NCBI GenBank assembly: GCA_937967505.1
Contig: CALCJM010000008.1
Coordinates: 1-64,000 of the forward strand
Source: an uncultured Pirellulaceae bacterium
GTDB lineage: Bacteria > Planctomycetota > Planctomycetia > Pirellulales > Pirellulaceae
Length of the DNA: 64,000 nt
Direction of reading: 5' to 3'
The position numbers and the translations under genes were made by a program. This document shows, piece by piece, positions 1-64,000 of the stretch (positions are counted from its first letter, which is position 1; every line of letters starts with the position of its first letter). The notes under the pieces are model-generated. The model was not told where the DNA came from, made no database searches, and worked only from the letters and a program-made list of their open reading frames with translations.

Positions 1-2847
1 ACTGCCGCTGGTCAGATTATTAACCACGTTGAAATTAAAACCAAAATCAATATTATCGAGAGCTGAACTGCCATCGACTGCGGTGAAGTAGTTAGCGTGC
101 TGTATCGTTCGCAAGCTCTGGTTTCCACCATTAATATCGAATGTGTCCGATACTGCCGCATCCGCACCGCCAATTAAAAAACCGTCAGTGGCAGTAACAG
201 AAACCAAGTCCAGAAAAAAATCACTCGTGATGCCACCCGCACTGGAATACGTTTGCTGAGCCCACGCACTGGCGGCTGCGGTGCCGGGCAGTTCGATTGT
301 TTTTGAATCCACCGACACAAGGTACTCGTCTCCACTGTTCAGCCCTTCAAAGAAGTATTCCCCTTTGTGGTCGGTCGTCGTAAAGCTGACCGTCCTGAAT
401 CGACTTGGACCGCCATTGCCTCCAATTTTCTCAAAAAGTGTGACCCGCACATTTTCCAGCCCCGTATCATCCTCAATCGATCCATCGATATTGGTATCAT
501 GGGCGACTGTTCCACTGATGCCAACATCCCCATTGAGGCTGGGGTTGTTTACAATCAACTGGAAGTCAGACACGACGGTAGGTTGGCTCATTCCGTGAAC
601 CGTGGTAACCGATAGCTGGCCCGCCAAAGCTCCGACAAACCTGGCGGGTGCAGACAGACCGATTTCGCTGTCAACGTTTGCTGTGAAGTTAAAGTCTTCC
701 CCACCTGCATACGTATACAGAAGTGCCCCATCGGCAAACAATTGCGTTCCCGCAACCAACCCACCTATTGAAACACTTACCAAGGCGTCCTGACTGGTAC
801 CGTTGGAGACATTAACGGCCAAAGGGTAGATCACGGGCGAAATATTAAGGTCTGCGACGGACGAGCCATTGGTGCTGACCGACATAACCGATTGTTGTGT
901 CGCAACGCCAGAATCGGATTGATACACTGTCACCAATCGACCATTGCCCAATACTGCCAGGCTCAGGTCGGTTTGCTCACCCGCGTCTTCAGTATGCACG
1001 ATCACTGGCTCCCCCAATGAGGACAGTGACTCGCTCAATCGCGTGACTGAAACATCAAGCGGGTTTCCGGGAACCGAACGTTGAATTCCAATCAGCAGCG
1101 TGCCATCATCCAGTGCCTGAATGGTCGGGTCAGCGATCGCAGAGATTCCCTGCATAGGTCTTCGCACGTCTACAGCCCGCTGGTTTTGCAAAATACCAGA
1201 GGCGTCGAAAACAGCCACGTTGACCAAACGTCTGTTCCCGGGTGCTATGACGCGCGTTTGCCAGGTGGCAGCAAAACCATTATTTTTTATGGCGGTAATT
1301 TCAAATCCTGTGTCCGACAGAACCGAACCACCAATCTCAAATGGCTCCCGGATAACATTGCCGACAGGGTCAAATATTGCGCCACGTACTACATTCAAAC
1401 CGTTGCGGTCAACCCAGGCGACCAGCAACCTGCCGTCTTCCAATTCGATGATCCGGGGTTCTTCTTCCGGACTGGCAGTTGCTGCCCCATTGACCTGAAT
1501 TTCGACACTGCGACTGCCATCGGCATCAAACAACACCATTTGCAGGTCACGTTCACCAGCGGCAGATGAGTCCGCCTGAGACTGATAGACCACTGCAAAA
1601 CCACCATCAGATGTACCTACAATTGCTGGCTGAATCTGTTCGGTACCGATACTGGTGATGAGATCCACACTGTTGCCTGACGCCATCACCCCATCCAGTT
1701 CCACCCGGTCCCCACGCTCATCGAAGCGCTGAACGTTGATGTCTGCCTCAACACCATATCCGTGTTGCCATGCAATCACAAAACCACCATCAGCCAACGC
1801 AGCGACACTGGGCGACGAGGTTCCCCCCTGGCCGGGAGCGACGACAATTTCACCGCCCACAGGCAAGCCATCGTCGGTAAATCGTTGAGCCCTTACGGTG
1901 CGGATGTCAGGATCGGTTTCGTTTGTATTCCAAACGATCACATAGCCACCATCCTCCAAGGCGACGACATCACTTTCGCTACCTGAGCTGGTAAGTTCCA
2001 CGGGTGCATCAACGGGTCTGAATTCGTCCCCCAGAATGGCCACTCCATCGTCGGCAGTGCCCAAAACGGTCACTTGAACGAGATAATTATCCGGGGAACT
2101 TGCTACGCCACCTGCGATACGTTCGAAATTTAACGTCACGTTGCCGGAAAAATTCAGATCGGGAATGAAGATCACATCGCCCTCTATCAGGGCCTGCACG
2201 AGGATCTCGTCACCGATGGAAACCACATCACCGTTCTGATACAGGGTGCCGCCGGACGACGCAGCATTCAAGACGATCGTTTCTCCCGCAACTCCTGATG
2301 CACTGAGAGACGTATCCAGGATCTCCAGATAGTCACCCTCCTCCAATGTCGGATTGGAACCAACGCCCAGACTGACCTGGGTGACCTTGCCTGCGGCAAC
2401 AGGTGTGTCGGGAGTACGATGCAGCGATGACACCAAGGAAGCGTCGTCCGGGGTGGTCGCCAGATCTGGACTTTCTTCCACGCCTCCGGGCACTTCGTCT
2501 GTGATGGCGTTTGAGCCCGCATCTGGAGTTGGAATTGACACTGCCAACGGATGATCAGTCTCTGCCGACAAAACCTCCGGTGTAGCAACCGGCAACATCT
2601 CACTGGAGATCAAAGTGTCTAGGCGATCGAGAGTCAAACTTACGTTTGTCGCCGTCGCACCGTGTTCCAATTCAATCGCATTTTGGACTTCCGACGAATC
2701 AGCCGGCACCACGGCCAGATCAACCGGTAGCGGCACAGCGCTATATAACACCCGATCCTCAAGGGATTGAAGATTCAGTGTCTTTTCCCGCTCGCATTTC
2801 TTGAGCAAGGCTTCAAGGTATTCAGCGATGTTTTTAAGTCGACGCAT
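1..2847 (-). CDS. Giant LEPR-XLL-type surface/adhesin-like protein, C-terminal part outside window
   Basis: The frame is open from an ATG at 2847 to the left edge (949 codons), so the C-terminus is missing. Residues 29-37 read LEDRVLYSA, a variant of the LEPR-XLL motif found near the N-terminus of giant planctomycete surface proteins. A cadherin-like/tandem-95-type segment follows around residues 190-280. Then come at least six repeats spaced about 55-80 residues, each with a core like DGGFVIAW or DGRLLVAW (near residues 295, 355, 420, 470, 580, 640), which suggests a beta-propeller-like fold. Around residues 775-850 there is an SdrD-B/Cna-B-like beta domain starting at SGTVAHDTNIDG and containing KGEYFFEGL. 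No classical signal peptide is visible, as is usual for this family. Export and an adhesive or structural surface role are inferred. No convincing Shine-Dalgarno precedes the ATG. Confidence 0.8.
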   Translation of the reverse strand, partial: MRRLKNIAEYLEALLKKCEREKTLNLQSLEDRVLYSAVPLPVDLAVVPADSSEVQNAIELEHGATATNVSLTLDRLDTLISSEMLPVATPEVLSAETDHPLAVSIPTPDAGSNAITDEVPGGVEESPDLATTPDDASLVSSLHRTPDTPVAAGKVTQVSLGVGSNPTLEEGDYLEILDTSLSASGVAGETIVLNAASSGGTLYQNGDVVSIGDEILVQALIEGDVIFIPDLNFSGNVTLNFERIAGGVASSPDNYLVQVTVLGTADDGVAILGDEFRPVDAPVELTSSGSESDVVALEDGGYVIVWNTNETDPDIRTVRAQRFTDDGLPVGGEIVVAPGQGGTSSPSVAALADGGFVIAWQHGYGVEADINVQRFDERGDRVELDGVMASGNSVDLITSIGTEQIQPAIVGTSDGGFAVVYQSQADSSAAGERDLQMVLFDADGSRSVEIQVNGAATASPEEEPRIIELEDGRLLVAWVDRNGLNVVRGAIFDPVGNVIREPFEIGGSVLSDTGFEITAIKNNGFAATWQTRVIAPGNRRLVNVAVFDASGILQNQRAVDVRRPMQGISAIADPTIQALDDGTLLIGIQRSVPGNPLDVSVTRLSESLSSLGEPVIVHTEDAGEQTDLSLAVLGNGRLVTVYQSDSGVATQQSVMSVSTNGSSVADLNISPVIYPLAVNVSNGTSQDALVSVSIGGLVAGTQLFADGALLYTYAGGEDFNFTANVDSEIGLSAPARFVGALAGQLSVTTVHGMSQPTVVSDFQLIVNNPSLNGDVGISGTVAHDTNIDGSIEDDTGLENVRVTLFEKIGGNGGPSRFRTVSFTTTDHKGEYFFEGLNSGDEYLVSVDSKTIELPGTAAASAWAQQTYSSAGGITSDFFLDLVSVTATDGFLIGGADAAVSDTFDINGGNQSLRTIQHANYFTAVDGSSALDNIDFGFNFNVVNNLTSGS

Positions 2848-3098
2848 AGGTTCGATCGCGCAGCTTCTATTGAACAGCAGCTTGTAGTGGACAGGCAGTG
2901 TATTTTCGCGGCGACCGCTGTGCGGGTTTCCCCCAAGCCGTCCCGTCGAGCGCGCAAGAGAGCGCGTGAAAGCTTAGCTTTTAGATAAGCCCATGCGGGA
3001 AAATAGAATTGCGGTTACAAATTGAATGTCAGACCTGCGCCGACTGTGCCGAACATTCCGTTTCACCTGCCATCAGCCAGCCTGATCATTTACTTTTT

Positions 3099-5630
3099 TC
3101 ATCTTGCGGTGGCCGTTTCGCAGCTTTTGATCTCACTCTCGCGTCTGACCAATCCTGCCACGCTGATCAACGAGTGACGTGTTTCCCGGCACAATCCGAT
3201 CAACTCACCGGCAATTCTTGAGATGTCTTCTTCCGAATACCCTTCACTGACAGCCTCTTCAAGATCTATCGTGGCATCCACCAGTTCGTGAGCAAACACT
3301 TTGCTGGCCTGCGTTCGCAGAACTCGACTGGTCTCACGCAGCGCTCCCAAGTCTCCAGCTTCCAATGCCTGATAGACAACCTCAATATGACTGCCAATGG
3401 CAACCGCAGATCGCGGATCGACGCTCGTGGAAACTTCGGGCTGCGTGACTTCAGCACCATGGTCTTTCACATGTTGAACCAGACAGCGGACGATATCTTG
3501 GTCAAATTGCTCTGGGCTGCACTTTAATAACTCTGCCAGCGCTTCGGGAATCAGCATTCTTTCCCGATAGACGCGCCCGTTGACCAGCGTATCGAACACA
3601 TCACAGACATAGAGAATTCTTGACATCACAGGAATGTCAGCGCCAAAAACCGTTTGTCCCTTGCGGGCACTCGACCTAGAAAAACCGTAGTGCCGACATT
3701 TGAGGATCTGGAAAATTTCCGCCGAATCAATGGTGTTTTGCACAATCTGCAACCCAATTTCATCATGACGATTCATGATCTGCCATTCCTGCTTGGTGAG
3801 CGTATCCGTTTTGTACAAAACGGAATCCGGTACGCCTATCTTTCCTACATCATGCAGCAGTGCCGCGACCTCCAAACGATAGAGATCCTTTCGATCCAAA
3901 TAGCTTTTGCCAATTTCGACCGCCAGGTTCGCCACACGAATCGAGTGGTTGGCCGTTTCATGACATCGAAATGACAAAGACGACAGCAGACCAATCACGG
4001 CAGAATATTCCGCCTCAGACTTGATCTTTTCGATGACCACGTCACGGGCTTCTGCTTCCAGTTCGGATTCGGCAGGACACTGATCAAATCGTACCACGCG
4101 ATTTCGACCGCTGCGTTTGGCTGCGTAGAGTGCTTGGTCGGCCTGGTCCAGCAAGTGCTGTTGATCCATGGCCTTGAACTGGCGGTTGGAAAAACCAACA
4201 CTAATCGTGACAACTGTATCATCGACAGGGGACGACTCGATCGCTTCTCTGATCTTGTGCCCGACCGCCAACGCCTGTTCGAGTTCCAAGTCGCCAATCA
4301 ACACAATGAATTCTTCTCCGCCGTAACGACAGACAGTACCCAGATCCCCGACCGCGTCGCGGATCTTTTCAGCCACATGAATCAACACCTGGTCTCCGAA
4401 ACTATGTCCATGCGAATCATTAATCCCCTTAAAATGATCCACATCCAACATCAGTAGCGACAAGTCTTCCGGGGTCGACTGTTCCCACGTTTTATCGAAG
4501 ATATTGAAAAACTCACGTCGATTAAAGCATTTCGTCATTGGGTCATATGACGCCAGAAAGGTAAGCTGTTCGTTCTGTCGTTCGACCGTCTGAACGGTTT
4601 TCTCCAATGCATCACGCTGCGTTTCAATTTCGGTCACGTTATCGAAACTAATCAGAGCACCTCGACACGCCCCTTTGTTGGACAGAATGGGCGATGCATT
4701 CACCGAAAATCGGGAAACACCAGCCCGGGTTTTCAGGGCGACCAGTTGGCCGACGATGGCCTTTTTCGTTTCCAGACACTGATCCCACGCGAAACCCGGA
4801 AGCGTTTCGGCATCAGTCAGTTGCCAATCAAAGTCCTCCAGCTTTTTACCCACCAAGGTTTTGGGAGATAGCGGGTTCGCGCCCCGGCCCTGATTGATAA
4901 TATGACAGAACGCACCATTGGAATGTGCGACAACTCTATTGGGCTTCAGCAGCACAACACCCTCGGTCAGGGTATCCAGTGCCGAACGAACACGTTGAGG
5001 AATCCCGTCTGTAGGAGTCAGCGTACGAAATGCATTACTGAACAGCACCCAGCATGCCAGCGAAACGGTGGCAGACAGAAACAAAAGTGCGATCCAGCTT
5101 TTTTGGAAAAAACCATAGGTCGTTTCCGTTGGTGAATTTCTGAAATAGATATTCAGAGTCCCCCAAACCCGCCCATTTTTATGGATATCACATGACGCCA
5201 GTGTGCGACGCGCGAGATCTATCGACGATTGCGTTGCAGAATCCGCTGCGTTATTCGATTTGCTGGCAGTTTGCAGGAGTTTTTTTCCCTGGCGGCTGGC
5301 CACCGTGATCTGGTCAATGCTGTCGTTCAGCCGGAAACAGGTTTCAACCGTCTCTTTTAAACGCACCAAGTTTTTCCCCTTACCAACGACAGAACCGCGT
5401 ACCACCGACGAAAGAGCCGCCGCAACCGATTGCGTCGTGTGTAGTCGCGCGTCGCGTTCTAGGGTGTCGCCGTTGGGGAGCAGTTGTAGCTGTAGCGCAA
5501 TCCAAGCCATCACTCCGGCGAGAAGTCCGGTCGTGATCGCAAGGCGCGCAGCTGTACGTAAATGGGGCATTATTTTCCGTCGTCTGACAGGACGTCGAAG
5601 CCTGATAAATGAGTTTCTTCCCCGAAACAT
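3099..5630 (-). CDS. Membrane PAS-GGDEF-HD-GYP-like c-di-GMP signalling protein
   Basis: 843 residues. A transmembrane helix at about 28-48 and another at about 177-200 flank a periplasmic sensor region. A PAS-like domain (about 215-335) and a short coiled coil lead into a GGDEF domain whose GGEEF signature is at residues 437-441, so diguanylate cyclase activity is plausible. The C-terminal domain is HD-GYP-like: the HD pair is H593-D594 within LLHDVGKIG, followed by RHDEIGLQI and RILYVCDVFDTL. The HHExxDGxGYP motif is replaced by KCRHYGFSRSS (H647), so c-di-GMP phosphodiesterase activity is doubtful. A tail of about 100 residues follows. The gene is divergent from the TolC-like gene. An alternative start is the ATG at residue 21, just before the first membrane helix. 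Confidence 0.88.
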   Translation of the reverse strand: MFRGRNSFIRLRRPVRRRKIMPHLRTAARLAITTGLLAGVMAWIALQLQLLPNGDTLERDARLHTTQSVAAALSSVVRGSVVGKGKNLVRLKETVETCFRLNDSIDQITVASRQGKKLLQTASKSNNAADSATQSSIDLARRTLASCDIHKNGRVWGTLNIYFRNSPTETTYGFFQKSWIALLFLSATVSLACWVLFSNAFRTLTPTDGIPQRVRSALDTLTEGVVLLKPNRVVAHSNGAFCHIINQGRGANPLSPKTLVGKKLEDFDWQLTDAETLPGFAWDQCLETKKAIVGQLVALKTRAGVSRFSVNASPILSNKGACRGALISFDNVTEIETQRDALEKTVQTVERQNEQLTFLASYDPMTKCFNRREFFNIFDKTWEQSTPEDLSLLMLDVDHFKGINDSHGHSFGDQVLIHVAEKIRDAVGDLGTVCRYGGEEFIVLIGDLELEQALAVGHKIREAIESSPVDDTVVTISVGFSNRQFKAMDQQHLLDQADQALYAAKRSGRNRVVRFDQCPAESELEAEARDVVIEKIKSEAEYSAVIGLLSSLSFRCHETANHSIRVANLAVEIGKSYLDRKDLYRLEVAALLHDVGKIGVPDSVLYKTDTLTKQEWQIMNRHDEIGLQIVQNTIDSAEIFQILKCRHYGFSRSSARKGQTVFGADIPVMSRILYVCDVFDTLVNGRVYRERMLIPEALAELLKCSPEQFDQDIVRCLVQHVKDHGAEVTQPEVSTSVDPRSAVAIGSHIEVVYQALEAGDLGALRETSRVLRTQASKVFAHELVDATIDLEEAVSEGYSEEDISRIAGELIGLCRETRHSLISVAGLVRRESEIKSCETATAR

Positions 5631-5865
5631 AAGTTTCCATTAAAGCCAGACGGGACTGTAGCCAAGATTTCACCAAAAAAACTGATCGCCGCTCATCTGA
5701 CAGCAGCCGGGTATGCCCTGGGAAAGTTTGACGATTATTCCGATTACTCCACTGGACCACCAAAATTCCTTTGCGAATGCGGTTGAACGACTCCCGATGC
5801 TCCGATTAAACGGCGATGGTAAGTCTTGAGGGTTGTACTACCTTTTTGAATTGACGGAGTTACAC

Positions 5866-8800
5866 GTGCGCTTTTATCGTTCTACATTGCTGGCAGTACT
5901 GATGGCAGCCTCCACTTTAGGAGGTGTCAAAACTGTCGGGGCGCAGTCATTTGACTACCCCCAGAACAGCCAGTCGCTGTTTTCACGTTGGGCTGAAAAC
6001 CAAAAATCAACGACCACGATCTCCTCTCCGATTCAGCAGACTGCCCCCACTGCACCGGAGGGCAGATTTTCGTTGAAACGGCTGATCGGTGAGAAAACCG
6101 CGATCACTTCCGGCTTGGTCGAGCGGATCAAAGCTTTTGACAACAACAAAACGTTCGCGCTGGCCCCCCGTAACCGCAACGCCTCCCAAAACCAACAAAC
6201 CGCTTGGGCACAACCCGCAGGGCGCGAGCAAATAGAGCGATCGATTTTGGAGGTCGTCGAAGAGCAACCTGAAATTGATACCAACCTGCCTCGGTATCAA
6301 TTGGACGCCCCCACTCCGATCCCCGGCAACGCTCGTCCCTTTGCTCCATCACAACAAACGTGGAATCGCGGACCGCAAACCGCAAACGCACCGCAGGCAA
6401 CCAGTCAGACAAACTCAAACCCGGTTGCCCCCAACCAGACACGCTCAAACCAAGGTATTGGTGTTGGCAACCACCGTACCGCAGCACACCCGCTGTCCAT
6501 TAACGATGCTAAACAACGTGCCGACCAGATGTCCACGACACAAGCGATGCTACAGCGGCAACAGATGCGTGAAGGAACAGTCCCCCGCAACATGAGTGCT
6601 ACAGCACCAAAACGGATTGACCAAAATTCCTTCGCAAGCGAATTCAACAAAGCCTACCGGTACATCAATGCCTCCGGCCCAAACAACACCGCCTCGACGG
6701 ACCAACCTGCCGCGCGCGTGGCACAACAGTTCGGCCAACCAGCCGTCAGAAGCAACTCCATCCGGGCCTTCAACACTTCACATCGCACCACTGATCCTGC
6801 CACATCAAGCAGTGCCGATGCCGATTTTGAACTTATCCGCGACGACGATGTCAGTAACCTCGACTTGGAATCTTTTCCACCGGATGATTCCGGTGAAATC
6901 GCACCCGGAGAATTCACCCTTCCCGATTTGAACGCTCCCGCACCTCACGAGGCTCCGTCATCGTTCGCGCCACCAGAGAAAATGACGTTTGACATTCCTG
7001 CAGATGTGCTGCCTGCCGAACCGGACGAAGACGAAACGCCCCCGACCCAACCAGACGCGCTGCCTGATCTAATACCAGACGCGCTGCCAGAAATGGCGTC
7101 CGACGCACTACCCGTGCTCCCACCAGAGGCACCTGCACACACACAGAACATACGTCCCGAGCCCCCCTCAACAAACGCAAACAAGCAGTTCGCACCAGTT
7201 GAAACAGCGCAGACGTGGACACCGCCAGTGGTTTCCGGAAATCCGGTTCCAATGATGACGCCGCAAACGAATACTCCAGTGCTTCCGACGGTGATGGATT
7301 CATCGGATGACCAGGTCGCGTGGTGGAAAAATTTGGTGGCCAAACCACTTCACCCGGAAAACAATACGCGTCCCGTCGATACCAACGGACTGGTTTTGGA
7401 AGCGTTACGCAGTTCCCCCCGCATTAAAGCCGTCAGCAAAACGCCACTGATTCGCGAATTACAAGTGGTTGAAGCGGATGCCGATTTTGACCCCGTGACG
7501 TTCCTGCAATCCCAGTTCCAGGATCGCGTCGATCCTGTCGGCAACACGCTGACAACCGGCGGCGAGCCTTTCCTGAAGGACAATATTTTAACTTCCGAGG
7601 CGGGCATTCGCAGGCGGCTTCGCAACGGTGCCGACTATCGCCTCTCACAACGCATTGGTTTCCAGAACAGCAATTCCAACTTTTTTACCCCCCAGGACCA
7701 GGGGACCGCAACGCTTGCCCTGAACGTTACACAACCGCTGCTGCGTGGCCGTGGGCAATACGTCAATCAAGCCCAGATTTTGATCGCTCAATCTGCCGGC
7801 GGCGCCGCATGGGATACTTTTAAGGCCGACCTTCAAGAAGAACTCGAAGGCATGGTCACGTCTTACTGGGATCTTTACCTGCAACGCAGCATCTATCTGC
7901 AAAAGAAACGCAACGTGCAACGCGGTCAGGTGATGCTGGATCGACTTAAAGGTCGCCAAGGCCTTGATTCACTGCCCGCGCAGATCGCACGCGCCCAATC
8001 AGCGGTCCTGACGCGTCGGACAGAACTGGCAAACGCTTTCCGCGACGTACGCAACGCCGAAACAGAAATCCGCCGACGTATCGCCGATAAAAATTGGCAG
8101 GCCAGCCAGTCGATCGAATTATTGCCGGCCGAAATACCATTCGCCCAGGCGACTGACTTGGAGCTTGAGCAGGTGGTTTACGCCGCTCTGGAGAACCGGC
8201 CCGAAATCTCCGAAGTCATTCGCCGTATTCGCGTTGCGGGCGTGCAACGCGACGTCTCGGTCAACGAACTGTTGCCTCAACTTTCACTGTTGATGGGTGC
8301 TTACGTCAGCAGTCTGCGAGGCGATACGGGCATCCTGAACGCTTTTCAGGATCAGTTTGGTCAAGTCAAACCGGGTTACAGCGTCGGGCTGGAATTTGAG
8401 TTGCCGTATCGCAACCGCGCCGCTCGCAGTCGCCTGCAACAGCGCAACCTACAGTTCAAACGTCTGCAAAACGAACTGGAAAGCGTAATACAAAACGTCA
8501 TCGCGGAATCTCAGGTTGCCACACGGCAGGTCAGTTCTGCCTATGAAACACTCAACGCGGCCAAAGCTGCTGTCGTGGCCGCACGGGCTGACCTGACTCA
8601 GAACGAAAAACGGTGGGAGTCGTTTGCACTGATCGAGGGCGATCTTGCCGACGGACAGTCGCCGACAACCGTGTTAGACCAATTGCTTGACTCGCAGGAG
8701 CGTCTGTCACAGGCGGAAAACGTCTATGCTCAGGCAGAGCAGGAGTTAAAAGTTGCCGAGGTTTCGCTGCAACGAATTATGGGGACACTATTAATACACC

Positions 8801-9195
8801 AGCAGGTTGATTTCAGTCGCACGGTAAAGTGCGACACGCCATCGATTCACATTAACAAACGCGATAGTCAATCCCAGAGAGTTTTCGACGACTACCCGGC
8901 ACAGCAACCGTTGGTCCCAACACAGGCGATCCACCACGCTGCTCCTCACATGGGTACGAGTGCCGTTGAAAATGCTCCTAGCTTTCGACAGACGAAGACG
9001 GGGCACGTTGATTTCAGTCAGATAACCCCCGGGCAAATGGCGACCGAACCAAACCGGCACAACCGGGTATCCCACGCCGATTGGTCTCGTCAGGCATGGC
9101 CTGCCCCCACCACCCCCCAACCCCAAGTGCAACCGACAGGCTACCCGTCACAACACACTACCCAACAGGCTGATTTTGGATACCCGGCAAAGTGA
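5866..9195 (+). CDS. TolC-family outer membrane efflux protein with long low-complexity N- and C-terminal extensions
   Basis: The chosen GTG at 5866 has a GGAG six bases upstream and starts a signal peptide ending near VGAQS; a TTG at 5833 in the same frame has no such support. Residues of about 30-490 are low-complexity, rich in Pro, Gln, Asn and Thr, with acidic DALP-type repeats near 390-420. The outer membrane factor domain spans about 500-975: helical, with the usual internal duplication, and with LVLEALRSSPRI, VTQPLLRGRG, ENRPEI and GLEFELPYRNR. A further tail of about 130 residues is His/Gln/Pro-rich. Such channels form the trimeric outer-membrane exit of RND, ABC or type I exporters; no partner lies beside it here. 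Ordinary TolC proteins are 430-500 residues, so more than half of this protein is extension. Confidence 0.85.
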   Translation: MRFYRSTLLAVLMAASTLGGVKTVGAQSFDYPQNSQSLFSRWAENQKSTTTISSPIQQTAPTAPEGRFSLKRLIGEKTAITSGLVERIKAFDNNKTFALAPRNRNASQNQQTAWAQPAGREQIERSILEVVEEQPEIDTNLPRYQLDAPTPIPGNARPFAPSQQTWNRGPQTANAPQATSQTNSNPVAPNQTRSNQGIGVGNHRTAAHPLSINDAKQRADQMSTTQAMLQRQQMREGTVPRNMSATAPKRIDQNSFASEFNKAYRYINASGPNNTASTDQPAARVAQQFGQPAVRSNSIRAFNTSHRTTDPATSSSADADFELIRDDDVSNLDLESFPPDDSGEIAPGEFTLPDLNAPAPHEAPSSFAPPEKMTFDIPADVLPAEPDEDETPPTQPDALPDLIPDALPEMASDALPVLPPEAPAHTQNIRPEPPSTNANKQFAPVETAQTWTPPVVSGNPVPMMTPQTNTPVLPTVMDSSDDQVAWWKNLVAKPLHPENNTRPVDTNGLVLEALRSSPRIKAVSKTPLIRELQVVEADADFDPVTFLQSQFQDRVDPVGNTLTTGGEPFLKDNILTSEAGIRRRLRNGADYRLSQRIGFQNSNSNFFTPQDQGTATLALNVTQPLLRGRGQYVNQAQILIAQSAGGAAWDTFKADLQEELEGMVTSYWDLYLQRSIYLQKKRNVQRGQVMLDRLKGRQGLDSLPAQIARAQSAVLTRRTELANAFRDVRNAETEIRRRIADKNWQASQSIELLPAEIPFAQATDLELEQVVYAALENRPEISEVIRRIRVAGVQRDVSVNELLPQLSLLMGAYVSSLRGDTGILNAFQDQFGQVKPGYSVGLEFELPYRNRAARSRLQQRNLQFKRLQNELESVIQNVIAESQVATRQVSSAYETLNAAKAAVVAARADLTQNEKRWESFALIEGDLADGQSPTTVLDQLLDSQERLSQAENVYAQAEQELKVAEVSLQRIMGTLLIHQQVDFSRTVKCDTPSIHINKRDSQSQRVFDDYPAQQPLVPTQAIHHAAPHMGTSAVENAPSFRQTKTGHVDFSQITPGQMATEPNRHNRVSHADWSRQAWPAPTTPQPQVQPTGYPSQHTTQQADFGYPAK

Positions 9196-9274
9196 CGCTA
9201 CGCAGGGGTAGCCCCTGTGGCAAATCACCGGCAACGGGCACTCCGCCAAGCATCAGTAGTATTAGGTGACAGGC

Positions 9275-9341
9275 AGTTAGGAATTTACTACCCGTTGGCG
9301 ACGCGGCCAGCGTCTGGGCGAAGCTGGGAGCATCGCCAACG
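9275..9341. repeat. Dispersed palindromic repeat, copy A (degenerate, truncated)
   Basis: This is a 49-bp imperfect palindrome (arms CGTTGGCGA at 9293-9301 and TCGCCAACG at 9333-9341) preceded by GCAGTTAGGAATTTACTA. It is the reverse complement of the copies near 31.4 and 40.6 kb with several substitutions, and lacks the arm carrying GGCGATTGGCAGTT. It sits between the 3' ends of two convergent genes and could fold in RNA from either side. Confidence 0.75.
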
Positions 9342-9415
9342 TCGCACCATTGGATCTTCAAGATACGAAACAACGGGTTCGTCATTTGAGAAAATCAAAA
9401 TTGGAACGTCAAGGA

Positions 9416-12400
9416 CTATTTCTCTTCGGGCCGCTCTTTGATCTGGTTCAGCATTTTGTCGTAGCTGCGATGCGTCTTCTTCATCGCCTGCATCAGATCG
9501 TCAGCCTCAGGGAGGACTTCCGACAGTTTGATAATTGGGTCCACCCATGTTTGCAACACGCGAAACTGGTCACGCATCACATTCAGGAAGATGCCCGGCA
9601 CCTTGTTCACGACCTCGATCTTCCGATTCTCTACCGGCCCTCCTGATCCCGTCCCCGCAATTCCACCGTAGGCCATGATCGATTTCATCTCGGCCAAAGT
9701 CTTGTTGAAATCCGCCAGTTCCGCCACCGCTTTGCCAATTTGCTCCATCGTCGCGGCCTCAAAATCATGTGTCCCGGGCTGGGAGGTCAACTGCTGCACG
9801 CCTTTGTCCAAAGTACCACGAATCTCGGCTAGGCCTTCACTGAAACCGGTCAACTGGGCAATCACCTGGCCCAATGGTCCATCATCGCCAGCAGCCCCAA
9901 GCATTAAATTGCGTTGGAAAGTGCGTTTGATGCCATTCCAACGTTCCAGGTCTTCCCCATCAAGTTTCCCGGTCAAATCCTGTAACTTCAGCAGGTTTGC
10001 CTGAGCCCCGGATGTCAGTGTCTGAGCCTGATTCAGGTAGTGGGCGTCGATCAAAGTATCCAGTTCTTTGTCGTTCATTATCGGAGCGATCTGTTCAGCG
10101 ATCTTGTTCATATCACGGTACGATCCCTGCAATTTAAACGCCGGTTCAGTCCGATATTCATCAGCCTGAGCTGCCGAATCGATATACTCACGATTGACTT
10201 TCAGAATAACATCACGTGCCACCAGTAATTTTTTCATTACTGCGACAAACTCGTTGATCTCCTCAATCGAATAGCTTCCCTCTAGCGTCTGAGGCTGGTT
10301 GTCACCGACCTCCGCCATCTTGATCACGGTGTAAACGTCTTTGCGGGAACGCGCGTTCAGCTTTGCCAATGTCGAATTTGATGTCAGACAGTTCTCAAGG
10401 TAGCTAAGTTCAAACGATCCGGCGTTATCACCAATCACGTCACCCAGATTGTAAGTGTCGGCGCGAGAGGCCAGCATGTCCGGGATCTGGAATTTCTCAC
10501 CTGATTCGGTGTACGGATTTCCCGCCATTACCACAGCCACCTTACGACCACGCAAATCATAAGTCCGTGTCCGTCCGTTGAAGACACCCTCAATGCGACG
10601 GGTCCCATCACACAAAGAGATGAACTTTTGCAGAAACTCAGGATTGCAATGCTGGATATCGTCCAGGTAGATCATCACATTGTCTCCCATCTCAAGTGCA
10701 AGATTCAGCTTCTTGACCTCATCCCTTGCGCCAGCATTGGGAGCTTCCGCAGGATCGAGAGAGGTAACCTGATGACCGATGGCGGGGCCGTTAATCTTCA
10801 TAAACGTAATGCCCAGCCGATTGGAGATATATTCCATCAACGTCGTCTTGCCATACCCCGGTGGCGACACCAGCAACAGCAGCCCCATAAGATCGGTGCG
10901 TTTATCTTCCCCAACGACACCAATTTGTTTTGCGAGGTTCGCACCGACCATCGGCAGGTAGGTATCGTTGATCAACTGGTTTCGCACAAACGACGTCAAC
11001 ACGCGCGGTTTGAATTCATCCAGTTTCAACTGGGCCCGCCGTTGATCGACGACATCCTTCTTCAGCTGGACGTAGGACTCAAATGAAGGCACCGTTGTGG
11101 TTGCAAATCTTTCAAGCCGAACCATAAATTCGTTGTAGTCAAAATGGTACGTCTTGCCTTCGACGCGCGGATGATCTCCCAGCAATCCCTGCACATCACA
11201 GTCAGGTTTCACCGTGGATGCGACACGCTGGTCCAGGCTGCCATCCAGCAAAAGTGCGGCAACCTCATCGACGTACCGCTGGTCCAGTCCTTCCTGCGAC
11301 ACAAACGAGGCAATCCACTGTTTGGCGGCCAGGAATCGCGCCGCCACGGGCAGCGGGACATCGTTGATCGCTTCAAACTGCGCTGTCGCCTGTTGCTTCT
11401 TCAGAAACTGCATGAAGGATTCTGCGATCGAATGTGCACCGGCGCTACAGATCAGTGCCAGATCGCCCGAGAACTGGTCAAACAGATAGTTGGCCGATTC
11501 GTCCCCGAATCGCGCATCGCCAAAATGTTGAACTTCATTAACGGCCACGATTTCATCTCGCAACTGTTTCACATAATGATGGCGATCTTTGATCTCTCCG
11601 AAAACGGCACGGGCGGAACTTAGCACGGCCAGTTTGTTTTTCCAGACCTGTCCCCATGCGGATTCACGATTCCCGACATCCTGAGTGGTTTGTGTTTTGT
11701 AGTTCCAAAATACGATCGCTAGGGCGCGTGATTGAGTTGAGTATTTCAATAATCCCAGATCCCGGTCCAGTTCCAATAACGGACGCAGAATCAACGCCGC
11801 GTCGTGGTCATGAACGCCCTTGATGTATCCTTCGGTGTACCTAGCAGCCATGAACTGTTGTCCCAGCGGCAACAGTTCGCCCTGTGGATCGGCAGCCCCG
11901 GATTCCAAGGTCTTTGGAACAGTGATTTCACCGCGTTTGATCGCTTGCAGCACCAGATACGCAAGGTATTCCCCACGGTACACATCCCGATTTTCAGACA
12001 CCACCGGCTGATCCCACACCGGTCTTGTCGCGTTGAGCTCCTCGTGTGTGATCGGCTCAAAATAGTTCGTTCCACTTAAATGAAAGAACATGTTTCCGTC
12101 TTTAATGACGGTTGTCAGATCCAGCGGCTGTGTGTTGACCGAAAACTTATGTTTGCCGAACTGAATCACGTTCTGGCCATCTACGTACAGTTCGTTTTTG
12201 TCACGCAACTGACGAATGGTGTCCTCGCGCACCGTCTTCAGGCGGCTTTGAACATCGTCTACCTTGACCGATTCGCCCATCGTGGCCAGTTGGTCTACGA
12301 TATCGCGCACTTTGTCGATCATCAGATCCGACGCGAAATAGCTATGGATCTCGTCAACGGATTCAAAATTGGAAACACGTGATCTCACGCCTTTAATGAT

Positions 12401-14752
12401 GCGCTCGGAAGCCTGCATCAGGGCCGTGGCCCGTTTGTTGCGTGCCTCCACCAATTGCAGTTTCTTGGTGTCGAACGCTGCGTAGATCTCATCACGCTTC
12501 TCGGCCAACTGGACAATAAATTCGTCGAATTCGGCGAACTTCCCCTCCAGTTCCTCCACCTGCACCATCATTTTTGTCAGATATTCATCACAGCGCTCGG
12601 GGGCATCGCAGACATCCAGATAGTTGACCACCGCCTGGGAGACCAGTTTCAACTGTGAATTGAATTCAGCGGCACCTTCAACGGACAACAACGCTTGCGA
12701 TTTCTTTTTTAACGTGGCGCGCGTTTGATTCAGCGACGAATAGATCGACGAAATATTGTCGATGATGCGAGTGCGTTCGTTGGCGTCGTCGATTTTCAAA
12801 TTGCTGACGATCTCGATCAGCATTTCCAGTTCGCCGGCCCCCACAGCGATCTCTTCATCCAACTTCCGCGCCTCAACGCCAGTGGACAGCGACTCAATTT
12901 GCTCCATCTGGGCAGTAACACGATCGGAGTAGGGCGTTAGCGCTCCCTCCTTCAGCAGGAATTCCACACAGCGGTTGGAAAGGCGTTGCGCATTGTCGGC
13001 GACCTTCGTTTCCAACGCTGCGACATCTTCGAGATTGACGTATTTCAGTTCTTTTAGCGTGATCACCTGACCACGAACCGCGCGCAATTCGGCCAGCGAC
13101 CGCACAAAATCATCAATGTGTGCGAAATGACGACTGGTTGCTTTCATCACCGCATCGGTGGCGGCCTTGGAGACGGTTGAAAATTGCCCGGCAGTGCTTT
13201 TGCGGACGCGGACCACTTTGTCATACTCATCGACCGCAGCGGTCGCGGCGGTGCGAATCGATGTCAGCGGTTGGGCCAGCTGAAAGGTGTTCTCATCGGC
13301 CAGCCAAAAATAAGAATCGAGAATGTCCGTCGTTTTCTTGACTAGGTCCACATACAGATTGGTATATGAATCATCCTGATCAATCAGGTTAAGCACTTCG
13401 TGCGATTCTGACATCGCCCGAACGATTTCCTTGTTGCCAATCTTGTAGACATACGAGTCCGTTTGTTCGCCAAGTTGGAAATCTTCGCCAACGTATGGAG
13501 TTTGCCAGACCTGCATGGCATGGTGCTTTTGCGGGTCTTCGTCAGATTTGAAATAGATCAGCTGCCCATTTTCAAAAATGGAAAAACCGCTACACACGAT
13601 CGGGGTCGCAACCTCCTGTTCGATCATGTTATAGGACAGCAACACCTTTTGGCCGGTGGCAGGATTGTAAAACACGTACAGGTAGTCTTCACCGTTACTG
13701 GACGCGACCCGCCGCTCGAATTTCAGGTCCGAAATATTGCTTTCAAAGGTCTTGTAGACACCCGTCTGAAGGTAGTAACCATTGGAAAAAATCAGGCCGT
13801 GATCTTCAGGTAAAAACACACAGGCGTCAGCGATCGAATCCAGCCGGCGGGCCGTTTGCGTTTTTTCATTAAACACCAAATAGCGATAGGCATTCTCTTT
13901 AAACGGCTTGATCTTCAACAGGATGATATTGCCGACGATCGAGTAAAAGTACTCGGCATCGTCCAGCGTTTGGTCCGGGTCATCGACGGGTTCTTCGTAG
14001 ATTCCTGAACCATCATCGGTGTTGTCCTCGATCTTGATTGTGAGGTCGCCGCCAACGGTTTCTACAAATACGCGATCATCGATCGAAATATGCGGGTGCT
14101 CGCCATCGCGATGCAGGTCGCGGTGAGTTCGTACCCATTTGAAATCATGCTGAGGCGGCAGCTTGATTTCGTGATCGCTGCGGTTATCGATATATTTCAG
14201 CGTACCACCATCGATCAGGAACTTGAACGCTTTGGTATCATCGTGGCTTTTTCCGACCTGAAAGACTAGGTACAGGTGTGGACCGGCCAGATGAAAACGC
14301 TGAAACCGCGTGTCCTTGTAGTATTTGTACAGCCCCGAAAAATCTGTCATAAACGCGCTGTCGTCAAACAGCGACAGCGGTTGTTCGTGCATTGCTCCGT
14401 CAGAAAATCGGAATACACCAAAAACATCCGCAAGTTCGGTAACCGTTTTCAGGCCCATGTGGACGTTATACCCAAAGACGAACTGGTCGCCGATAGAGAC
14501 GATATCCTGCGCCACACAGTTATTGGCCGTCGTGATGCGTTGTGTCGAAATCAGCTCGGTCGGGATAGAACCAAAGACCTGGCGTCGTTCATCATTAAGA
14601 AAACCGATGCGTTCGCGCAGATCTGCCGCAAAGGATTGCAGACGGTTTTGGATTATCTCGTATGTGCCACGTTCCAACTGCGGTGCATCCGGATCGTCCG
14701 TTTGTGTACGTATCTCCGGGGATTTATCAGATTGTTCAGGTTCGTTTGACAT
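9416..14752 (-). CDS. Very large DUF3686-type AAA ATPase ('DNA repair ATPase'), partner of flotillin
   Basis: 1778 residues. The N-terminal ~470 residues are beta-rich and aromatic. Residues of about 480-840 contain long coiled coils. An AAA-type NTPase lies around 1285-1450, with Walker A PPGYGKTT (near 1295-1302), Walker B MIYLDD (near 1356-1361) and a sensor-like VVMAGNPYTESGEKF stretch. The C-terminus is again coiled coil. The layout matches the large ATPases annotated as DUF3686 or 'DNA repair ATPase', often encoded beside flotillin-like yqiK genes. It is the last gene of the yqiJ-like/flotillin/ATPase operon, starting 79 bases after the flotillin stop. A role in DNA repair is only a database label; the context suggests a membrane-associated complex. 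Only one intact Walker A/B set was found. Confidence 0.82.
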   Translation of the reverse strand: MSNEPEQSDKSPEIRTQTDDPDAPQLERGTYEIIQNRLQSFAADLRERIGFLNDERRQVFGSIPTELISTQRITTANNCVAQDIVSIGDQFVFGYNVHMGLKTVTELADVFGVFRFSDGAMHEQPLSLFDDSAFMTDFSGLYKYYKDTRFQRFHLAGPHLYLVFQVGKSHDDTKAFKFLIDGGTLKYIDNRSDHEIKLPPQHDFKWVRTHRDLHRDGEHPHISIDDRVFVETVGGDLTIKIEDNTDDGSGIYEEPVDDPDQTLDDAEYFYSIVGNIILLKIKPFKENAYRYLVFNEKTQTARRLDSIADACVFLPEDHGLIFSNGYYLQTGVYKTFESNISDLKFERRVASSNGEDYLYVFYNPATGQKVLLSYNMIEQEVATPIVCSGFSIFENGQLIYFKSDEDPQKHHAMQVWQTPYVGEDFQLGEQTDSYVYKIGNKEIVRAMSESHEVLNLIDQDDSYTNLYVDLVKKTTDILDSYFWLADENTFQLAQPLTSIRTAATAAVDEYDKVVRVRKSTAGQFSTVSKAATDAVMKATSRHFAHIDDFVRSLAELRAVRGQVITLKELKYVNLEDVAALETKVADNAQRLSNRCVEFLLKEGALTPYSDRVTAQMEQIESLSTGVEARKLDEEIAVGAGELEMLIEIVSNLKIDDANERTRIIDNISSIYSSLNQTRATLKKKSQALLSVEGAAEFNSQLKLVSQAVVNYLDVCDAPERCDEYLTKMMVQVEELEGKFAEFDEFIVQLAEKRDEIYAAFDTKKLQLVEARNKRATALMQASERIIKGVRSRVSNFESVDEIHSYFASDLMIDKVRDIVDQLATMGESVKVDDVQSRLKTVREDTIRQLRDKNELYVDGQNVIQFGKHKFSVNTQPLDLTTVIKDGNMFFHLSGTNYFEPITHEELNATRPVWDQPVVSENRDVYRGEYLAYLVLQAIKRGEITVPKTLESGAADPQGELLPLGQQFMAARYTEGYIKGVHDHDAALILRPLLELDRDLGLLKYSTQSRALAIVFWNYKTQTTQDVGNRESAWGQVWKNKLAVLSSARAVFGEIKDRHHYVKQLRDEIVAVNEVQHFGDARFGDESANYLFDQFSGDLALICSAGAHSIAESFMQFLKKQQATAQFEAINDVPLPVAARFLAAKQWIASFVSQEGLDQRYVDEVAALLLDGSLDQRVASTVKPDCDVQGLLGDHPRVEGKTYHFDYNEFMVRLERFATTTVPSFESYVQLKKDVVDQRRAQLKLDEFKPRVLTSFVRNQLINDTYLPMVGANLAKQIGVVGEDKRTDLMGLLLLVSPPGYGKTTLMEYISNRLGITFMKINGPAIGHQVTSLDPAEAPNAGARDEVKKLNLALEMGDNVMIYLDDIQHCNPEFLQKFISLCDGTRRIEGVFNGRTRTYDLRGRKVAVVMAGNPYTESGEKFQIPDMLASRADTYNLGDVIGDNAGSFELSYLENCLTSNSTLAKLNARSRKDVYTVIKMAEVGDNQPQTLEGSYSIEEINEFVAVMKKLLVARDVILKVNREYIDSAAQADEYRTEPAFKLQGSYRDMNKIAEQIAPIMNDKELDTLIDAHYLNQAQTLTSGAQANLLKLQDLTGKLDGEDLERWNGIKRTFQRNLMLGAAGDDGPLGQVIAQLTGFSEGLAEIRGTLDKGVQQLTSQPGTHDFEAATMEQIGKAVAELADFNKTLAEMKSIMAYGGIAGTGSGGPVENRKIEVVNKVPGIFLNVMRDQFRVLQTWVDPIIKLSEVLPEADDLMQAMKKTHRSYDKMLNQIKERPEEK

Positions 14753-14771
14753 GCAAATTTCGTGGCACAGA

Positions 14772-14796
14772 CTGCCGGCCGGTGACGGGCCGGCAG
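14772..14796. other. Intercistronic GC-rich hairpin between flotillin and ATPase genes
   Basis: A perfect 9-bp stem, CTGCCGGCC (14772-14780) with GGCCGGCAG (14788-14796), has a 7-base loop. It lies 36-60 bases after the flotillin stop and 20 bases before the ATPase start codon. No U-run follows on the minus strand, so an RNA-stability or translation-modulating role fits better than termination. Function is inferred. Confidence 0.45.
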
Positions 14797-14831
14797 GGAT
14801 GGTGATTTGATGGATGGAGGCGGTGGCGTGA

Positions 14832-16862
14832 TCACTGCGTCACAGCAGCAATCACCTGGCCGGCATTTTGCGTGGCGACACCGGCCCGATTGGCCGCTCC
14901 CATCATCGACTGAAGATTCTTCAACACTGCGGCATCAGTAGTCAATCCCATCATCTGCCCAATCAAAGCCGCCACAGACAGATTCTTCATGTCTTCGGAG
15001 GTGATCCCGAACATGTCAATGTAACGGCTGACCTCGTCTTTAAACTGGCCTGGGTCCCCGGTAAAGAAGGTGCCCTTCACATCTGTCAGAACGTTGCTGT
15101 TGTCCACCAGACGGTCAACCTGTTTTCCGGCAGTAATTGAATTGACGATACTGTCGAAGAATTTATTGTCTCCACCGACGATGTCAATGTTTGCATTGGT
15201 CAGCGATTCGGCAATCATCGCAGCCTGAGCTTCGGCGATTTTTTGCTGGGCCGTGATGGCTTCCAGTTCGACTTCTTTTTCTTTGTTCAGTCGGAGTTTA
15301 AACTCTTCGTGCTCTTTCCCGACACCATCAAACAACTTCATCGCTTCGGCTTTCTCGGTGATGCCTTTGGCGTCGGCCTGAAACTTCATTTCCGCTACTT
15401 TCGCTTCGGCCGTTCCTTCTTTTTCGATTGCTGCGGCTTTTTCCATCGTGACCTGTGCCTCGGCCAGTCCCGGGGCGGCGGCTTCAGCCTGAGTCGCTTC
15501 GGCCAGCATTTTCTTGGCTTCGGTGGATTTCTCGGCTGCGGTGCGATCGGCTTCGGCGCGGACGACGATCGTTTCAGCCTGTAAATCAGCCGCCTGCTTC
15601 TCGGCCTCGGCTTGCTTGACTTCCTGCACCAACTTCTGTTCGGCCAGCTGTTCCGCGGCAGTCACTGCCACCTGCTTCTTACGCTCGGCAGCCGCAAACT
15701 CTTTGGTGTCTTTGATCTTTTCCTCTTCTTCAACCACGGTTCGTTCGACCATGACGCGATCCTTGATCACATCCTGAATGTTTTTCTTTTCGACTTCGAT
15801 CGCTTTTTCTTTGTCGATCTCTGCAAGTGTCACAACGCGCTCGCGTTCGGCAACTTCCAGGCCACGGTCCTTGGCGACGCGTTCGGTTTCTACCGCATCG
15901 GTTCGTTCCTTGCTCTTGGCGGCCACAATGATCGCCCGCAAGCGATTTTCTTCGGCCACCGCGATTTCCTCATCGGCCTGAATCCGCGCCAGTTCGGCAC
16001 GTTGACGTTCCTGTTCCTTGACCACACTTGCTTCGGCTTCCTGACGCGCCGTGATTTCGGCAATCTCGCGTTCCTGTTTCTCTTCGGCATCAACTTGTTG
16101 ACGTTCCAAAGCAAGAATCGCCTCACGGGCCTCGACATCCTGCTTCTTGAGTGTCTTCTCTTTCTCACGCGTGATGCTGTTTGCCAAAGTCACTTCCTTG
16201 GCCGTCAGATCGGTGATCTTTTTGATACCTTCGGCATCCAACACGTTGTTTGGATTCAGTTTTTCTAGGTCGGTTTGTTCCAGATAGTCAATCGCACAAT
16301 CATCCAGAACATACCCATTGAGGTCCTTGCCGATGACATTCAAAATCTGCTCGCGGAACTCCTCACGCGAATTGTACAGTTCGACGAAATCAAACTGCTT
16401 TCCAACGGTCTTGAGTGCCTCAGAGAACTTGGGTTCGAACACCTGCCGCAGGGAAGCAATATCCGACGCGCGTTTACAACCAAGAAAGTTCGCCACCCGT
16501 TTCACATCATCCATTTCTTTGTTGACCCGGACGAAGAAGGCAACCTTGATGTCGGCACGGATGTTGTCCTTGCAAATCAGACCATCTTCACCGCTGCGAT
16601 CAATCTCGATGCGTTTCACCGAGATGTCCATCATTTCGACAATGTGCAGCACCGGCACAACCATCTCTTTGTCGAAACTGACATGCGTTCCACCGGAACC
16701 CGTCCGGATCAACGCGGTCCCTTGCGGGACCTTGCGCAGGCACTTGATGTAAAAGGAGACATAGCCAATACCACAGGCAGCAGCAACGACTACGATCCAG
16801 AAAACGATCTCCAGAAAAGTGCTTTCGAAAATTGCATTGGCTAAAAACATGGTGCCGCTCAT
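14832..16862 (-). CDS. Flotillin-family SPFH membrane scaffold protein (YqiK/FloT-like)
   Basis: 676 residues. One N-terminal membrane helix (about 17-38), then an SPFH/band-7 domain (about 45-215: KVPQGTALIRTGSGG, DNIRADIKVAFFVRV and LNPNNVLDAEGIKKI). A long Glu/Ala/Lys-rich coiled coil (about 215-560) is followed by a flotillin C-terminal oligomerisation region. This is the normal bacterial flotillin layout; such proteins assemble in membrane microdomains. It starts 4 bases after the YqiJ-like stop, showing tight co-transcription, and precedes the large ATPase. The start at 16862 is ATG; an alternative ATG at residue 5 is possible. Strong antisense frames opposite the coiled coil are composition artefacts. 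Confidence 0.92.
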   Translation of the reverse strand: MSGTMFLANAIFESTFLEIVFWIVVVAAACGIGYVSFYIKCLRKVPQGTALIRTGSGGTHVSFDKEMVVPVLHIVEMMDISVKRIEIDRSGEDGLICKDNIRADIKVAFFVRVNKEMDDVKRVANFLGCKRASDIASLRQVFEPKFSEALKTVGKQFDFVELYNSREEFREQILNVIGKDLNGYVLDDCAIDYLEQTDLEKLNPNNVLDAEGIKKITDLTAKEVTLANSITREKEKTLKKQDVEAREAILALERQQVDAEEKQEREIAEITARQEAEASVVKEQERQRAELARIQADEEIAVAEENRLRAIIVAAKSKERTDAVETERVAKDRGLEVAERERVVTLAEIDKEKAIEVEKKNIQDVIKDRVMVERTVVEEEEKIKDTKEFAAAERKKQVAVTAAEQLAEQKLVQEVKQAEAEKQAADLQAETIVVRAEADRTAAEKSTEAKKMLAEATQAEAAAPGLAEAQVTMEKAAAIEKEGTAEAKVAEMKFQADAKGITEKAEAMKLFDGVGKEHEEFKLRLNKEKEVELEAITAQQKIAEAQAAMIAESLTNANIDIVGGDNKFFDSIVNSITAGKQVDRLVDNSNVLTDVKGTFFTGDPGQFKDEVSRYIDMFGITSEDMKNLSVAALIGQMMGLTTDAAVLKNLQSMMGAANRAGVATQNAGQVIAAVTQ

Positions 16863-16866
16863 CAGA

Positions 16867-17592
16867 CTAATTCTCCCACTTGGTTAATTCGACCAGGAAA
16901 GTGTTGTGTTCATGATCGTAAGAAATGATTTTGGCTGCGTCTCCCTTGACCAGTTTCTGCCCTTTGACAGTTCTGGCGTTGTAAACAACCTCCGGCTCAT
17001 TGTCCGGTTTGATTTCGATTTGCCCAAACGTTTCGTTGACCGCGCTGGTAGTGACACGACCAATGGCACCAATTAGATGACGGCGCGAGGTGTCTTCCGG
17101 AGCAGATTTCGCAAGGACTTTTGCCATTGGCCGGACGGCAATTCTCATTACCGTCAGACCAATGATCGTATTGGGAATCACCCACAGCAGAGATCCACCA
17201 AAGGTTTGTGCGGGGTTGAACAGGTGGTTCAGGATTAAACTGGAGCCCCAGTAACCAAACACAAACGTTGACCCTACAATCGCCACCGGCACATCGGTCA
17301 GATAGAAAAATTCGAAAATCCCTCGTAGGACTCCGGACGCTGCGGACGCGGTAGAACTTCCACCATCGATGTCCGCACCACCGGCGGTCGCTAGATTACC
17401 GTCGATTTCAATATCCGCGTCCATGTCCATATCTATATCCAGACCGACATCTGCATCGACATCCACGTCGATGTCAAACATATCCATTCCAACCACGCCG
17501 AAAACCATCATCGCCCAATACAGCAGGACGACGATCATCGCTGCCGTGGCGAGAAAGTTCGCTTCGGAAAAGAGTTGTTGGAAGAAATCCAT
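16867..17592 (-). CDS. YqiJ/NfeD-like membrane protein with OB-fold tail (DUF1449 type)
   Basis: I start it at the ATG at 17592 (MDFFQQLFSEAN, 241 residues); an in-frame TTG at 17688 would add 32 residues that do not look like this family. A membrane helix at the N-terminus is followed by an unusual Asp-rich stretch of alternating Asp and Val/Ile/Met, then two or three more membrane helices, and a C-terminal OB-fold-like domain (about 170-241: LIGAIGRVTT, GQIEIKP, VKGDAAKIISY). YqiJ/NfeD proteins are standard partners of flotillins. It is the first gene of the operon with flotillin and the DUF3686 ATPase. Confidence 0.82.
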   Translation of the reverse strand: MDFFQQLFSEANFLATAAMIVVLLYWAMMVFGVVGMDMFDIDVDVDADVGLDIDMDMDADIEIDGNLATAGGADIDGGSSTASAASGVLRGIFEFFYLTDVPVAIVGSTFVFGYWGSSLILNHLFNPAQTFGGSLLWVIPNTIIGLTVMRIAVRPMAKVLAKSAPEDTSRRHLIGAIGRVTTSAVNETFGQIEIKPDNEPEVVYNARTVKGQKLVKGDAAKIISYDHEHNTFLVELTKWEN

Positions 17593-18041
17593 GTTGCGGA
17601 TGGTTTGATAATTTGAATTGGGTAAAAGGTGATATGCGCTGCACGGAAAAGTTCCGGTGACAACAACCGACAACAACCCCGACAACAACTAATAGAGAGT
17701 ACGGAAAACGATAGGTCACGGATAAATCGATGCCGTCTAGGGTCTCCAGTTTTCGAGATTTTGGGTTGCGATTGTCCGTTTTGGACAATTATCAGCCCTC
17801 GAAGTGGGCTTATTACCCATTTATGAGGCAGATTCAGGCTCTAGTTCGGCAGAAGGTACGAAATATTGGAACAATCCAGCGTAGATAAGCAAAATCCGCT
17901 ACCCCGACAACAAGAGGCCTCCAAAGCGTTGACTGGAGCCAACAGGCTCCCAAACGATTGGTCAGCAGTGCCAACAAAAACGAATTCTTCCTGAAATTTA
18001 GTGGCTCAGGGTTGGTCGCGACATCAGTGTCTCACGCGCCA
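17593..18041. other. Intergenic region upstream of the flotillin operon
   Basis: About 450 bases without a convincing gene, lying upstream of the YqiJ-like gene and downstream of the unknown gene at 18042. It contains a perfect dyad at 17771-17789. No terminator with a U-run was seen. Confidence 0.6.
17771..17789. promoter_or_regulatory. Perfect inverted repeat, candidate operator upstream of flotillin operon
   Basis: ATTGTCC (17771-17777), 5-base spacer, GGACAAT (17783-17789). It is about 180 bases upstream of the YqiJ-like start codon. The size suits a dimeric repressor site or a small RNA hairpin; the binding protein is unknown. Confidence 0.3.
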
Positions 18042-18743
18042 TCAGCGTCTTGCGTTATCCAGGTGACTTGTCAGAGCAACGAAGATACCAGGGCCTGGTT
18101 CAATCTTAAGCCATAACGGCATGTGAGGATTCGATTGAAATCGAAACGCAACCTCACCGGACAGCATTACGAAATCAATTTTGGTTTCCAACAGATTGTC
18201 GATGTCAAACCCAAATGTAATGGTCTCCAATTTGGATACGCTCTGGATGACAGGAGCAACCGACAGTTTGGATATTGACTCCACGATTAATCCCATGGTG
18301 TCAGCACCAGTTTCATCACCATCTATCTCTGGCAGGCAGTAAAGAAACTCTTTCCAATCAGGAAATTGTTCAAGCGCAATGATGTGACGTAAATCGTCAG
18401 GCGAAAGGCAGGGCAAATCAGACGTGCTACTATTTAGTGCCGCTTCATAGTCGATCAGATTGAAGATGCGAAGCACTTCGGGAGCCACGTCATCTGTCTG
18501 TTCAAGATCCGGGTTTGAAAACCAAACCACACTGTGGTCAGCGATTTTCCTTGCCGCAATCGAGGGAACACCGCATTGGTAGCAGAATTCACACTGCTTC
18601 AGCGTAATCGCTGACGATGAAGCGTCAAACCGCGCAGCCTGCGCGGTGATCTTCACACCCTCTAGGTAGACGTGAAAGAAATCCGCGTTGCCCATGCCGT
18701 CCATCCCAAGCATTTTCGTTTCAGTTTGAATTTCTAAACGCAT
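18042..18743 (-). CDS. Hypothetical protein
   Basis: I do not recognise this protein. With the ATG at 18743 it has 233 residues (MRLEIQTETKMLG); a TTG at 18794 would add 17. No signal peptide or membrane helix is visible. A three-cysteine cluster, CEFCYQC, lies near residues 55-61. The C-terminal part is a mixed alpha/beta segment ending in a hydrophobic strand pattern (PLWLKIEPGPGIFVALTSHL). It lies just downstream of the GH86-like gene on the same strand (67 bases from its stop to this ATG), so co-transcription is possible. Confidence 0.6.
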   Translation of the reverse strand: MRLEIQTETKMLGMDGMGNADFFHVYLEGVKITAQAARFDASSSAITLKQCEFCYQCGVPSIAARKIADHSVVWFSNPDLEQTDDVAPEVLRIFNLIDYEAALNSSTSDLPCLSPDDLRHIIALEQFPDWKEFLYCLPEIDGDETGADTMGLIVESISKLSVAPVIQSVSKLETITFGFDIDNLLETKIDFVMLSGEVAFRFQSNPHMPLWLKIEPGPGIFVALTSHLDNARR

Positions 18744-18810
18744 AATTGGGCGGGATAGCGCATTGCAGGCTTTCCAGAAAAGAGGGATCTGCAAATCAGT
18801 CGATTTTCCG

Positions 18811-21186
18811 TCAGTACTTGTCGGTGCTTAAATGCATGGAGGTTAGCGTCAACCCCTTATGCGACTTGAGCTGAATCGTGTTGGTTGCCTGCAACAGTTT
18901 CACTGGAACAGGCACGTCTACCGTGGCGAACAAATTATTCATTTCTCGCGCCCATTTGACGCTCAGTTTAAATGGCTTGCCATTTAGCGTCCCTTCCAGT
19001 TTGCGTTTCAATCCGCCAACGCGGTGCAGGCCGACACGCAGCACACATTTCTTTACATCCTCATGGCCAAGGACATGGATGGTAAATTCCCGATTGGTCA
19101 ACGCATCATGCTTCACTGCCGTTTCCGGGGCAAACCAGTAAGCGCGGTTAACGGTTCCTGCGATTGCTGTTGGGGCGTCAAGTTCAATCGTGACAACCGT
19201 CGTTTCTTCCACATCGACCTTGATTGCGCGAGAATCGCTATAGGTCACCGCAGGGTCAAATTTGACCTCGCCGTCCTGATAGTACAGACGCTTTTGCGTC
19301 ACAGATTTTGCGTTGATCGATTCGCCTGTGATCCGGCCGAGATCAACCTTCAATTGCCTGCCGCCCATGTTGGTTAACGCGACGTGAATTAAATTACCAC
19401 GACGCACGGCCGTCACATCAAGAAACGGACGCTTATATTGAACAGGCAACCGACGACCGTCAAAGTCACGCCACAATTCGAAAAAGTGATGCACCGGAGT
19501 CTTTTCGAATCCTTCGATGGGGCCGTTATTGGGACTGCCCTGAGCGGGGATGAATGCGGCATCGCCACTTTGCGAATTCCATGGAATATTCAAAAATACA
19601 AACGGCACCGCCAGTTCGATTTCGTGCGGTCGGCGCAGTGATTTGTGCATAAAGGCACTGAAGGACCTCAATCGCAGCCAATAATCGCTTGGCCCGCGCC
19701 CCGGTTGCAGCGAACCACATTCCGTGATCAGAATTGGTCGCACGTTATCAATACCCCGCATGTGCGCCTGAAACATATCCAGAATCGCTTCCATCGATCC
19801 CAGCAAATATCCCGAGTAATCACTGCCACGCCGTTCCCACGCTCCGATGGTGCCGCGATTTTCATAAAAATGGTGCGAGTAAAAGTCAAGTTTTCCTTTG
19901 GTTAGATCGATGAACTTGCGTTGTTTTTCATACAATCCAAAATTATCAACCTGCAACTGCATCCACGCAGAACTCGGTCCGCCAAGTTTTGCCTCCGGGG
20001 ATTTTTGATGGACAGCATCGGCGATCTGCGAATGCAGGTCGGCCAGCAATGCCCAAGAATCAACGTCCTTTCTCCAGTGGTAATCCCACTCGGCTTTGAT
20101 CGTTGATTCATTTTTAACTTCGTAGAACGGCGTCGCGCGGCCCGAGTCGTTGATCTGGTCCGCAATGTATGCCGCGACCAGTTCTGCTGCGGCATCAAAA
20201 TATTCGACCTTCGGCGTACCGCGTCCGACCTGCGGAATCGACATGAAATCCGGGTAATGATCGAAACAAACCGCGTAGTCAATGTCGCGAAACACAGGAA
20301 TGGTGTTCGGCGGGAACACGCGCGTTTTATGTTGATTAAAAAAAGACAGATCGGCATGGCCCGGACGCGCTTTGTCCTCGGTCAATTTCGGCTCTTTGGC
20401 GGAAAATCCCTTGACCAGCGAGTATTGCAGTTTGTTGATTTGACGGCCAGGCAGGAAGTTTCGATCCGCCGCCCACTGTTCCAAGCTGGGGTGTGGCATA
20501 CCGGGCAAGGCATAGAAGCGAAAGAATTTCTGGCGTTCCAAATCAACATGCCCCTCGATCGACAGTTCGTGCTGGAGATCGAGCTGCACTTTCACCGTTT
20601 CGCGTGGATGTTCCGCACCCAAATTGCGGTAGGGTAAGTCATCAAATGTGGTTTTCAATCGGCCCTGCGAATTAAAGGCAACTTCCGTGATGACGGCGTT
20701 GCCCTGGGCGTGCGCTGCGATCACCATCGGGGCCATGTCAGCTGACGGCGTCGGCAGCGCAGGCATTTGCACGCGATAGATCCCCGATTCTTTGGTGCTG
20801 ACATGCATGTGACCGTCCGAGGAATACGGCAGTAACGTCATGCCCCCAATGCGGTCCAGATTCTCGCCCCGAATCAGGAAGTAACGAAACATGCTGGCGA
20901 CACGCTGAGCGCCAGGAGGTAATTCAATCTTGAAATCACCTTCCACCTCAACCCGTTTTTTCAACAGAATGATTTCGTCCAGTTTTCGACTCGCGCCCTT
21001 GCCCTTGTAAATTGCCTGATGCTTTCTGGCAAATTCACCAAACAGAAATTCGTGTGCAGCTTTGCGTTCGACACCCTCGGCGCTGAGTTTAATGCGCTGT
21101 GCGTGGGCCGCCGATAAAAAACCGCCCCCCAACACAATGATCAGGCAGAGTGTAAAACGCAGGATCCGGCGAGAGGAAAATATCAT
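18811..21186 (-). CDS. Secreted glycoside hydrolase, GH86-like (beta-agarase/porphyranase type)
   Basis: 791 residues with a signal peptide ending near SAAHAQ. Residues of about 290-600 form a TIM-barrel hydrolase region that resembles GH86. The expected acid/base glutamate follows Asn in EVKNES (E360) and the nucleophile is in ITECGS (E489). Flanking stretches include FDHYPDFMS, KLGGPSSAWMQ and FYSHHFYE. The C-terminal ~190 residues are beta-sandwich-like. GH86 enzymes cleave red-algal galactans (agarose, porphyran), which fits a marine planctomycete. No sulfatase or other polysaccharide-degradation cluster is adjacent. The exact substrate is inferred, and assignment to a neighbouring clan GH-A family cannot be ruled out. 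Confidence 0.72.
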   Translation of the reverse strand: MIFSSRRILRFTLCLIIVLGGGFLSAAHAQRIKLSAEGVERKAAHEFLFGEFARKHQAIYKGKGASRKLDEIILLKKRVEVEGDFKIELPPGAQRVASMFRYFLIRGENLDRIGGMTLLPYSSDGHMHVSTKESGIYRVQMPALPTPSADMAPMVIAAHAQGNAVITEVAFNSQGRLKTTFDDLPYRNLGAEHPRETVKVQLDLQHELSIEGHVDLERQKFFRFYALPGMPHPSLEQWAADRNFLPGRQINKLQYSLVKGFSAKEPKLTEDKARPGHADLSFFNQHKTRVFPPNTIPVFRDIDYAVCFDHYPDFMSIPQVGRGTPKVEYFDAAAELVAAYIADQINDSGRATPFYEVKNESTIKAEWDYHWRKDVDSWALLADLHSQIADAVHQKSPEAKLGGPSSAWMQLQVDNFGLYEKQRKFIDLTKGKLDFYSHHFYENRGTIGAWERRGSDYSGYLLGSMEAILDMFQAHMRGIDNVRPILITECGSLQPGRGPSDYWLRLRSFSAFMHKSLRRPHEIELAVPFVFLNIPWNSQSGDAAFIPAQGSPNNGPIEGFEKTPVHHFFELWRDFDGRRLPVQYKRPFLDVTAVRRGNLIHVALTNMGGRQLKVDLGRITGESINAKSVTQKRLYYQDGEVKFDPAVTYSDSRAIKVDVEETTVVTIELDAPTAIAGTVNRAYWFAPETAVKHDALTNREFTIHVLGHEDVKKCVLRVGLHRVGGLKRKLEGTLNGKPFKLSVKWAREMNNLFATVDVPVPVKLLQATNTIQLKSHKGLTLTSMHLSTDKY

Positions 21187-21382
21187 TGAGGCGCTCGAAT
21201 CTTGGATTTTTTAAAGGACCGACAGGATAGTGTTGACGATGCAGGATCGGCATGTGAACCGCAGCGGAAGGTTTACCTTCTTATCCCCATACCAGCTGGC
21301 CAATGGATTTTATTGAAGCTCGCACGGACTTGAAGCACCGGCGAAGAGGGGAGGTTATTTCAGCGGTTCAAAACACGACCTT

Positions 21383-23620
21383 CTATTCCGCTCCCTCGTC
21401 AGCTGCTTCTTCAGGTTTGGCCGTCGTATCCGGCTTGGCAACCGCTGTTTCGGCAGCTGCTTCTTTCATCGAGGCAGGTTGAGCGGGCGCTTCCTTCGAA
21501 TCTGGATCCGAATCTAATTTTTCGACCGGCCTTTGCTCGGTGGCGGGAGCTTCGTCTGTTGTTGATTCTGTGGTTGGTTCAGAGGGTGGTGGGGCCGCTA
21601 CCGACGGCGGTGACTGGTTGGTCTCGGGTTTCGTTACATCGCCAACGCGATCACCATCGACCCCATCGCCCCCATCGACAGCGCCGCCATTGCCGAGTTC
21701 GATTTTGGGGAACGATGTGTTGGGGATTCCACCAATTCCACCCGGCGGCGCGGCGGGCGGCTCCTGCGGCACGACCAGCGTCTTGCGATCCGCTTGCAAC
21801 GTACTCAAATTCTCACCGCTGACGACGTAATACCAGTTTTCGAAGCGCTGCTTGAGTATCTCCACCTTGCGTTTGCTCAGCTTGACCTGCTCTGCACGCT
21901 CCTCTTGCTTGCGTTCGTATTCGCTGGCGGCAACCTCATAGTCAATCTTCGCCTCCTCGTACTCCGCCAACGCTTTATCATAGGCCACAAACTTCTCGTC
22001 GCGATCGGCCCCTTTAGGTGCGGGAGCTGCATCGCTTTCGTCCGCACTATCGTCGCTGGTATCATCGTCGCCAGCATCGCCGGTCTGGCCCGACGCAGGC
22101 GGTGTATCACTTTTGTCGTCGTCCTTTTCCGGCGGCGTGTACCCTTCCGGCTTGACAGGCGCGAGCGGTTCGGTCGGTTTTACAAGTTCCTCACCAAGAT
22201 AAGACTCATCGAATGCGACGCGAATCAACACGTACCGGTTCTCTGAAGATTCGGCCTCCGTATCCGATTCTTCCGCATCGCCGGCTTCTGTGGTTTGGGC
22301 ATCGGCTAAATCGACCGGATCAGCTACAGCGTTTTCGTCGCCTGTTGTACCTTCCGGAGTGCCATCAGCGTTTTCAACCTTTTCGGCTGCACCGGCGACC
22401 TCAATTTCTTTTTTCTGGTCAGCGTTCGCCTTGCCGACATGCAGCGTGTACAGCAAACCGTCTGAAGTGGCGGCTTTTACAACGCCTCCAGCCGACACCA
22501 ATTCCAGTTTGCCACCGATCGAACCAAGATTGAAACCCTTTGACTGTAAATCGCGTGTGGCGGTTGCAATCCCTTCCTGTAGCTGCTGGAACTCCTGCTG
22601 CTGTTCCATCGACAGACGGTTCAAGTCTTCCTGTGTTCGGACGGAGGTCGCCATCTTTGCCTGTTCGGGCGTGAGGTTGTAATTCAAATCCTCGTCAATC
22701 AGAATCCGTCCCTCGTAGGTTGGCTTGCGTTTCACATCAGCAATCGCCATCTCATCCAGCACGCCAACAATCGCGCCAACTTTTTCGGCATTGAGTTCTT
22801 CTGTTGAACTCTTCAGACCTTCCATGGACCAGTCATCGGTGGAGGACTTGCGGGTCAGAGATATTTTGTCTCCGGCCTCTTTTTGCAGCGTTACTGTCTG
22901 TCCAAATACCCCGCTGGCGGTTTCTTTGATTTGATAATTATCCAGATCAACTGCCACAACCTTGTCGCGCGAGATCTGCAACAAATCCGGTTCAATCCAG
23001 TCCGCAAATTTTGTCGACAGGTCAATCTGTAGCGCAATACGATAAACATTGGATTCATCCTGGCGACGGACATAGTAGTAAGTTTGCTCCTGCTGCTGCA
23101 TCAGTTGCCCGGGAGTGGTGCGTGCGCCGTCGTCGGTCGCCTGTTTTCCAATAATCAGATCGACCAACACATCGTCATTGGCATCCCGTAGCGTAATGCT
23201 TTGCCCAACGGCTTCCACGTTTACGATATCCTCATCGCGCGGATCGATCACACCGAACTTCTCGTGATCCGATGTCCGCCGTCCAACCAGCGAATCGCGC
23301 GTCAACCCCATCAGCGACGCTGATGTTTTGCCAAGCCGTTCGGCCGCCTCTGCGGGATAGCCTTCGTGAGAGGGGATCTGCCACAGACCGTCCTCCTGTT
23401 TGATTTCAAACGTTTGTCGCGTCACCGTCAGCGGGTCAAACGAGGTCACCACCAGCGAACGGGCCACGTCCGTTTGGGTAAATTCAGGATAAAACGATTG
23501 TCCTACGGTTTCGAAATCCGTGGCCAAGCGCGGGCGGTTGGCGAAATTGCTGGCGATGGCTGCGGTCAACATTGCGACTGCGGCCACCACGAAGCAGATT
23601 GTTTTGGTTGCTTCTTTCAT
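21383..23620 (-). CDS. DUF4340-domain membrane-anchored protein of GldAG-type cluster
   Basis: 745 residues: N-terminal membrane helix (about 8-24), then a DUF4340-like extracytoplasmic region with the pattern EDGLWQIPS followed by LVGRRTSDHEKFGVIDP and VDLIIGKQ. The second half is acidic (Asp/Glu/Ala/Pro-rich) and includes a Lys/Glu coiled coil (about 515-580) and a long Ala/Pro/Glu/Thr-rich tail that looks disordered. DUF4340 proteins are regularly encoded directly after GldG-like ABC components, as here (60-base gap), and probably act with them in the envelope. Biochemical function is unknown. Confidence 0.8.
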   Translation of the reverse strand: MKEATKTICFVVAAVAMLTAAIASNFANRPRLATDFETVGQSFYPEFTQTDVARSLVVTSFDPLTVTRQTFEIKQEDGLWQIPSHEGYPAEAAERLGKTSASLMGLTRDSLVGRRTSDHEKFGVIDPRDEDIVNVEAVGQSITLRDANDDVLVDLIIGKQATDDGARTTPGQLMQQQEQTYYYVRRQDESNVYRIALQIDLSTKFADWIEPDLLQISRDKVVAVDLDNYQIKETASGVFGQTVTLQKEAGDKISLTRKSSTDDWSMEGLKSSTEELNAEKVGAIVGVLDEMAIADVKRKPTYEGRILIDEDLNYNLTPEQAKMATSVRTQEDLNRLSMEQQQEFQQLQEGIATATRDLQSKGFNLGSIGGKLELVSAGGVVKAATSDGLLYTLHVGKANADQKKEIEVAGAAEKVENADGTPEGTTGDENAVADPVDLADAQTTEAGDAEESDTEAESSENRYVLIRVAFDESYLGEELVKPTEPLAPVKPEGYTPPEKDDDKSDTPPASGQTGDAGDDDTSDDSADESDAAPAPKGADRDEKFVAYDKALAEYEEAKIDYEVAASEYERKQEERAEQVKLSKRKVEILKQRFENWYYVVSGENLSTLQADRKTLVVPQEPPAAPPGGIGGIPNTSFPKIELGNGGAVDGGDGVDGDRVGDVTKPETNQSPPSVAAPPPSEPTTESTTDEAPATEQRPVEKLDSDPDSKEAPAQPASMKEAAAETAVAKPDTTAKPEEAADEGAE

Positions 23621-23680
23621 CAGTTCGTCTAAATGCTATCTGTGTAATCGATTGAATGAAAAAACAGTCTGGTGTGCCGG

Positions 23681-26449
23681 TTAGGCGACGCGTCGATCAT
23701 CGGCGATGTCGCGCTGCTCACCTGTCTGGCGATACCAGAGAACAAGGGTCCCCAACAATAACGCCGGCAGGGGGGCCATTAGCACTGAAAGCCAGCGCGT
23801 AATGCTTTCCTGTTTGGAGATATTTTCCTGCATTTCGTTTTTACTTTTGGCATCCTCGATGGCCTTTTCCCGTAACAGCCGCGCTTCGGTCAGTTCGAAC
23901 CTGCGTTGAGAGTCCGACGCGCGCTGGAATGTCTGTTGAAGTTTTTCACCCAGCCCCATGGATTGATCGGTTTGTATTTTTGCGGTGTCGGCATCAAGCA
24001 GTTTCTGCTCCTTTTCCAGTTCTGCCTGAAGCTGTTCCTCCCGTAGTTGGTCGGCTTTGGCCTTTTTAGCGCGGAATCCGTCAAAAATGGTCTCCAGTCG
24101 GGTCAACGTTCGTGGTGTCGCACGACGATTTCGCAGCGGCACAAACTGATCCGAACCGGACAGCACATCTAAGGCATTGTACAGGAATGACAGGTTGTCC
24201 AATTTCTGGCCAAGCGCTTCCTGTTGCCTGAAGAACAGATCGGAAACAAAATCAAGATCGGCTACAAACACAACGTTGACCTTGCTGTCGCCCTCGCCGG
24301 TAATTCGCGCGGCCAGCACATGTTCAAGATCATCAATTTTCGCCGGTTGGGTCCGTTTAATGACGCGCGTTAGCGACATCGTGTACTGATTGAAGTTTCT
24401 GTCATCGGCAGTCACCGCGTTCCAGTCAGCCACACCCGAATTTGGCCCCGTTGTCAGCAGGGGTTCGAAGTTTAGCTTGCTGTCTTCGGCCTTGGCGATT
24501 GCACCGGGATAAATCATCAGCAGTTCCTTTAATCCACGGGTAACCGGATTATCAGGATTGATCGCATGGGTTCCTTTTTTGTCACTTTGGTTTTTGACAA
24601 AATTAAACGCTTTTTCATAGGGTCCATACTCGCGCGGCCAGCTGGGGCCAAAACGCTCTTGGGGCCAGTCGCCGCGAAAGTTCGGGTGAGGATCAATCAG
24701 GCTGAACGAGGTTTGTCCTGTATTCCATTCGATGCCCAGCGCCTTGTTCAGCGTCGTGGCAAAACCACCGTCAGCCTTGGGCATTTGTGAACTGGCGAGG
24801 ATCTCGGCGTAGCGCGATCTGGAGTTTACGCGTGGCATCCGGGGAGCGTTAAGGATCCCCAATTGAATTGGTGCCTGGGACGTCCAGAAGAATGGCAGCG
24901 GATCGCCAAGAATCATCGTGGGATTTCCGGCGTTGATATATTCCACCAACGCACTTGTTGATGGTGCGTCCAGGCTGGCCGGGTCGGCGACCAGCATTAC
25001 ATCCGGTGCCTTGAGTCCGCCGGCAGAATCATCTGTATTCAAATAACCCGATAATCGTGCGGCCTGGATCTGTTTGACATCGTAGTCTTTTTTCAAATCC
25101 TCCAGCGTCGTGGTATAGGCCCAGTCCAATCGTTGGCCCTCAATCTCGGGGCCGCCAAAAAACGCGTCGGTCTCCAGAATCCCCAGAGTGGGTTTGGGGC
25201 CACGTTTGTATGCGGTGGCAATCGAGCGACTAAGTTGATATTCGATCGAATCGCTGTCTTCGAAAAAAGGGATGGTAACGGTCCGTTCGGGGCTGGAAAT
25301 ATAAACGCCCAAATACACCGCGCGTTCGATGATCCGCCCGGCTTCTTCCGATCGATCCGACTCAGGTTCGATGCCCTTCCCGCGCGCGTCGGTTGCCTGC
25401 CGACTGTTGGCCGCCACATCAAATACACTCACTTCCACATTATTGCCGCCCTGCTGCGCGTACTGGCGCAGTATCCCCAACAGCTGCTTACGCGTGTTGA
25501 CATACTTGCGCGGAAGATCGTCGCTCACAAACGCCTCGATCTGAATCACCTGGTCATCGTTTTTGATTTTGTCCAACGTCCCGATGGTGGCCTGATCCAG
25601 CGTAAACAGCTTTTCAGCAGTCAAGTCAACCTTGGCGGAACTCGCCCCACCGTTTGAGTTAAACAAATAAACACCGGACACCAACACCACCGCAAGGCAA
25701 ATCCCGCGCACCACATATTGGAACAGCAGTTCCGCTTTGCTGGACGGCTTCCAGCGTCGTTCGCTGATCGCCACTAGGTTCAGATACAGCATAAAAACCG
25801 TCAGGCCGAGAAAATAAAGCACATTGGATAACGGGATCAGCCCCAACGTGAAATCGCTCAGATTCCAATCTACTCCCAGCCGTTCCATCAGCAGACTGTT
25901 ATCAAAATACCTGCCGCCAAGGATTGGAATGGCACAGAACAACGCACCCAAAATAAATGCAACCGTTGGGCTATCACTGAGCGATGAAGCGAACATGCCC
26001 ACGGCGATCAGGGCGACACCCGCGAGCCAGTAACCGAGATAGGTGGTAGCGATCACGCCCCAATCGGGATCGCCCAGCACTTCTAGGGCGAACAGCTGTG
26101 TCACGGAAAACAGCAGCGCGATGGTATACACGGCCACGACGGACAGGTATTTCCCCAGCGTGATATCAAAATCGGAAGCCGGAAGCGTAAACAGAATCGA
26201 ATCAGTGCCCTGACGCTTTTCATCGGACCACACCCCCATTGTGATCGCAGGGACAAAGATCAACAGCAGCAACGGGAAAAAACGCGACAGTTGATCGATA
26301 TTGGCGAGATTGTCTGCGAAGAACTGCGGGCTGAAGGTCAGCACCGCACAACACGTGACAAAGACGACGATGAACAGGTACCCCAGAACACTGGCAAAAT
26401 ACTGTTGTAGGTTGCGCCAAAAAACGGCTGCGATGACGTGCCATCTCAT
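23681..26449 (-). CDS. ABC-2 permease fused to GldG-like extracytoplasmic domain
   Basis: I start it at the ATG at 26449 (MRWHVIAAVFWRNLQQYF, 922 residues); a GTG at 26569 would add 40 residues without support. The first ~250 residues carry about six membrane helices of the ABC-2 permease type, including the cytoplasmic WSDEKRQGTDSILFTLP motif. A helix near 285-305 leads to a large GldG/DUF4350-like extracytoplasmic domain (about 330-800). A Glu/Gln/Lys coiled coil and a final helix (LPALLLGTLVLWYRQ) close the protein. In Bacteroidetes GldF and GldG are separate proteins; here they are fused. It forms a transporter with the ATPase upstream (26650) and the DUF4340 protein downstream. The substrate is unknown. 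Confidence 0.87.
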   Translation of the reverse strand: MRWHVIAAVFWRNLQQYFASVLGYLFIVVFVTCCAVLTFSPQFFADNLANIDQLSRFFPLLLLIFVPAITMGVWSDEKRQGTDSILFTLPASDFDITLGKYLSVVAVYTIALLFSVTQLFALEVLGDPDWGVIATTYLGYWLAGVALIAVGMFASSLSDSPTVAFILGALFCAIPILGGRYFDNSLLMERLGVDWNLSDFTLGLIPLSNVLYFLGLTVFMLYLNLVAISERRWKPSSKAELLFQYVVRGICLAVVLVSGVYLFNSNGGASSAKVDLTAEKLFTLDQATIGTLDKIKNDDQVIQIEAFVSDDLPRKYVNTRKQLLGILRQYAQQGGNNVEVSVFDVAANSRQATDARGKGIEPESDRSEEAGRIIERAVYLGVYISSPERTVTIPFFEDSDSIEYQLSRSIATAYKRGPKPTLGILETDAFFGGPEIEGQRLDWAYTTTLEDLKKDYDVKQIQAARLSGYLNTDDSAGGLKAPDVMLVADPASLDAPSTSALVEYINAGNPTMILGDPLPFFWTSQAPIQLGILNAPRMPRVNSRSRYAEILASSQMPKADGGFATTLNKALGIEWNTGQTSFSLIDPHPNFRGDWPQERFGPSWPREYGPYEKAFNFVKNQSDKKGTHAINPDNPVTRGLKELLMIYPGAIAKAEDSKLNFEPLLTTGPNSGVADWNAVTADDRNFNQYTMSLTRVIKRTQPAKIDDLEHVLAARITGEGDSKVNVVFVADLDFVSDLFFRQQEALGQKLDNLSFLYNALDVLSGSDQFVPLRNRRATPRTLTRLETIFDGFRAKKAKADQLREEQLQAELEKEQKLLDADTAKIQTDQSMGLGEKLQQTFQRASDSQRRFELTEARLLREKAIEDAKSKNEMQENISKQESITRWLSVLMAPLPALLLGTLVLWYRQTGEQRDIADDRRVA

Positions 26450-26649
26450 ATTGTAAATCCGACTCCTGAAAGGTTCTTGATTTGTCTCATCGGTTGCTAC
26501 GGTGATTACCGTGGCTGCGGTTGTGGTGAATCGCTTATTATGGCTGTTAAACGCGGCGGCAGCATTCACGCACTGTCTTACGGGTCACCAGATCGCAGCC
26601 GCGATGCCTACCCTCTGTCTTTTCTCCAACACGGACAGAACGCCCGATT

Positions 26650-27375
26650 TTACACTGCCGCGAAATTGGTCAGCGAATGGAACTCGTTCTCCATTGCTTC
26701 ACGCGATCCCATCTGATCGCGGTCGCCATCGAAGACAATTTTTCCCTTGTCGATCAGAACCACACGCTGGCAGAGGATCTCGACCTCCTGCAAAATGTGC
26801 GTCGAAAGCAACACGGTCTTCGTTTTTCCCAATTCCTTGATCAGCCGCCGAATTCCGACCAACTGGTTGGGGTCCAGCCCGCTGGTGGGTTCATCCAGAA
26901 TCAACACCTCGGGGTCGTGCAGCAACGCTTGGGCCATGCCGACGCGTTGGCGAAATCCGCGTGAAAGTTTGCTGATCGGCTTATTCCAAACTTCTCCCAG
27001 ATCACATTTTTCCGCGACGAACTCCATCCGATCCGATCGTTTGGCCGCCGACAGGCCACGGGCACGGCCAAGGTATTTAAGCGCTCCACGAGGTGTCATT
27101 TCCTCATAAAGCGGGCCGTTTTCCGGGAGGTAGCCAATGAACTGGCTGCCCTTAATCCGATCGGTCTCCATGTCAAAACCTGCAATTTTGACGGTGCCGT
27201 CGGTGGGGGCAATAAAGCCTGTCAACAGTTTCATCGTTGTCGATTTCCCGGCACCGTTGGGGCCAAGAAAACCACAGACTTGCTTTTTGGGCACCGCAAA
27301 TGTGACATCGCGTACCGCAGCAAAAGGGCCGTAGAATTTATTCAGCCCGATGGTTTCAATCATCGTTTCTGACAT
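26650..27375 (-). CDS. ABC transporter ATP-binding protein (GldA-like)
   Basis: The ATG at 27375 (MSETMIETIGLNKFYG, 241 residues) matches the usual start of these ATPases; the frame runs further upstream without support. Walker A is GPNGAGKST, the Q-loop region is FIGYLPENGPLYEEMT, the signature is LSRGFRQR (second position Arg instead of Gly, common in this subfamily), Walker B is VLILDEPTSGLDP, and the switch histidine is in LSTHIL. It is the cytoplasmic ATPase that would drive the permease encoded downstream. The gap to that gene is about 200 bases, long for one operon, but orientation and family association support a functional unit. Confidence 0.93.
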   Translation of the reverse strand: MSETMIETIGLNKFYGPFAAVRDVTFAVPKKQVCGFLGPNGAGKSTTMKLLTGFIAPTDGTVKIAGFDMETDRIKGSQFIGYLPENGPLYEEMTPRGALKYLGRARGLSAAKRSDRMEFVAEKCDLGEVWNKPISKLSRGFRQRVGMAQALLHDPEVLILDEPTSGLDPNQLVGIRRLIKELGKTKTVLLSTHILQEVEILCQRVVLIDKGKIVFDGDRDQMGSREAMENEFHSLTNFAAV

Positions 27376-27731
27376 GGGGAAGTATTTCCTTGATGTGTTT
27401 TGACTGAAAGGCAAAACCCAACCCAAACCCGGGTCCGGTTTTCTCTCAGTTTCAAAAAATTGATTCTTTCTGTCAACACGCCCACGGACAAAATCGGGAA
27501 TCACGCGGGAAAAAGCGACGGTGCACCCCGGAACTGCATTTTTACCCCACCCGGTTGGCGGCTCCGGTAACAGCCAAAATACCTCCGGACGGGCCGCGCG
27601 CTGACGTGGAAAGCACCGCCCGGGCGGCCATCGGTGGCTGCGATCATGGTGGGAATCTGAAAGCCCAATGTTGCCTCGTTCGGGATGTGTTAGAATTCGC
27701 GGAAGTTAATTCCTCCCTCAACACCACCACC
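27376..27731. other. Divergent intergenic region between ABC ATPase and ZIP transporter
   Basis: About 356 bases separating divergent genes. The longer upstream extensions of both flanking frames fall here but look non-coding. It contains an extended -10-like TGTTAGAAT at 27688-27696, in front of the ZIP gene. Confidence 0.55.
27688..27696 (+). promoter_or_regulatory. Extended -10-like promoter element for ZIP gene
   Basis: TGTTAGAAT matches the extended -10 pattern TGnTAnAAT and ends 35 bases before the ATG at 27732. The same nonamer stands 36 bases before the methyltransferase gene at 29609. No good -35 hexamer at 17 bases was found. Confidence 0.3.
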
Positions 27732-28484
27732 ATGCCTGACGCTTCCATCTCAATCTGGTACGTACTGGCTGCCGCTACGCTCACTGCGGTCTGCACCGGA
27801 TTGGGAGTTATCCCGTTCTTGTTTGTCAGGACGGTCAGCAATCGACTGTTGGGGTTGGGCAACGCCATGGCTGCAGGATTAATGCTGGGGGCGAGCATCG
27901 GGTTGATTTGGGAAGCGTGGCTGTTAAGCGTTCCGCGCACGGTTGTCGGATTGTTCCTTGGAGCCCTGCTGGTAGTCATCACCGGATGGTTATTACCCGA
28001 AGACGAAGATGACGACCAACCGAAGGTCGCGTCGCTGGACAAAGCGGACCTGCGCAAGATCGTGATGCTGATGGCCATCATGACGGCCCATTCGTTTGCC
28101 GAGGGCATCGGTGTTGGCGTTTCTTTCGGCGGGCGCGAGGGGTTTGGCACCTTAATTTCTACTGCGATCGCGATTCACAATATTCCTGAGGGCATTGCGA
28201 TCGCGTTGGTGATGATTCCGCGTGGTGTTTCGAAGCTGAAGGCATCGCTGTGGAGTATTTTCTCCAGCCTCCCACAACCCTTGATGGCCGTGCCCGCCTA
28301 CCTGTTTGTACTCAGCTTCCGTCCGATTTTGCCCATCGGGCTTGGCCTAGCCGCCGGCGCGATGTTCTATATGGTGTTCGTGGAATTACTGCCTGAATCG
28401 CGCGAAAACGCTTCGTTGTTGGAAGTGATTTCGATTTGCACTCTCTCGGCCGCTGCGATGGTGGCGTACCAGTGGCTGATGTAG
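27732..28484 (+). CDS. ZIP-family divalent metal transporter (ZupT-like)
   Basis: The ATG at 27732 (MPDASISIWYVLAAATL) starts directly at the first membrane helix, giving 250 residues; a longer frame from 27555 would add an unlikely leader. About eight membrane helices are visible. The metal-binding helices carry HSFAEGIGVG and HNIPEGIAIAL, the H-x-x-x-E signatures of ZIP helices IV and V. An acidic cytoplasmic loop (PEDEDDDQ) precedes helix IV. ZIP proteins import Zn, Fe or Mn into the cytoplasm; which metal is not visible. It ends 2 bases from the convergent radC-like gene. No metal-responsive regulator is adjacent. Confidence 0.9.
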   Translation: MPDASISIWYVLAAATLTAVCTGLGVIPFLFVRTVSNRLLGLGNAMAAGLMLGASIGLIWEAWLLSVPRTVVGLFLGALLVVITGWLLPEDEDDDQPKVASLDKADLRKIVMLMAIMTAHSFAEGIGVGVSFGGREGFGTLISTAIAIHNIPEGIAIALVMIPRGVSKLKASLWSIFSSLPQPLMAVPAYLFVLSFRPILPIGLGLAAGAMFYMVFVELLPESRENASLLEVISICTLSAAAMVAYQWLM

Positions 28485-28486
28485 TG

Positions 28487-29518
28487 TCAACCACGCTGCC
28501 GAATACTGATCGCGTCTACCCGCCCCAGCACAATGTGGTCGAGCACATCGATCCCCAAAAGTTCTCCGGACTGGGTCATTCGTTCGGTGACCAGAATATC
28601 CTCGCGACTGGGCGTGGGGTCGCCCGAGGGGTGGTTGTGAACCAGAATTACTGACGACGCACTATCTTTGATCGCCGCCCGGAAGACCTCGCGCGGATGA
28701 ACAAGGCTTGCATCCAATGTTCCAACGGTGATGCAATGCGACTGGATGACTTTATGTTTTGTATCCAGTGTCACGATATGAAATTCCTCGTGTGTCGTAT
28801 CAGCAGCCAAACGGGAGAAATGCCGTTGGCAAAATGCGATCGCATCGTCCGCTCCGCCGATCTTGACTGCCGGGCGTTCGCCGCTGGCGGCCACCACGCG
28901 GCGTCCCAGTTCAATGCCGGCCATTATCTGACAGTACGCGGTTTTCACCACCGCTGAACTGATCGATGTTAGCTCGGCGCGCCCGGCGTCGGGAAGTTTC
29001 TCCAGACGATGGGCAAACGCTCGCGCTACTTTTTCACCAGCCATGACCGCCGATTCGCCCGGTCGGCCCGACCGAACCAGAATCGCAATTAGCTCCGCAT
29101 TACGCAACTGGTCAACGCCATGGCTCAGCAAACGCTCGCGCGGCCGATCCTCCTTGGGAGAAGCTTTGATCCTAGTACCATACAGTTTGTCATCCAGCCA
29201 CCGCGACACGGAGAAATCACCCTTGCCCCCGTTCCAGTGACATACACCAGAGTTTCCATCACAGATTAACCAACCCTGTGCCTTTAGCTCGTTGACGATG
29301 CGGGTGATAAACGCCGGTTGTTCATCGCAGAAATTTTCTTTGACTTCGTCGGGATGTAAACGCTGGCGCGATACTAGGTATTCGATGATTGGCCGATAAC
29401 GCTCGTAACGCGACGGAGGTTTTGCCAGCGCCAAGCTCGTTGACTTCATGGCTTTCGACACGTTTGACGATTTCGACTCGTTTGACGATTTCGATGTGGA
29501 AATGTGAGGTGGTTTCAT
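28487..29518 (-). CDS. radC: RadC-like JAB/MPN-domain protein
   Basis: 343 residues from the ATG at 29518 (MKPPHISTS); a longer frame starting at 29632 runs into the divergent methyltransferase gene. The N-terminal ~100 residues hold a Ser/Lys-rich linker coded by short imperfect repeats and a winged-helix-like segment. The RadC UPF0758 N-domain (RERLLSHGVDQLRNAELIA) precedes the JAB domain, whose metal site is visible as EEF, then HNHPSGDPTPS and the downstream Asp. RadC proteins are widespread, but a DNA-repair role is not well established. The extra N-terminal domain is longer than in the ~220-residue E. coli type. Confidence 0.88.
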   Translation of the reverse strand: MKPPHISTSKSSNESKSSNVSKAMKSTSLALAKPPSRYERYRPIIEYLVSRQRLHPDEVKENFCDEQPAFITRIVNELKAQGWLICDGNSGVCHWNGGKGDFSVSRWLDDKLYGTRIKASPKEDRPRERLLSHGVDQLRNAELIAILVRSGRPGESAVMAGEKVARAFAHRLEKLPDAGRAELTSISSAVVKTAYCQIMAGIELGRRVVAASGERPAVKIGGADDAIAFCQRHFSRLAADTTHEEFHIVTLDTKHKVIQSHCITVGTLDASLVHPREVFRAAIKDSASSVILVHNHPSGDPTPSREDILVTERMTQSGELLGIDVLDHIVLGRVDAISIRQRG

Positions 29519-29563
29519 GGAGCAGATTGTCTCAATTCTCCAGCCCAATTCAACAAAAAAGTC

Positions 29564-29572
29564 TGTTAGAAT
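29564..29572 (+). promoter_or_regulatory. Extended -10-like promoter element for methyltransferase gene
   Basis: TGTTAGAAT ends 36 bases before the ATG at 29609 and is identical in sequence and nearly identical in spacing to the site at 27688. It follows an A-run. No clear -35 hexamer. Confidence 0.35.
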
Positions 29573-29608
29573 CCAAGCAAATTTAATTAACAGCACGAAT
29601 CTCGGAGT

Positions 29609-30232
29609 ATGAACATTGTGTCGCTCACGCAAATTAAAGTACCTGATTCGATTCGCCAGATCGAGAATTCATCCAGTGCGAGGCGATTGATCGATCTGGG
29701 TCATGACCGGATCACGGATTTTATGCTCTCCAGTGAAGAGACGATCGAAAATTTCGTGAACTGTGATTTCCACCTGGTAGACCAAGGAATCTCGTGGCTA
29801 CAGCAGAATCACCTGTTGACCGGAAACCGGTTCTGCGAACTGGGCAGCGGGTTTGGCGTGGTGACCTTGCTTGCCAACGATCACGGCATGGAAGCCATCG
29901 GGATCGAAATCGAGCCGGCGCTGGTCGAGCAGTCGGTTTTGCTGGCGGAGGAGTTGGATTCCGGGGTGGATTTCTACTGCGGCAGTTTCCTGCCGCGCGA
30001 CATGGAACAACTGGAAGAGTTGGCCTCCGAGGTGGAGCATGTCGATACCCATCAGGGTGATATCTATCGGCAGATCGGGTTGGCGATAGACGATTTTGAT
30101 TTGCTGTTCGCGTTTCCCTGGCCGGGTGAATACGGATTCTTCGAGTCCATTTTTGATGCGTGCGGAGCATCAGGAGCGTTGCTGATGACCTACCGTGGGC
30201 GAGACGGTGTCGATGTGGTTCGAAAATCGTGA
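29609..30232 (+). CDS. Class I SAM-dependent methyltransferase-like protein
   Basis: 207 residues. The glycine-rich SAM motif I is CELGSGFGVVTLLA (about residues 71-84), followed by the acidic end of strand 2 in GIEIEPALVE. A later FAFPWPGEYGFF stretch occupies the motif IV/post-IV position. A GGAG lies very close to the ATG (about two bases), so translation initiation may be weak or the true start slightly further in. Substrate unknown; it has no recognisable operon partner and is divergent from the RadC-like gene. Confidence 0.75.
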   Translation: MNIVSLTQIKVPDSIRQIENSSSARRLIDLGHDRITDFMLSSEETIENFVNCDFHLVDQGISWLQQNHLLTGNRFCELGSGFGVVTLLANDHGMEAIGIEIEPALVEQSVLLAEELDSGVDFYCGSFLPRDMEQLEELASEVEHVDTHQGDIYRQIGLAIDDFDLLFAFPWPGEYGFFESIFDACGASGALLMTYRGRDGVDVVRKS

Positions 30233-30537
30233 GTGTCGCGTGTCCCTGAAGGGCCGATGATGGGTCAGGATTCCGCTGACGCGAAAACGCGAACGCCCCA
30301 CTCTGCGAGCCGATAAGGGTGGCGTCAAGCCAATCCAACGCGGAGCGTTATTGCGCCAACGCGCCACCAAACCTGACAGCGCCCGGGGGGGGCGGGCTGC
30401 GGCCAATCACGAGCAATCGCATTTAATCGCACGCAATCCAATGGACGGATCGGACGAAATTTGCCAAAATACGGCGTTGCTGGATCGCCTCCCGATTTTT
30501 CGCACCGCCACAGTCAATGTGATACGAGAATAATGTC
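30233..30537. other. Intergenic region upstream of YebC-like gene
   Basis: About 305 bases with no gene I can support. It has a G-run (near 30384-30391) and repeated AATCGCA-like words near 30408-30440; no clear promoter or hairpin. Confidence 0.5.
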
Positions 30538-31260
30538 ATGGGTAGAAGTTTTGAAAACCGAAAGCACGCCATCCTCAAGACGGCAGGCCAGAAGTCCAAA
30601 GTCTATTCCAAGTACGGCAAGCAGCTGTACGTGGTGGCCAAGAACGGCGTCCCTGACCCCGAGGCCAACCCGGCGCTGAAAAGCCTGATTGAGAAAGCCA
30701 AACGCGATCAGGTGCCGTCTCATGTGATCGACAAAGCGATCGACAAAGCCAAAGGGGCCGGCGGCGAAGATTTTTCTATGTCCCGGTACGAGGGATTTGG
30801 CCCGGGTGGCTGTTCGGTGATCGTTGATTGCCTGACGGACAATGCCAACCGTACCATTACCGATGTGAGGAACTGCTTCACCAAAACAGGATCCAAACTT
30901 GGTCCGCAAAATTCTGTTGCCCATCTGTTTGACCAACTGGCCGTCCTGTCCTTCAAGGGCGACAATGAAGACGAAGTGCTCGAAGCGATGCTGACGGCTG
31001 AAGTCGATGTAGACGATGTCGAATGCAAGAACGGGCAGTTAACCGTGTTTGCAGCGACCAATGACTTCTACAAGGCAAAACAGGCGTTGCTGGAAGCTTT
31101 CCCGGACATCGAACTCGAGGTGCAGGAAATCACCTTCCTTCCTCAGGCAGATGCCAATTTGACCGAAGAGGATGTGCCGATATTTGAGAAATTTATCAAT
31201 ATGCTGAACGACTGCGAGGATGTCCAAGATATCTACCACAACGCAGTGCTGCCATCGTAG
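30538..31260 (+). CDS. YebC/PmpR-family (TACO1-like) regulatory protein
   Basis: 240 residues, the usual family length. It begins MGRSFENRKHAILKTA with the N-terminal basic helical region, followed by NPALKSLIEKAK, VIDKAIDKAKG and the YEGFGPGGCSVIVDCLTDN core, all typical of YebC. Members act in the cytoplasm as DNA-binding regulators or, as shown for some YebC/TACO1 proteins, assist translation of proline-rich stretches; which applies here cannot be read from sequence. In many bacteria yebC sits beside ruvC; no such neighbours here. The gene is single, with the palindromic repeat copy B downstream. Confidence 0.93.
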   Translation: MGRSFENRKHAILKTAGQKSKVYSKYGKQLYVVAKNGVPDPEANPALKSLIEKAKRDQVPSHVIDKAIDKAKGAGGEDFSMSRYEGFGPGGCSVIVDCLTDNANRTITDVRNCFTKTGSKLGPQNSVAHLFDQLAVLSFKGDNEDEVLEAMLTAEVDVDDVECKNGQLTVFAATNDFYKAKQALLEAFPDIELEVQEITFLPQADANLTEEDVPIFEKFINMLNDCEDVQDIYHNAVLPS

Positions 31261-31338
31261 TTGAAAAGCTGGGGGTGCCCCGACGGCCCCGGGCATCCGT
31301 TGTACGAAGAAGCAGGTCGCACGAGGAAGTTCACCCTA

Positions 31339-31430
31339 GGCGATTGGCAGTTGGAAGCTTACCGTTGGCGATGCTGCCAGCTTCGCTCCGACGCTGGCAG
31401 CGTCGCCAACGGATAGTAATTTCTGACAGC
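31339..31430. repeat. Dispersed palindromic repeat, copy B
   Basis: The core at 31362-31412 folds into a 20-bp stem (one T-G wobble) with an 11-base loop: outer arms CCGTTGGCGA and TCGCCAACGG, inner arms GCTGCCAGC and GCTGGCAGC. The left flank GGCGATTGGCAGTT is shared with copy C. It lies between convergent genes and may also serve as a transcription barrier. Confidence 0.85.
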
Positions 31431-31457
31431 GCAGCGAATTTCTGACGGCACGGCAAA

Positions 31458-32240
31458 TTACTCTGTCATATCAATCACCCGATCGATCCCGGGTTCCAGA
31501 CGTAACTGGCGAATGAACCGGTTGCGCTCTGCGGACGTTTGCACTACTCCGGTCACCGTGGCAACGCGGTCGTTGACTGACACGGTCAACCTCAATCCGT
31601 CGCCTGCGACGACAGGCTGACGACGAATCCGGTTATTGAACCGAACAGCGATTTGGCCACTACTGTAATCTGGCGCGGCAAACCTTGGCGTTAGCTTGGT
31701 ACGCACGCCCTTACGCATGACCTCAAACCCCTTCTGCTGACCAAAGCTTCCGAAACCGGATTGTTGGTTGCCGCCAAAATTGCCACCACCTCCTCCTCCG
31801 CCGCCGCCACCACCGCCATTGCTATTACCATTCACACCACCTCCGAACGAAGCCCCATCTGCCAGCGGAGGTCCGGAGGACTCACCAGGAGGGCCCACGA
31901 ATCCCTGATCCTGAATCGCCTGGCCGGTGGCTCCAACAAATCCTTGGTTCCTGAGATCCGTCAAATCGACGCCGCTTAACAGGTCCGCATCCTCAGCAGT
32001 CAAGGTATCCAACGAATTCCCGCCGTCGCCGGATCCTCCCCCACCGCCATCGTCCGAGCCAAGCGGTTGCGACCCCTGCCCGGGATCTTGCCCCAGTCCA
32101 AAGTCGGAATCCTGCCCGCCGCCGCCAATTTGCCCTCCTCCAACACCGGGAATGTTTTGGGCCAACACGTCCTGAGAGGTGATCCAACACGTGAACACCA
32201 GCAGCAATACACAAGCAATCGTTCGACAAACGGTAATCAT
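31458..32240 (-). CDS. Secreted glycine-rich protein with C-terminal BON-like domain
   Basis: 260 residues from the ATG at 32240 (MITVCRTIACVLLLVF); a TTG at 32291 extends the frame without benefit. A signal peptide ends near DVLAQ. The middle is low-complexity: Gly/Gln/Asp-rich, with a run of about a dozen glycines near residues 145-160. The last ~75 residues resemble a BON domain (LRLTVSVNDRVATVTGVVQT...AERNRFIRQLRLEPGIDRV), a small envelope-associated fold. Function is unknown; a role in periplasmic or outer-surface binding is inferred. Confidence 0.72.
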   Translation of the reverse strand: MITVCRTIACVLLLVFTCWITSQDVLAQNIPGVGGGQIGGGGQDSDFGLGQDPGQGSQPLGSDDGGGGGSGDGGNSLDTLTAEDADLLSGVDLTDLRNQGFVGATGQAIQDQGFVGPPGESSGPPLADGASFGGGVNGNSNGGGGGGGGGGGGNFGGNQQSGFGSFGQQKGFEVMRKGVRTKLTPRFAAPDYSSGQIAVRFNNRIRRQPVVAGDGLRLTVSVNDRVATVTGVVQTSAERNRFIRQLRLEPGIDRVIDMTE

Positions 32241-32330
32241 CAGAATTGAACTCTGTTTATCCGGGTGATAAAAAATGCGCAAGAACAACATTCCGGCTCA
32301 CGGTTGATATCGGTTCGCAGGACAACTTAA

Positions 32331-32344
32331 AGGTGAAATCACCT
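32331..32344. promoter_or_regulatory. Perfect dyad in divergent promoter region
   Basis: AGGTGA and TCACCT separated by AA form a 14-bp perfect palindrome between two divergent starts (32240 minus, 32498 plus). Location and symmetry suit an operator; no cognate regulator is visible nearby. Confidence 0.35.
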
Positions 32345-32497
32345 ATATTTAACGATTCTGACTCCGCAGGAATGCCGTGATCGGAAAATTTTACCGCCGT
32401 TTAACCAATTTGGTCCAACGTAAGGAAACCATCGGCCTCGGCGACGGGTTAGAACTATTGATTCACGATTCGATCTCCAATAAGAAATGACAGCGTT

Positions 32498-34393
32498 ATG
32501 ACGCCCCCGCCATCCCTCTGCAACACGTTTCCACTGAGACAGCGCGTGAGTTTTTTACCAACCTTGTCGTTGGTATTTCTCACGGTATTTGTGCTGCTAT
32601 CCGGCTCAATGTTTGCCCAACAGCTTCCCGAGCGTCCTCCAACGGAGCAGCTGCTTCCAGAAACGACGATCGCATACGCCAAGGTCACCAGCTTTAGTGA
32701 TCTTTTTGAAAAATTCAAAACCAGTCTGGGGGCGAAGATGCTGGAGGATGAAAGTATCGCCCCGCTGGCAAATCAGTTGTACGAATACGCGACAGACCAA
32801 TATTCACGGGTACAGGACGATGTCGGCATGTCACTGGACGAGTTACGTTCATTGCCGTCAGGTGAAATGACCGTTGCGTTGGTGGCCCCGCGTCGTAAGG
32901 ACATGGCGGTCGTCGTGCTGATGGAATTGGATGATGAAAACGAGGCCGTTGACAAGGCGTTAGGTCGGGTGCGCGAGATTGTCCAATCGGAGGACAAAAT
33001 CAAAGACGAACCGACCAAATTCGAAATTAAAATGGAGAAAGCGCTCGTCAATGGGACGCCGGTTTTCTTCTTTCGCCATGCGGGGGTGATGATTGGATCA
33101 ACATCCAAAAATGTTTTGGAAGGGATGCTTCTACGTTGGAGCGGCGGCGAACATGAAAAGGTCAGACCGCTATCCCAAAACCGGAAATTCATCACGATCA
33201 GTAATCGCTGTTCGACATCCGATGAGTTCCCTCCTGACATGAAGATTTACATCGACCCCATTGCCATCTTCAAAGCCTCCGCAAAAGGCAACACCGGGTT
33301 GCAGGTCGCTGTCGCGGTGCTGCCAGTGTTTGGATTGGATGGCCTGCTGGCCATTGGCGGCAATCTCTACTCACAGACCGATGGGTACGAATCGATTATG
33401 CATGGCCACATGATGCTGGCCTCGCCACGAGAGGGAATCTTTGACGCAATCGCACTCAAACCCGGCCAGTACCAACCGCAGCCTTGGGTGCCGGTGAATG
33501 TGGGGTCGTATATGACCACCAGTTGGGACATTCAACAAATGTACGTCGGCATCAAGGAGATCAGCAACACACTGTTCGAGGGCTCATTTGATGAATTTGA
33601 AGAAGGGTTGCGGGACGCACCAGGAATTGAGTTTAAAAAGGATCTGATTGACCAGTTCACCGGACGGACAAGCATGATTCGACCGATTCTTGAGGGCGAT
33701 CATTTCAATTCGATTGGCAATGTGCTGGCTGTTGAACTGAAAGATCCACAAGCGTTCGATGAATTTGTCGAACGCCAATTGACGCGCGAGGACGCGGCAG
33801 ACCTGTGGTCACCCGTAGAACACGAGGGAATCCGCTATTGGACGATGGGTGACGTTTGGGAGCGGCAAGACGAACAGCGCAGGAAGCGGCGCAAAAAAAA
33901 CGGACAACCGATTTCCAACAAACGCCGTAGACAAATACGGGACACCATGCGTCCGCCAACACCGTCCTGTGTCGTGCTGGGAGATGATCTTATTTTAGGT
34001 GACTGCGAAGAGTTTGTGCGGATGGCGATCGAGACTTCCAATGGCGACCGCGATGCGTTGGTGGACGATGCTGATTTCCAACGGCAGACCAAATTGATGA
34101 CCAAGCTGTTGAAGTCCGAAGTGCCCGCAGCAATGCTGTTTTCGGATTCGGCACGGGAACTGGATGTAATGCGACGCGCGATTGGATCGGACCAAACCAT
34201 GGAATCGATAGCCAAACAGGCAGAAGAGAACCCGGAGTACTTTCAGGGGCTCAAGGACTTGCTGGAGGATAACGAACTTCCGGATTACGACCTGATACGA
34301 AAGTACATCCCTACGACCGGCGGATTTGTCACCAGCGACGATTCCGGCTATCACTTCCTTATTTTCCAGGAATCTGTAGTGCGGGAAAAGTGA
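32498..34393 (+). CDS. Planctomycete-type secreted protein of unknown function
   Basis: 631 residues. A hydrophobic segment at about 22-41 (LVFLTVFVLLSGSMFA) ending at AQQ looks like a signal peptide. The body has the layout of large planctomycete exported proteins sometimes assigned to DUF3352: it opens with LLPETTIAYAKVTSFSDL and contains GVMIGSTSKNVLEGML, while the region of about 440-490 is basic and has KRRRQIRD. No catalytic motif is recognised. The DUF3352 link is a memory-based resemblance, not checked. The gene ends just before a strong bidirectional terminator. Confidence 0.65.
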   Translation: MTPPPSLCNTFPLRQRVSFLPTLSLVFLTVFVLLSGSMFAQQLPERPPTEQLLPETTIAYAKVTSFSDLFEKFKTSLGAKMLEDESIAPLANQLYEYATDQYSRVQDDVGMSLDELRSLPSGEMTVALVAPRRKDMAVVVLMELDDENEAVDKALGRVREIVQSEDKIKDEPTKFEIKMEKALVNGTPVFFFRHAGVMIGSTSKNVLEGMLLRWSGGEHEKVRPLSQNRKFITISNRCSTSDEFPPDMKIYIDPIAIFKASAKGNTGLQVAVAVLPVFGLDGLLAIGGNLYSQTDGYESIMHGHMMLASPREGIFDAIALKPGQYQPQPWVPVNVGSYMTTSWDIQQMYVGIKEISNTLFEGSFDEFEEGLRDAPGIEFKKDLIDQFTGRTSMIRPILEGDHFNSIGNVLAVELKDPQAFDEFVERQLTREDAADLWSPVEHEGIRYWTMGDVWERQDEQRRKRRKKNGQPISNKRRRQIRDTMRPPTPSCVVLGDDLILGDCEEFVRMAIETSNGDRDALVDDADFQRQTKLMTKLLKSEVPAAMLFSDSARELDVMRRAIGSDQTMESIAKQAEENPEYFQGLKDLLEDNELPDYDLIRKYIPTTGGFVTSDDSGYHFLIFQESVVREK

Positions 34394-34419
34394 ATCACAT
34401 CGGATTGACGATAAAACAA

Positions 34420-34459
34420 AAAAAAGGCGGCAGTCCAATATTGAACCGCCGCCTTTTTT
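34420..34459. terminator. Bidirectional intrinsic terminator between convergent genes
   Basis: A perfect 12-bp stem including GGCGGC/GCCGCC is flanked by an A-run on the left (34420-34425) and a T-run on the right (34454-34459); the 16-base loop itself contains a short palindrome. It serves 32498-34393 on the plus strand and 34489-35163 on the minus strand. Confidence 0.9.
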
Positions 34460-34488
34460 ATTTTTTTAAAACGGTCACTTAAAAACGC

Positions 34489-35163
34489 TTACTTGCTTCC
34501 GCTACCGGCAGCAGCAGGTTTTTCTTCTGACTTTTTCTTCTTTGCTGCTGCGGCGGCCGCCTCTGCCTTGGCCTTCAGTTCGCCCAGCTGTTTTTCCTGG
34601 TCGGCGAGCCCTTTGGTGAGGTCTTCCAGGTCCTGCTGGGCGTTTTTAATACGTTGCTTCATGGTTGCAACGCGCGATTCGATCTGTTGGATGGCAGAAT
34701 CATAAATCCCCGGCTCAGGCACGATGCTTGCCTGCATGATTTCGTTCAGAGTCATTAGGGAAACGCTCAGATCCTGCTCTTCCCCATCGCGGCTGCGCGT
34801 CAGTGTCAGCGCATCCCCAGAAGCCATGCTGGCCAGTTTGGCATTCAGATCGGCCACCGTGCCGGCTGCTTTGCCGTTGACTTTTGTGATCATGTCGCCC
34901 GATTGCAATCCGGCCTTTTGAGCAGGACCGTTGGTGTACACCGACCGCACGCCGGGGCTGGATCCGGTGTCGTACAAATCTGCACCAATCCCGGGCTTGG
35001 CCAGTTGTTCTTCAGTAGGCTGGGGCGCTATGACTTCAACCTGTTGGACCACACCGCCCTGAAAGTTTCCGCTTTGAATAAACGTTTGGGCCTGAGCCAC
35101 TGTGGCGATTGCAGAAAATGCGACCGCAAGATTGAAGGGGATGACGAATTTGGAGAGGTTCAT
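34489..35163 (-). CDS. Secreted PDZ-domain protein with coiled-coil tail
   Basis: 224 residues. The signal peptide ends near VAQAQ. A PDZ domain covers about residues 58-135 (GADLYDTGSSPGVRSVYTNG, then AQKAGLQSGDMITKVNG, the ligand-binding loop pattern of HtrA-like PDZ). Residues of about 155-205 form a coiled coil and the tail is Ala/Lys-rich. There is no protease domain, so it is not an HtrA enzyme; a scaffolding or substrate-binding role in the envelope is inferred. AAGGAT stands at a suitable distance before the ATG. Confidence 0.82.
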   Translation of the reverse strand: MNLSKFVIPFNLAVAFSAIATVAQAQTFIQSGNFQGGVVQQVEVIAPQPTEEQLAKPGIGADLYDTGSSPGVRSVYTNGPAQKAGLQSGDMITKVNGKAAGTVADLNAKLASMASGDALTLTRSRDGEEQDLSVSLMTLNEIMQASIVPEPGIYDSAIQQIESRVATMKQRIKNAQQDLEDLTKGLADQEKQLGELKAKAEAAAAAAKKKKSEEKPAAAGSGSK

Positions 35164-35467
35164 TTTTTAATATCCTTGGGACTGGGTGTTTACTGAAGGA
35201 CACGGTGGATCGTTGTGGCCTCCACAAAACTTGTTTGTATCATCAAGCATAACCTTTTTCCGTCGTTCGATCACGCAGGCTAAAGTGGTTTTTCTCCAGA
35301 ACCGCACAGCATCGCACACGCACAAACCGTTGCTCAACCGCCACCTTAGGCGCGGGAGGCACTGATTTTACGCTGCCGACGGCTGCTGTAACGACGGCCG
35401 TGACGGGCGCTACGAGATGGACAGACACCAGCGCGACCGGTGATTCTGACCGGTTGTCGCGACCGAT
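35164..35467. other. Intergenic region between PDZ protein and SDR genes
   Basis: About 304 bases. A 61-codon Ala/Val-rich minus-strand frame (35243-35428) lies here without a ribosome-binding site or recognisable motif, and I do not call it. Nothing else convincing is seen. Confidence 0.5.
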
Positions 35468-36256
35468 TCAGCGCGGCATCGCCCGCACGGCTCCGGTGGA
35501 AATCCCACCGTCAATCAGCAACGTTTGTCCCGTCATATAGGCACTGGCATCCGAAGAAAGAAACACCACCGCACCGTGAAGATCCCCCGGAGAGCCGGGC
35601 CGCTTCAGCGGGATTCGATCCGACAAATAATCGACCCATCCTTCATCTTCGTACATGACCGCATTTTGTTTGGTCTTGAACCAGCCCGGGGCCAGGCAAT
35701 TCACCGTCACCCCATGCGGCCCCCAGTCATCGGCAAGACTCATGGTCAATTGCTTCACTCCGCCTCGACTTCCGCAGTACGGCCCGAGGCCGGCATAACC
35801 ATTGACGCATGTGACCGAACCAATATTGATGATCCGCCCGTATTTGCGTTGGACCATCCGGGCCGCGTGCTCCTGCGCCACAAAAAAGACCCCTCGCAGG
35901 TTGGTTTCCAAAACCAGGTTCCAATCATCCCAGGTGATGTCAAGCGCCGGTTTTCTAACGTTGCAGCCTGCATTGTTGACCAAAATGTCGATCGCTCCAG
36001 CCTGTTCCCACGCTTGGGCAACGGCAGATTTGATACTGTCGTGATCGCGCACCTCCAAAGCCACCGGGAACGCCTTGCGGCCAAGGCTTTCCACCATGGC
36101 TGCGGTTTCGGCTAGGTCGTGCGCGTTACGTGCAGTCATCACAATGTCGGCACCGGCGGTTGCCAGCGCAATCGAAAATTGCTGGCCCAATCCGCGACTG
36201 GCGCCACTGACGAACGCTGTTTTTCCGGATAGATCAAAGAGGCTCTTGTCAGACAC
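35468..36256 (-). CDS. Short-chain dehydrogenase/reductase with Tyr-x3-Arg in place of Tyr-x3-Lys
   Basis: 262 residues from the GTG at 36256, which has AAGGA nine bases upstream; an in-frame ATG at 36328 would add 24 residues. NAD(P) binding is shown by SGASRGLG and NNAG. The catalytic Ser is S147 (in GSVTCVNG) and Tyr is Y160, but the position of the essential lysine is R164 (YCGSRGG). The rest (GPHGVTVNCLAPGWFKT, SSDASAYMTGQTLLIDGG) is typical of classical SDRs such as gluconate 5-dehydrogenase and FabG-like enzymes. The substrate is unknown. The Arg may leave weak activity or mark a specialised subfamily. Confidence 0.87.
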   Translation of the reverse strand: MSDKSLFDLSGKTAFVSGASRGLGQQFSIALATAGADIVMTARNAHDLAETAAMVESLGRKAFPVALEVRDHDSIKSAVAQAWEQAGAIDILVNNAGCNVRKPALDITWDDWNLVLETNLRGVFFVAQEHAARMVQRKYGRIINIGSVTCVNGYAGLGPYCGSRGGVKQLTMSLADDWGPHGVTVNCLAPGWFKTKQNAVMYEDEGWVDYLSDRIPLKRPGSPGDLHGAVVFLSSDASAYMTGQTLLIDGGISTGAVRAMPR

Positions 36257-36367
36257 TGGAAATGTTCCTTGGTGGTGGGGTGATGAATTACTATCTTTGA
36301 CGGTCCGCAACTTTACGTCGCGCACCATAACTTTTCTGATTTGTGAAATCGTTCATTTACGAGATCA

Positions 36368-36447
36368 CTCAACGCCGCGTTCGCTCAACGCCGCGTTCGC
36401 TCAACGCCACGTTCGCTCAACGCTGAGAACGCTCAACGCCGAGAATG
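36368..36447. repeat. Five tandem 16-bp repeats
   Basis: Units begin CTCAACGC and repeat at 36368, 36384, 36400, 36416 and 36432; the first two units are identical (CTCAACGCCGCGTTCG) and the others differ at one to four positions. They lie between the SDR start and the queG stop. They could be a replication-slippage tract or a binding array. Confidence 0.85.
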
Positions 36448-36518
36448 CTCCGTGGCGGGTCCAAATTTTGCGGCACAACAAACGACGCGTGCCAACCATT
36501 TTGGCCAGATCGTTGAGC

Positions 36519-37664
36519 TTAATATCTTCCCTCAATTTCTGACAAAACATAGCCGTCGGATTCAACTTTTTTTCTTGCTTCCAAGGCTGCGGTAGCGTCG
36601 GCATGATTGATCTGCCGCAACGCCCAAGCACTTGCCCCACGCACCAAAGGCTCTTCATCGTTGATCCCTCGCGTCAATGCCCCGATAGATTCCGGATCCG
36701 CTCCGTTGCCCAGCGCGATCGCGGCGTTGCGCAGGATGCCCCGTCGCTTCGGCCGCCAGAGAGGCGTCTTGCGAAATCGGGCGCGGAATTCATCGTCAGT
36801 TAACTGGAACAGCTCAGGCAAATCCAGTGGATTGTGCCCCGGCAACGGCTCGAACGCAGGCTCGGTCGACAGTGGCGCTTTGCGGTTCCAAGGACAGACC
36901 TCCTGGCATATATCGCAACCCAGAATCCAGTTCTGCATCTGTTTGCGAAGCGGAACGTCGATCGGCGAGCGGTGTTCGATGGTCAGGTAGCTGATGCATT
37001 TATTGGCGTCCAAAATATGAGGTGCCACAAATGCGTCCGTCGGACAGGCGTCAATGCAGGCGGTGCAGGTTCCGCAGTGGAAGGACTCAAACGCGTCGTC
37101 CCATTCTAGGGGCTGATCGATCAACACCGCAGCGATAAAAAAGTAGCTGCCGATGGTTTTGTTGATCAGCATTGTGTTCTTTGCGGCCCAACCCATCCCC
37201 GCAGTGCGCGCGAACTCCCGTTCCAGCAACGGAGCGGTATCGACGATCCCCCGGGTTCTGGCATCCGGCAGCAGGACCTGTATTTGCTTACATAGCTGTT
37301 TCAAGCGTTTGTGGATCAAATCATGATAATCCATTTGCCCCCATGCATATCGCGCGATCCGGCCGGTCAACTGGCGTCCGGTCACCGGCTGGCGCGTCTG
37401 GTAGGGCATGGCCAACATCAGCACGCTGACCGACTCCTCCATCACAAAGTTCGGATGACTGTAGGCTTGCTGACGCGTCTCCAGATATTCCATTTCGCCA
37501 TGGAACTGCTGCTGCAACCACACCTGAAACTGTCCCAAGGTGCCCGGGGTTACCGCCGGCGCACACCCTGATACTTGAAACCCCAGTGCAGACGCTTCGG
37601 ATTTTAACGATTGCGTCAATTGTGACAGGTCAGACATCGGGACAGACATAAAAAACAGTGGCAT
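36519..37664 (-). CDS. queG: Epoxyqueuosine reductase
   Basis: 381 residues. The cobalamin-binding/iron-sulfur enzyme signature is clear: IVDTAPLLEREFARTAGMGW and AKNTMLINK, followed by two 4Fe-4S motifs, CGTCTACIDACP and CDICQEVCPWN, the second feeding back on the first as in QueG. The C-terminus has HEAT-like repeats (LRNAAIALGNG, GASAWALRQINHADA). It reduces epoxyqueuosine to queuosine in tRNA, the last step of that pathway. The true start may be one of the internal ATGs at 37649 or 37637 (MSDLSQL), since the first nine residues are atypical. No other queuosine genes are in the window. Confidence 0.95.
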   Translation of the reverse strand: MPLFFMSVPMSDLSQLTQSLKSEASALGFQVSGCAPAVTPGTLGQFQVWLQQQFHGEMEYLETRQQAYSHPNFVMEESVSVLMLAMPYQTRQPVTGRQLTGRIARYAWGQMDYHDLIHKRLKQLCKQIQVLLPDARTRGIVDTAPLLEREFARTAGMGWAAKNTMLINKTIGSYFFIAAVLIDQPLEWDDAFESFHCGTCTACIDACPTDAFVAPHILDANKCISYLTIEHRSPIDVPLRKQMQNWILGCDICQEVCPWNRKAPLSTEPAFEPLPGHNPLDLPELFQLTDDEFRARFRKTPLWRPKRRGILRNAAIALGNGADPESIGALTRGINDEEPLVRGASAWALRQINHADATAALEARKKVESDGYVLSEIEGRY

Positions 37665-37816
37665 CCATTTGACAAAGTGTATTGCATCGTCGCGGGTTGT
37701 GTTTAGTGTGGGAGTGGGCGTTTGATCAGGGGAAAAATTGACCTATCTCGCCTGACATTCCAGTTTTGGAACTGCAACACCGACCCACATCCTCCGATCC
37801 ATTGAAGGACAATCAC

Positions 37817-38404
37817 ATGAAACGCATGCTCATCGTGGCAATTGCGGTCGTGGCATTGATGACGACTGCCACCGCTGACGCCTCCGCTCAAAGTTACAAC
37901 AACGGCTACGGTTTTGGAAGCGGCGTTCGCCAGACCATTCGCCAACAGGGAAATATCTACGGTGGTGGTTGCTTCGCCGGCAATTTTGGCTACCGCAATC
38001 GTGGCGTCATTGACCGCATCTCGCAGCCACCCTACTTTGCACAATTCCCACCTGTCTACTACAGCGGTATTGTTCGCCGCCCCTACGGCGTCAGCCCCTT
38101 CGCAGCACCTCCGGGCATTGCCCCGGTTGAACTGAACATGCCGGTCGAGGGCTCGCATCCGATAACCATCAAAAATCCCTACGCCACTTCAACACCAGTG
38201 TCTGCTCCCAAGAAGCGGCCCGTGCGTGTGAAGAAGGCCGAGGCCAAGAAAATTGACAACCAGACCACCTGGGTCAAGAACCCATTCTTCGTAACGGAAG
38301 CGGCAGAAATCGCTGAAGTGAAATCTGAATCGGTCCTGCTGTCGAACAGTAACGTCACCGAAATCGCGCTGATCGACCTAGTCGAACTGGCAATGTTCAA
38401 GTAG
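37817..38404 (+). CDS. Small secreted planctomycete-type protein
   Basis: 195 residues from the ATG at 37817, preceded by GAAGGA at eight bases. The signal peptide (MKRMLIVAIAVVALMTTATA) ends near ASAQS. The mature N-terminus is Gly/Asn/Tyr-rich, then comes FPPVYYSGIVRRPYGVSPFA, a motif I associate with small exported proteins found repeatedly in Pirellulales. A Lys/Arg-rich stretch (about 135-155) precedes an ordered C-terminus. Function unknown; possibly cell-surface. It is single and ends before an intrinsic terminator. Confidence 0.75.
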   Translation: MKRMLIVAIAVVALMTTATADASAQSYNNGYGFGSGVRQTIRQQGNIYGGGCFAGNFGYRNRGVIDRISQPPYFAQFPPVYYSGIVRRPYGVSPFAAPPGIAPVELNMPVEGSHPITIKNPYATSTPVSAPKKRPVRVKKAEAKKIDNQTTWVKNPFFVTEAAEIAEVKSESVLLSNSNVTEIALIDLVELAMFK

Positions 38405-38430
38405 GCCCTTGCCGCAATCAAATACGCCTT

Positions 38431-38463
38431 ACAGCGATCGACTGCATTGTCGGTCGCTGTTTT
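38431..38463 (+). terminator. Intrinsic terminator after the small secreted protein gene
   Basis: ACAGCGATCGAC pairs with GTCGGTCGCTGT (one mismatch) around a 6-base loop and is followed by TTTT. It lies 27 bases after the stop at 38404. Confidence 0.8.
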
Positions 38464-38510
38464 GCGTTGAGATAGGTTATTGCGGGATGATATGGTGGCA
38501 GGGTCTAGGG

Positions 38511-39515
38511 CTAACTGCCGTAGTTGTCCTTCCACAGACATCCGGCCCAGGACCATCCCACACCAAAACCAACCAGCATATGTGTCTGGCCCTGTTCGAG
38601 TTTTTGTTCCTGTCGCAACTGGTGGATCAGGATCGGCAGCGTCGATGAAACCGTGTTGCCTACGTCCTTGAGACGGATCGGCATTTGCCCCGCCGGTAGT
38701 TCCATGATGGTGATCAATTGGTCCAGCATTTTGAAGGTGGCCTGATGGAACAGGAAAAAGCCAAGGTCTTCTTTTTTGAGATTCCCGGTTTCGAGGACTG
38801 AATCCACCAGCCCCGGGATCTGTCCGGCGGTAAATTTGATCAACGCTGGCCCGTCCATGTACAACTCGCTTTTCCAGCGTTTGCGTTTGCGGGGGCCGAT
38901 TCGATCCTGTTGAGCGCGATGGCCACCTTTGGCAACCAGCAACGTATCGGCACCACTGCCATCGGTTCCAAACTTGAACCCGGAAAACGCGGGAGCGTCT
39001 GAGGCCTCGATCAGCGTCGCGGCGGCCCCGTCACCGAAAATCGTGCGCAGACTACGATCGTGCTGGTCGATGAATTTTGAGTAGGTCTCCGAGGTAATAA
39101 ACAGGATTCGTTTGGCGGCACCGGAGCGTATCAACCCGTCGGCCATCGACAGCCCGTAGACAAACCCGCTACAGCCAAGATTAAAATCCAACGCACCGGC
39201 AGAGGTGGGTAGTCCCAACCGGTCCTGAATCAGACACGCGGTCGTGGGCAGCGGATAGTCGGGCGTTTGCGTGCAGAACAGCAAAAAATCGATCGACTGC
39301 GGGTCGATATCAAATTCCGCGAACAATTTTTCTGCTGCTTTCACACCTAAATCGGAGGAACATTCTCCTTCGGCGGCGATGTGTCGTTGATAGATTCCGG
39401 TCTTGGAGGCGATCAGATCCATGTCCCAGCGTGGATTGTCGGCACTTAATTCTGCGTTGGTTTCGATCCTCTCGGGCAGGTGAATCGAAATGGGTCCGAT
39501 AGCGGCGTACTTCAC
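38511..39515 (-). CDS. 3-oxoacyl-ACP synthase III-like enzyme (KAS III)
   Basis: 334 residues, the normal FabH size. The thiolase-fold triad is complete: Cys115 in FNLGCSGF, His257 in FHQATF and Asn287 in VGNTVSST. The glycine-rich C-terminal loop GFGVGWSWAG is present. FabH condenses an acyl-CoA with malonyl-ACP to start fatty-acid synthesis. It is not in a fatty-acid operon, and the region after residue 205 carries a basic insert (GPRKRKRWKS), so it could belong to a specialised lipid or secondary pathway. The gene behind it (39617) is unrelated. Confidence 0.9.
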   Translation of the reverse strand: MKYAAIGPISIHLPERIETNAELSADNPRWDMDLIASKTGIYQRHIAAEGECSSDLGVKAAEKLFAEFDIDPQSIDFLLFCTQTPDYPLPTTACLIQDRLGLPTSAGALDFNLGCSGFVYGLSMADGLIRSGAAKRILFITSETYSKFIDQHDRSLRTIFGDGAAATLIEASDAPAFSGFKFGTDGSGADTLLVAKGGHRAQQDRIGPRKRKRWKSELYMDGPALIKFTAGQIPGLVDSVLETGNLKKEDLGFFLFHQATFKMLDQLITIMELPAGQMPIRLKDVGNTVSSTLPILIHQLRQEQKLEQGQTHMLVGFGVGWSWAGCLWKDNYGS

Positions 39516-39616
39516 TGAAATTCCTGATGGCCAATAAGCAGAGGTGGAGGATATTCGCAGGCCACCGTGGGCTGGAAACCTCGAAAGCTACCAAAATGTG
39601 CACGAATGCTAAAGGT

Positions 39617-40507
39617 TTACTGGGCAGTTTTGGGGAGTTTTTCCGTGCTTCCATTCACGTAAGAGTCCCGCGTTTGCTTCGATTTGGCGAACGTCTCGAA
39701 AAGTTGTTGGTGGTCACGACTCTCAATCATCGCCTTGATCCGGTCCAGCGACGCCGCATAGTCCTCAATCATTTCGAGAATTGCTGCCCGGTTTTCGATA
39801 CAAATATCGCTCCACATGGTCGGATCGCTGGACGCAATTCTGGACAGGTCACGAAATCCCCCGGCGGCAAACTGGAAGATTTCGTCCACAAACCGCGTCC
39901 CGGCCAGCGTATCGACCAACGCGTAGGCGACCACGTGCGGAAGATGGCTGGTTGCAGCCAGGACACTGTCGTGCTGTTCCACCCCCAGCCGTGCAACATC
40001 GGCACCGGCGGCCTGCCACATGGCCGTCACCACTTCGACCGCCTGGCAATCGGTGTGTTCCAACGGGGTCAGAATCACCTTGTGGTTTTGGTACAGCGAC
40101 TCAAACGCGGCCTCAACACCACTCTTCTCCCGGCCGGCGATCGGATGGGCCGGCACAAATCGTCCGGGTACACTGCCGAAGACTTTTCTGGCCGCCGCGA
40201 CGACGCTGGCCTTGCTGCTGCCACCGTCGGTAATAATCACCTTCGGTGAGAGGCCGTTCTTGAATTTCTGCATCACCGCTTCCATCGCCCGCATCGGTAC
40301 GCTCAGGAAGACGACTTCAGCATCTTTAACGGCGGCTTCAGGATCCAGTTCGAAGTCATCAATGACGCCAAGTTCAACAGCGCGTTTCAGATGAGCTTCG
40401 TCTCGGCTACAACCGGTAATCTGTTCACAGAAACCCGCTTTTTTAAGCGCCAACGCCAGAGAGCCGCCGATCAGGCCCACGCCAAAGATAGTCAGTTTTT
40501 TGATCAT
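39617..40507 (-). CDS. tyrA: Prephenate/arogenate dehydrogenase
   Basis: 296 residues. An N-terminal Rossmann domain (FGVGLIGGSLALALKKAG) binds NAD(P). The catalytic region includes VPAHPIAGREKSGVEAA and the helical domain has HDSVLAATSHLPHVVAYAL, both typical of TyrA. It oxidatively decarboxylates prephenate or arogenate in tyrosine biosynthesis. There is no fused chorismate mutase or ACT domain. No other aromatic pathway genes are adjacent. ATG start at 40507. Confidence 0.92.
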   Translation of the reverse strand: MIKKLTIFGVGLIGGSLALALKKAGFCEQITGCSRDEAHLKRAVELGVIDDFELDPEAAVKDAEVVFLSVPMRAMEAVMQKFKNGLSPKVIITDGGSSKASVVAAARKVFGSVPGRFVPAHPIAGREKSGVEAAFESLYQNHKVILTPLEHTDCQAVEVVTAMWQAAGADVARLGVEQHDSVLAATSHLPHVVAYALVDTLAGTRFVDEIFQFAAGGFRDLSRIASSDPTMWSDICIENRAAILEMIEDYAASLDRIKAMIESRDHQQLFETFAKSKQTRDSYVNGSTEKLPKTAQ

Positions 40508-40569
40508 CGAAAGAGTATAGCCGCCGATTGCCCGATCTGCCAGTTCACCCGAACCGCGCCACTGAAGCT

Positions 40570-40595
40570 GACCGGCCCCCCTTGAGGGGCCGGTC
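40570..40595. other. Perfect GC-rich hairpin
   Basis: GACCGGCCCC (40570-40579) pairs with GGGGCCGGTC (40586-40595) around a 6-base loop, directly left of repeat copy C. No T-run follows on the minus strand, so a rho-independent terminator for the upstream gspF-like gene is only a possibility. Confidence 0.5.
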
Positions 40596-40600
40596 GTTTA

Positions 40601-40693
40601 GGCGATTGGCAGTTGAAGGCATACGTTGGCGATGCTGCCAGCTTCGCTCCGACGCTGGCAGCGTCGCCAACGGATAGTAAATTCCTAACTGCC
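40601..40693. repeat. Dispersed palindromic repeat, copy C (most complete)
   Basis: It has outer inverted ends GGCAGTT (40608-40614) and AACTGCC (40687-40693), and a core palindrome 40624-40672 nearly identical to copy B. This copy defines the element as about 90-95 bp with no coding capacity. It lies between two minus-strand genes. Confidence 0.88.
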
Positions 40694-40700
40694 AGCCGCC

Positions 40701-41732
40701 TTACGGTAGCAATTCGTTGATCTGATCGATCCACATTTTTTTGTACATCATGATGACGGCTCCTCCAATGACGACCGCCACGAACGCAAATGTCAATGCA
40801 AAACCGATCGTGCCCAACACTTTCATGTTCTGTTCGGCCTTGTTCTGCAAATCGCGCGAGGCCCGGTCCATCGTTTCCGCCAGTTCTCCGGCCGTTTCCC
40901 CCACGTCAATGTAGTCCAAATAATCCTGCGGAAACGCGTCAGTCGCACGGTACGTTTTATAGAACGTTTTGCCGCTGCGCAGCTGTTCGCAAACCTCCTC
41001 CTCCAATGATTCGTAGTAATAGTTCTCGGTCGCCCCCAGTGCCAGACGAGCATTATCCAACGCGTCCATGCCTGCGTTTTCCGCAACCGACATGGTCCAC
41101 GCCATGCGTGAGAGCGCCAGACATTCAATCGTCTTGCCCAGCAACGGTGTCCGCCGGGCGATTCGCATCGGCAACGTACCGAACCAGCCTTTGACCGCGC
41201 CCGCAACCAGCAACGCCACCGAGCCAAAAAAGATCGTCACCACTGCGATGTACAACAGCAAATTCCCCGTAGTGCTCCCCATGCCGAACCAGTCTATCGG
41301 TTCGGTCATGCCGCCAATATCAACCATCACGTAGTGCAACAGGGGAATCATGATCCCGACCAACAACACGCTGGCCCCCAGCTCAAATGCCGGCCACGCG
41401 ATCGAGATCAAAAACTTGTTGCGAAATTCGACCAAATCTTTGTAGTGCGTGGCCAGCCTGCCGAAAGACTCCTCCAGCCGCCCGCCAGCCTCCCCGGCCA
41501 TCACAACCGCGATCGCCAGTTCGGGAAAATAGCCATCCAGCGACCTCATGGCCGTGGCCAACGCCGTCCCCTCTTTCAGGCTGTTGACGACCCGGTTGGC
41601 TTTCAGACGATCCGTCGGACCACCGATCTCACGTTCTTTTTTATACGCCGATAACAGATCGATCCCGGCACCGTAGCTGGTCTCCAGACGCTTGAACAGT
41701 TTGGCCATTTTGTTGTAGGTAATTCTGGACAT
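40701..41732 (-). CDS. Type II secretion/type IV pilus inner-membrane protein (GspF/PilC family)
   Basis: 343 residues from the ATG at 41732 (MSRITYNKMAKLFKRLETSYGAGI); 41 upstream codons in the same frame do not look like this family. Two T2SSF domains are visible, each with the amphipathic start (LFKRLETSYGAGID and LSRMAWTMSVAENAGM) and GEAGGRLEESF / GETAGELAETM helices, plus three membrane helices. GspF/PilC is the platform protein of type II secretion or type IV pili. There is no ATPase (GspE) or pseudopilin gene in the window, so it may serve a distant cluster. Confidence 0.88.
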   Translation of the reverse strand: MSRITYNKMAKLFKRLETSYGAGIDLLSAYKKEREIGGPTDRLKANRVVNSLKEGTALATAMRSLDGYFPELAIAVVMAGEAGGRLEESFGRLATHYKDLVEFRNKFLISIAWPAFELGASVLLVGIMIPLLHYVMVDIGGMTEPIDWFGMGSTTGNLLLYIAVVTIFFGSVALLVAGAVKGWFGTLPMRIARRTPLLGKTIECLALSRMAWTMSVAENAGMDALDNARLALGATENYYYESLEEEVCEQLRSGKTFYKTYRATDAFPQDYLDYIDVGETAGELAETMDRASRDLQNKAEQNMKVLGTIGFALTFAFVAVVIGGAVIMMYKKMWIDQINELLP

Positions 41733-41799
41733 TGGCAATCTGAAGGGTGGAATGACTTTTAGAACGTGTGTGAGCGAATAATCCTGAGATATTCGGTCT

Positions 41800-41805
41800 A
41801 TTATA
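41800..41805 (-). promoter_or_regulatory. -10-like TATAAT for the gspF-like gene
   Basis: A perfect TATAAT on the minus strand, about 68 bases upstream of the ATG at 41732. The -35 region at 17 bases is poor. Confidence 0.3.
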
Positions 41806-41839
41806 AAGCAAACCTGTGGAAAAGTGTATTTTCTGTGAG

Positions 41840-41867
41840 TGACTTTCCCGTTCACAGGTCGATAATA
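41840..41867 (+). promoter_or_regulatory. Candidate promoter for the HEAT-like secreted protein gene
   Basis: GTGACT (41840-41845), 16-base spacer, GATAAT (41862-41867); the start codon follows at 41909. Confidence 0.3.
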
Positions 41868-41908
41868 GACGGGTCATTTCCATTTCTGCTCACAGGGCGG
41901 CCGGCACA

Positions 41909-43177
41909 ATGCTCAAAACACCTAAACTTTCTTATGGCCCGTTGATGCTGCTGCTGCTGTCGGCACTGCCTGTCTTCGCCGACGAACTGCCGGACCGAAT
42001 CAAACTTCGATCGGGTGCAGAACTGCGGGTGAAAATTATGAGCACGCCCCAAACGGAAAAACGATCCTATGTGGTTTTTAAAACCGAATCGGGCGCGACA
42101 GTCAAGCTGGAACGCAAACGCATCGCCAGCCTGCTGAAGTCTGACGAGGCCAACGAGGCGTACCTTCGGCACTTGGGGACCCGCCAGGAAACCGTTGCCT
42201 GGCATCTTGAGATTATTGAATGGTGCAAGGATCAGCCCCAAGGACGTTTGAAATTTCGCGACGAAATCCGTTACCACCGTGAGATGATTCTGAGGATCGA
42301 TCCCGATGACCTGAAAGCCCGTAAACTACTCGGCTACCAGCGTGTGGGTTCCGGACAGTGGATGCTGGAAGATTTACTGTATGATCGATACGGTTACGAA
42401 CGCAACGGAGCGACCATCACACCAAAACTGTTTCGACGCATCGACCAGGGCGATCAACAGGCCAACGTATTGAATGCGGTTTTTAAAAAGCAGTTCAAGC
42501 TATGGCTGCGGGATGTAAAAAGAGGGCGCGTTGCTAACCAACAACTTCAGCAGCGTCTGTTTCAACTTTGCACCGAATCGACTGCCTACCTGATTTTTGA
42601 ACAGCACGCCAGGCAGGAGACGCGCCCCAACGTGCGAGCCATGTATATCGATGCTTTTGGCAGAGTGCCGTCCCGGGCGGCCACCGGAGCGCTGGTTTAC
42701 TTTTCCGTAAACGATCCCATCGACGAACTGAGGGAACAGGCGGCAACACTTCTTCAGCAACCCGATTTTGACCAGGGTTTGGCAATGACACGCATGTCAG
42801 AATTCATGTCCAACCCAAACAACCGAGTCATCAACGAGGCTGCGTTTGCGATCAAGGAACTGGCTCAACCCGGTGACAATTCCTTTTTGCGCGATGTCAT
42901 GCTGCGTCTGACCGACGCATTGGTCACCACGCACATTGTCCCCAAAGCCGGTGCCATTGAGGAAGGAAGACTCGACGTTAATTTTGGCGGAATTGGGCCG
43001 GACAGTTTTACCACCGGCGGCGGCCCACAAACCGAACAAGTGCAAATGAGAAACGGTTCGGTACTGTCAACGCTGAAGAAGATGACCGGCAAGGATTTTG
43101 GATACAATAAAAAACGTTGGGAACAATTTTTTGTTGAAAACTACTCACTGGCGGACGCTACCGTCAGGGCGGATTAA
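41909..43177 (+). CDS. Secreted HEAT-like protein of unknown function
   Basis: 422 residues with a signal peptide (MLKTPKLSYGPLMLLLLSA) ending near VFADE. An SH3/beta-like segment (about 25-75: DRIKLRSGAELRVKIMS) is followed by helical regions; residues of about 230-330 look like HEAT repeats (VRAMYIDAFGRV, LREQAATLLQQ, NRVINEAAFAIKEL). The fold suggests protein-protein contacts in the periplasm. No catalytic site recognised. The last four bases overlap the 3' end of the convergent fdhD gene. Confidence 0.65.
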   Translation: MLKTPKLSYGPLMLLLLSALPVFADELPDRIKLRSGAELRVKIMSTPQTEKRSYVVFKTESGATVKLERKRIASLLKSDEANEAYLRHLGTRQETVAWHLEIIEWCKDQPQGRLKFRDEIRYHREMILRIDPDDLKARKLLGYQRVGSGQWMLEDLLYDRYGYERNGATITPKLFRRIDQGDQQANVLNAVFKKQFKLWLRDVKRGRVANQQLQQRLFQLCTESTAYLIFEQHARQETRPNVRAMYIDAFGRVPSRAATGALVYFSVNDPIDELREQAATLLQQPDFDQGLAMTRMSEFMSNPNNRVINEAAFAIKELAQPGDNSFLRDVMLRLTDALVTTHIVPKAGAIEEGRLDVNFGGIGPDSFTTGGGPQTEQVQMRNGSVLSTLKKMTGKDFGYNKKRWEQFFVENYSLADATVRAD

Positions 43178-44085
43178 GACGCTGCGGCGATCCGGTCCGG
43201 TTTTGAATAGACGTTGAATTTCTCACCGGTATTGAATCCCACCAACGTCAAACCAAATCGCGCGGCCAGCTCCACCGCCAAACTCGATGGTGCCCCCACC
43301 GCTACCATGACGGGAATGCGCGCGATCAACGCTTTTTGTACCAGTTCGAAACTGGCGCGACCACTGACCACCAAAATCGACGCGTTCATCACCGCCGCAC
43401 CGCGCGCGGTTTCTGCTTTGACCAGCAACTGATGTCCGATCAGTTTGTCTACCGCATTGTGTCGGCCCACGTCTTCCCGCAGATCCAGCAAATTGCTCCG
43501 GGCGTCAAACAACCCCGCCGCATGCAGTCCTCCAGTGCTACCGAAAACGTCCTGCCGCTGACGCAGTTGATCCGGCAGACTGCGGATCAATGCCGGGGCA
43601 ACCGTCAGGGCGCTCTCAATCGGCAGCACGTTTTGTGCCTCCACTGCATCAAGCGCGGCTTTCCCGCAAACACCGCAACTGGATGTCGTGTAAAAATGGC
43701 GTTGGAGTTTACTCATATCGATCCCGACAGCGGGTGAAAGATTCACGCGCAGCTGGTTGCTGATTGTCTCTCCGGTCCCTACCGTTCCGCAGAACTCGAA
43801 ACTGTCGATTTCATCGCCCGATTCAATGATCCCCTCGCTTAACAAAAACCCCGCAGCCAGCTGATAGTCATCACCCGGTGTACGCATCGTGATCGACAGA
43901 CTGCGATCTTTGCGATCCCCGGCTGTGCCGAACACGATCCGTATCTCCAGCGGGCTTTCGATAGCGACCGAATCCTCCACGTCCATCACCTTTGATGGGT
44001 CAAGGTGCCGTTCCGAAAAATGAAATCGCCTGACAGAGACTGTTTTCTCACCAACCGTTTTCTTTTGATCTGCTGATTCGCTCAT
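43174..44085 (-). CDS. fdhD: FdhD-family sulfurtransferase for formate dehydrogenase
   Basis: 303 residues. The FdhD hallmark CxxC is at C137/C140 (SSCGVCGKAAL). Other family stretches are AAGFLLSEGII, FGSTGGLHAAGLFD, LREDVGRHNAVDKLIGH, LVVSGRASFELVQKA and GFNTGEKFNVYS. FdhD moves sulfur from IscS to the Mo/W-bis-MGD cofactor of formate dehydrogenase and related enzymes in the cytoplasm. Its ATG overlaps the stop of the upstream membrane protein gene as ATGA, so translation is probably coupled. No formate dehydrogenase subunit is encoded in the window. Confidence 0.94.
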   Translation of the reverse strand: MSESADQKKTVGEKTVSVRRFHFSERHLDPSKVMDVEDSVAIESPLEIRIVFGTAGDRKDRSLSITMRTPGDDYQLAAGFLLSEGIIESGDEIDSFEFCGTVGTGETISNQLRVNLSPAVGIDMSKLQRHFYTTSSCGVCGKAALDAVEAQNVLPIESALTVAPALIRSLPDQLRQRQDVFGSTGGLHAAGLFDARSNLLDLREDVGRHNAVDKLIGHQLLVKAETARGAAVMNASILVVSGRASFELVQKALIARIPVMVAVGAPSSLAVELAARFGLTLVGFNTGEKFNVYSKPDRIAAAS

Positions 44086-46277
44086 TTGGGCAACGCTTTC
44101 TCTTTCGCGACGGCACTCCGGGAGGCCTGTAATTCAGCGACGTCAATTTTGGTTGACCAACGAGTAACGCTGCTGAGTGATGCAAAATCGTCGGTCCACC
44201 GCACGTGGGCGGTATTCTGTGGTTGGCATTCCAGCTCCCGCATCCAGGGGATATTTTTGAATTCCGGTTGGCGACACAGCAGGATCCATGTGGTTTGGCG
44301 CTTACCATCGCAGCCGGTGTCATCCCGGTACCACGTGGTCAACCCTAATTCTTGCGCGGCGGTGTAGACCACCGGGGTGAGATCGACAAAACGATTGGTC
44401 ACGTGGGCAACCAGAATCCCGTCATCGCTCAGATGCTTCAGATACAATTGAAAACATTCGATCGTCAACAGGTGCTGCGGGATGGCGTCGCTGGAAAATG
44501 CGTCCATCGCGATCAAGTCAAACTGCCCGGATCCTGATTCTCTGAATTGACGTTCCAGCAGCACACGTCCATCGCCAATGTTGACCACCGACTGCCCCCG
44601 GAACAAATCCAGATAGCTGAAATGCTCCCGCGCGATCGATTCCACCAGTGGATTTAGCTCGTAGAAAACGAACTGATCTTGCGGCTGGCCCCACGCCAGC
44701 ATCGCCCCGATCCCCATTCCGACGACGGCCACTTTCGCTGGCGGCCGGTCCGCCCTCGAAAACGCGGTTTTCAACTCACCAATTCGCCGCATGGCCACGC
44801 CAATACCGCTGGAGGGGCCGTAGTATCCGGTAGGCGTAAATGACTTGGATGCGCTGACCAACTGGCCGCCGTGATCGACATTGCCGCTGATAAAATTGCG
44901 ATAGCCATCAGATTCGGAAACACGGACCAGACCGTACTCGTTGCGATCACGAAAGATCTCGTCAGGCCGAAACTCGGGGCTGACCTGATACATCAAACTG
45001 GCCAGCACAACGGCCGCCACCAACAGGGCCGCAGCGCTGAATCCGTATCTGGACATCGCCGCCGCACGTGTCGCATGGATCCACATACAGGCAACCATCA
45101 GACCAATCCCCAACAGCAGCGCAACCTGAAATTCCAGAAAGCTGTCGAACAGGTGCGGCGCAACGATCGCCACAAAGACACCGCCGCCGGCACCGCCAAT
45201 GGCCACGATTAAAAAAAAGAGCGTCAACTGACCGGGGGCCGGCTTGAGCCGCTCCAGTTCTCCATGGCACACCATCGCCATGAAGAAACAAACGCTGGCC
45301 AACCCAGCCACTTGGATCACAATCGAAACATAAATGTGTGCCTGGACAATGCCGATACCGGCGATCACCGACAGCAGTAACAACGGTGCAAAATACCGCC
45401 GCCGATAGATGCCGGGACGGTCAAAACAAATCATAAACGACACCAAATACAGGCTTAGCGGCAAAATCCACAGAAACGGCACCGACGCGATCTCTTGACA
45501 CATCAGGTTTGTTGTTGCCAGCAGCAAAACCGATGGGCAAAACGCCAACAGGAACCAGAGCACTATCAGCACCATCAGTGACAACGAACCGTACCTGCCG
45601 CGTTGGTCGCGATGGCCTGCTGAATTTATTTCCTGATCCTCGCGCCCCGAATCCGGATTCGCCCATTGTTCGATCCGGATCGTTGCCGATCCGGCCCACA
45701 GGCAAATGGCCGAAAACCCGATAAATGCCCAAGTCCAACCCGGCATCTGCCATCGCAGCGGCACCCAAGGCTCGATCAAAAACGGGTAACTGGCCAACGC
45801 CAATAGCGATCCAAAATTCGACAGCGCGTAAAGCCGATAGGTGGACTGGCCGAGGCGCGGTGAGGTTTGCCAAAGACGCGCGCTATGAATCGTGTGGTGC
45901 CAAGCCTGCACCAGCGAACTGGTGGTCGCAAGCGAGAAATACGGCAGCCCAATCGCGATAGCGAGGGTCGCAACAATGGAGAGCGTTAGATTCGGTCCCT
46001 CAATGGGCACCGGAGTTACCGGCGTTACCAACAGGACGATGCTGGCGGTGCCGAGCACTCCCGCGTGGACAAAAAAAGCGACTTTAGGAGTCAGGCAGCG
46101 ACGCAGAAAATGACTGTAGCCGTATCCCAACACAAGGAACGTCTGAAAGAACATCATGCAAGCCGTCCAAACCGCCGCTGTCCCGCCCCATGAGGGCAAA
46201 ATCACTTTCGCGATCATTGGCTGAATGGAGAACAGCAAAATCGCGCTGATAAAAATGGTCGCGTGAAGTCTCGACAT
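44082..46277 (-). CDS. Membrane protein with C-terminal spermidine-synthase-like domain
   Basis: 731 residues. The first ~440 residues contain about 10-12 membrane helices (FISAILLFSIQPMIAKVILP, then FFQTFLVLGYGYSHFL). The C-terminal part is a spermidine-synthase-like Rossmann domain: motif I VAVVGMGIGAMLAW, acidic end of strand 2 YELNPLVESIA, GDGRVLLER, and MDAFSSDAIPQHLLT in place of the aminopropyltransferase catalytic segment. Such MFS-fused spermidine-synthase-like proteins are common but undefined; polyamine synthesis should not be assumed. It is translationally coupled to fdhD. Confidence 0.85.
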   Translation of the reverse strand: MSRLHATIFISAILLFSIQPMIAKVILPSWGGTAAVWTACMMFFQTFLVLGYGYSHFLRRCLTPKVAFFVHAGVLGTASIVLLVTPVTPVPIEGPNLTLSIVATLAIAIGLPYFSLATTSSLVQAWHHTIHSARLWQTSPRLGQSTYRLYALSNFGSLLALASYPFLIEPWVPLRWQMPGWTWAFIGFSAICLWAGSATIRIEQWANPDSGREDQEINSAGHRDQRGRYGSLSLMVLIVLWFLLAFCPSVLLLATTNLMCQEIASVPFLWILPLSLYLVSFMICFDRPGIYRRRYFAPLLLLSVIAGIGIVQAHIYVSIVIQVAGLASVCFFMAMVCHGELERLKPAPGQLTLFFLIVAIGGAGGGVFVAIVAPHLFDSFLEFQVALLLGIGLMVACMWIHATRAAAMSRYGFSAAALLVAAVVLASLMYQVSPEFRPDEIFRDRNEYGLVRVSESDGYRNFISGNVDHGGQLVSASKSFTPTGYYGPSSGIGVAMRRIGELKTAFSRADRPPAKVAVVGMGIGAMLAWGQPQDQFVFYELNPLVESIAREHFSYLDLFRGQSVVNIGDGRVLLERQFRESGSGQFDLIAMDAFSSDAIPQHLLTIECFQLYLKHLSDDGILVAHVTNRFVDLTPVVYTAAQELGLTTWYRDDTGCDGKRQTTWILLCRQPEFKNIPWMRELECQPQNTAHVRWTDDFASLSSVTRWSTKIDVAELQASRSAVAKEKALPK

Positions 46278-46385
46278 CGTGGCGGTAGTTGCTGGTTTTA
46301 AAAATTCGTGAGAGATGTTGAGGACGAAATGGTTTTCTGTGCAGCCATTGTGGATAGAGAGGAAAAATACGTTTCCCGGGACGGT

Positions 46386-46401
46386 TTCTGCAAATGCAGA
46401 A
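46386..46401. promoter_or_regulatory. Perfect dyad upstream of polX
   Basis: TTCTGCA and TGCAGAA separated by AA, centred about 97 bases before the PolX ATG and followed by an A/T-rich TAGTTTATGAT that could be a -10 region. It could be an operator for a repair-related regulator. Confidence 0.35.
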
Positions 46402-46490
46402 TAGTTTATGATGGCCGGGGCGACGGGTATCTTAATCGTACTGTCACCGAATGCACCGCAAATTTACGAACTGATAAAACAACACTCGCC

Positions 46491-48236
46491 ATGGACAACG
46501 AAAAGATCGCAAAAGTGCTCGGCCAACTGGCTGACCTACTTGAATTTACCGGTGCCAACGCATTTCGGCTACGCGCCTATCGCAATGGAGCCCGAAAAAT
46601 CAAAGAGTTACCCGAATCCATCAGCGGCCTGATCGATCAGGGGACCGACCTGGTGAAACTGGAAGGGATTGGTAAAAGCGTTGCCGAAAAGTGTATCGAG
46701 CTGTGCCAGACTGGAAGATTGAAACAGATGGACGAACTGTTGGAGGAGATTCCCGCGACGGTTCTGGATCTGTTGAATGTTCCCAAGATGGGCCCCAAAA
46801 AAGCTGCGGCGGTCTTTCATGAGCTGGGTGTGGAGAATCTCGCACAACTCAAGGCCGCCTGCGAAGCCGGCGCGGTCAGCAAGTTGTCCGGTTTTGGAAA
46901 AAAAACAGAACAGGCAATTTTGGAAGGGATCGCGATCGCAGTCGCAGCCAACGAGCGTATTCTCTGGTCGGCGGCGGATAAAATCGTCACCAAACTGCGT
47001 CAGCACATGGCCACCTGCAAGGCCGTCGGGCAGTTGGAATTTGCCGGCAGCTACCGACGCGGAAAAGAGACCGTCGGCGATTTGGATATGCTGGCCACAT
47101 CAACCGACGCACCCGGCGTCATGGATCACTTTGCCTCCTTCGAGGATATTACCTCCACGATCGTACGCGGGGACACCAAAATGTCGGTGCGACTGGAAGA
47201 TGAATTTCAGGTGGATTTGCGGGTGGTGCCGGACGATTCTTTTGGAGCGGCACTCCAGTATTTTACCGGATCTAAGGAGCACAACGTGCAGGTGCGCGGG
47301 AAAGCCAAACAGATGGGGTTGAAGATCAACGAATGGGGCGTCTACGAGGTTGGCAGTGGTGACGGTGACGGTGATGGTGAAACTTGGGTGGCCGGGAAAA
47401 CCGAAGCCGAAGTGTATCGAAGGCTGGGCCTACCCTGCTTTGAACCGGAGTTGCGTGAGTCACGTCAGGAGTTTGATTGGGCGGCCGCCGATGCATTGCC
47501 GGAACTGATCACCTTGGATGACATCCAGGGTGACTTGCACATGCACACCACCGCCTCTGACGGACGCGCATCGATTGAACAGATGGCCAGCGCGGCCCGG
47601 GAACGTGGCCTGAAATATATCGCCATCACCGATCACTCCAAACGGGTCACCATGGCCAATGGGCTTGACGGAGAACGTCTGCTGAACCAGTGGAAAGAGA
47701 TCGACGCCATCAATGCCACAGCCGACGACGGGTTTGTGATCCTCAAAGGTGTCGAGTGCGATATCTTGGAAAACGGAGACATGGATATCGAAGACGATGT
47801 GCTTCAGCATGCCGACTGGGTGATCGCCAGCGTCCACTACGGACAAAATCAGCCTCGCCAGCAAATCACCGATCGCATCGTTGGAGCGATTGCCAATCCC
47901 AACATCACCATGGTGGCACATCCAACGGGACGACTGTTGAATAAACGTGAAGCTTACGATGTCGATCTGGACGCGGTCTTTCAGGCCGCCAACGCACACG
48001 GGAAACTGCTGGAATTGAATGCGAATCCGATCCGGTTGGACTTAAAAGATGTTTACCTGGCCGCCGCACAGCGGCACGGCATTCCGATTGTCATCAACAC
48101 CGACGCTCACAAGCCTGCCGGTTTTGACGACATGCGTTTCGGTATCAAGCAGGCCCGTCGCGCAGGTCTGACTAGGGCCGACGTGGCCAACACCAAAACC
48201 ATCCAACAACTTCTGAAGCTGATTGGCAAAGATTAG
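46491..48236 (+). CDS. polX: PolX: family X DNA polymerase with PHP domain
   Basis: 581 residues from the ATG at 46491 (MDNEKIAKVLGQLADLLEF); the frame is open further upstream but the family starts here. It has an N-terminal helix-hairpin-helix region (KLEGIGKSVAEKCIEL, NVPKMGPKKAAAVF), a polymerase X palm with GSYRRGKETVGDLDML (metal-binding D197 and D199), then a C-terminal PHP domain with DLHMHTTASDGR (H350, H352), ITDHS, VASVHYG and NTDAH. It fills short gaps in base-excision repair and the PHP part supplies 3'-5' exonuclease/AP activity. A short Gly-Asp repeat (about 285-295) is an unusual insertion before VAGKTEAEVYRRLGLP. Confidence 0.95.
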   Translation: MDNEKIAKVLGQLADLLEFTGANAFRLRAYRNGARKIKELPESISGLIDQGTDLVKLEGIGKSVAEKCIELCQTGRLKQMDELLEEIPATVLDLLNVPKMGPKKAAAVFHELGVENLAQLKAACEAGAVSKLSGFGKKTEQAILEGIAIAVAANERILWSAADKIVTKLRQHMATCKAVGQLEFAGSYRRGKETVGDLDMLATSTDAPGVMDHFASFEDITSTIVRGDTKMSVRLEDEFQVDLRVVPDDSFGAALQYFTGSKEHNVQVRGKAKQMGLKINEWGVYEVGSGDGDGDGETWVAGKTEAEVYRRLGLPCFEPELRESRQEFDWAAADALPELITLDDIQGDLHMHTTASDGRASIEQMASAARERGLKYIAITDHSKRVTMANGLDGERLLNQWKEIDAINATADDGFVILKGVECDILENGDMDIEDDVLQHADWVIASVHYGQNQPRQQITDRIVGAIANPNITMVAHPTGRLLNKREAYDVDLDAVFQAANAHGKLLELNANPIRLDLKDVYLAAAQRHGIPIVINTDAHKPAGFDDMRFGIKQARRAGLTRADVANTKTIQQLLKLIGKD

Positions 48237-48313
48237 CCATTTTGTGTTGTGCGATGTTGTGCTGTGTCGTCTTGTATCCAACGGGTGACCAACGTGCTGG
48301 CCCCCACCTACAT

Positions 48314-48352
48314 GGAAAACCCGGGATCGCCGCACACTGTCCCGGGTTTTCC
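48314..48352. terminator. Strong hairpin between convergent polX and fusion gene
   Basis: A perfect 13-bp stem GGAAAACCCGGGA / TCCCGGGTTTTCC with a 13-base loop. The A-tract and T-tract inside the stem ends allow it to work in both directions; polX ends at 48236 and the minus-strand gene ends at 48361. Confidence 0.82.
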
Positions 48353-48360
48353 ACCTCCAT

Positions 48361-49896
48361 TCACTCACGTGCATTTTTTTGCTGACCAGCGTCAGACCCG
48401 GAGATTGTAAACCGATAGCGCGTCAGAACTTCGGAAGACGCGTTGTCGGCATCCACGCAATCCTGAGCGGTCACGGTTTTGACGCTGACCATCCCGCAGG
48501 CGCACAGCAGATCTACCGGATCGTCCAGTCCATACGTGAAGGATTCTCCCAATTCGGTCATCGAATGAAGAAACGCCTGGATATCGGGGTGATCAACAGT
48601 CTGCGCTGCCACATCCGCGCTAACAAAATCCGCCCATAGCCGGCTCTCCGGATGTTCCATCAACCGCGCGACAGAAGTGATCAAGCTGGCGTTTACCAGT
48701 GCATCAAAATACATCGAACAGCCCTCATAGATGAACGCGGTTTTTAATTCGGACGAAAATTCATCGCAGTATCGGAGTAATTTTTCCACATCATCCTCTA
48801 AGAAATTCGCCGGGATCGACACGCGCTGCGGTTCGATGCGCCCCGCCCGGTCAAGTTGTGCAATCACACGTTCACGTTCAACCAGCATCTCAGGAAGATC
48901 AATCTCAAAGAATCGAACCGCTGCGTGATCGGTGTTAGAGTCCAGGTAGCGAAACAATCGCATATCAAGCCCCGCTCCGAGGAATACGATCTGATCGAGT
49001 CCCGTCATGGACGCCAGCAATTCGTCAATGTGGCGGGTCCGCGCTAGGACCATCGGGGGTAGCTGCGGTAAGGCGCGTTTCAGGCGGTTGGCCAATAACA
49101 TTCCATGTGGCCCCGCTGCGGTGTGGTCCGCAGGGTCGTCCCGGCGTTCAATGGTCTGGGGTGATTCTGAAGCTACCGAAACACCTCCGGCACGCACTCC
49201 CGCAATCATTCGCGCCGACGCTTTTACTTTGGCGGAAAACAGCGGTGAGATTGACCGGGAACAATCCATTAAAGCAGCGGTGGGTTGCGCGAAGTATTTC
49301 ATTTTCGCCGTCGCCACCTCATCTCCGTTGGATTCGAATCTCACCTCAAGCGTCACCAGAATGCGTTTGCCCTGTCGGTAACGTTTCCGCAATTTGTCAC
49401 CGACCTCATCCGGAACAATGCACACGCCGGTAAGATGCCCTGTGCTTGGTTTGCTATACTTGACATCCATCGAGGCCAGCCAAAGCGAGGCCGAATTATC
49501 GGCTGCCGGATGTATCCCGGCAATCGGCACGCCCTCAAGAATCGTCGTCAACGCCATTCCTCCGGTGTAGTCCGCAGACAACGAAATCAACGCCGCCTGG
49601 TGGGTACCGTGCTGGTTGGTGGTGCTTTCATTCAGTGGCAAAACCGTCTCACAGTAGCCCCACCCCACGCGTGCGATTCGCCATTTGGTAAACGACAGCA
49701 CGGGCACACTCTCATACAACAGGCGATTGACAATCTCCGGGTCGGTGCGATTACGGAAATCCACCGGGTCACATTCCCGTACGACTTGGGATTCTACAGC
49801 AACCGCCGTAGAGATCTGCTGTCTCTGTTGGTGACCGGAAGTTTGAGCACAGCCGTTTGTTTGACGTTTGAGGAGTTCGTTAGTCGCGTTTCTCAT
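48361..49896 (-). CDS. Fusion of hotdog thioesterase-like domain and LCMT/PPM-type O-methyltransferase
   Basis: 511 residues from the ATG at 49896, which has a strong AGGAAG ribosome-binding site; the frame extends to 49977. Residues of about 55-205 look like a DUF4442/PaaI-like hotdog domain (GYCETVLPLNESTTNQHGT, LISLSADYTGGMALTTIL, SMDVKYSKPSTG, then a VTLEVRFESNGDEVATAKMKY end). Residues of about 280-500 match the LCMT family (TIGR00027-like): ARTRHIDELL, QIVFLGAGLDMRLFRYL (SAM motif I near 300-310), FFEIDLPEMLVERERVI, FIYEGCSMYF. These enzymes methylate carboxyl or hydroxyl groups of varied, often lipid or polyketide-like, substrates. The pairing of the two domains suggests both act on the same acyl substrate. 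It is divergent from the kinase at 50198. Confidence 0.8.
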   Translation of the reverse strand: MRNATNELLKRQTNGCAQTSGHQQRQQISTAVAVESQVVRECDPVDFRNRTDPEIVNRLLYESVPVLSFTKWRIARVGWGYCETVLPLNESTTNQHGTHQAALISLSADYTGGMALTTILEGVPIAGIHPAADNSASLWLASMDVKYSKPSTGHLTGVCIVPDEVGDKLRKRYRQGKRILVTLEVRFESNGDEVATAKMKYFAQPTAALMDCSRSISPLFSAKVKASARMIAGVRAGGVSVASESPQTIERRDDPADHTAAGPHGMLLANRLKRALPQLPPMVLARTRHIDELLASMTGLDQIVFLGAGLDMRLFRYLDSNTDHAAVRFFEIDLPEMLVERERVIAQLDRAGRIEPQRVSIPANFLEDDVEKLLRYCDEFSSELKTAFIYEGCSMYFDALVNASLITSVARLMEHPESRLWADFVSADVAAQTVDHPDIQAFLHSMTELGESFTYGLDDPVDLLCACGMVSVKTVTAQDCVDADNASSEVLTRYRFTISGSDAGQQKNARE

Positions 49897-50197
49897 AAAG
49901 CTTCCTTTGTTTGGAGGGAGGGGAACACTTGCTCTGCCGTCACAGAAGCCGTCATCTTTCCACAGTCGTCGCTGCACTCAAGTTTTTTCTTCAAACCGGT
50001 GGCTTGATGAAGGGAAAACCCTTGCCGCTTTTACTGACAGGGCAATCGGTAGAACCTAAACTCAATCAGAAGTCGCGCTTCGGACTGCCGTCTCCGGCCA
50101 CCCGTCTCCGGTCTTCCGCCTGCCAGCGGGAACGCGACTCTTTTTGAATTCCTCACCCTGGTATTCTGTCGCGCTCCCCCTGTCCGTTTCGATCATC
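49897..50197. other. Divergent intergenic region
   Basis: About 300 bases between the fusion enzyme and the large hybrid kinase, so promoters for both must lie here. I see no perfect hexamer pairs or strong dyads. Confidence 0.45.
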
Positions 50198-53100
50198 ATG
50201 AATTCACCCACCAAACAACCTTCAGATTCCGGTGCTACGGAACGTTGGCTGCCTGCACAATTTGCCGCTGTAGGGCACGCTCATTTCATCCCCACCAACA
50301 ACACCGACCACCGCAGCCTGTTGGTAAAAAGACACGATAGAGAACAGGTCTACCTGATCCGTTTGGTGGCCGCGCGTTTGTTCAGCGCCGATGGCTTCTA
50401 CCGTTTTCGCAGCCAGCTGGAGGCACTCTCACAGGTCCGCACCCAAGGATTTCAACGTCCCGTGGAATGGGGTGTTGAAAATGAATGGGTATGGTGCGCT
50501 CACGAGTTTTCAGACACCATGGAGACGCTTCAAACGGTCACAACCGGAACCAACCCTCCTGAAATAGATGCGGACAGGACGTATTCACGAATCACCCGGC
50601 AGGCGATTGAGCTGCTGAAGACCATCAGCGCGATCCACCGGGCGGGCAGCCTACAACAGGACCTGCGACCGTCGCAGTTGCTGTTCTCCAATGACTGTCC
50701 GGTGCTGGTTTGTCCAAGTCCAATGATGTTTGTTGATCCCGAGTTTCGGCCTGCCAAATGGTCGATGCGATTTGCCGAAATTGCCTCTCCGGAACTTGCA
50801 GGTGCGATCGATCAGGATGTTGGCGTGCAGTCGGACCTCTACTCGATTGGGGTCGTTATCTTTCGGCTGTTAACAGGACGGTTGCCTTTTGAAGGAAGCC
50901 ATATAGGCGAGATACTTCTTCAGCATCTGACGGCCGAACCGGATTTTTCATACGCTCAACAGCGCAATGACGGATCGGAGGCACCAGCCACGTTAATCCA
51001 GATCGTGGAAAAAATGCTGCTCAAAGAGCCACGAGACCGATACCAGTCTGCCGAAGCGGTCATCGCGGATCTCGAATACGCATCGCAGATCATGGCCGGA
51101 CAGCGGTCGGGCAGCCAGTTCGCCGCCGGTCGTTTTGACGTTCGGGAAACGGTGACCGATCCCTCGTTCGTTGGTCGACGCAACGAACTCGAAGCGATGG
51201 AACAGCAACTGGAAAGTTCTGCCCATGGACTGGGACGCGCCGTAGTCGTACAGTGTCCCAGCGGGATGGGTAAAACGCGTCTGGTCGTTGAGTCATTGCG
51301 GTTTGCCAGCCGCTGCGGATTTCAGATCTATCGAAGCCAGGGCCTTGATCAGGTCGCACTAGAACCGGGAGGACCCATTGTCCAGATCATCGAACAACTC
51401 AAACCGCAAATTCATCTTCACGAAAGACTGCGCAACACATTGGCGCACCATGAAGAACTTGTACGACGGTTGTTGCCAGAATTTGCCCAAACCATCGGGT
51501 TGGTGGATCCCTCCGCTGGCGACGCGCTCCCTCGGCATCGCGGTGGAGCCGCAGAAAGTGACCTGAAAGATTTTGGCCAGAATCGCGCCGTCGGGCTGTT
51601 CTGCAAGATACTCAGCTGCCTTGGCAGCATCGAACATCCTGCCCTGATCTGGTTCGACGACTGTCAGTGGTTCGAACCGCAGACCATGGAAGTTCTCAAA
51701 CAGTTGCTTGCAGCTGTTCCACAACATACACATTTGATTCTGTCCTTGCGTGACACCGATCCCGCCATCTGTCGCACGATCGAATCCATGAACCCCGACC
51801 TGATGTTGGAGCCTCAGCGACTGGAGGATCATGAAATCCAGGCCCTGATCGAATCGATGGCGGGCTGTTTGCCTGAAGAAGCGATTCAAGTCTCTACCAG
51901 TCTCTCTTCGGGCAGTCCGTTTATGGCATCGGCCATTATTCGCGGCATGGTCGAATCCCGCGCACTGTATTGCAACGAGGGAATTTGGAAAATCGATTCG
52001 GACAAAATGTCCGCCGTCAAAGCATCGTCGGGTGCTGCCGAACTATTGTCCAAGCGTCTGGAGAATGTCCAACCTGAAATGCTTCAGTTACTTTCAGTGG
52101 CGGCAATTTCAGGAAAAGAATTCGAGGCCGGAATCGTAGCTGCGCTGTGCGATTTGACCGTTGAGGCGTCGCGCGAATGTGTCAACGGCGCCCGACTGCA
52201 GCGTCTAATTTGGGCAAAACCGGATGGCAAACTGGCATTCGTGCATGACAAAATCCGGGAGACCCTGCTGGCCAGGCTTTCACCTAAACGACGGCAAAAA
52301 CTTCACCAAAAAATTGGCGACTATCTCGCCAGTCATCACAGCTGGCAGTCCAGCGATATTGCGTTTCACTACGACGCCGCCGAAGCGTATACCAAGGCTT
52401 ACCCTTTCGCGACCGAGGCCGCCGACCGCGCACTTGAATCGTTCTCCCTGAGTATTGGCAGCGAATTGTTGTTGATTGCCAGACGTGGCGTCGATGAATC
52501 CCGGCCCCGTAGCGTCTTCAAAATCGAGACCCGGCTGGCACATACGCTAATGCTTGACGGACGTTACATTGAAGCAGAGGTCTGGTTCAAAAGTGCCGCC
52601 GAAATCGCCAGCAACGATCTACAACGCGCCGACATTGCAACCCGGTTGGCAGAACTAATGTTTAAACGTGGCAACAAACAGGAAGCGGTCGATGCACTGG
52701 AAACGGCCTTGCGCAGCCTCGGCGGCAATATCCCCGGGACACGCATTCTATGCGTGCTGGCGTTGCTGAAGGAACTGTCAGTTCAGGCAATGCACACCTT
52801 GCTGCCGCGGTGGTTCATTGCCCGCAAAAAATGTGCGGCATCAAAGTCGGTTCGTTTACGTTGGGACATCTACAGCCGACTGTCGCGCGGTTATTGGTAC
52901 ACGCGTGACCAAGCTTACGTCTTTGTTGCCCACTTAAGGGCGATGAACGAGGCAGAAACATTCCCGCCAACGCCAGAATTGGGGCAAATCTGGTCGGAAC
53001 ATGCGCCAGGAATGAGTTTGATTCCCTTGGCGCGACGGGGAATTCGATATGCCCGCCGCTCGATCCGGCTGCGACGCGACCTGAAAGATGTCTGGGGCGA

Positions 53101-56100
53101 AGGACAGTCTCGCGGATTTTACAGTATCCTTCTTTACTCCATTTCGCGGTTGGATGAATGTGTCGATCAGGCTCGCCAAGCGGAAGCCGTTTTACTGAAG
53201 ACGGGTGACTACTGGGAGGTAAATATCGCGCGTTACCAGTTGGCCGCTGCTCTGATGCGTAAAGGACACTTCGCGGCCGCGAAGGATTTTGCAAAACAAA
53301 CCTATGAATCGGCCCTGAAACTGGGAGACTTCCAGTCAACAGGCAACATCATTGATGTTTGGGCCCGCGCCAGTCTGGGGCAAATCCCTGCGTCTGTCAT
53401 CGAACTGGAAGAAAGTCGTTCCATCAATGACGCACAGCGCTCCTGCCAGATATTGCTGGCCAAAGGCGTCAGAGCCATGGCAACGGAGGAGTATACCGAT
53501 GCAGTTGCCTGTTTTGAAGATGCGATACAGTGTGCGAAAAAGGCGGGCGTAATCAATGCCTATACCGTGGCGAATTACGCGTGGCTGGCCACGGGACTCA
53601 GGATGCAGTGGGAGACAGGCCGTTCCCCGAATAACGACCAACGCAGCCACGACGCTGATCGCCTCTATCAGGCCGCGCGTACGTCGCTAAAATACGCCAA
53701 ACGTTTCACTAATGAGCTGCCTCATGCGTGGCGAGAGATGGCAATGGCAGAAATGGTGATGGGACGCGCAAGACGCGCCCGGAGGGCATTTGAAAAGTCT
53801 CTGAAAATTGCAAACCGCCAGGGAGCCACCTACGAAGCAGCACTGACGCGCGTGGCTTACGGCCAATGCGGGAAACAATTTGGTTGGCCCCATCACGAAG
53901 AAATACTTTCGGTTGGCAAAACCCAAACCGAAGCCGTCAACAGCGAGTTGCGTGGCGATAAAAATCGCGGATCGATGTCGCTGATGGACCGATTCGAATC
54001 GCTGTTGGACGCCGGCCGACAGATCTCGTCTTCTGTAAATGACAAACAAATCTTTAAATTGACGCTCGACGCGGCAAGAAACCTGTTGAGAGGCTGCCAG
54101 ACCATGATCGTGTGCGACAGTCATGCCGACAGTACCTCCGATATCAATCATGATGTCAACGACGAGGCCGACAATCGCGCCGGAAAGCAACCGCAGTGGG
54201 AGGTCAACTGGCAAAACGGGCATGAAGATGCCAATTTCAACCTGAAGCTTGTCCTTGATGCAGTTCACAAGGGGCATTCGGTCATTCAGGACAAAATGAC
54301 AGGAGATGAAGGAGAGTTTCGAAATGCGTCATTGTGCAGCCCAATTCAGGTCAACGGAAAAACGGTCGCCTGCCTGTACGCCAGCAACCGACTGATCAAA
54401 GGATTTTATGGTGCCAATGAAATTCGGATCGCTGACTACCTGACCAGCGCTGCCGGGGCGGCTCTGGAGAAGGCCGACGGCTTCAACCAGCTTGAGGGGC
54501 TCAATCGTGATCTTGAAAAACGCGTTGCCGACAGGACCCGGGTAATCGAAGCGCGCTCCAACGAACTGGAATACATCGCTTCGGAACTAACCAAGACCAA
54601 GGAAAAACTGGAAACCGCGCGCGACGACGCCCAAGCCGCCAGCGTCACAAAAAGCCAGTTCCTGGCAAGGATGAGCCATGAGATTCGGACGCCAATTTCA
54701 GCCGTAATCGGTTTCACCGATCTGATGCTCCGAGGCGCGATCAAGGATCCGGCAGAGCAACTGAAAAAACTGGAGACGATTCAATCCAGCGGACAGCACC
54801 TGTTGGAACTGGTGAACGATTTGTTGGACATTTCAAAAATCGAAGCTGGAAAACTTGAGGTGGAAAGCATCCAGTGCCTGCCGGCATCAATCGTGCGCGA
54901 GGTGGTCGATTCGGTTCAGGCACGGGCACAACAAAACGGAAATGAGCTGCTGGTGCGGTTTGAGGGGCTGACGCCAAAAACCATTTTGAGTGACCCCAAA
55001 CGCCTGAAACAGATTATTACCAACATTGTCGGAAACGCTATCAAGTTCACCCGGCAGGGCCGCGTGACGACGACGGTTCGAATCCCTGTGGTGGAAGAGA
55101 AAGCCGATCCGAAGATGGTAGAGATTGAAGTTGCCGATACGGGTATCGGCATGAACAAGGGACAAATTGAAAAGATATTCGATCCGTTCGTTCAGGCGGA
55201 TTCGACCGTGACCCGCCGTTTTGGTGGGACAGGTTTGGGATTGTCGATCAGCCAAAAGCTGGCAATTTCTCTGGGAGGGAGTATCTCGGTTTGCAGTGTT
55301 CCCCATGAAGGCACGACCTTCCGGATCAGAATTCCTACAGGAATCGACGCCACCGACCAAACGCAATGGCTCTCTGCCCGGGAGGTCGAAGGGATGCTCG
55401 AGGAACCGCTTCCGCGTCACGGGGTGCGGGTCAACCTTGCCGGAAAAACGGTTTTCTATGCCGATGACGCCGAAACCAATCGCGATCTGATTGCGTTGCT
55501 GTTGAGCGATTGCGGGGCAACGGTCGTGCTGGCTGAAGACGGTGCTGAAGCTTACCGCCGCCTGACCGATCGTGCCGCACCAGACTACTGCGGCGACTGT
55601 GATCTTGTCTTGATGGACATGCAAATGCCGGTAATCGACGGGTATACCGCAACGACCATGTTGCGGGAATTCGGGTTTACCAAAACTGTGGTCGCATTCA
55701 CCGCCAACAGCATGACAGGTGATCGGGAGAAGTGTATTGAATGCGGATGCAACGACTTTCTGTCAAAACCAATCGACGTAAATCTGTTGCTGGAAAAGGT
55801 CGCGCGAATCTGCGGTGTAGAAGTGGTCCCCGTAACCCATCCGTCCTCCTCTGCCCCTCTCACCATCGATGCCGACATCGAACAATCGCTCAACGATCGC
55901 CTGAGCGGTCTGGGTGATGTCATGAGGCCTTTTGCACATAAATTTTTGGGGAAATTGCAGGGGCGCATGGAGGGCTTCCGGCAGGCAATTGCACATCAGG
56001 ACCAAGAACAGATTCACCAAACGGCCCACTGGGCCAAAGGAACCGCAGGCACCGTAGGGTTGACCGAGATCGCACACTACGCGGCGACCATCGACCAGGC

Positions 56101-56197
56101 AGCAAAAGTTCCCGATTGGGACGCGATCGTCGAAACGTCCCAAACACTCGAAGGCTACCTTGCCGCCGGCGGTTGCGTACCGTTGGTGAATAACTGA
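50198..56197 (+). CDS. Giant hybrid: pseudokinase - AAA/NACHT-like ATPase - TPR - GAF - histidine kinase - receiver - HPt
   Basis: 1999 residues from the ATG at 50198 (MNSPTKQPSDSG); a GTG-type extension to 50144 is less likely. The N-terminal Ser/Thr-kinase-like domain (about 10-295) lacks key residues: HRD is QQD (LQQDLRPSQLL) and no DFG is seen, so it is probably a pseudokinase. The ATPase part has Walker A CPSGMGKT (K near 359) and Walker B ALIWFDD. A long helical TPR-like region follows, then a GAF-like domain (about 1265-1430), HisKA with MSHEIRTP (H1494), a HATPase with DTGIGM and GGTGLGLS, a receiver with VLMDMQMP (D1807) and an HPt with AHWAKGTAG (H1944). All phosphorelay residues are present. 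It follows a known hybrid architecture (Ser/Thr kinase/ATPase/histidine kinase). Likely a soluble sensor; signal unknown. Confidence 0.88.
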   Translation: MNSPTKQPSDSGATERWLPAQFAAVGHAHFIPTNNTDHRSLLVKRHDREQVYLIRLVAARLFSADGFYRFRSQLEALSQVRTQGFQRPVEWGVENEWVWCAHEFSDTMETLQTVTTGTNPPEIDADRTYSRITRQAIELLKTISAIHRAGSLQQDLRPSQLLFSNDCPVLVCPSPMMFVDPEFRPAKWSMRFAEIASPELAGAIDQDVGVQSDLYSIGVVIFRLLTGRLPFEGSHIGEILLQHLTAEPDFSYAQQRNDGSEAPATLIQIVEKMLLKEPRDRYQSAEAVIADLEYASQIMAGQRSGSQFAAGRFDVRETVTDPSFVGRRNELEAMEQQLESSAHGLGRAVVVQCPSGMGKTRLVVESLRFASRCGFQIYRSQGLDQVALEPGGPIVQIIEQLKPQIHLHERLRNTLAHHEELVRRLLPEFAQTIGLVDPSAGDALPRHRGGAAESDLKDFGQNRAVGLFCKILSCLGSIEHPALIWFDDCQWFEPQTMEVLKQLLAAVPQHTHLILSLRDTDPAICRTIESMNPDLMLEPQRLEDHEIQALIESMAGCLPEEAIQVSTSLSSGSPFMASAIIRGMVESRALYCNEGIWKIDSDKMSAVKASSGAAELLSKRLENVQPEMLQLLSVAAISGKEFEAGIVAALCDLTVEASRECVNGARLQRLIWAKPDGKLAFVHDKIRETLLARLSPKRRQKLHQKIGDYLASHHSWQSSDIAFHYDAAEAYTKAYPFATEAADRALESFSLSIGSELLLIARRGVDESRPRSVFKIETRLAHTLMLDGRYIEAEVWFKSAAEIASNDLQRADIATRLAELMFKRGNKQEAVDALETALRSLGGNIPGTRILCVLALLKELSVQAMHTLLPRWFIARKKCAASKSVRLRWDIYSRLSRGYWYTRDQAYVFVAHLRAMNEAETFPPTPELGQIWSEHAPGMSLIPLARRGIRYARRSIRLRRDLKDVWGEGQSRGFYSILLYSISRLDECVDQARQAEAVLLKTGDYWEVNIARYQLAAALMRKGHFAAAKDFAKQTYESALKLGDFQSTGNIIDVWARASLGQIPASVIELEESRSINDAQRSCQILLAKGVRAMATEEYTDAVACFEDAIQCAKKAGVINAYTVANYAWLATGLRMQWETGRSPNNDQRSHDADRLYQAARTSLKYAKRFTNELPHAWREMAMAEMVMGRARRARRAFEKSLKIANRQGATYEAALTRVAYGQCGKQFGWPHHEEILSVGKTQTEAVNSELRGDKNRGSMSLMDRFESLLDAGRQISSSVNDKQIFKLTLDAARNLLRGCQTMIVCDSHADSTSDINHDVNDEADNRAGKQPQWEVNWQNGHEDANFNLKLVLDAVHKGHSVIQDKMTGDEGEFRNASLCSPIQVNGKTVACLYASNRLIKGFYGANEIRIADYLTSAAGAALEKADGFNQLEGLNRDLEKRVADRTRVIEARSNELEYIASELTKTKEKLETARDDAQAASVTKSQFLARMSHEIRTPISAVIGFTDLMLRGAIKDPAEQLKKLETIQSSGQHLLELVNDLLDISKIEAGKLEVESIQCLPASIVREVVDSVQARAQQNGNELLVRFEGLTPKTILSDPKRLKQIITNIVGNAIKFTRQGRVTTTVRIPVVEEKADPKMVEIEVADTGIGMNKGQIEKIFDPFVQADSTVTRRFGGTGLGLSISQKLAISLGGSISVCSVPHEGTTFRIRIPTGIDATDQTQWLSAREVEGMLEEPLPRHGVRVNLAGKTVFYADDAETNRDLIALLLSDCGATVVLAEDGAEAYRRLTDRAAPDYCGDCDLVLMDMQMPVIDGYTATTMLREFGFTKTVVAFTANSMTGDREKCIECGCNDFLSKPIDVNLLLEKVARICGVEVVPVTHPSSSAPLTIDADIEQSLNDRLSGLGDVMRPFAHKFLGKLQGRMEGFRQAIAHQDQEQIHQTAHWAKGTAGTVGLTEIAHYAATIDQAAKVPDWDAIVETSQTLEGYLAAGGCVPLVNN

Positions 56198-56363
56198 ATG
56201 GACGTTATATTGTGCAGAAACTCTGCCACAGACAATCATTCGCAGCACCGTTGGCCACCATGCCGAACGCTCGAAAAGAATTCGTCCGATGCCGGGAGGG
56301 TGGCCAAGGTTGCGGCTGAAATAAATTTCGTCAAAAAAGCGTTTTCCAATTGAGAGTTGATTG

Positions 56364-58880
56364 ATGGAACCCTGGTCACGACGACTGATCTATCTGGTCT
56401 TCTTTCTTTCCGGGGTTGCAGCGCTGATCTATGAAATATCGTGGTCGCGGCAATTGGGGCTGCTGTTCGGGCATACAGTGCACGCGGCGTCGGTGGTGCT
56501 GGGCAGCTATTTCGCCGGCATGGCTGTGGGTTACGCGATCGGTGCATGGGTTTGCGGCCGCTGGAGCGCGCGCTTCAATCCGCTGGTCGGTTACGCACTG
56601 GCTGAAGCGGTCGTCGCATTGTGGGCGTTCATGATTCCGGTGATTTTGCGTTGGTCCGAATCGCCAACGTTTGCTGCATTGCTGAGTCATGATTCGAATT
56701 TCTGGCAGATCTCGTCCCGGGCCTGTTTTAGTTTCCTGCTGTTGATGCCGGCCACGATTTCATTGGGAATCACGCTGCCAATGATGGCCGCATGGCTGGC
56801 GACAGACAACGGAACGGCCAATCAGGAAAACGCCAGCCGCATCTCGAACGCCTACGCACTCAACACCGCCGGCGCTCTGGTAGGGGTTACGATCGCCACG
56901 CTGTGGTTGATAATCAACTGCGGTGTGTGCGGCAGTAGCTATCTGGCCGCCGCGCTGTCGCTGGTTTGTGCGGCGCTCTCAGTGAGTATCAGTCGATTTG
57001 AGAAACGTCGCTGCGGCGTCAATGATCCGGGGGATCATAGTGAGCCGAGCAGCATTACAATGCTCCACCGTACGGCATCCAGCGCAGCGGCGCATCCATT
57101 GGCGGCAATGGAGCCACTAGAGGCAATGGCAACGGGCAGTCGAACCGCGCTTCTCTGGCGGCTGCGACTGGCCGCAGTGGTGACCGGTTTTACAACGCTG
57201 GCACTTCAGGTGCTGTACACACGAATGTTCTCCCTGGTGTTTCACAACAGTACCTACACCTTTGGAATTGTGGTCGCTGTTTTTCTTCTGTCGTTGGCCT
57301 TGGGAGCAGCATTTGCAGCGCGGCTGATTGCAAACGGCAACCTGAAAAAGATGCAACAGCGCGTCGGTTTGACGCTGGCTGCGTCAGCGATCTATATCGT
57401 TCTGTCAGTGCGCATTTTTGTGACGATCACCGATCTGGATTACTTTCGGTTTGGCAACAGCTTTGTCAGCTATATGACTGGAGCGACCGGCCTAGTGTTG
57501 TTGGTTGTCGGGCCTGCGGTTCTGCTGGCGGGCGTTGCGTTGCCGCTGGTTTGGCAAATCGCCGGCCGCATGGATCAAAATGCGGGCCGCGTGGTTGGAC
57601 AATTGACGTCAGCCAACACAGTATCGGCAGCCATCGGAGCAATCGTTGGAAGTTTTGTCTTGCTGCCGCTGGTTGGACTATGGGCTGCATTTGTGTGTGT
57701 CAGCCTTCTTCAACTATCAATGGGAGTGGTTTTCCTGAAAGAACGACTCTGTTGGCGTCGCATTGTTACGTTTGGCGGGATGTGGACTGTATTGGCGGTG
57801 ATCACGCTGATCAGCCCGACCGAATCGGGTAACGCAAGACGGGGTGGCGAAAGAACGATCCGCAGATGGAATTCGCCCTATGGCTGGATCGATCTGGTAC
57901 GCAGCGGCCGAGACGAAGTCTACAAGATCCGCCAGAACCTTCACTACCGGTTTGGTAAAACCGGTAGCAACGCCCGTGAATATCGGCAGGCTCACCTCCC
58001 GCTGTTACTGCACAAGAATCCGCAGGATGTGCTGTTTTTAGGACTGGGTACGGGGTTGACTGCTGGTGCGGCGGTTCCACATCAGGAGGTCAAAAACATT
58101 GTTGCGGTGGAACTGATCCCCGAAGTGGTGCAGGCGGTTGCAGAATTGGGCAAATACAATTTTAACATTGTCAGCCATGAAAAATCGGAGGTGGTTTGCG
58201 ATGATGGTCGGCACTATTTGCTGGCGAACGATCGAGAATTCGACGTGATTGTGTCGGATCTGTTCGTCCCTTGGGAAAGCGAATCAGGGTATCTGTACAC
58301 CGTCGAACATTACCAAGTCGCTGCCCGTCGTCTGAAAGAGGGGGGACTGTTTTGCCAGTGGCTGCCACTTTACCAGGTGGGAGAGAACGAATTCGAGGCA
58401 ATCGCCAACAGCTTTGCAACGGTGTTTCCCTCGGTAACGCTGTGGTGGGGCAAACTGTCGGGCTCACGTGGTCCCGTGATTGCGATGATAGGACATTCCG
58501 GTCCTGTCGAACTTAATCCAGACCAAATGAACCAACGCATTGCCAGATTGCGACAATCGATCGCCCCCGACCCTTCCATTGCACATGCTGATTTGGTGGT
58601 TGACCACTATGTCGGGGACTGGATTTTGGCCCCCGCCAAAGGCACAAGACTGCTCAATCGCGATGAGTATCCTGTGGTGGAGCTTTCCACCCCCGTCTCC
58701 AATCGGGATCGCAAGCTAATCTCGGGTGCCGTTTTTGAAGACTACTATCGGAGGATTCTGTCGACGCTCCCGATGGACAGCCTGATGATTGACGGAAACA
58801 AAATCGCCACCCCCGGCCAACACAAATCCCGGCAGGGTTTACTGCTGTTTGGCGGGAGGCCAGCGACCGATGCCCAATGA
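56364..58880 (+). CDS. Membrane protein with C-terminal spermidine-synthase-like domain (second copy)
   Basis: 838 residues from the ATG at 56364. About 12 membrane helices (LIYLVFFLSGVAALIYEISW near the start; ALLWRLRLAAVVTGFTTLAL near 260) precede a spermidine-synthase-like Rossmann domain: FLGLGTGLTAGAAVPH (motif I), VAVELIPEVVQAVAEL, CDDGRHYLL and VSDLFVPWESESG. Its low similarity to the protein at 44082 makes them members of the same broad family rather than recent duplicates. The active-site loop does not match a standard aminopropyltransferase, so the substrate is unknown. It overlaps the following kinase-like gene by 11 bases, which suggests translational coupling. Confidence 0.85.
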   Translation: MEPWSRRLIYLVFFLSGVAALIYEISWSRQLGLLFGHTVHAASVVLGSYFAGMAVGYAIGAWVCGRWSARFNPLVGYALAEAVVALWAFMIPVILRWSESPTFAALLSHDSNFWQISSRACFSFLLLMPATISLGITLPMMAAWLATDNGTANQENASRISNAYALNTAGALVGVTIATLWLIINCGVCGSSYLAAALSLVCAALSVSISRFEKRRCGVNDPGDHSEPSSITMLHRTASSAAAHPLAAMEPLEAMATGSRTALLWRLRLAAVVTGFTTLALQVLYTRMFSLVFHNSTYTFGIVVAVFLLSLALGAAFAARLIANGNLKKMQQRVGLTLAASAIYIVLSVRIFVTITDLDYFRFGNSFVSYMTGATGLVLLVVGPAVLLAGVALPLVWQIAGRMDQNAGRVVGQLTSANTVSAAIGAIVGSFVLLPLVGLWAAFVCVSLLQLSMGVVFLKERLCWRRIVTFGGMWTVLAVITLISPTESGNARRGGERTIRRWNSPYGWIDLVRSGRDEVYKIRQNLHYRFGKTGSNAREYRQAHLPLLLHKNPQDVLFLGLGTGLTAGAAVPHQEVKNIVAVELIPEVVQAVAELGKYNFNIVSHEKSEVVCDDGRHYLLANDREFDVIVSDLFVPWESESGYLYTVEHYQVAARRLKEGGLFCQWLPLYQVGENEFEAIANSFATVFPSVTLWWGKLSGSRGPVIAMIGHSGPVELNPDQMNQRIARLRQSIAPDPSIAHADLVVDHYVGDWILAPAKGTRLLNRDEYPVVELSTPVSNRDRKLISGAVFEDYYRRILSTLPMDSLMIDGNKIATPGQHKSRQGLLLFGGRPATDAQ

Positions 58881-59784
58881 CGCCCGGGTACACGACCGGC
58901 TTCATCAGTGGCTTGATGCTGTTGGAATGCCGATGCAAGAGGTCATTGATAGAGGATGGTCAGACTCAGAAACGCAGGTCAGCCTGCTGATTGATTCCTT
59001 CGGCGATCGGCACTATCTCAAACAGTTTCAAGACAAATCAAAATACCGACAGGAAACCGACGCGTACCGGAATTGGATGGCTCAATTCGACAGCGTCGTG
59101 CCCGCACTGCGGTTGGCCGATGAAGACAACATGCGACTACTGCTGTCAGACCTGGGCGAATGTTGCTGTCAGTGGCAGGAATTATCAACACCGTGGCGGC
59201 AAAGCCTCCAGTTTCAGGCCGGTCAGTTCTTGCGAAAATTGCACGATCTGGCGTTCGTCGATAATGACGCAATGCCGCTGGGCAAGGCATTGCTAGCGCG
59301 CACACTGGCGCAGCAGCGAGCGGTCACCGGCCCCGGATGGGATCCGCGATTAATTTCCGCCGCGGAGGTTGCGCGTGTTGTTGTTGCGATGAAGGATTTG
59401 ATGCCACTGGCAAATCAATTTCGTAGAGTCCCTTGCCATCGGGATTTTTGGCATCGCAACTGGATCTGGACGGCGGAGCAAAACGGGGATGCAGTGGTTG
59501 GCGAACCAGCCCGCGTTAGCCTGGGAGTGCTGGATTTTGAGCACGCCCGTCCCGACCTGTTTCTGTTCGATTTTATGAAGAACTGGTCTCAATGCTGGCT
59601 TGACTGCCCTGCCCAAGAGGAAGCGTTCTGGGATGGCTATGGTCGGAGGCTGACAGATGATGAACAACGTTTGCTGCGTCTCTGTGCCAAACTTCATGCG
59701 ATCCAAACGCTCCTTTGGGCCACACGGCATCACCATGTCGAATTTGCCGAACAGGGAAGACGCCTGCTGGCCGCCAGCGCATGA
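58870..59784 (+). CDS. APH-family (aminoglycoside phosphotransferase/lipopolysaccharide-kinase-like) protein
   Basis: 304 residues from the ATG at 58870, inside the end of the previous gene and with GGGAGG about ten bases upstream. Kinase residues are intact: Lys in HYLKQF, the Brenner motif HRDFWHRN with H190, D192 and N197, and the DFG-like metal ligand D222 in LDFEHARPD. Members phosphorylate small molecules, sugars or lipopolysaccharide, and a few are antibiotic-resistance enzymes. Because its gene overlaps the spermidine-synthase-like membrane protein, it probably acts in the same pathway, perhaps on a cell-envelope glycan or lipid; antibiotic resistance is not supported by the sequence. 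Confidence 0.82.
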   Translation: MPNDARVHDRLHQWLDAVGMPMQEVIDRGWSDSETQVSLLIDSFGDRHYLKQFQDKSKYRQETDAYRNWMAQFDSVVPALRLADEDNMRLLLSDLGECCCQWQELSTPWRQSLQFQAGQFLRKLHDLAFVDNDAMPLGKALLARTLAQQRAVTGPGWDPRLISAAEVARVVVAMKDLMPLANQFRRVPCHRDFWHRNWIWTAEQNGDAVVGEPARVSLGVLDFEHARPDLFLFDFMKNWSQCWLDCPAQEEAFWDGYGRRLTDDEQRLLRLCAKLHAIQTLLWATRHHHVEFAEQGRRLLAASA

Positions 59785-59810
59785 GTGGGGTTGGGACGCA
59801 AGTTCCGCTG

Positions 59811-59838
59811 TTCGACGACGATGAATTTCGACTACAAT
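59811..59838 (+). promoter_or_regulatory. Candidate promoter of DUF5060/DUF4038 hydrolase
   Basis: TTCGAC (59811-59816), 16-base spacer, TACAAT (59833-59838), about 98 bases before the start codon at 59937. Confidence 0.3.
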
Positions 59839-59936
59839 TGTCAATCGCAGACTTGGGTTCAGGAACACATCCGGAAAACAGGCTGCGGCAGAGTTAATTG
59901 TGAACCGATCAGCCGTCATACGGAAAACGCAACCCC

Positions 59937-61592
59937 ATGATTTTGAGTCCAGTCCTTCGCGGTTTTTCCGCCCGTTTAGTATGTGCCCTCCTTTGCATCT
60001 TTCTATTGCAGGTTGTTCAGACAACCTTTGGGCAGACGATATCACGGCTCAAGTTCGAGTCATCCCAAACGATATCTGCTGAAAAATGGCAGGTGATCGA
60101 CGTTGCCTTCGTCGCCACAGAAGCCACCGCCCAACCATTTGAAGAAAGCTTCAGTGCGCTCCTGGCAGGGCCGGACAACCGCACGCTTGAAGCCCAGGGG
60201 TTCTACAACGGTGGTGATGAATGGGTGTTACGTTTCTCCGCGGCGGAGGAGGGAGAATGGTCATTCAAGACCACTTCGTCGCTGAAGTCGCTTCATGGTT
60301 TGGCCGGCCAGGTTACCGTAGGACCCAACAAAAACCCACGGCAGCGCGGTGGTTTGGTCATCCACCCCGACCACCCTCAGAATTTCTTCTACGAGGACGG
60401 TACCGAATGTGCAATGCTCGCATTCGAAGCCGATTGGTTGTTCGCGTTGGACTATGACAACCCGGAAGCCGCCCCCAAGACAGCTCATCTGCTGGACCTG
60501 CTTGCTGCACAACGGATCAATCAGGTTGTCACAACGGTCTATTCCTATGATGTTCAGTGGCCCAAAGATCCGTTGCTGTCCAACCATCCAGAGCATGAAT
60601 TCGGTGGTCGAGATGAAATCTACCCATTCTTGGGGACGAACCCAAAACCTGATTTTAGCGCGCTGAACGTGGAGTTCTTTCAGCGCTTCGACCGGGTCGT
60701 CAGTTTGATGAACGAGCGAGGGATCACCGCCCACCTGATGATCTATGTGTGGAACAAAAATGTTAAATGGCCTGACACCGAAAGTCTTGCGGACAATCGC
60801 TATTTTGACTATGTCGTTAAACGCTATCAGGCCTTTCCGAATGTGATTTGGGATGTTTCCAAAGAAGCGTTGAACAACGCTAGGTGTACGGAAGCCTACG
60901 GCTGTGAACGGATCGATCGGATTCGCAAACTGGACCCTTACAAGCGGTTGGTGACAGTGCACGATGGCGGATTTTGCCGCCGCAATAAAGACAAGGTTGA
61001 TATTATCTCGTGGCAGGTCTGGAGTGCGACGATTTACGACGATATGCTGGACACACTTAACCAGCACCCCGACAAACCTGTTTTCAACATCGAACATGGT
61101 GGTTACGAGAGCTCGCCCTACGTCGTTTTTCCGGGTGACTACTCCGATCCGAAGACTTGTCTCAGGCGGAACTGGCTGATCCACTTTGCGGGTGCATACT
61201 CGACCTATTACTGGCAAGGTGCCGCGTGGAACGTGATCATTCACAATCCGTTCGAACTGGCCACGCACTCTCCCAAACCTGCCTTCGGTTACTACCGCCA
61301 TTTGATTGACTTCTGCGACCGCTTCCCGCCATCGGAATTTAAGCCATCTCGCAAAGACAACCAGAGTGCCTACTGTTTGGCCAACGGGAAAGGCACTTAC
61401 CTGTTCTATTTACCAAGCGCCCATGAGAAACTTTCCAAGTACGGTTGGAAGAAGAAAAAGGGAACCATCCAGTGGTTCAATACCTTAACCGGGGAATACT
61501 CTGAAGCGAGTGCTTCTTCTGCACCCTACTTCACATCGCCCTGGAAAGGGGAGGCTGATTCAGTGTTGATTTTCAAAACCGAATCAAAATAA
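59937..61592 (+). CDS. Secreted glycoside hydrolase with DUF5060 and DUF4038-like domains
   Basis: 551 residues. The signal peptide (ALLCIFLLQVVQTTFG) ends near GQTI. The first ~100 mature residues resemble DUF5060 (a beta-sandwich with GGDEWVLRFSAAEEGEWSF). The TIM barrel (about 150-420) carries a candidate acid/base in WDVSKEAL (E310) and a nucleophile in FNIEHGGYE (E386). The last ~90 residues look like a beta domain of the putative collagen-binding type often found in DUF4038 proteins. DUF4038/GH140-like enzymes cleave glycosidic bonds in complex pectic or algal polysaccharides; the substrate is unknown here. No adjacent SusCD or sulfatase genes. Confidence 0.8.
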   Translation: MILSPVLRGFSARLVCALLCIFLLQVVQTTFGQTISRLKFESSQTISAEKWQVIDVAFVATEATAQPFEESFSALLAGPDNRTLEAQGFYNGGDEWVLRFSAAEEGEWSFKTTSSLKSLHGLAGQVTVGPNKNPRQRGGLVIHPDHPQNFFYEDGTECAMLAFEADWLFALDYDNPEAAPKTAHLLDLLAAQRINQVVTTVYSYDVQWPKDPLLSNHPEHEFGGRDEIYPFLGTNPKPDFSALNVEFFQRFDRVVSLMNERGITAHLMIYVWNKNVKWPDTESLADNRYFDYVVKRYQAFPNVIWDVSKEALNNARCTEAYGCERIDRIRKLDPYKRLVTVHDGGFCRRNKDKVDIISWQVWSATIYDDMLDTLNQHPDKPVFNIEHGGYESSPYVVFPGDYSDPKTCLRRNWLIHFAGAYSTYYWQGAAWNVIIHNPFELATHSPKPAFGYYRHLIDFCDRFPPSEFKPSRKDNQSAYCLANGKGTYLFYLPSAHEKLSKYGWKKKKGTIQWFNTLTGEYSEASASSAPYFTSPWKGEADSVLIFKTESK

Positions 61593-61731
61593 GACACTGG
61601 ACGTTTCGTTCCGTAGTATTTGATTGTCCGATTCAACACCCGACACCGACAAATCCACAAAGGAAAATCAAGAAACACGACGGTGTCGCACACTGCCAGC
61701 CGCCGTTGAAGTGTTCGGTCGTAGTTTCCAT

Positions 61732-62808
61732 CTAAACGGTGGCGGTGTCAAAGAAAGGTTCGACACGATATCGCGTTGCCAGATTCTGAAGCTCCATTGA
61801 CTGCTGGACAAGCTCCAACGAGTGCGCGCCATCCACCAAAAATAAATCAATGTAGGCATGGCGGATTCCCGTTGCACCTCCCAGAACTCGACCGCTTCCG
61901 CGCTCCCGCAACAGATCGTCCAATTGCTCCTCAATTTCCGCTCGCCGCTGAACCTCATTCTCAGGATCAAACTCTGTCGAATCGATGACCAAATAGGCAA
62001 ATGTCGCACCATAGGATGCCAGCGGATCGTTACTTAGCAATCCCTCGCGTTCCATAAACTCACCCACCAACGGAAAATGACAGGTGGCACCAGCGATGGT
62101 GTCCGCACGCGCGAACCCCTCCCCGGGCGATTCCACACTGTATCCGGTGTAAGTTTTTTCTGGTGTCAACTTCTCCCACTGGTGCATGCTGGCCAAAGAA
62201 ACGACCTCGCTGGCCAGCGATTTGATAGCGACAGGATCCTTGGGTTCGGCCTCGATCAGCTCGATTTTTCCGATCCACATCTCGGTCCCGACCTCTCCCA
62301 ATGCTTCGTCCAGAAAGACGAACGCAACCTGACTGTTGATGTCACCGTCTGCAACAAAAGACGGGTGCCAAACCACCACATCGATCACTTCCGCTTCCTG
62401 GTCCACTTCCAGTCCAAACCGCGCTTCCATGGAATTGAAATTGTGACCGCCGATCTCGATCGTGAACTCCACATCAATTCCCGGCTGCCGAGAGGAAAAA
62501 AATCGCCAGCCTTCCATTTTCGGCGCTCGCGACAACCAGTACTCAGCCAAAAACCGCCGATCCAGATCTCCGCCGGGGGAAAGCGTAAAAGCGCATCCCC
62601 TCGAAGCCTCGACCCCAAATACATAATTGAACCCCGGCAACCATTGGCTCATCACCTCGGTTACCGCACCGGTGATCCCCGATTGCTCATCTCCGTCATC
62701 GGCCTGAGCGCTGTTAATATGGTCCGCCAGCTGTTCCGCGTTGGTGCCAAACCACCCCCAAAATGCCTCGACGCGTTGCTTGTATGTCATCTCGCTGGTG
62801 CTACTCAC
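61732..62808 (-). CDS. Hypothetical cytoplasmic protein
   Basis: 358 residues from the GTG at 62808 (AAAGG eight bases upstream); an ATG at 62790 is an alternative, and a longer frame to 62886 adds an odd Phe-rich leader. I do not recognise the family with confidence. It begins MTYKQRVEAFWGWFGTNAEQ and has ASRGCAFTLSPGGD, WRFFSSRQPGIDVEF and, near the C-terminus, a conserved-looking RHAYIDLFLVDGAHSLELV. It resembles the DUF695-type layout of some planctomycete and cyanobacterial proteins, but this is unverified. It stands just after the TIM-barrel isomerase-like gene (86-base gap). Confidence 0.65.
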   Translation of the reverse strand: MSSTSEMTYKQRVEAFWGWFGTNAEQLADHINSAQADDGDEQSGITGAVTEVMSQWLPGFNYVFGVEASRGCAFTLSPGGDLDRRFLAEYWLSRAPKMEGWRFFSSRQPGIDVEFTIEIGGHNFNSMEARFGLEVDQEAEVIDVVVWHPSFVADGDINSQVAFVFLDEALGEVGTEMWIGKIELIEAEPKDPVAIKSLASEVVSLASMHQWEKLTPEKTYTGYSVESPGEGFARADTIAGATCHFPLVGEFMEREGLLSNDPLASYGATFAYLVIDSTEFDPENEVQRRAEIEEQLDDLLRERGSGRVLGGATGIRHAYIDLFLVDGAHSLELVQQSMELQNLATRYRVEPFFDTATV

Positions 62809-62894
62809 GGAAAAAGCCTTTGTATTGAAATAGAAGGTGGGAAAAATGGAGAATGGAAAAAAATAAAAAGACGTCTCGAAACCCAAAAACGGTA

Positions 62895-63710
62895 TCAGGC
62901 TGGCAGCAGGTTACTCAGATATTGAATACTTGAGGATGCCAGTTTCTCAATGCCGGGAGAATAGTCAAAGACTTCCACACTAATCCAGCCGCTGTAGCGT
63001 TCCAGGTCGAGCGCTTCAAGAATGGGGCGAAAATCAACCGCTCCCATCCCGGGGCCTTGCCTGTTGGGATCATTGGCGTGGAAGTGGACTAGGTTTCCAA
63101 TGTTTGCCTTGATCAATTCGGGGACCGGAAGATTTTCGGTTGACATCGCTTTCACATCCAGCAAAAGCTCCACCTGCGACGACCCAACCGCCTCAATCAG
63201 GCTCCGGGCTTGAGCAGCAGTGCAAATAAAATTTGTCTCTTCCGGCCCCAGTGGCTCGATCGCGATCGTCACGTCCAGGTCGGCCAGTTGGCCGGCGATC
63301 TGTGTCAGCACTTCAGCGGCCCGATCGATTCCCTCGGACGGGGTGACGTGGGGAGGCAAGCTACGTTGTTGGGGGGAACCGAGCACCATCACCTTTCCGC
63401 CCAAGTCGTGGCACAGCGTGGCTAACCGGCCCAGATATGCTGCGGTGGCCGCTCGAATGGAGATGTCGTCGTGAGTCAGATGATAGCCGTTTGTTTTGGC
63501 CAACAGCCAATGGAGACCGATGATCTCAAGCCCCTCATCAGCGGCCATTTGAGCGTACTGCCTGCGAGCGCGTGAGGAAAAATCATCAATGGAATTAGCC
63601 AGCGTAAACGGTGCGATCTCCCAACCACGATAGCCCAGCATCGACGCGTGCTGCATCGCGGCCAATGGGCTGCGGTCATGATAAAGTTCGTTGCAGATGG
63701 CAATTTTCAT
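62895..63710 (-). CDS. Sugar-phosphate isomerase/epimerase-like TIM-barrel protein
   Basis: 271 residues. An AP-endonuclease-2-like TIM barrel is clear: YRGWEIAPFTL, LEIIGLHWLLAK, KVMVLGSPQQR, VTIAIEPLGPEETNF, VELLLDVKAMS, LVHFHANDPN and GWISVEVFDY give the metal-ligand series Glu, Asp, His, Glu. Proteins of this family isomerise or epimerise sugars, inosose or hydroxypyruvate; the substrate is unknown. It may be co-transcribed with the glycosyltransferase upstream (63748-64000) and the hypothetical gene downstream. Confidence 0.85.
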   Translation of the reverse strand: MKIAICNELYHDRSPLAAMQHASMLGYRGWEIAPFTLANSIDDFSSRARRQYAQMAADEGLEIIGLHWLLAKTNGYHLTHDDISIRAATAAYLGRLATLCHDLGGKVMVLGSPQQRSLPPHVTPSEGIDRAAEVLTQIAGQLADLDVTIAIEPLGPEETNFICTAAQARSLIEAVGSSQVELLLDVKAMSTENLPVPELIKANIGNLVHFHANDPNRQGPGMGAVDFRPILEALDLERYSGWISVEVFDYSPGIEKLASSSIQYLSNLLPA

Positions 63711-63747
63711 GGTGTCGGGTCAGATGAACAAATCGATTAAACCAAAC

Positions 63748-64000
63748 CTACTTGACCAGCGCCTTGATTCGGTCGGCAAATTCCCGAACCGGATCTTCGG
63801 GGTAACGCTGGCGAATGTGTTGGCCGGCCAGCCTTCCCATCTCCTGCCATTGGTCGCGTTTTTGCCAGGCGCGTTCCAACGCGTCATCGACCAGGTTGAT
63901 CGTGGCACCTTCGGCAATGAAGCCTGTTTCATTGTCGTCGATCAGTTCCACATTTCTGCCAATGTTTGTTGTGATCGAAACGCGGTTGCACAGCATCGCC
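63748..64000 (-). CDS. Glycosyltransferase C-terminal end, truncated at right edge
   Basis: About 84 C-terminal residues are visible; the frame is open to base 64000. TTNIGRNVELIDDNETGFIAEG is the GT-B donor-binding C-terminal pattern (GT4-like), and the tail ends RYPEDPVREFADRIKALVK. The N-terminal acceptor domain lies outside the window. It is on the same strand as the isomerase-like gene 37 bases downstream. Confidence 0.72.
   Translation of the reverse strand, partial: AMLCNRVSITTNIGRNVELIDDNETGFIAEGATINLVDDALERAWQKRDQWQEMGRLAGQHIRQRYPEDPVREFADRIKALVK

Follow-up and report, generated by a model that had tools for sequence, protein, structure and literature searches.

Co-inheritance of a YqiJ-like membrane protein, a YqiK-type flotillin and a giant DUF3686 AAA+ ATPase in planctomycetes and other bacteria

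The coupling of an SPFH scaffold to an AAA+ motor is exemplified by the HflKC–FtsH and prohibitin–m-AAA systems, while AAA+ proteins of the MoxR family usually partner with VWA-domain proteins, and one of them, NorQ, acts on a membrane enzyme. The regulation of FtsH by HflKC is the subject of a published account (PMC13086221, consulted in part). Operons that combine a Band-7/flotillin protein, a propeller-AAA+ ATPase and a YqiJ/YuaF protein were reported by Ravi et al. 2024 (PMC11237479), and the portion of that work used here also describes abbreviated operons, which lack PspA and are suggested to work with PspA encoded elsewhere. YqiJ/YqiK operons had been described by Hinderhofer et al. 2009 (PMC2636767), in the main text of which the word ATPase does not occur. 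The E. coli yqiJ-yqiK pair encodes a homologous small membrane protein and flotillin in the same order as the locus considered below, but no ATPase gene follows yqiK. The three-gene cassette offers a defined handle on the role of bacterial flotillins, and no functional study of this cassette was found in the open-access literature searched.

The window analysed here is a stretch of 64,000 nucleotides from a Pirellulaceae-like planctomycete, whose genome (5.03 Mb in 183 contigs) contains a single DUF3686 match. It carries genes for a YqiJ-like membrane protein, a YqiK-like flotillin and a 1778-residue ATPase (Table 1), and their location on the minus strand confirms the co-directional set claimed in an earlier note on this DNA. 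The 4-base spacing given in the same note holds for the YqiJ-like/flotillin junction but not for the flotillin/ATPase junction, which measures 79 nt. For the YqiJ-like gene, the TTG at 17688 given in the list of open reading frames was taken as too early a start, and the ATG at 17592 was preferred.

Table 1. Features of the three-gene locus, with positions in the 64,000-nucleotide window
Feature	Position	Strand	Basis or remark
YqiJ/YuaF-like membrane protein gene	16867..17592	-	241 aa from ATG 17592
YqiJ-like/flotillin intergenic gap, 4 nt	16863..16866	-	sequence
YqiK-type flotillin gene, 676 aa	14832..16862	-	
Flotillin/ATPase intergenic gap, 79 nt	14753..14831	-	holds perfect 9-bp GC-rich hairpin
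Giant DUF3686 AAA+ ATPase gene, 1778 aa	9416..14752	-	
Predicted beta-propeller, ATPase residues 66-418	13499..14557	-	structure model and fold searches
Long helical/coiled-coil region, ATPase residues ~435-853, DUF7902 at 604-686	12194..13450	-	Pfam, model
AAA+ core, ATPase residues ~1287-1485	10298..10894	-	invariant residues, model, fold searches

The three kinds of gene are those of the operons of Ravi et al. 2024 (PMC11237479), whose ATPase is likewise read, in the part of the text consulted, as an AAA+ protein with an N-terminal coiled coil and propeller; the operon type, which the earlier note had proposed as an undescribed system, was therefore already on record. In having the three genes together, the window matches the abbreviated operons as they are presented there, and it differs from the large operon type in that its PspA is encoded on another contig. 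Of the CesT/Tir-PspA dyad of the large operons, the PspA part was looked for among the flanking genes and was not found. To the 2024 description, as far as that part of it extends, the present analysis adds counts of linkage, trees that ATPase and flotillin share, a C-terminal segment of the flotillin, a junction hairpin, a structural comparison of the motor and an enrichment in PspA.

The operon is flanked by genes for a GGDEF/HD protein, an efflux protein, an unassigned ORF, a porphyranase-like protein and a DUF4340 protein. The GGDEF and HD-domain protein (3099-5630, minus strand) is probably a cyclic-di-GMP enzyme, and the outer-membrane efflux protein (OEP; 5833-9195, plus strand) has a long proline-rich N-terminal part. 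The porphyranase-like protein (18811-21186, minus strand; 791 aa) carries the beta-sandwich and C-terminal porphyranase domains (PF18206, PF18040) and is perhaps an algal-polysaccharide enzyme.

The YqiJ-like protein comprises membrane helices, an acidic stretch and, by homology to YqiJ, a C-terminal OB-like end. Its family profile matched E. coli YqiJ with an hhalign probability of 97.2 and an hmmsearch value of 1.3e-14 (a two-protein search), and the solved YuaF domain with E=0.53 only. At E≤0.1, the Pfam domain YqiJ_N was detected in 17 of the 33 members of the family; in the window copy nothing exceeded a Pfam cut-off, YqiJ_N scoring 10.9 bits against a cut-off of 23.

The flotillin consists of one N-terminal hydrophobic segment (approximately residues 19-37), an SPFH region, a long coiled coil and a C-terminal segment (approximately residues 510-676). 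Its homology to E. coli K-12 YqiK (BLASTP E=3e-50 in a single comparison, 30% over 500 columns; hhalign 4.3e-38) spans the membrane segment, the SPFH region and the coiled coil. No Pfam domain, Band_7 included, exceeded its cut-off in the window flotillin, and Band_7 was detected at E≤0.1 in 9 of the 46 members of the family. Profiles of the front, coil and C-terminal parts were each derived from 60 to 68 ATPase-linked rows. The front-part and coil profiles both match YqiK and all 12 sister flotillin loci that lack the ATPase, whereas the C-terminal profile (window residues 510-676) matches only two of these 12 loci (21 and 28 bits), its match to 68 of 68 ATPase-linked flotillins being given by construction. 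On YqiK the C-terminal profile gives E=2, which is no match, and the window flotillin is thus placed in a distinct subclass related to YqiK rather than classed as an established orthologue. As judged from these profiles, the C-terminal segment is mostly confined to ATPase-linked copies. It is possibly a docking site for the ATPase, although it may be just a feature of the ATPase-linked flotillin clade.

The ATPase was found in 30 of 199 genomes of the planctomycete phylum, in 26 of 60 genomes of relatives and in 71 of 397 genomes of the class (overlapping samples), and in none of 14 control genomes. It also occurs in 12 plasmid records, including two chromosome-sized ones from Proteus and one from Nonomuraea; sampling beyond planctomycetes consists of such records and is uneven. 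Neighbourhoods were compared at 64 loci, comprising the window, 23 named relatives, 29 other genomes of the phylum and 11 of the 12 plasmid records. The named relatives are planctomycete MAGs, the closest belonging to Pirellulaceae (83% in the best segment) and Mariniblastus (77%). Seven loci with less than 4 kb upstream were set aside, which left 57, among which close relatives were not thinned. Just upstream of the ATPase gene and on the same strand, the flotillin gene is present at all 57 loci and the YqiJ-like gene at 56, the sole exception being Streptomyces globosus, where none was found in the stretch before the flotillin. This layout is far beyond chance, and the neighbourhood survey proposed in the earlier note therefore yields a conserved neighbourhood across phyla. 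Since the ATPase has its own flotillin at every assessable locus, the motor's ATP hydrolysis, its client and its docking site become testable in several phyla. A fourth conserved partner was not found among the 64 loci: the largest neighbour family occurs at 10 of them, in differing positions, and most other families are limited to close relatives, with the exception of an AAA ATPase that lies near the operon at four of the 64 loci (L056, L069, L075 and L082).

The association extends to presence, absence and phylogeny. In the 199-genome sample, in which at most five flotillin candidates were scored per genome, a close flotillin (at least 690 bits against the family profile) is present in each of the 30 genomes with the ATPase and in none of the other 169. 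The trees of the ATPase and the flotillin, built for 43 loci by a quick search without bootstrap, share 27 of 40 splits, against no more than 2 in any of 500 label shuffles. Every one of the 25 flotillin splits with an SH-aLRT of at least 95 is also found in the ATPase tree, with no strong conflicts. The cassette is thus real, widespread and co-inherited. Such strict pairing with one flotillin subclass, together with compatible trees, would also be expected if the ATPase chiefly controlled the flotillin scaffold itself (its oligomer assembly, disassembly or spacing) without any other client. This reading is considered fairly unlikely, as E. coli YqiK and the sister flotillins exist without the ATPase, and a propeller with a long coiled coil seems elaborate for a single client. 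The sister flotillins (154-240 bits) were found in 12 ATPase-negative genomes, each with a YqiJ-like gene and without a DUF3686 match genome-wide, and inspection by eye of the neighbourhoods of the 10 loci listed revealed no common partner.

In each of the two trees, the non-planctomycetes account for three label changes, at matching places in the same three areas. These matching positions suggest that the whole cassette was transferred between distant bacteria as a unit. Apparent transfer of this kind, the copies in plasmid records and the patchy spread (30 of 199 and 71 of 397 genomes) might be taken to indicate an anti-phage or mobile-element defence system. Nevertheless, PADLOC gave only a weak match at the level of the P-loop (mad8, E 0.0044), and the PHROGs matches were likewise at P-loop level only; phage records contained no match, none of the 11 stretches of viral contigs that fitted a search pattern was confirmed, and no defence gene was recognised by eye among the recurring neighbours of the 64 loci. 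A role in defence is therefore regarded as very unlikely.

The ATPase has four Pfam matches over cut-off, namely DUF3686 (621 bits), DUF7902 (97), AAA (31) and AAA_5 (26), and the DUF3686 match (PF12458) is full-length, covering positions 1-448 of 448 against a gathering score of 25. The model of the N-terminal half (21 rows; mean pLDDT 79, pTM 0.55) shows strands from residue 66 to 417 followed by long helices. Compared with solved propellers, the strand region gave a best Z of 8.9 (rmsd 6.0, 222 residues aligned), a middling value on the tool's own scale, and the propeller is put forward as a prediction. The fold-search matches fall mainly on the propeller and the AAA+ core, and barely cover the coiled coils and the middle helical region (approximately residues 920-1270). 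In two relatives, open frames of more than 3300 aa gave the appearance of fusions; these frames cross stretches of 5000 N and were discarded.

Within the AAA+ core, Walker A (residues 1297-1303), Walker B (D1364 and D1365), sensor-1 (N1412) and a candidate arginine finger (R1430) are conserved without exception across 43 sequences, these being the ones kept at less than 85% identity from 52 full-length ones. A beta-hairpin is predicted at residues 1386-1399, preceding sensor-1. As the catalytic motifs looked for are kept, an energy-using partner of the flotillin is a fair reading of this protein. The top structural matches of the core are NorQ (Z 13.9, rmsd 3.3, 150 aligned) and CbbQ (Z 13.8, rmsd 3.1, 142 aligned), and modules of ClpC, ClpA, ClpB and dynein score within 1 Z of these. 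The predicted AAA+ domain thus appears structurally nearest to NorQ and CbbQ, yet it is tied with other AAA+ families, and MoxR is not singled out; Pfam AAA_3 was detected in one of 43 family members at E≤0.1. The window protein differs from NorQ and CbbQ in its low identity over the aligned part (16-18%), in being a giant fusion with a propeller and coiled coil, and in having a flotillin partner in place of a VWA protein, no VWA-domain match being found by Pfam among the three cassette proteins. It also differs from the motors of the HflKC–FtsH and prohibitin–m-AAA systems, as Pfam detected no protease domain in it and a simple hydropathy scan found no hydrophobic segment; the same holds for 48 of the 53 long members of its family.

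The label of DNA repair ATPase, which the earlier note suspected of being wrong, is carried by annotated records and by the Pfam title of PF12458; read literally, it would make the membrane-gene neighbours unrelated to function. There is weak P-loop similarity to RuvB and to a phage clamp loader, and chains of the DNA motors RuvB and MCM, along with those of Vps4, rank high among the Foldseek matches of the AAA+ part, which leaves the label a small probability. On the other hand, the Pfam and NCBIfam matches to RuvB remain below curated cut-offs and concern mainly the P-loop, no DNA-binding domain exceeded its Pfam cut-off, and the ATPase is strictly tied, across phyla, to a flotillin of the membrane, which counts against the label. 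DUF3686 is not named in the open-access literature searched, nor does the phrase 'DNA repair ATPase' occur with flotillin or PspA among the literature matches listed; neither the Pfam domain matches over cut-off nor the literature searched thus supported the label. Direct action in DNA repair is considered highly improbable, and the corresponding annotations of the DUF3686 family may mislead.

The reading that we favour, by a little more belief than doubt, is that of a non-proteolytic, ATP-driven protein-remodelling machine, which is membrane-bound on a flotillin scaffold and possibly acts on PspA-type polymers. It builds on what was observed, namely the order of the genes, their strict linkage, the compatibility of the trees, the intact motifs of the ATPase, the homology to YqiJ/YqiK and the (uncorrected) co-occurrence with PspA, as well as on the predicted propeller and AAA+ fold. 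The flotillin, with its single membrane anchor, SPFH region and coiled coil, would oligomerise together with its YqiJ-like partner into a scaffold at the inner membrane. On the cytosolic side, the ATPase, which has no evident membrane segment, would probably assemble into an AAA+ ring and dock on this scaffold, possibly via the C-terminal segment of the ATPase-linked flotillins; ring assembly is put forward conditionally because the model of the C-terminal half, which holds the AAA+ core, is modest (mean pLDDT 71, pTM 0.41). The propeller and coiled coil may serve in client recognition, and the motor would spend ATP on unfolding, moving or taking apart protein complexes associated with the membrane, which would not be degraded in the process; the likeliest clients are ESCRT-III-like polymers of the PspA type or membrane proteins that have suffered damage. 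Of the energy-using membrane machine suggested in the earlier note, strict co-occurrence across phyla and retention of the AAA+ motifs are upheld, whereas the machine itself is judged to be just on the probable side. In S. aureus, according to the part of the report consulted, flotillin keeps unfolded proteins stable without ATP (PMC11222466).

Against the remodelling machine, it can be held that the 79-nt gap and the frequent hairpin at this junction could mean separate expression of the ATPase. In the window the hairpin is perfect, and no T-run follows it. Hairpins stronger than those of shuffled sequences were found in 28 of 48 flotillin/ATPase gaps at p≤0.05 (23 at p≤0.01). The corresponding counts were 2 of 48 for flotillin coding sequence, 4 of 48 for coding sequence of the ATPase, 6 of 40 for sequence downstream of the ATPase gene and 5 of 46 for sequence upstream of the YqiJ-like one. 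Not included among the 48 gaps are 12 of 68 that fell short of 40 nt or exceeded 400 nt, and 8 short loci, of which five seem to duplicate loci that were kept; close relatives are still present in the set. The fairest control, formed by co-directional gaps elsewhere in six annotated plasmid loci, gave 5 of 15; the contrast with it is weak, and junctions between genes may often carry hairpins. It is therefore suggestive, though weak against that control, that the hairpin may set the amounts of flotillin and ATPase apart. Between positions 8900 and 18100 of the window, promoter-like sites (3, against 6.3 in shuffles) and terminator-like sites (10, against 11.3) are no more frequent than by chance; two of the promoter-like sites lie inside the flotillin gene on the minus strand, in a region with fewer such sites than shuffles.

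With respect to the client of the favoured remodelling machine, PspA_IM30 (PF04012) was detected in 24 of 30 ATPase-positive genomes compared with 37 of 169 ATPase-negative ones (Fisher p 1.6e-9, uncorrected for relatedness or genome size), at most 14 candidates being scored per genome. Over the curated cut-off, the counts are 23 of 30 and 30 of 169. Within this phylum, these counts agree with the suggestion, made in the consulted part of Ravi et al. 2024 (PMC11237479), that the abbreviated operons work with PspA encoded elsewhere. In B. subtilis an SPFH protein is required for membrane localisation of PspA, as stated in the part of that study consulted (PMC8581546). PspA was also found in 8 of the 12 genomes with sister flotillins. 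It lies near the operon in Hymenobacter, on pQBR103 and at loci L056 and L068, and in the first two of these it is encoded within the operons. The gene order at L068 is an FtsH-like ORF (by eye), PspA, PspA, YqiJ-like, flotillin, ATPase and PspA. In the genome of the window, the sole PspA_IM30 match (39 bits, cut-off 33.9) is located on another contig and is followed by an AAA ATPase.

The PspA enrichment, the PspA-containing operons of Hymenobacter and pQBR103, the three PspA genes of L068 and the PspA–AAA order in the window's genome are all in keeping with a special case of the remodelling machine, in which the giant ATPase, resembling Vps4, specifically dismantles PspA/ESCRT-III-like polymers at a flotillin platform. 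This narrower reading is possible but doubtful, as the AAA protein that neighbours PspA in the window's genome and at L056 is itself the better Vps4-like candidate, and six of the 30 ATPase-positive genomes have no PspA_IM30 match among the candidates scored. Near the operon of three of these six (L069, L075 and L082), the AAA ATPase has a coiled-coil protein beside it; the three coiled-coil proteins match one another but gave no match to Pfam PspA or to the PspA of L056. The most elaborate form of the proposal would be an obligate SPFH-AAA+ machine that differs from HflKC–FtsH, a raft-based analogue of Vps4, in which a giant propeller/coiled-coil AAA+ ring, docked at a dedicated C-terminal site of the flotillin subclass, disassembles PspA/ESCRT-III-like polymers and the hairpin sets the amounts of flotillin and ATPase apart; it is regarded as unlikely.

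Two minor observations concern the loci that encode PspA. Locus L068, with two PspA genes upstream of the operon and one downstream, belongs to a compact genome of 2.8 Mb. The PspA gene and AAA ATPase gene of the window's genome (L124, 4666-7410), the latter belonging to the same family as the ATPase near the operon at L056, L069, L075 and L082, come directly after genes that by eye are MoxR-, DUF58- and VWA-like.
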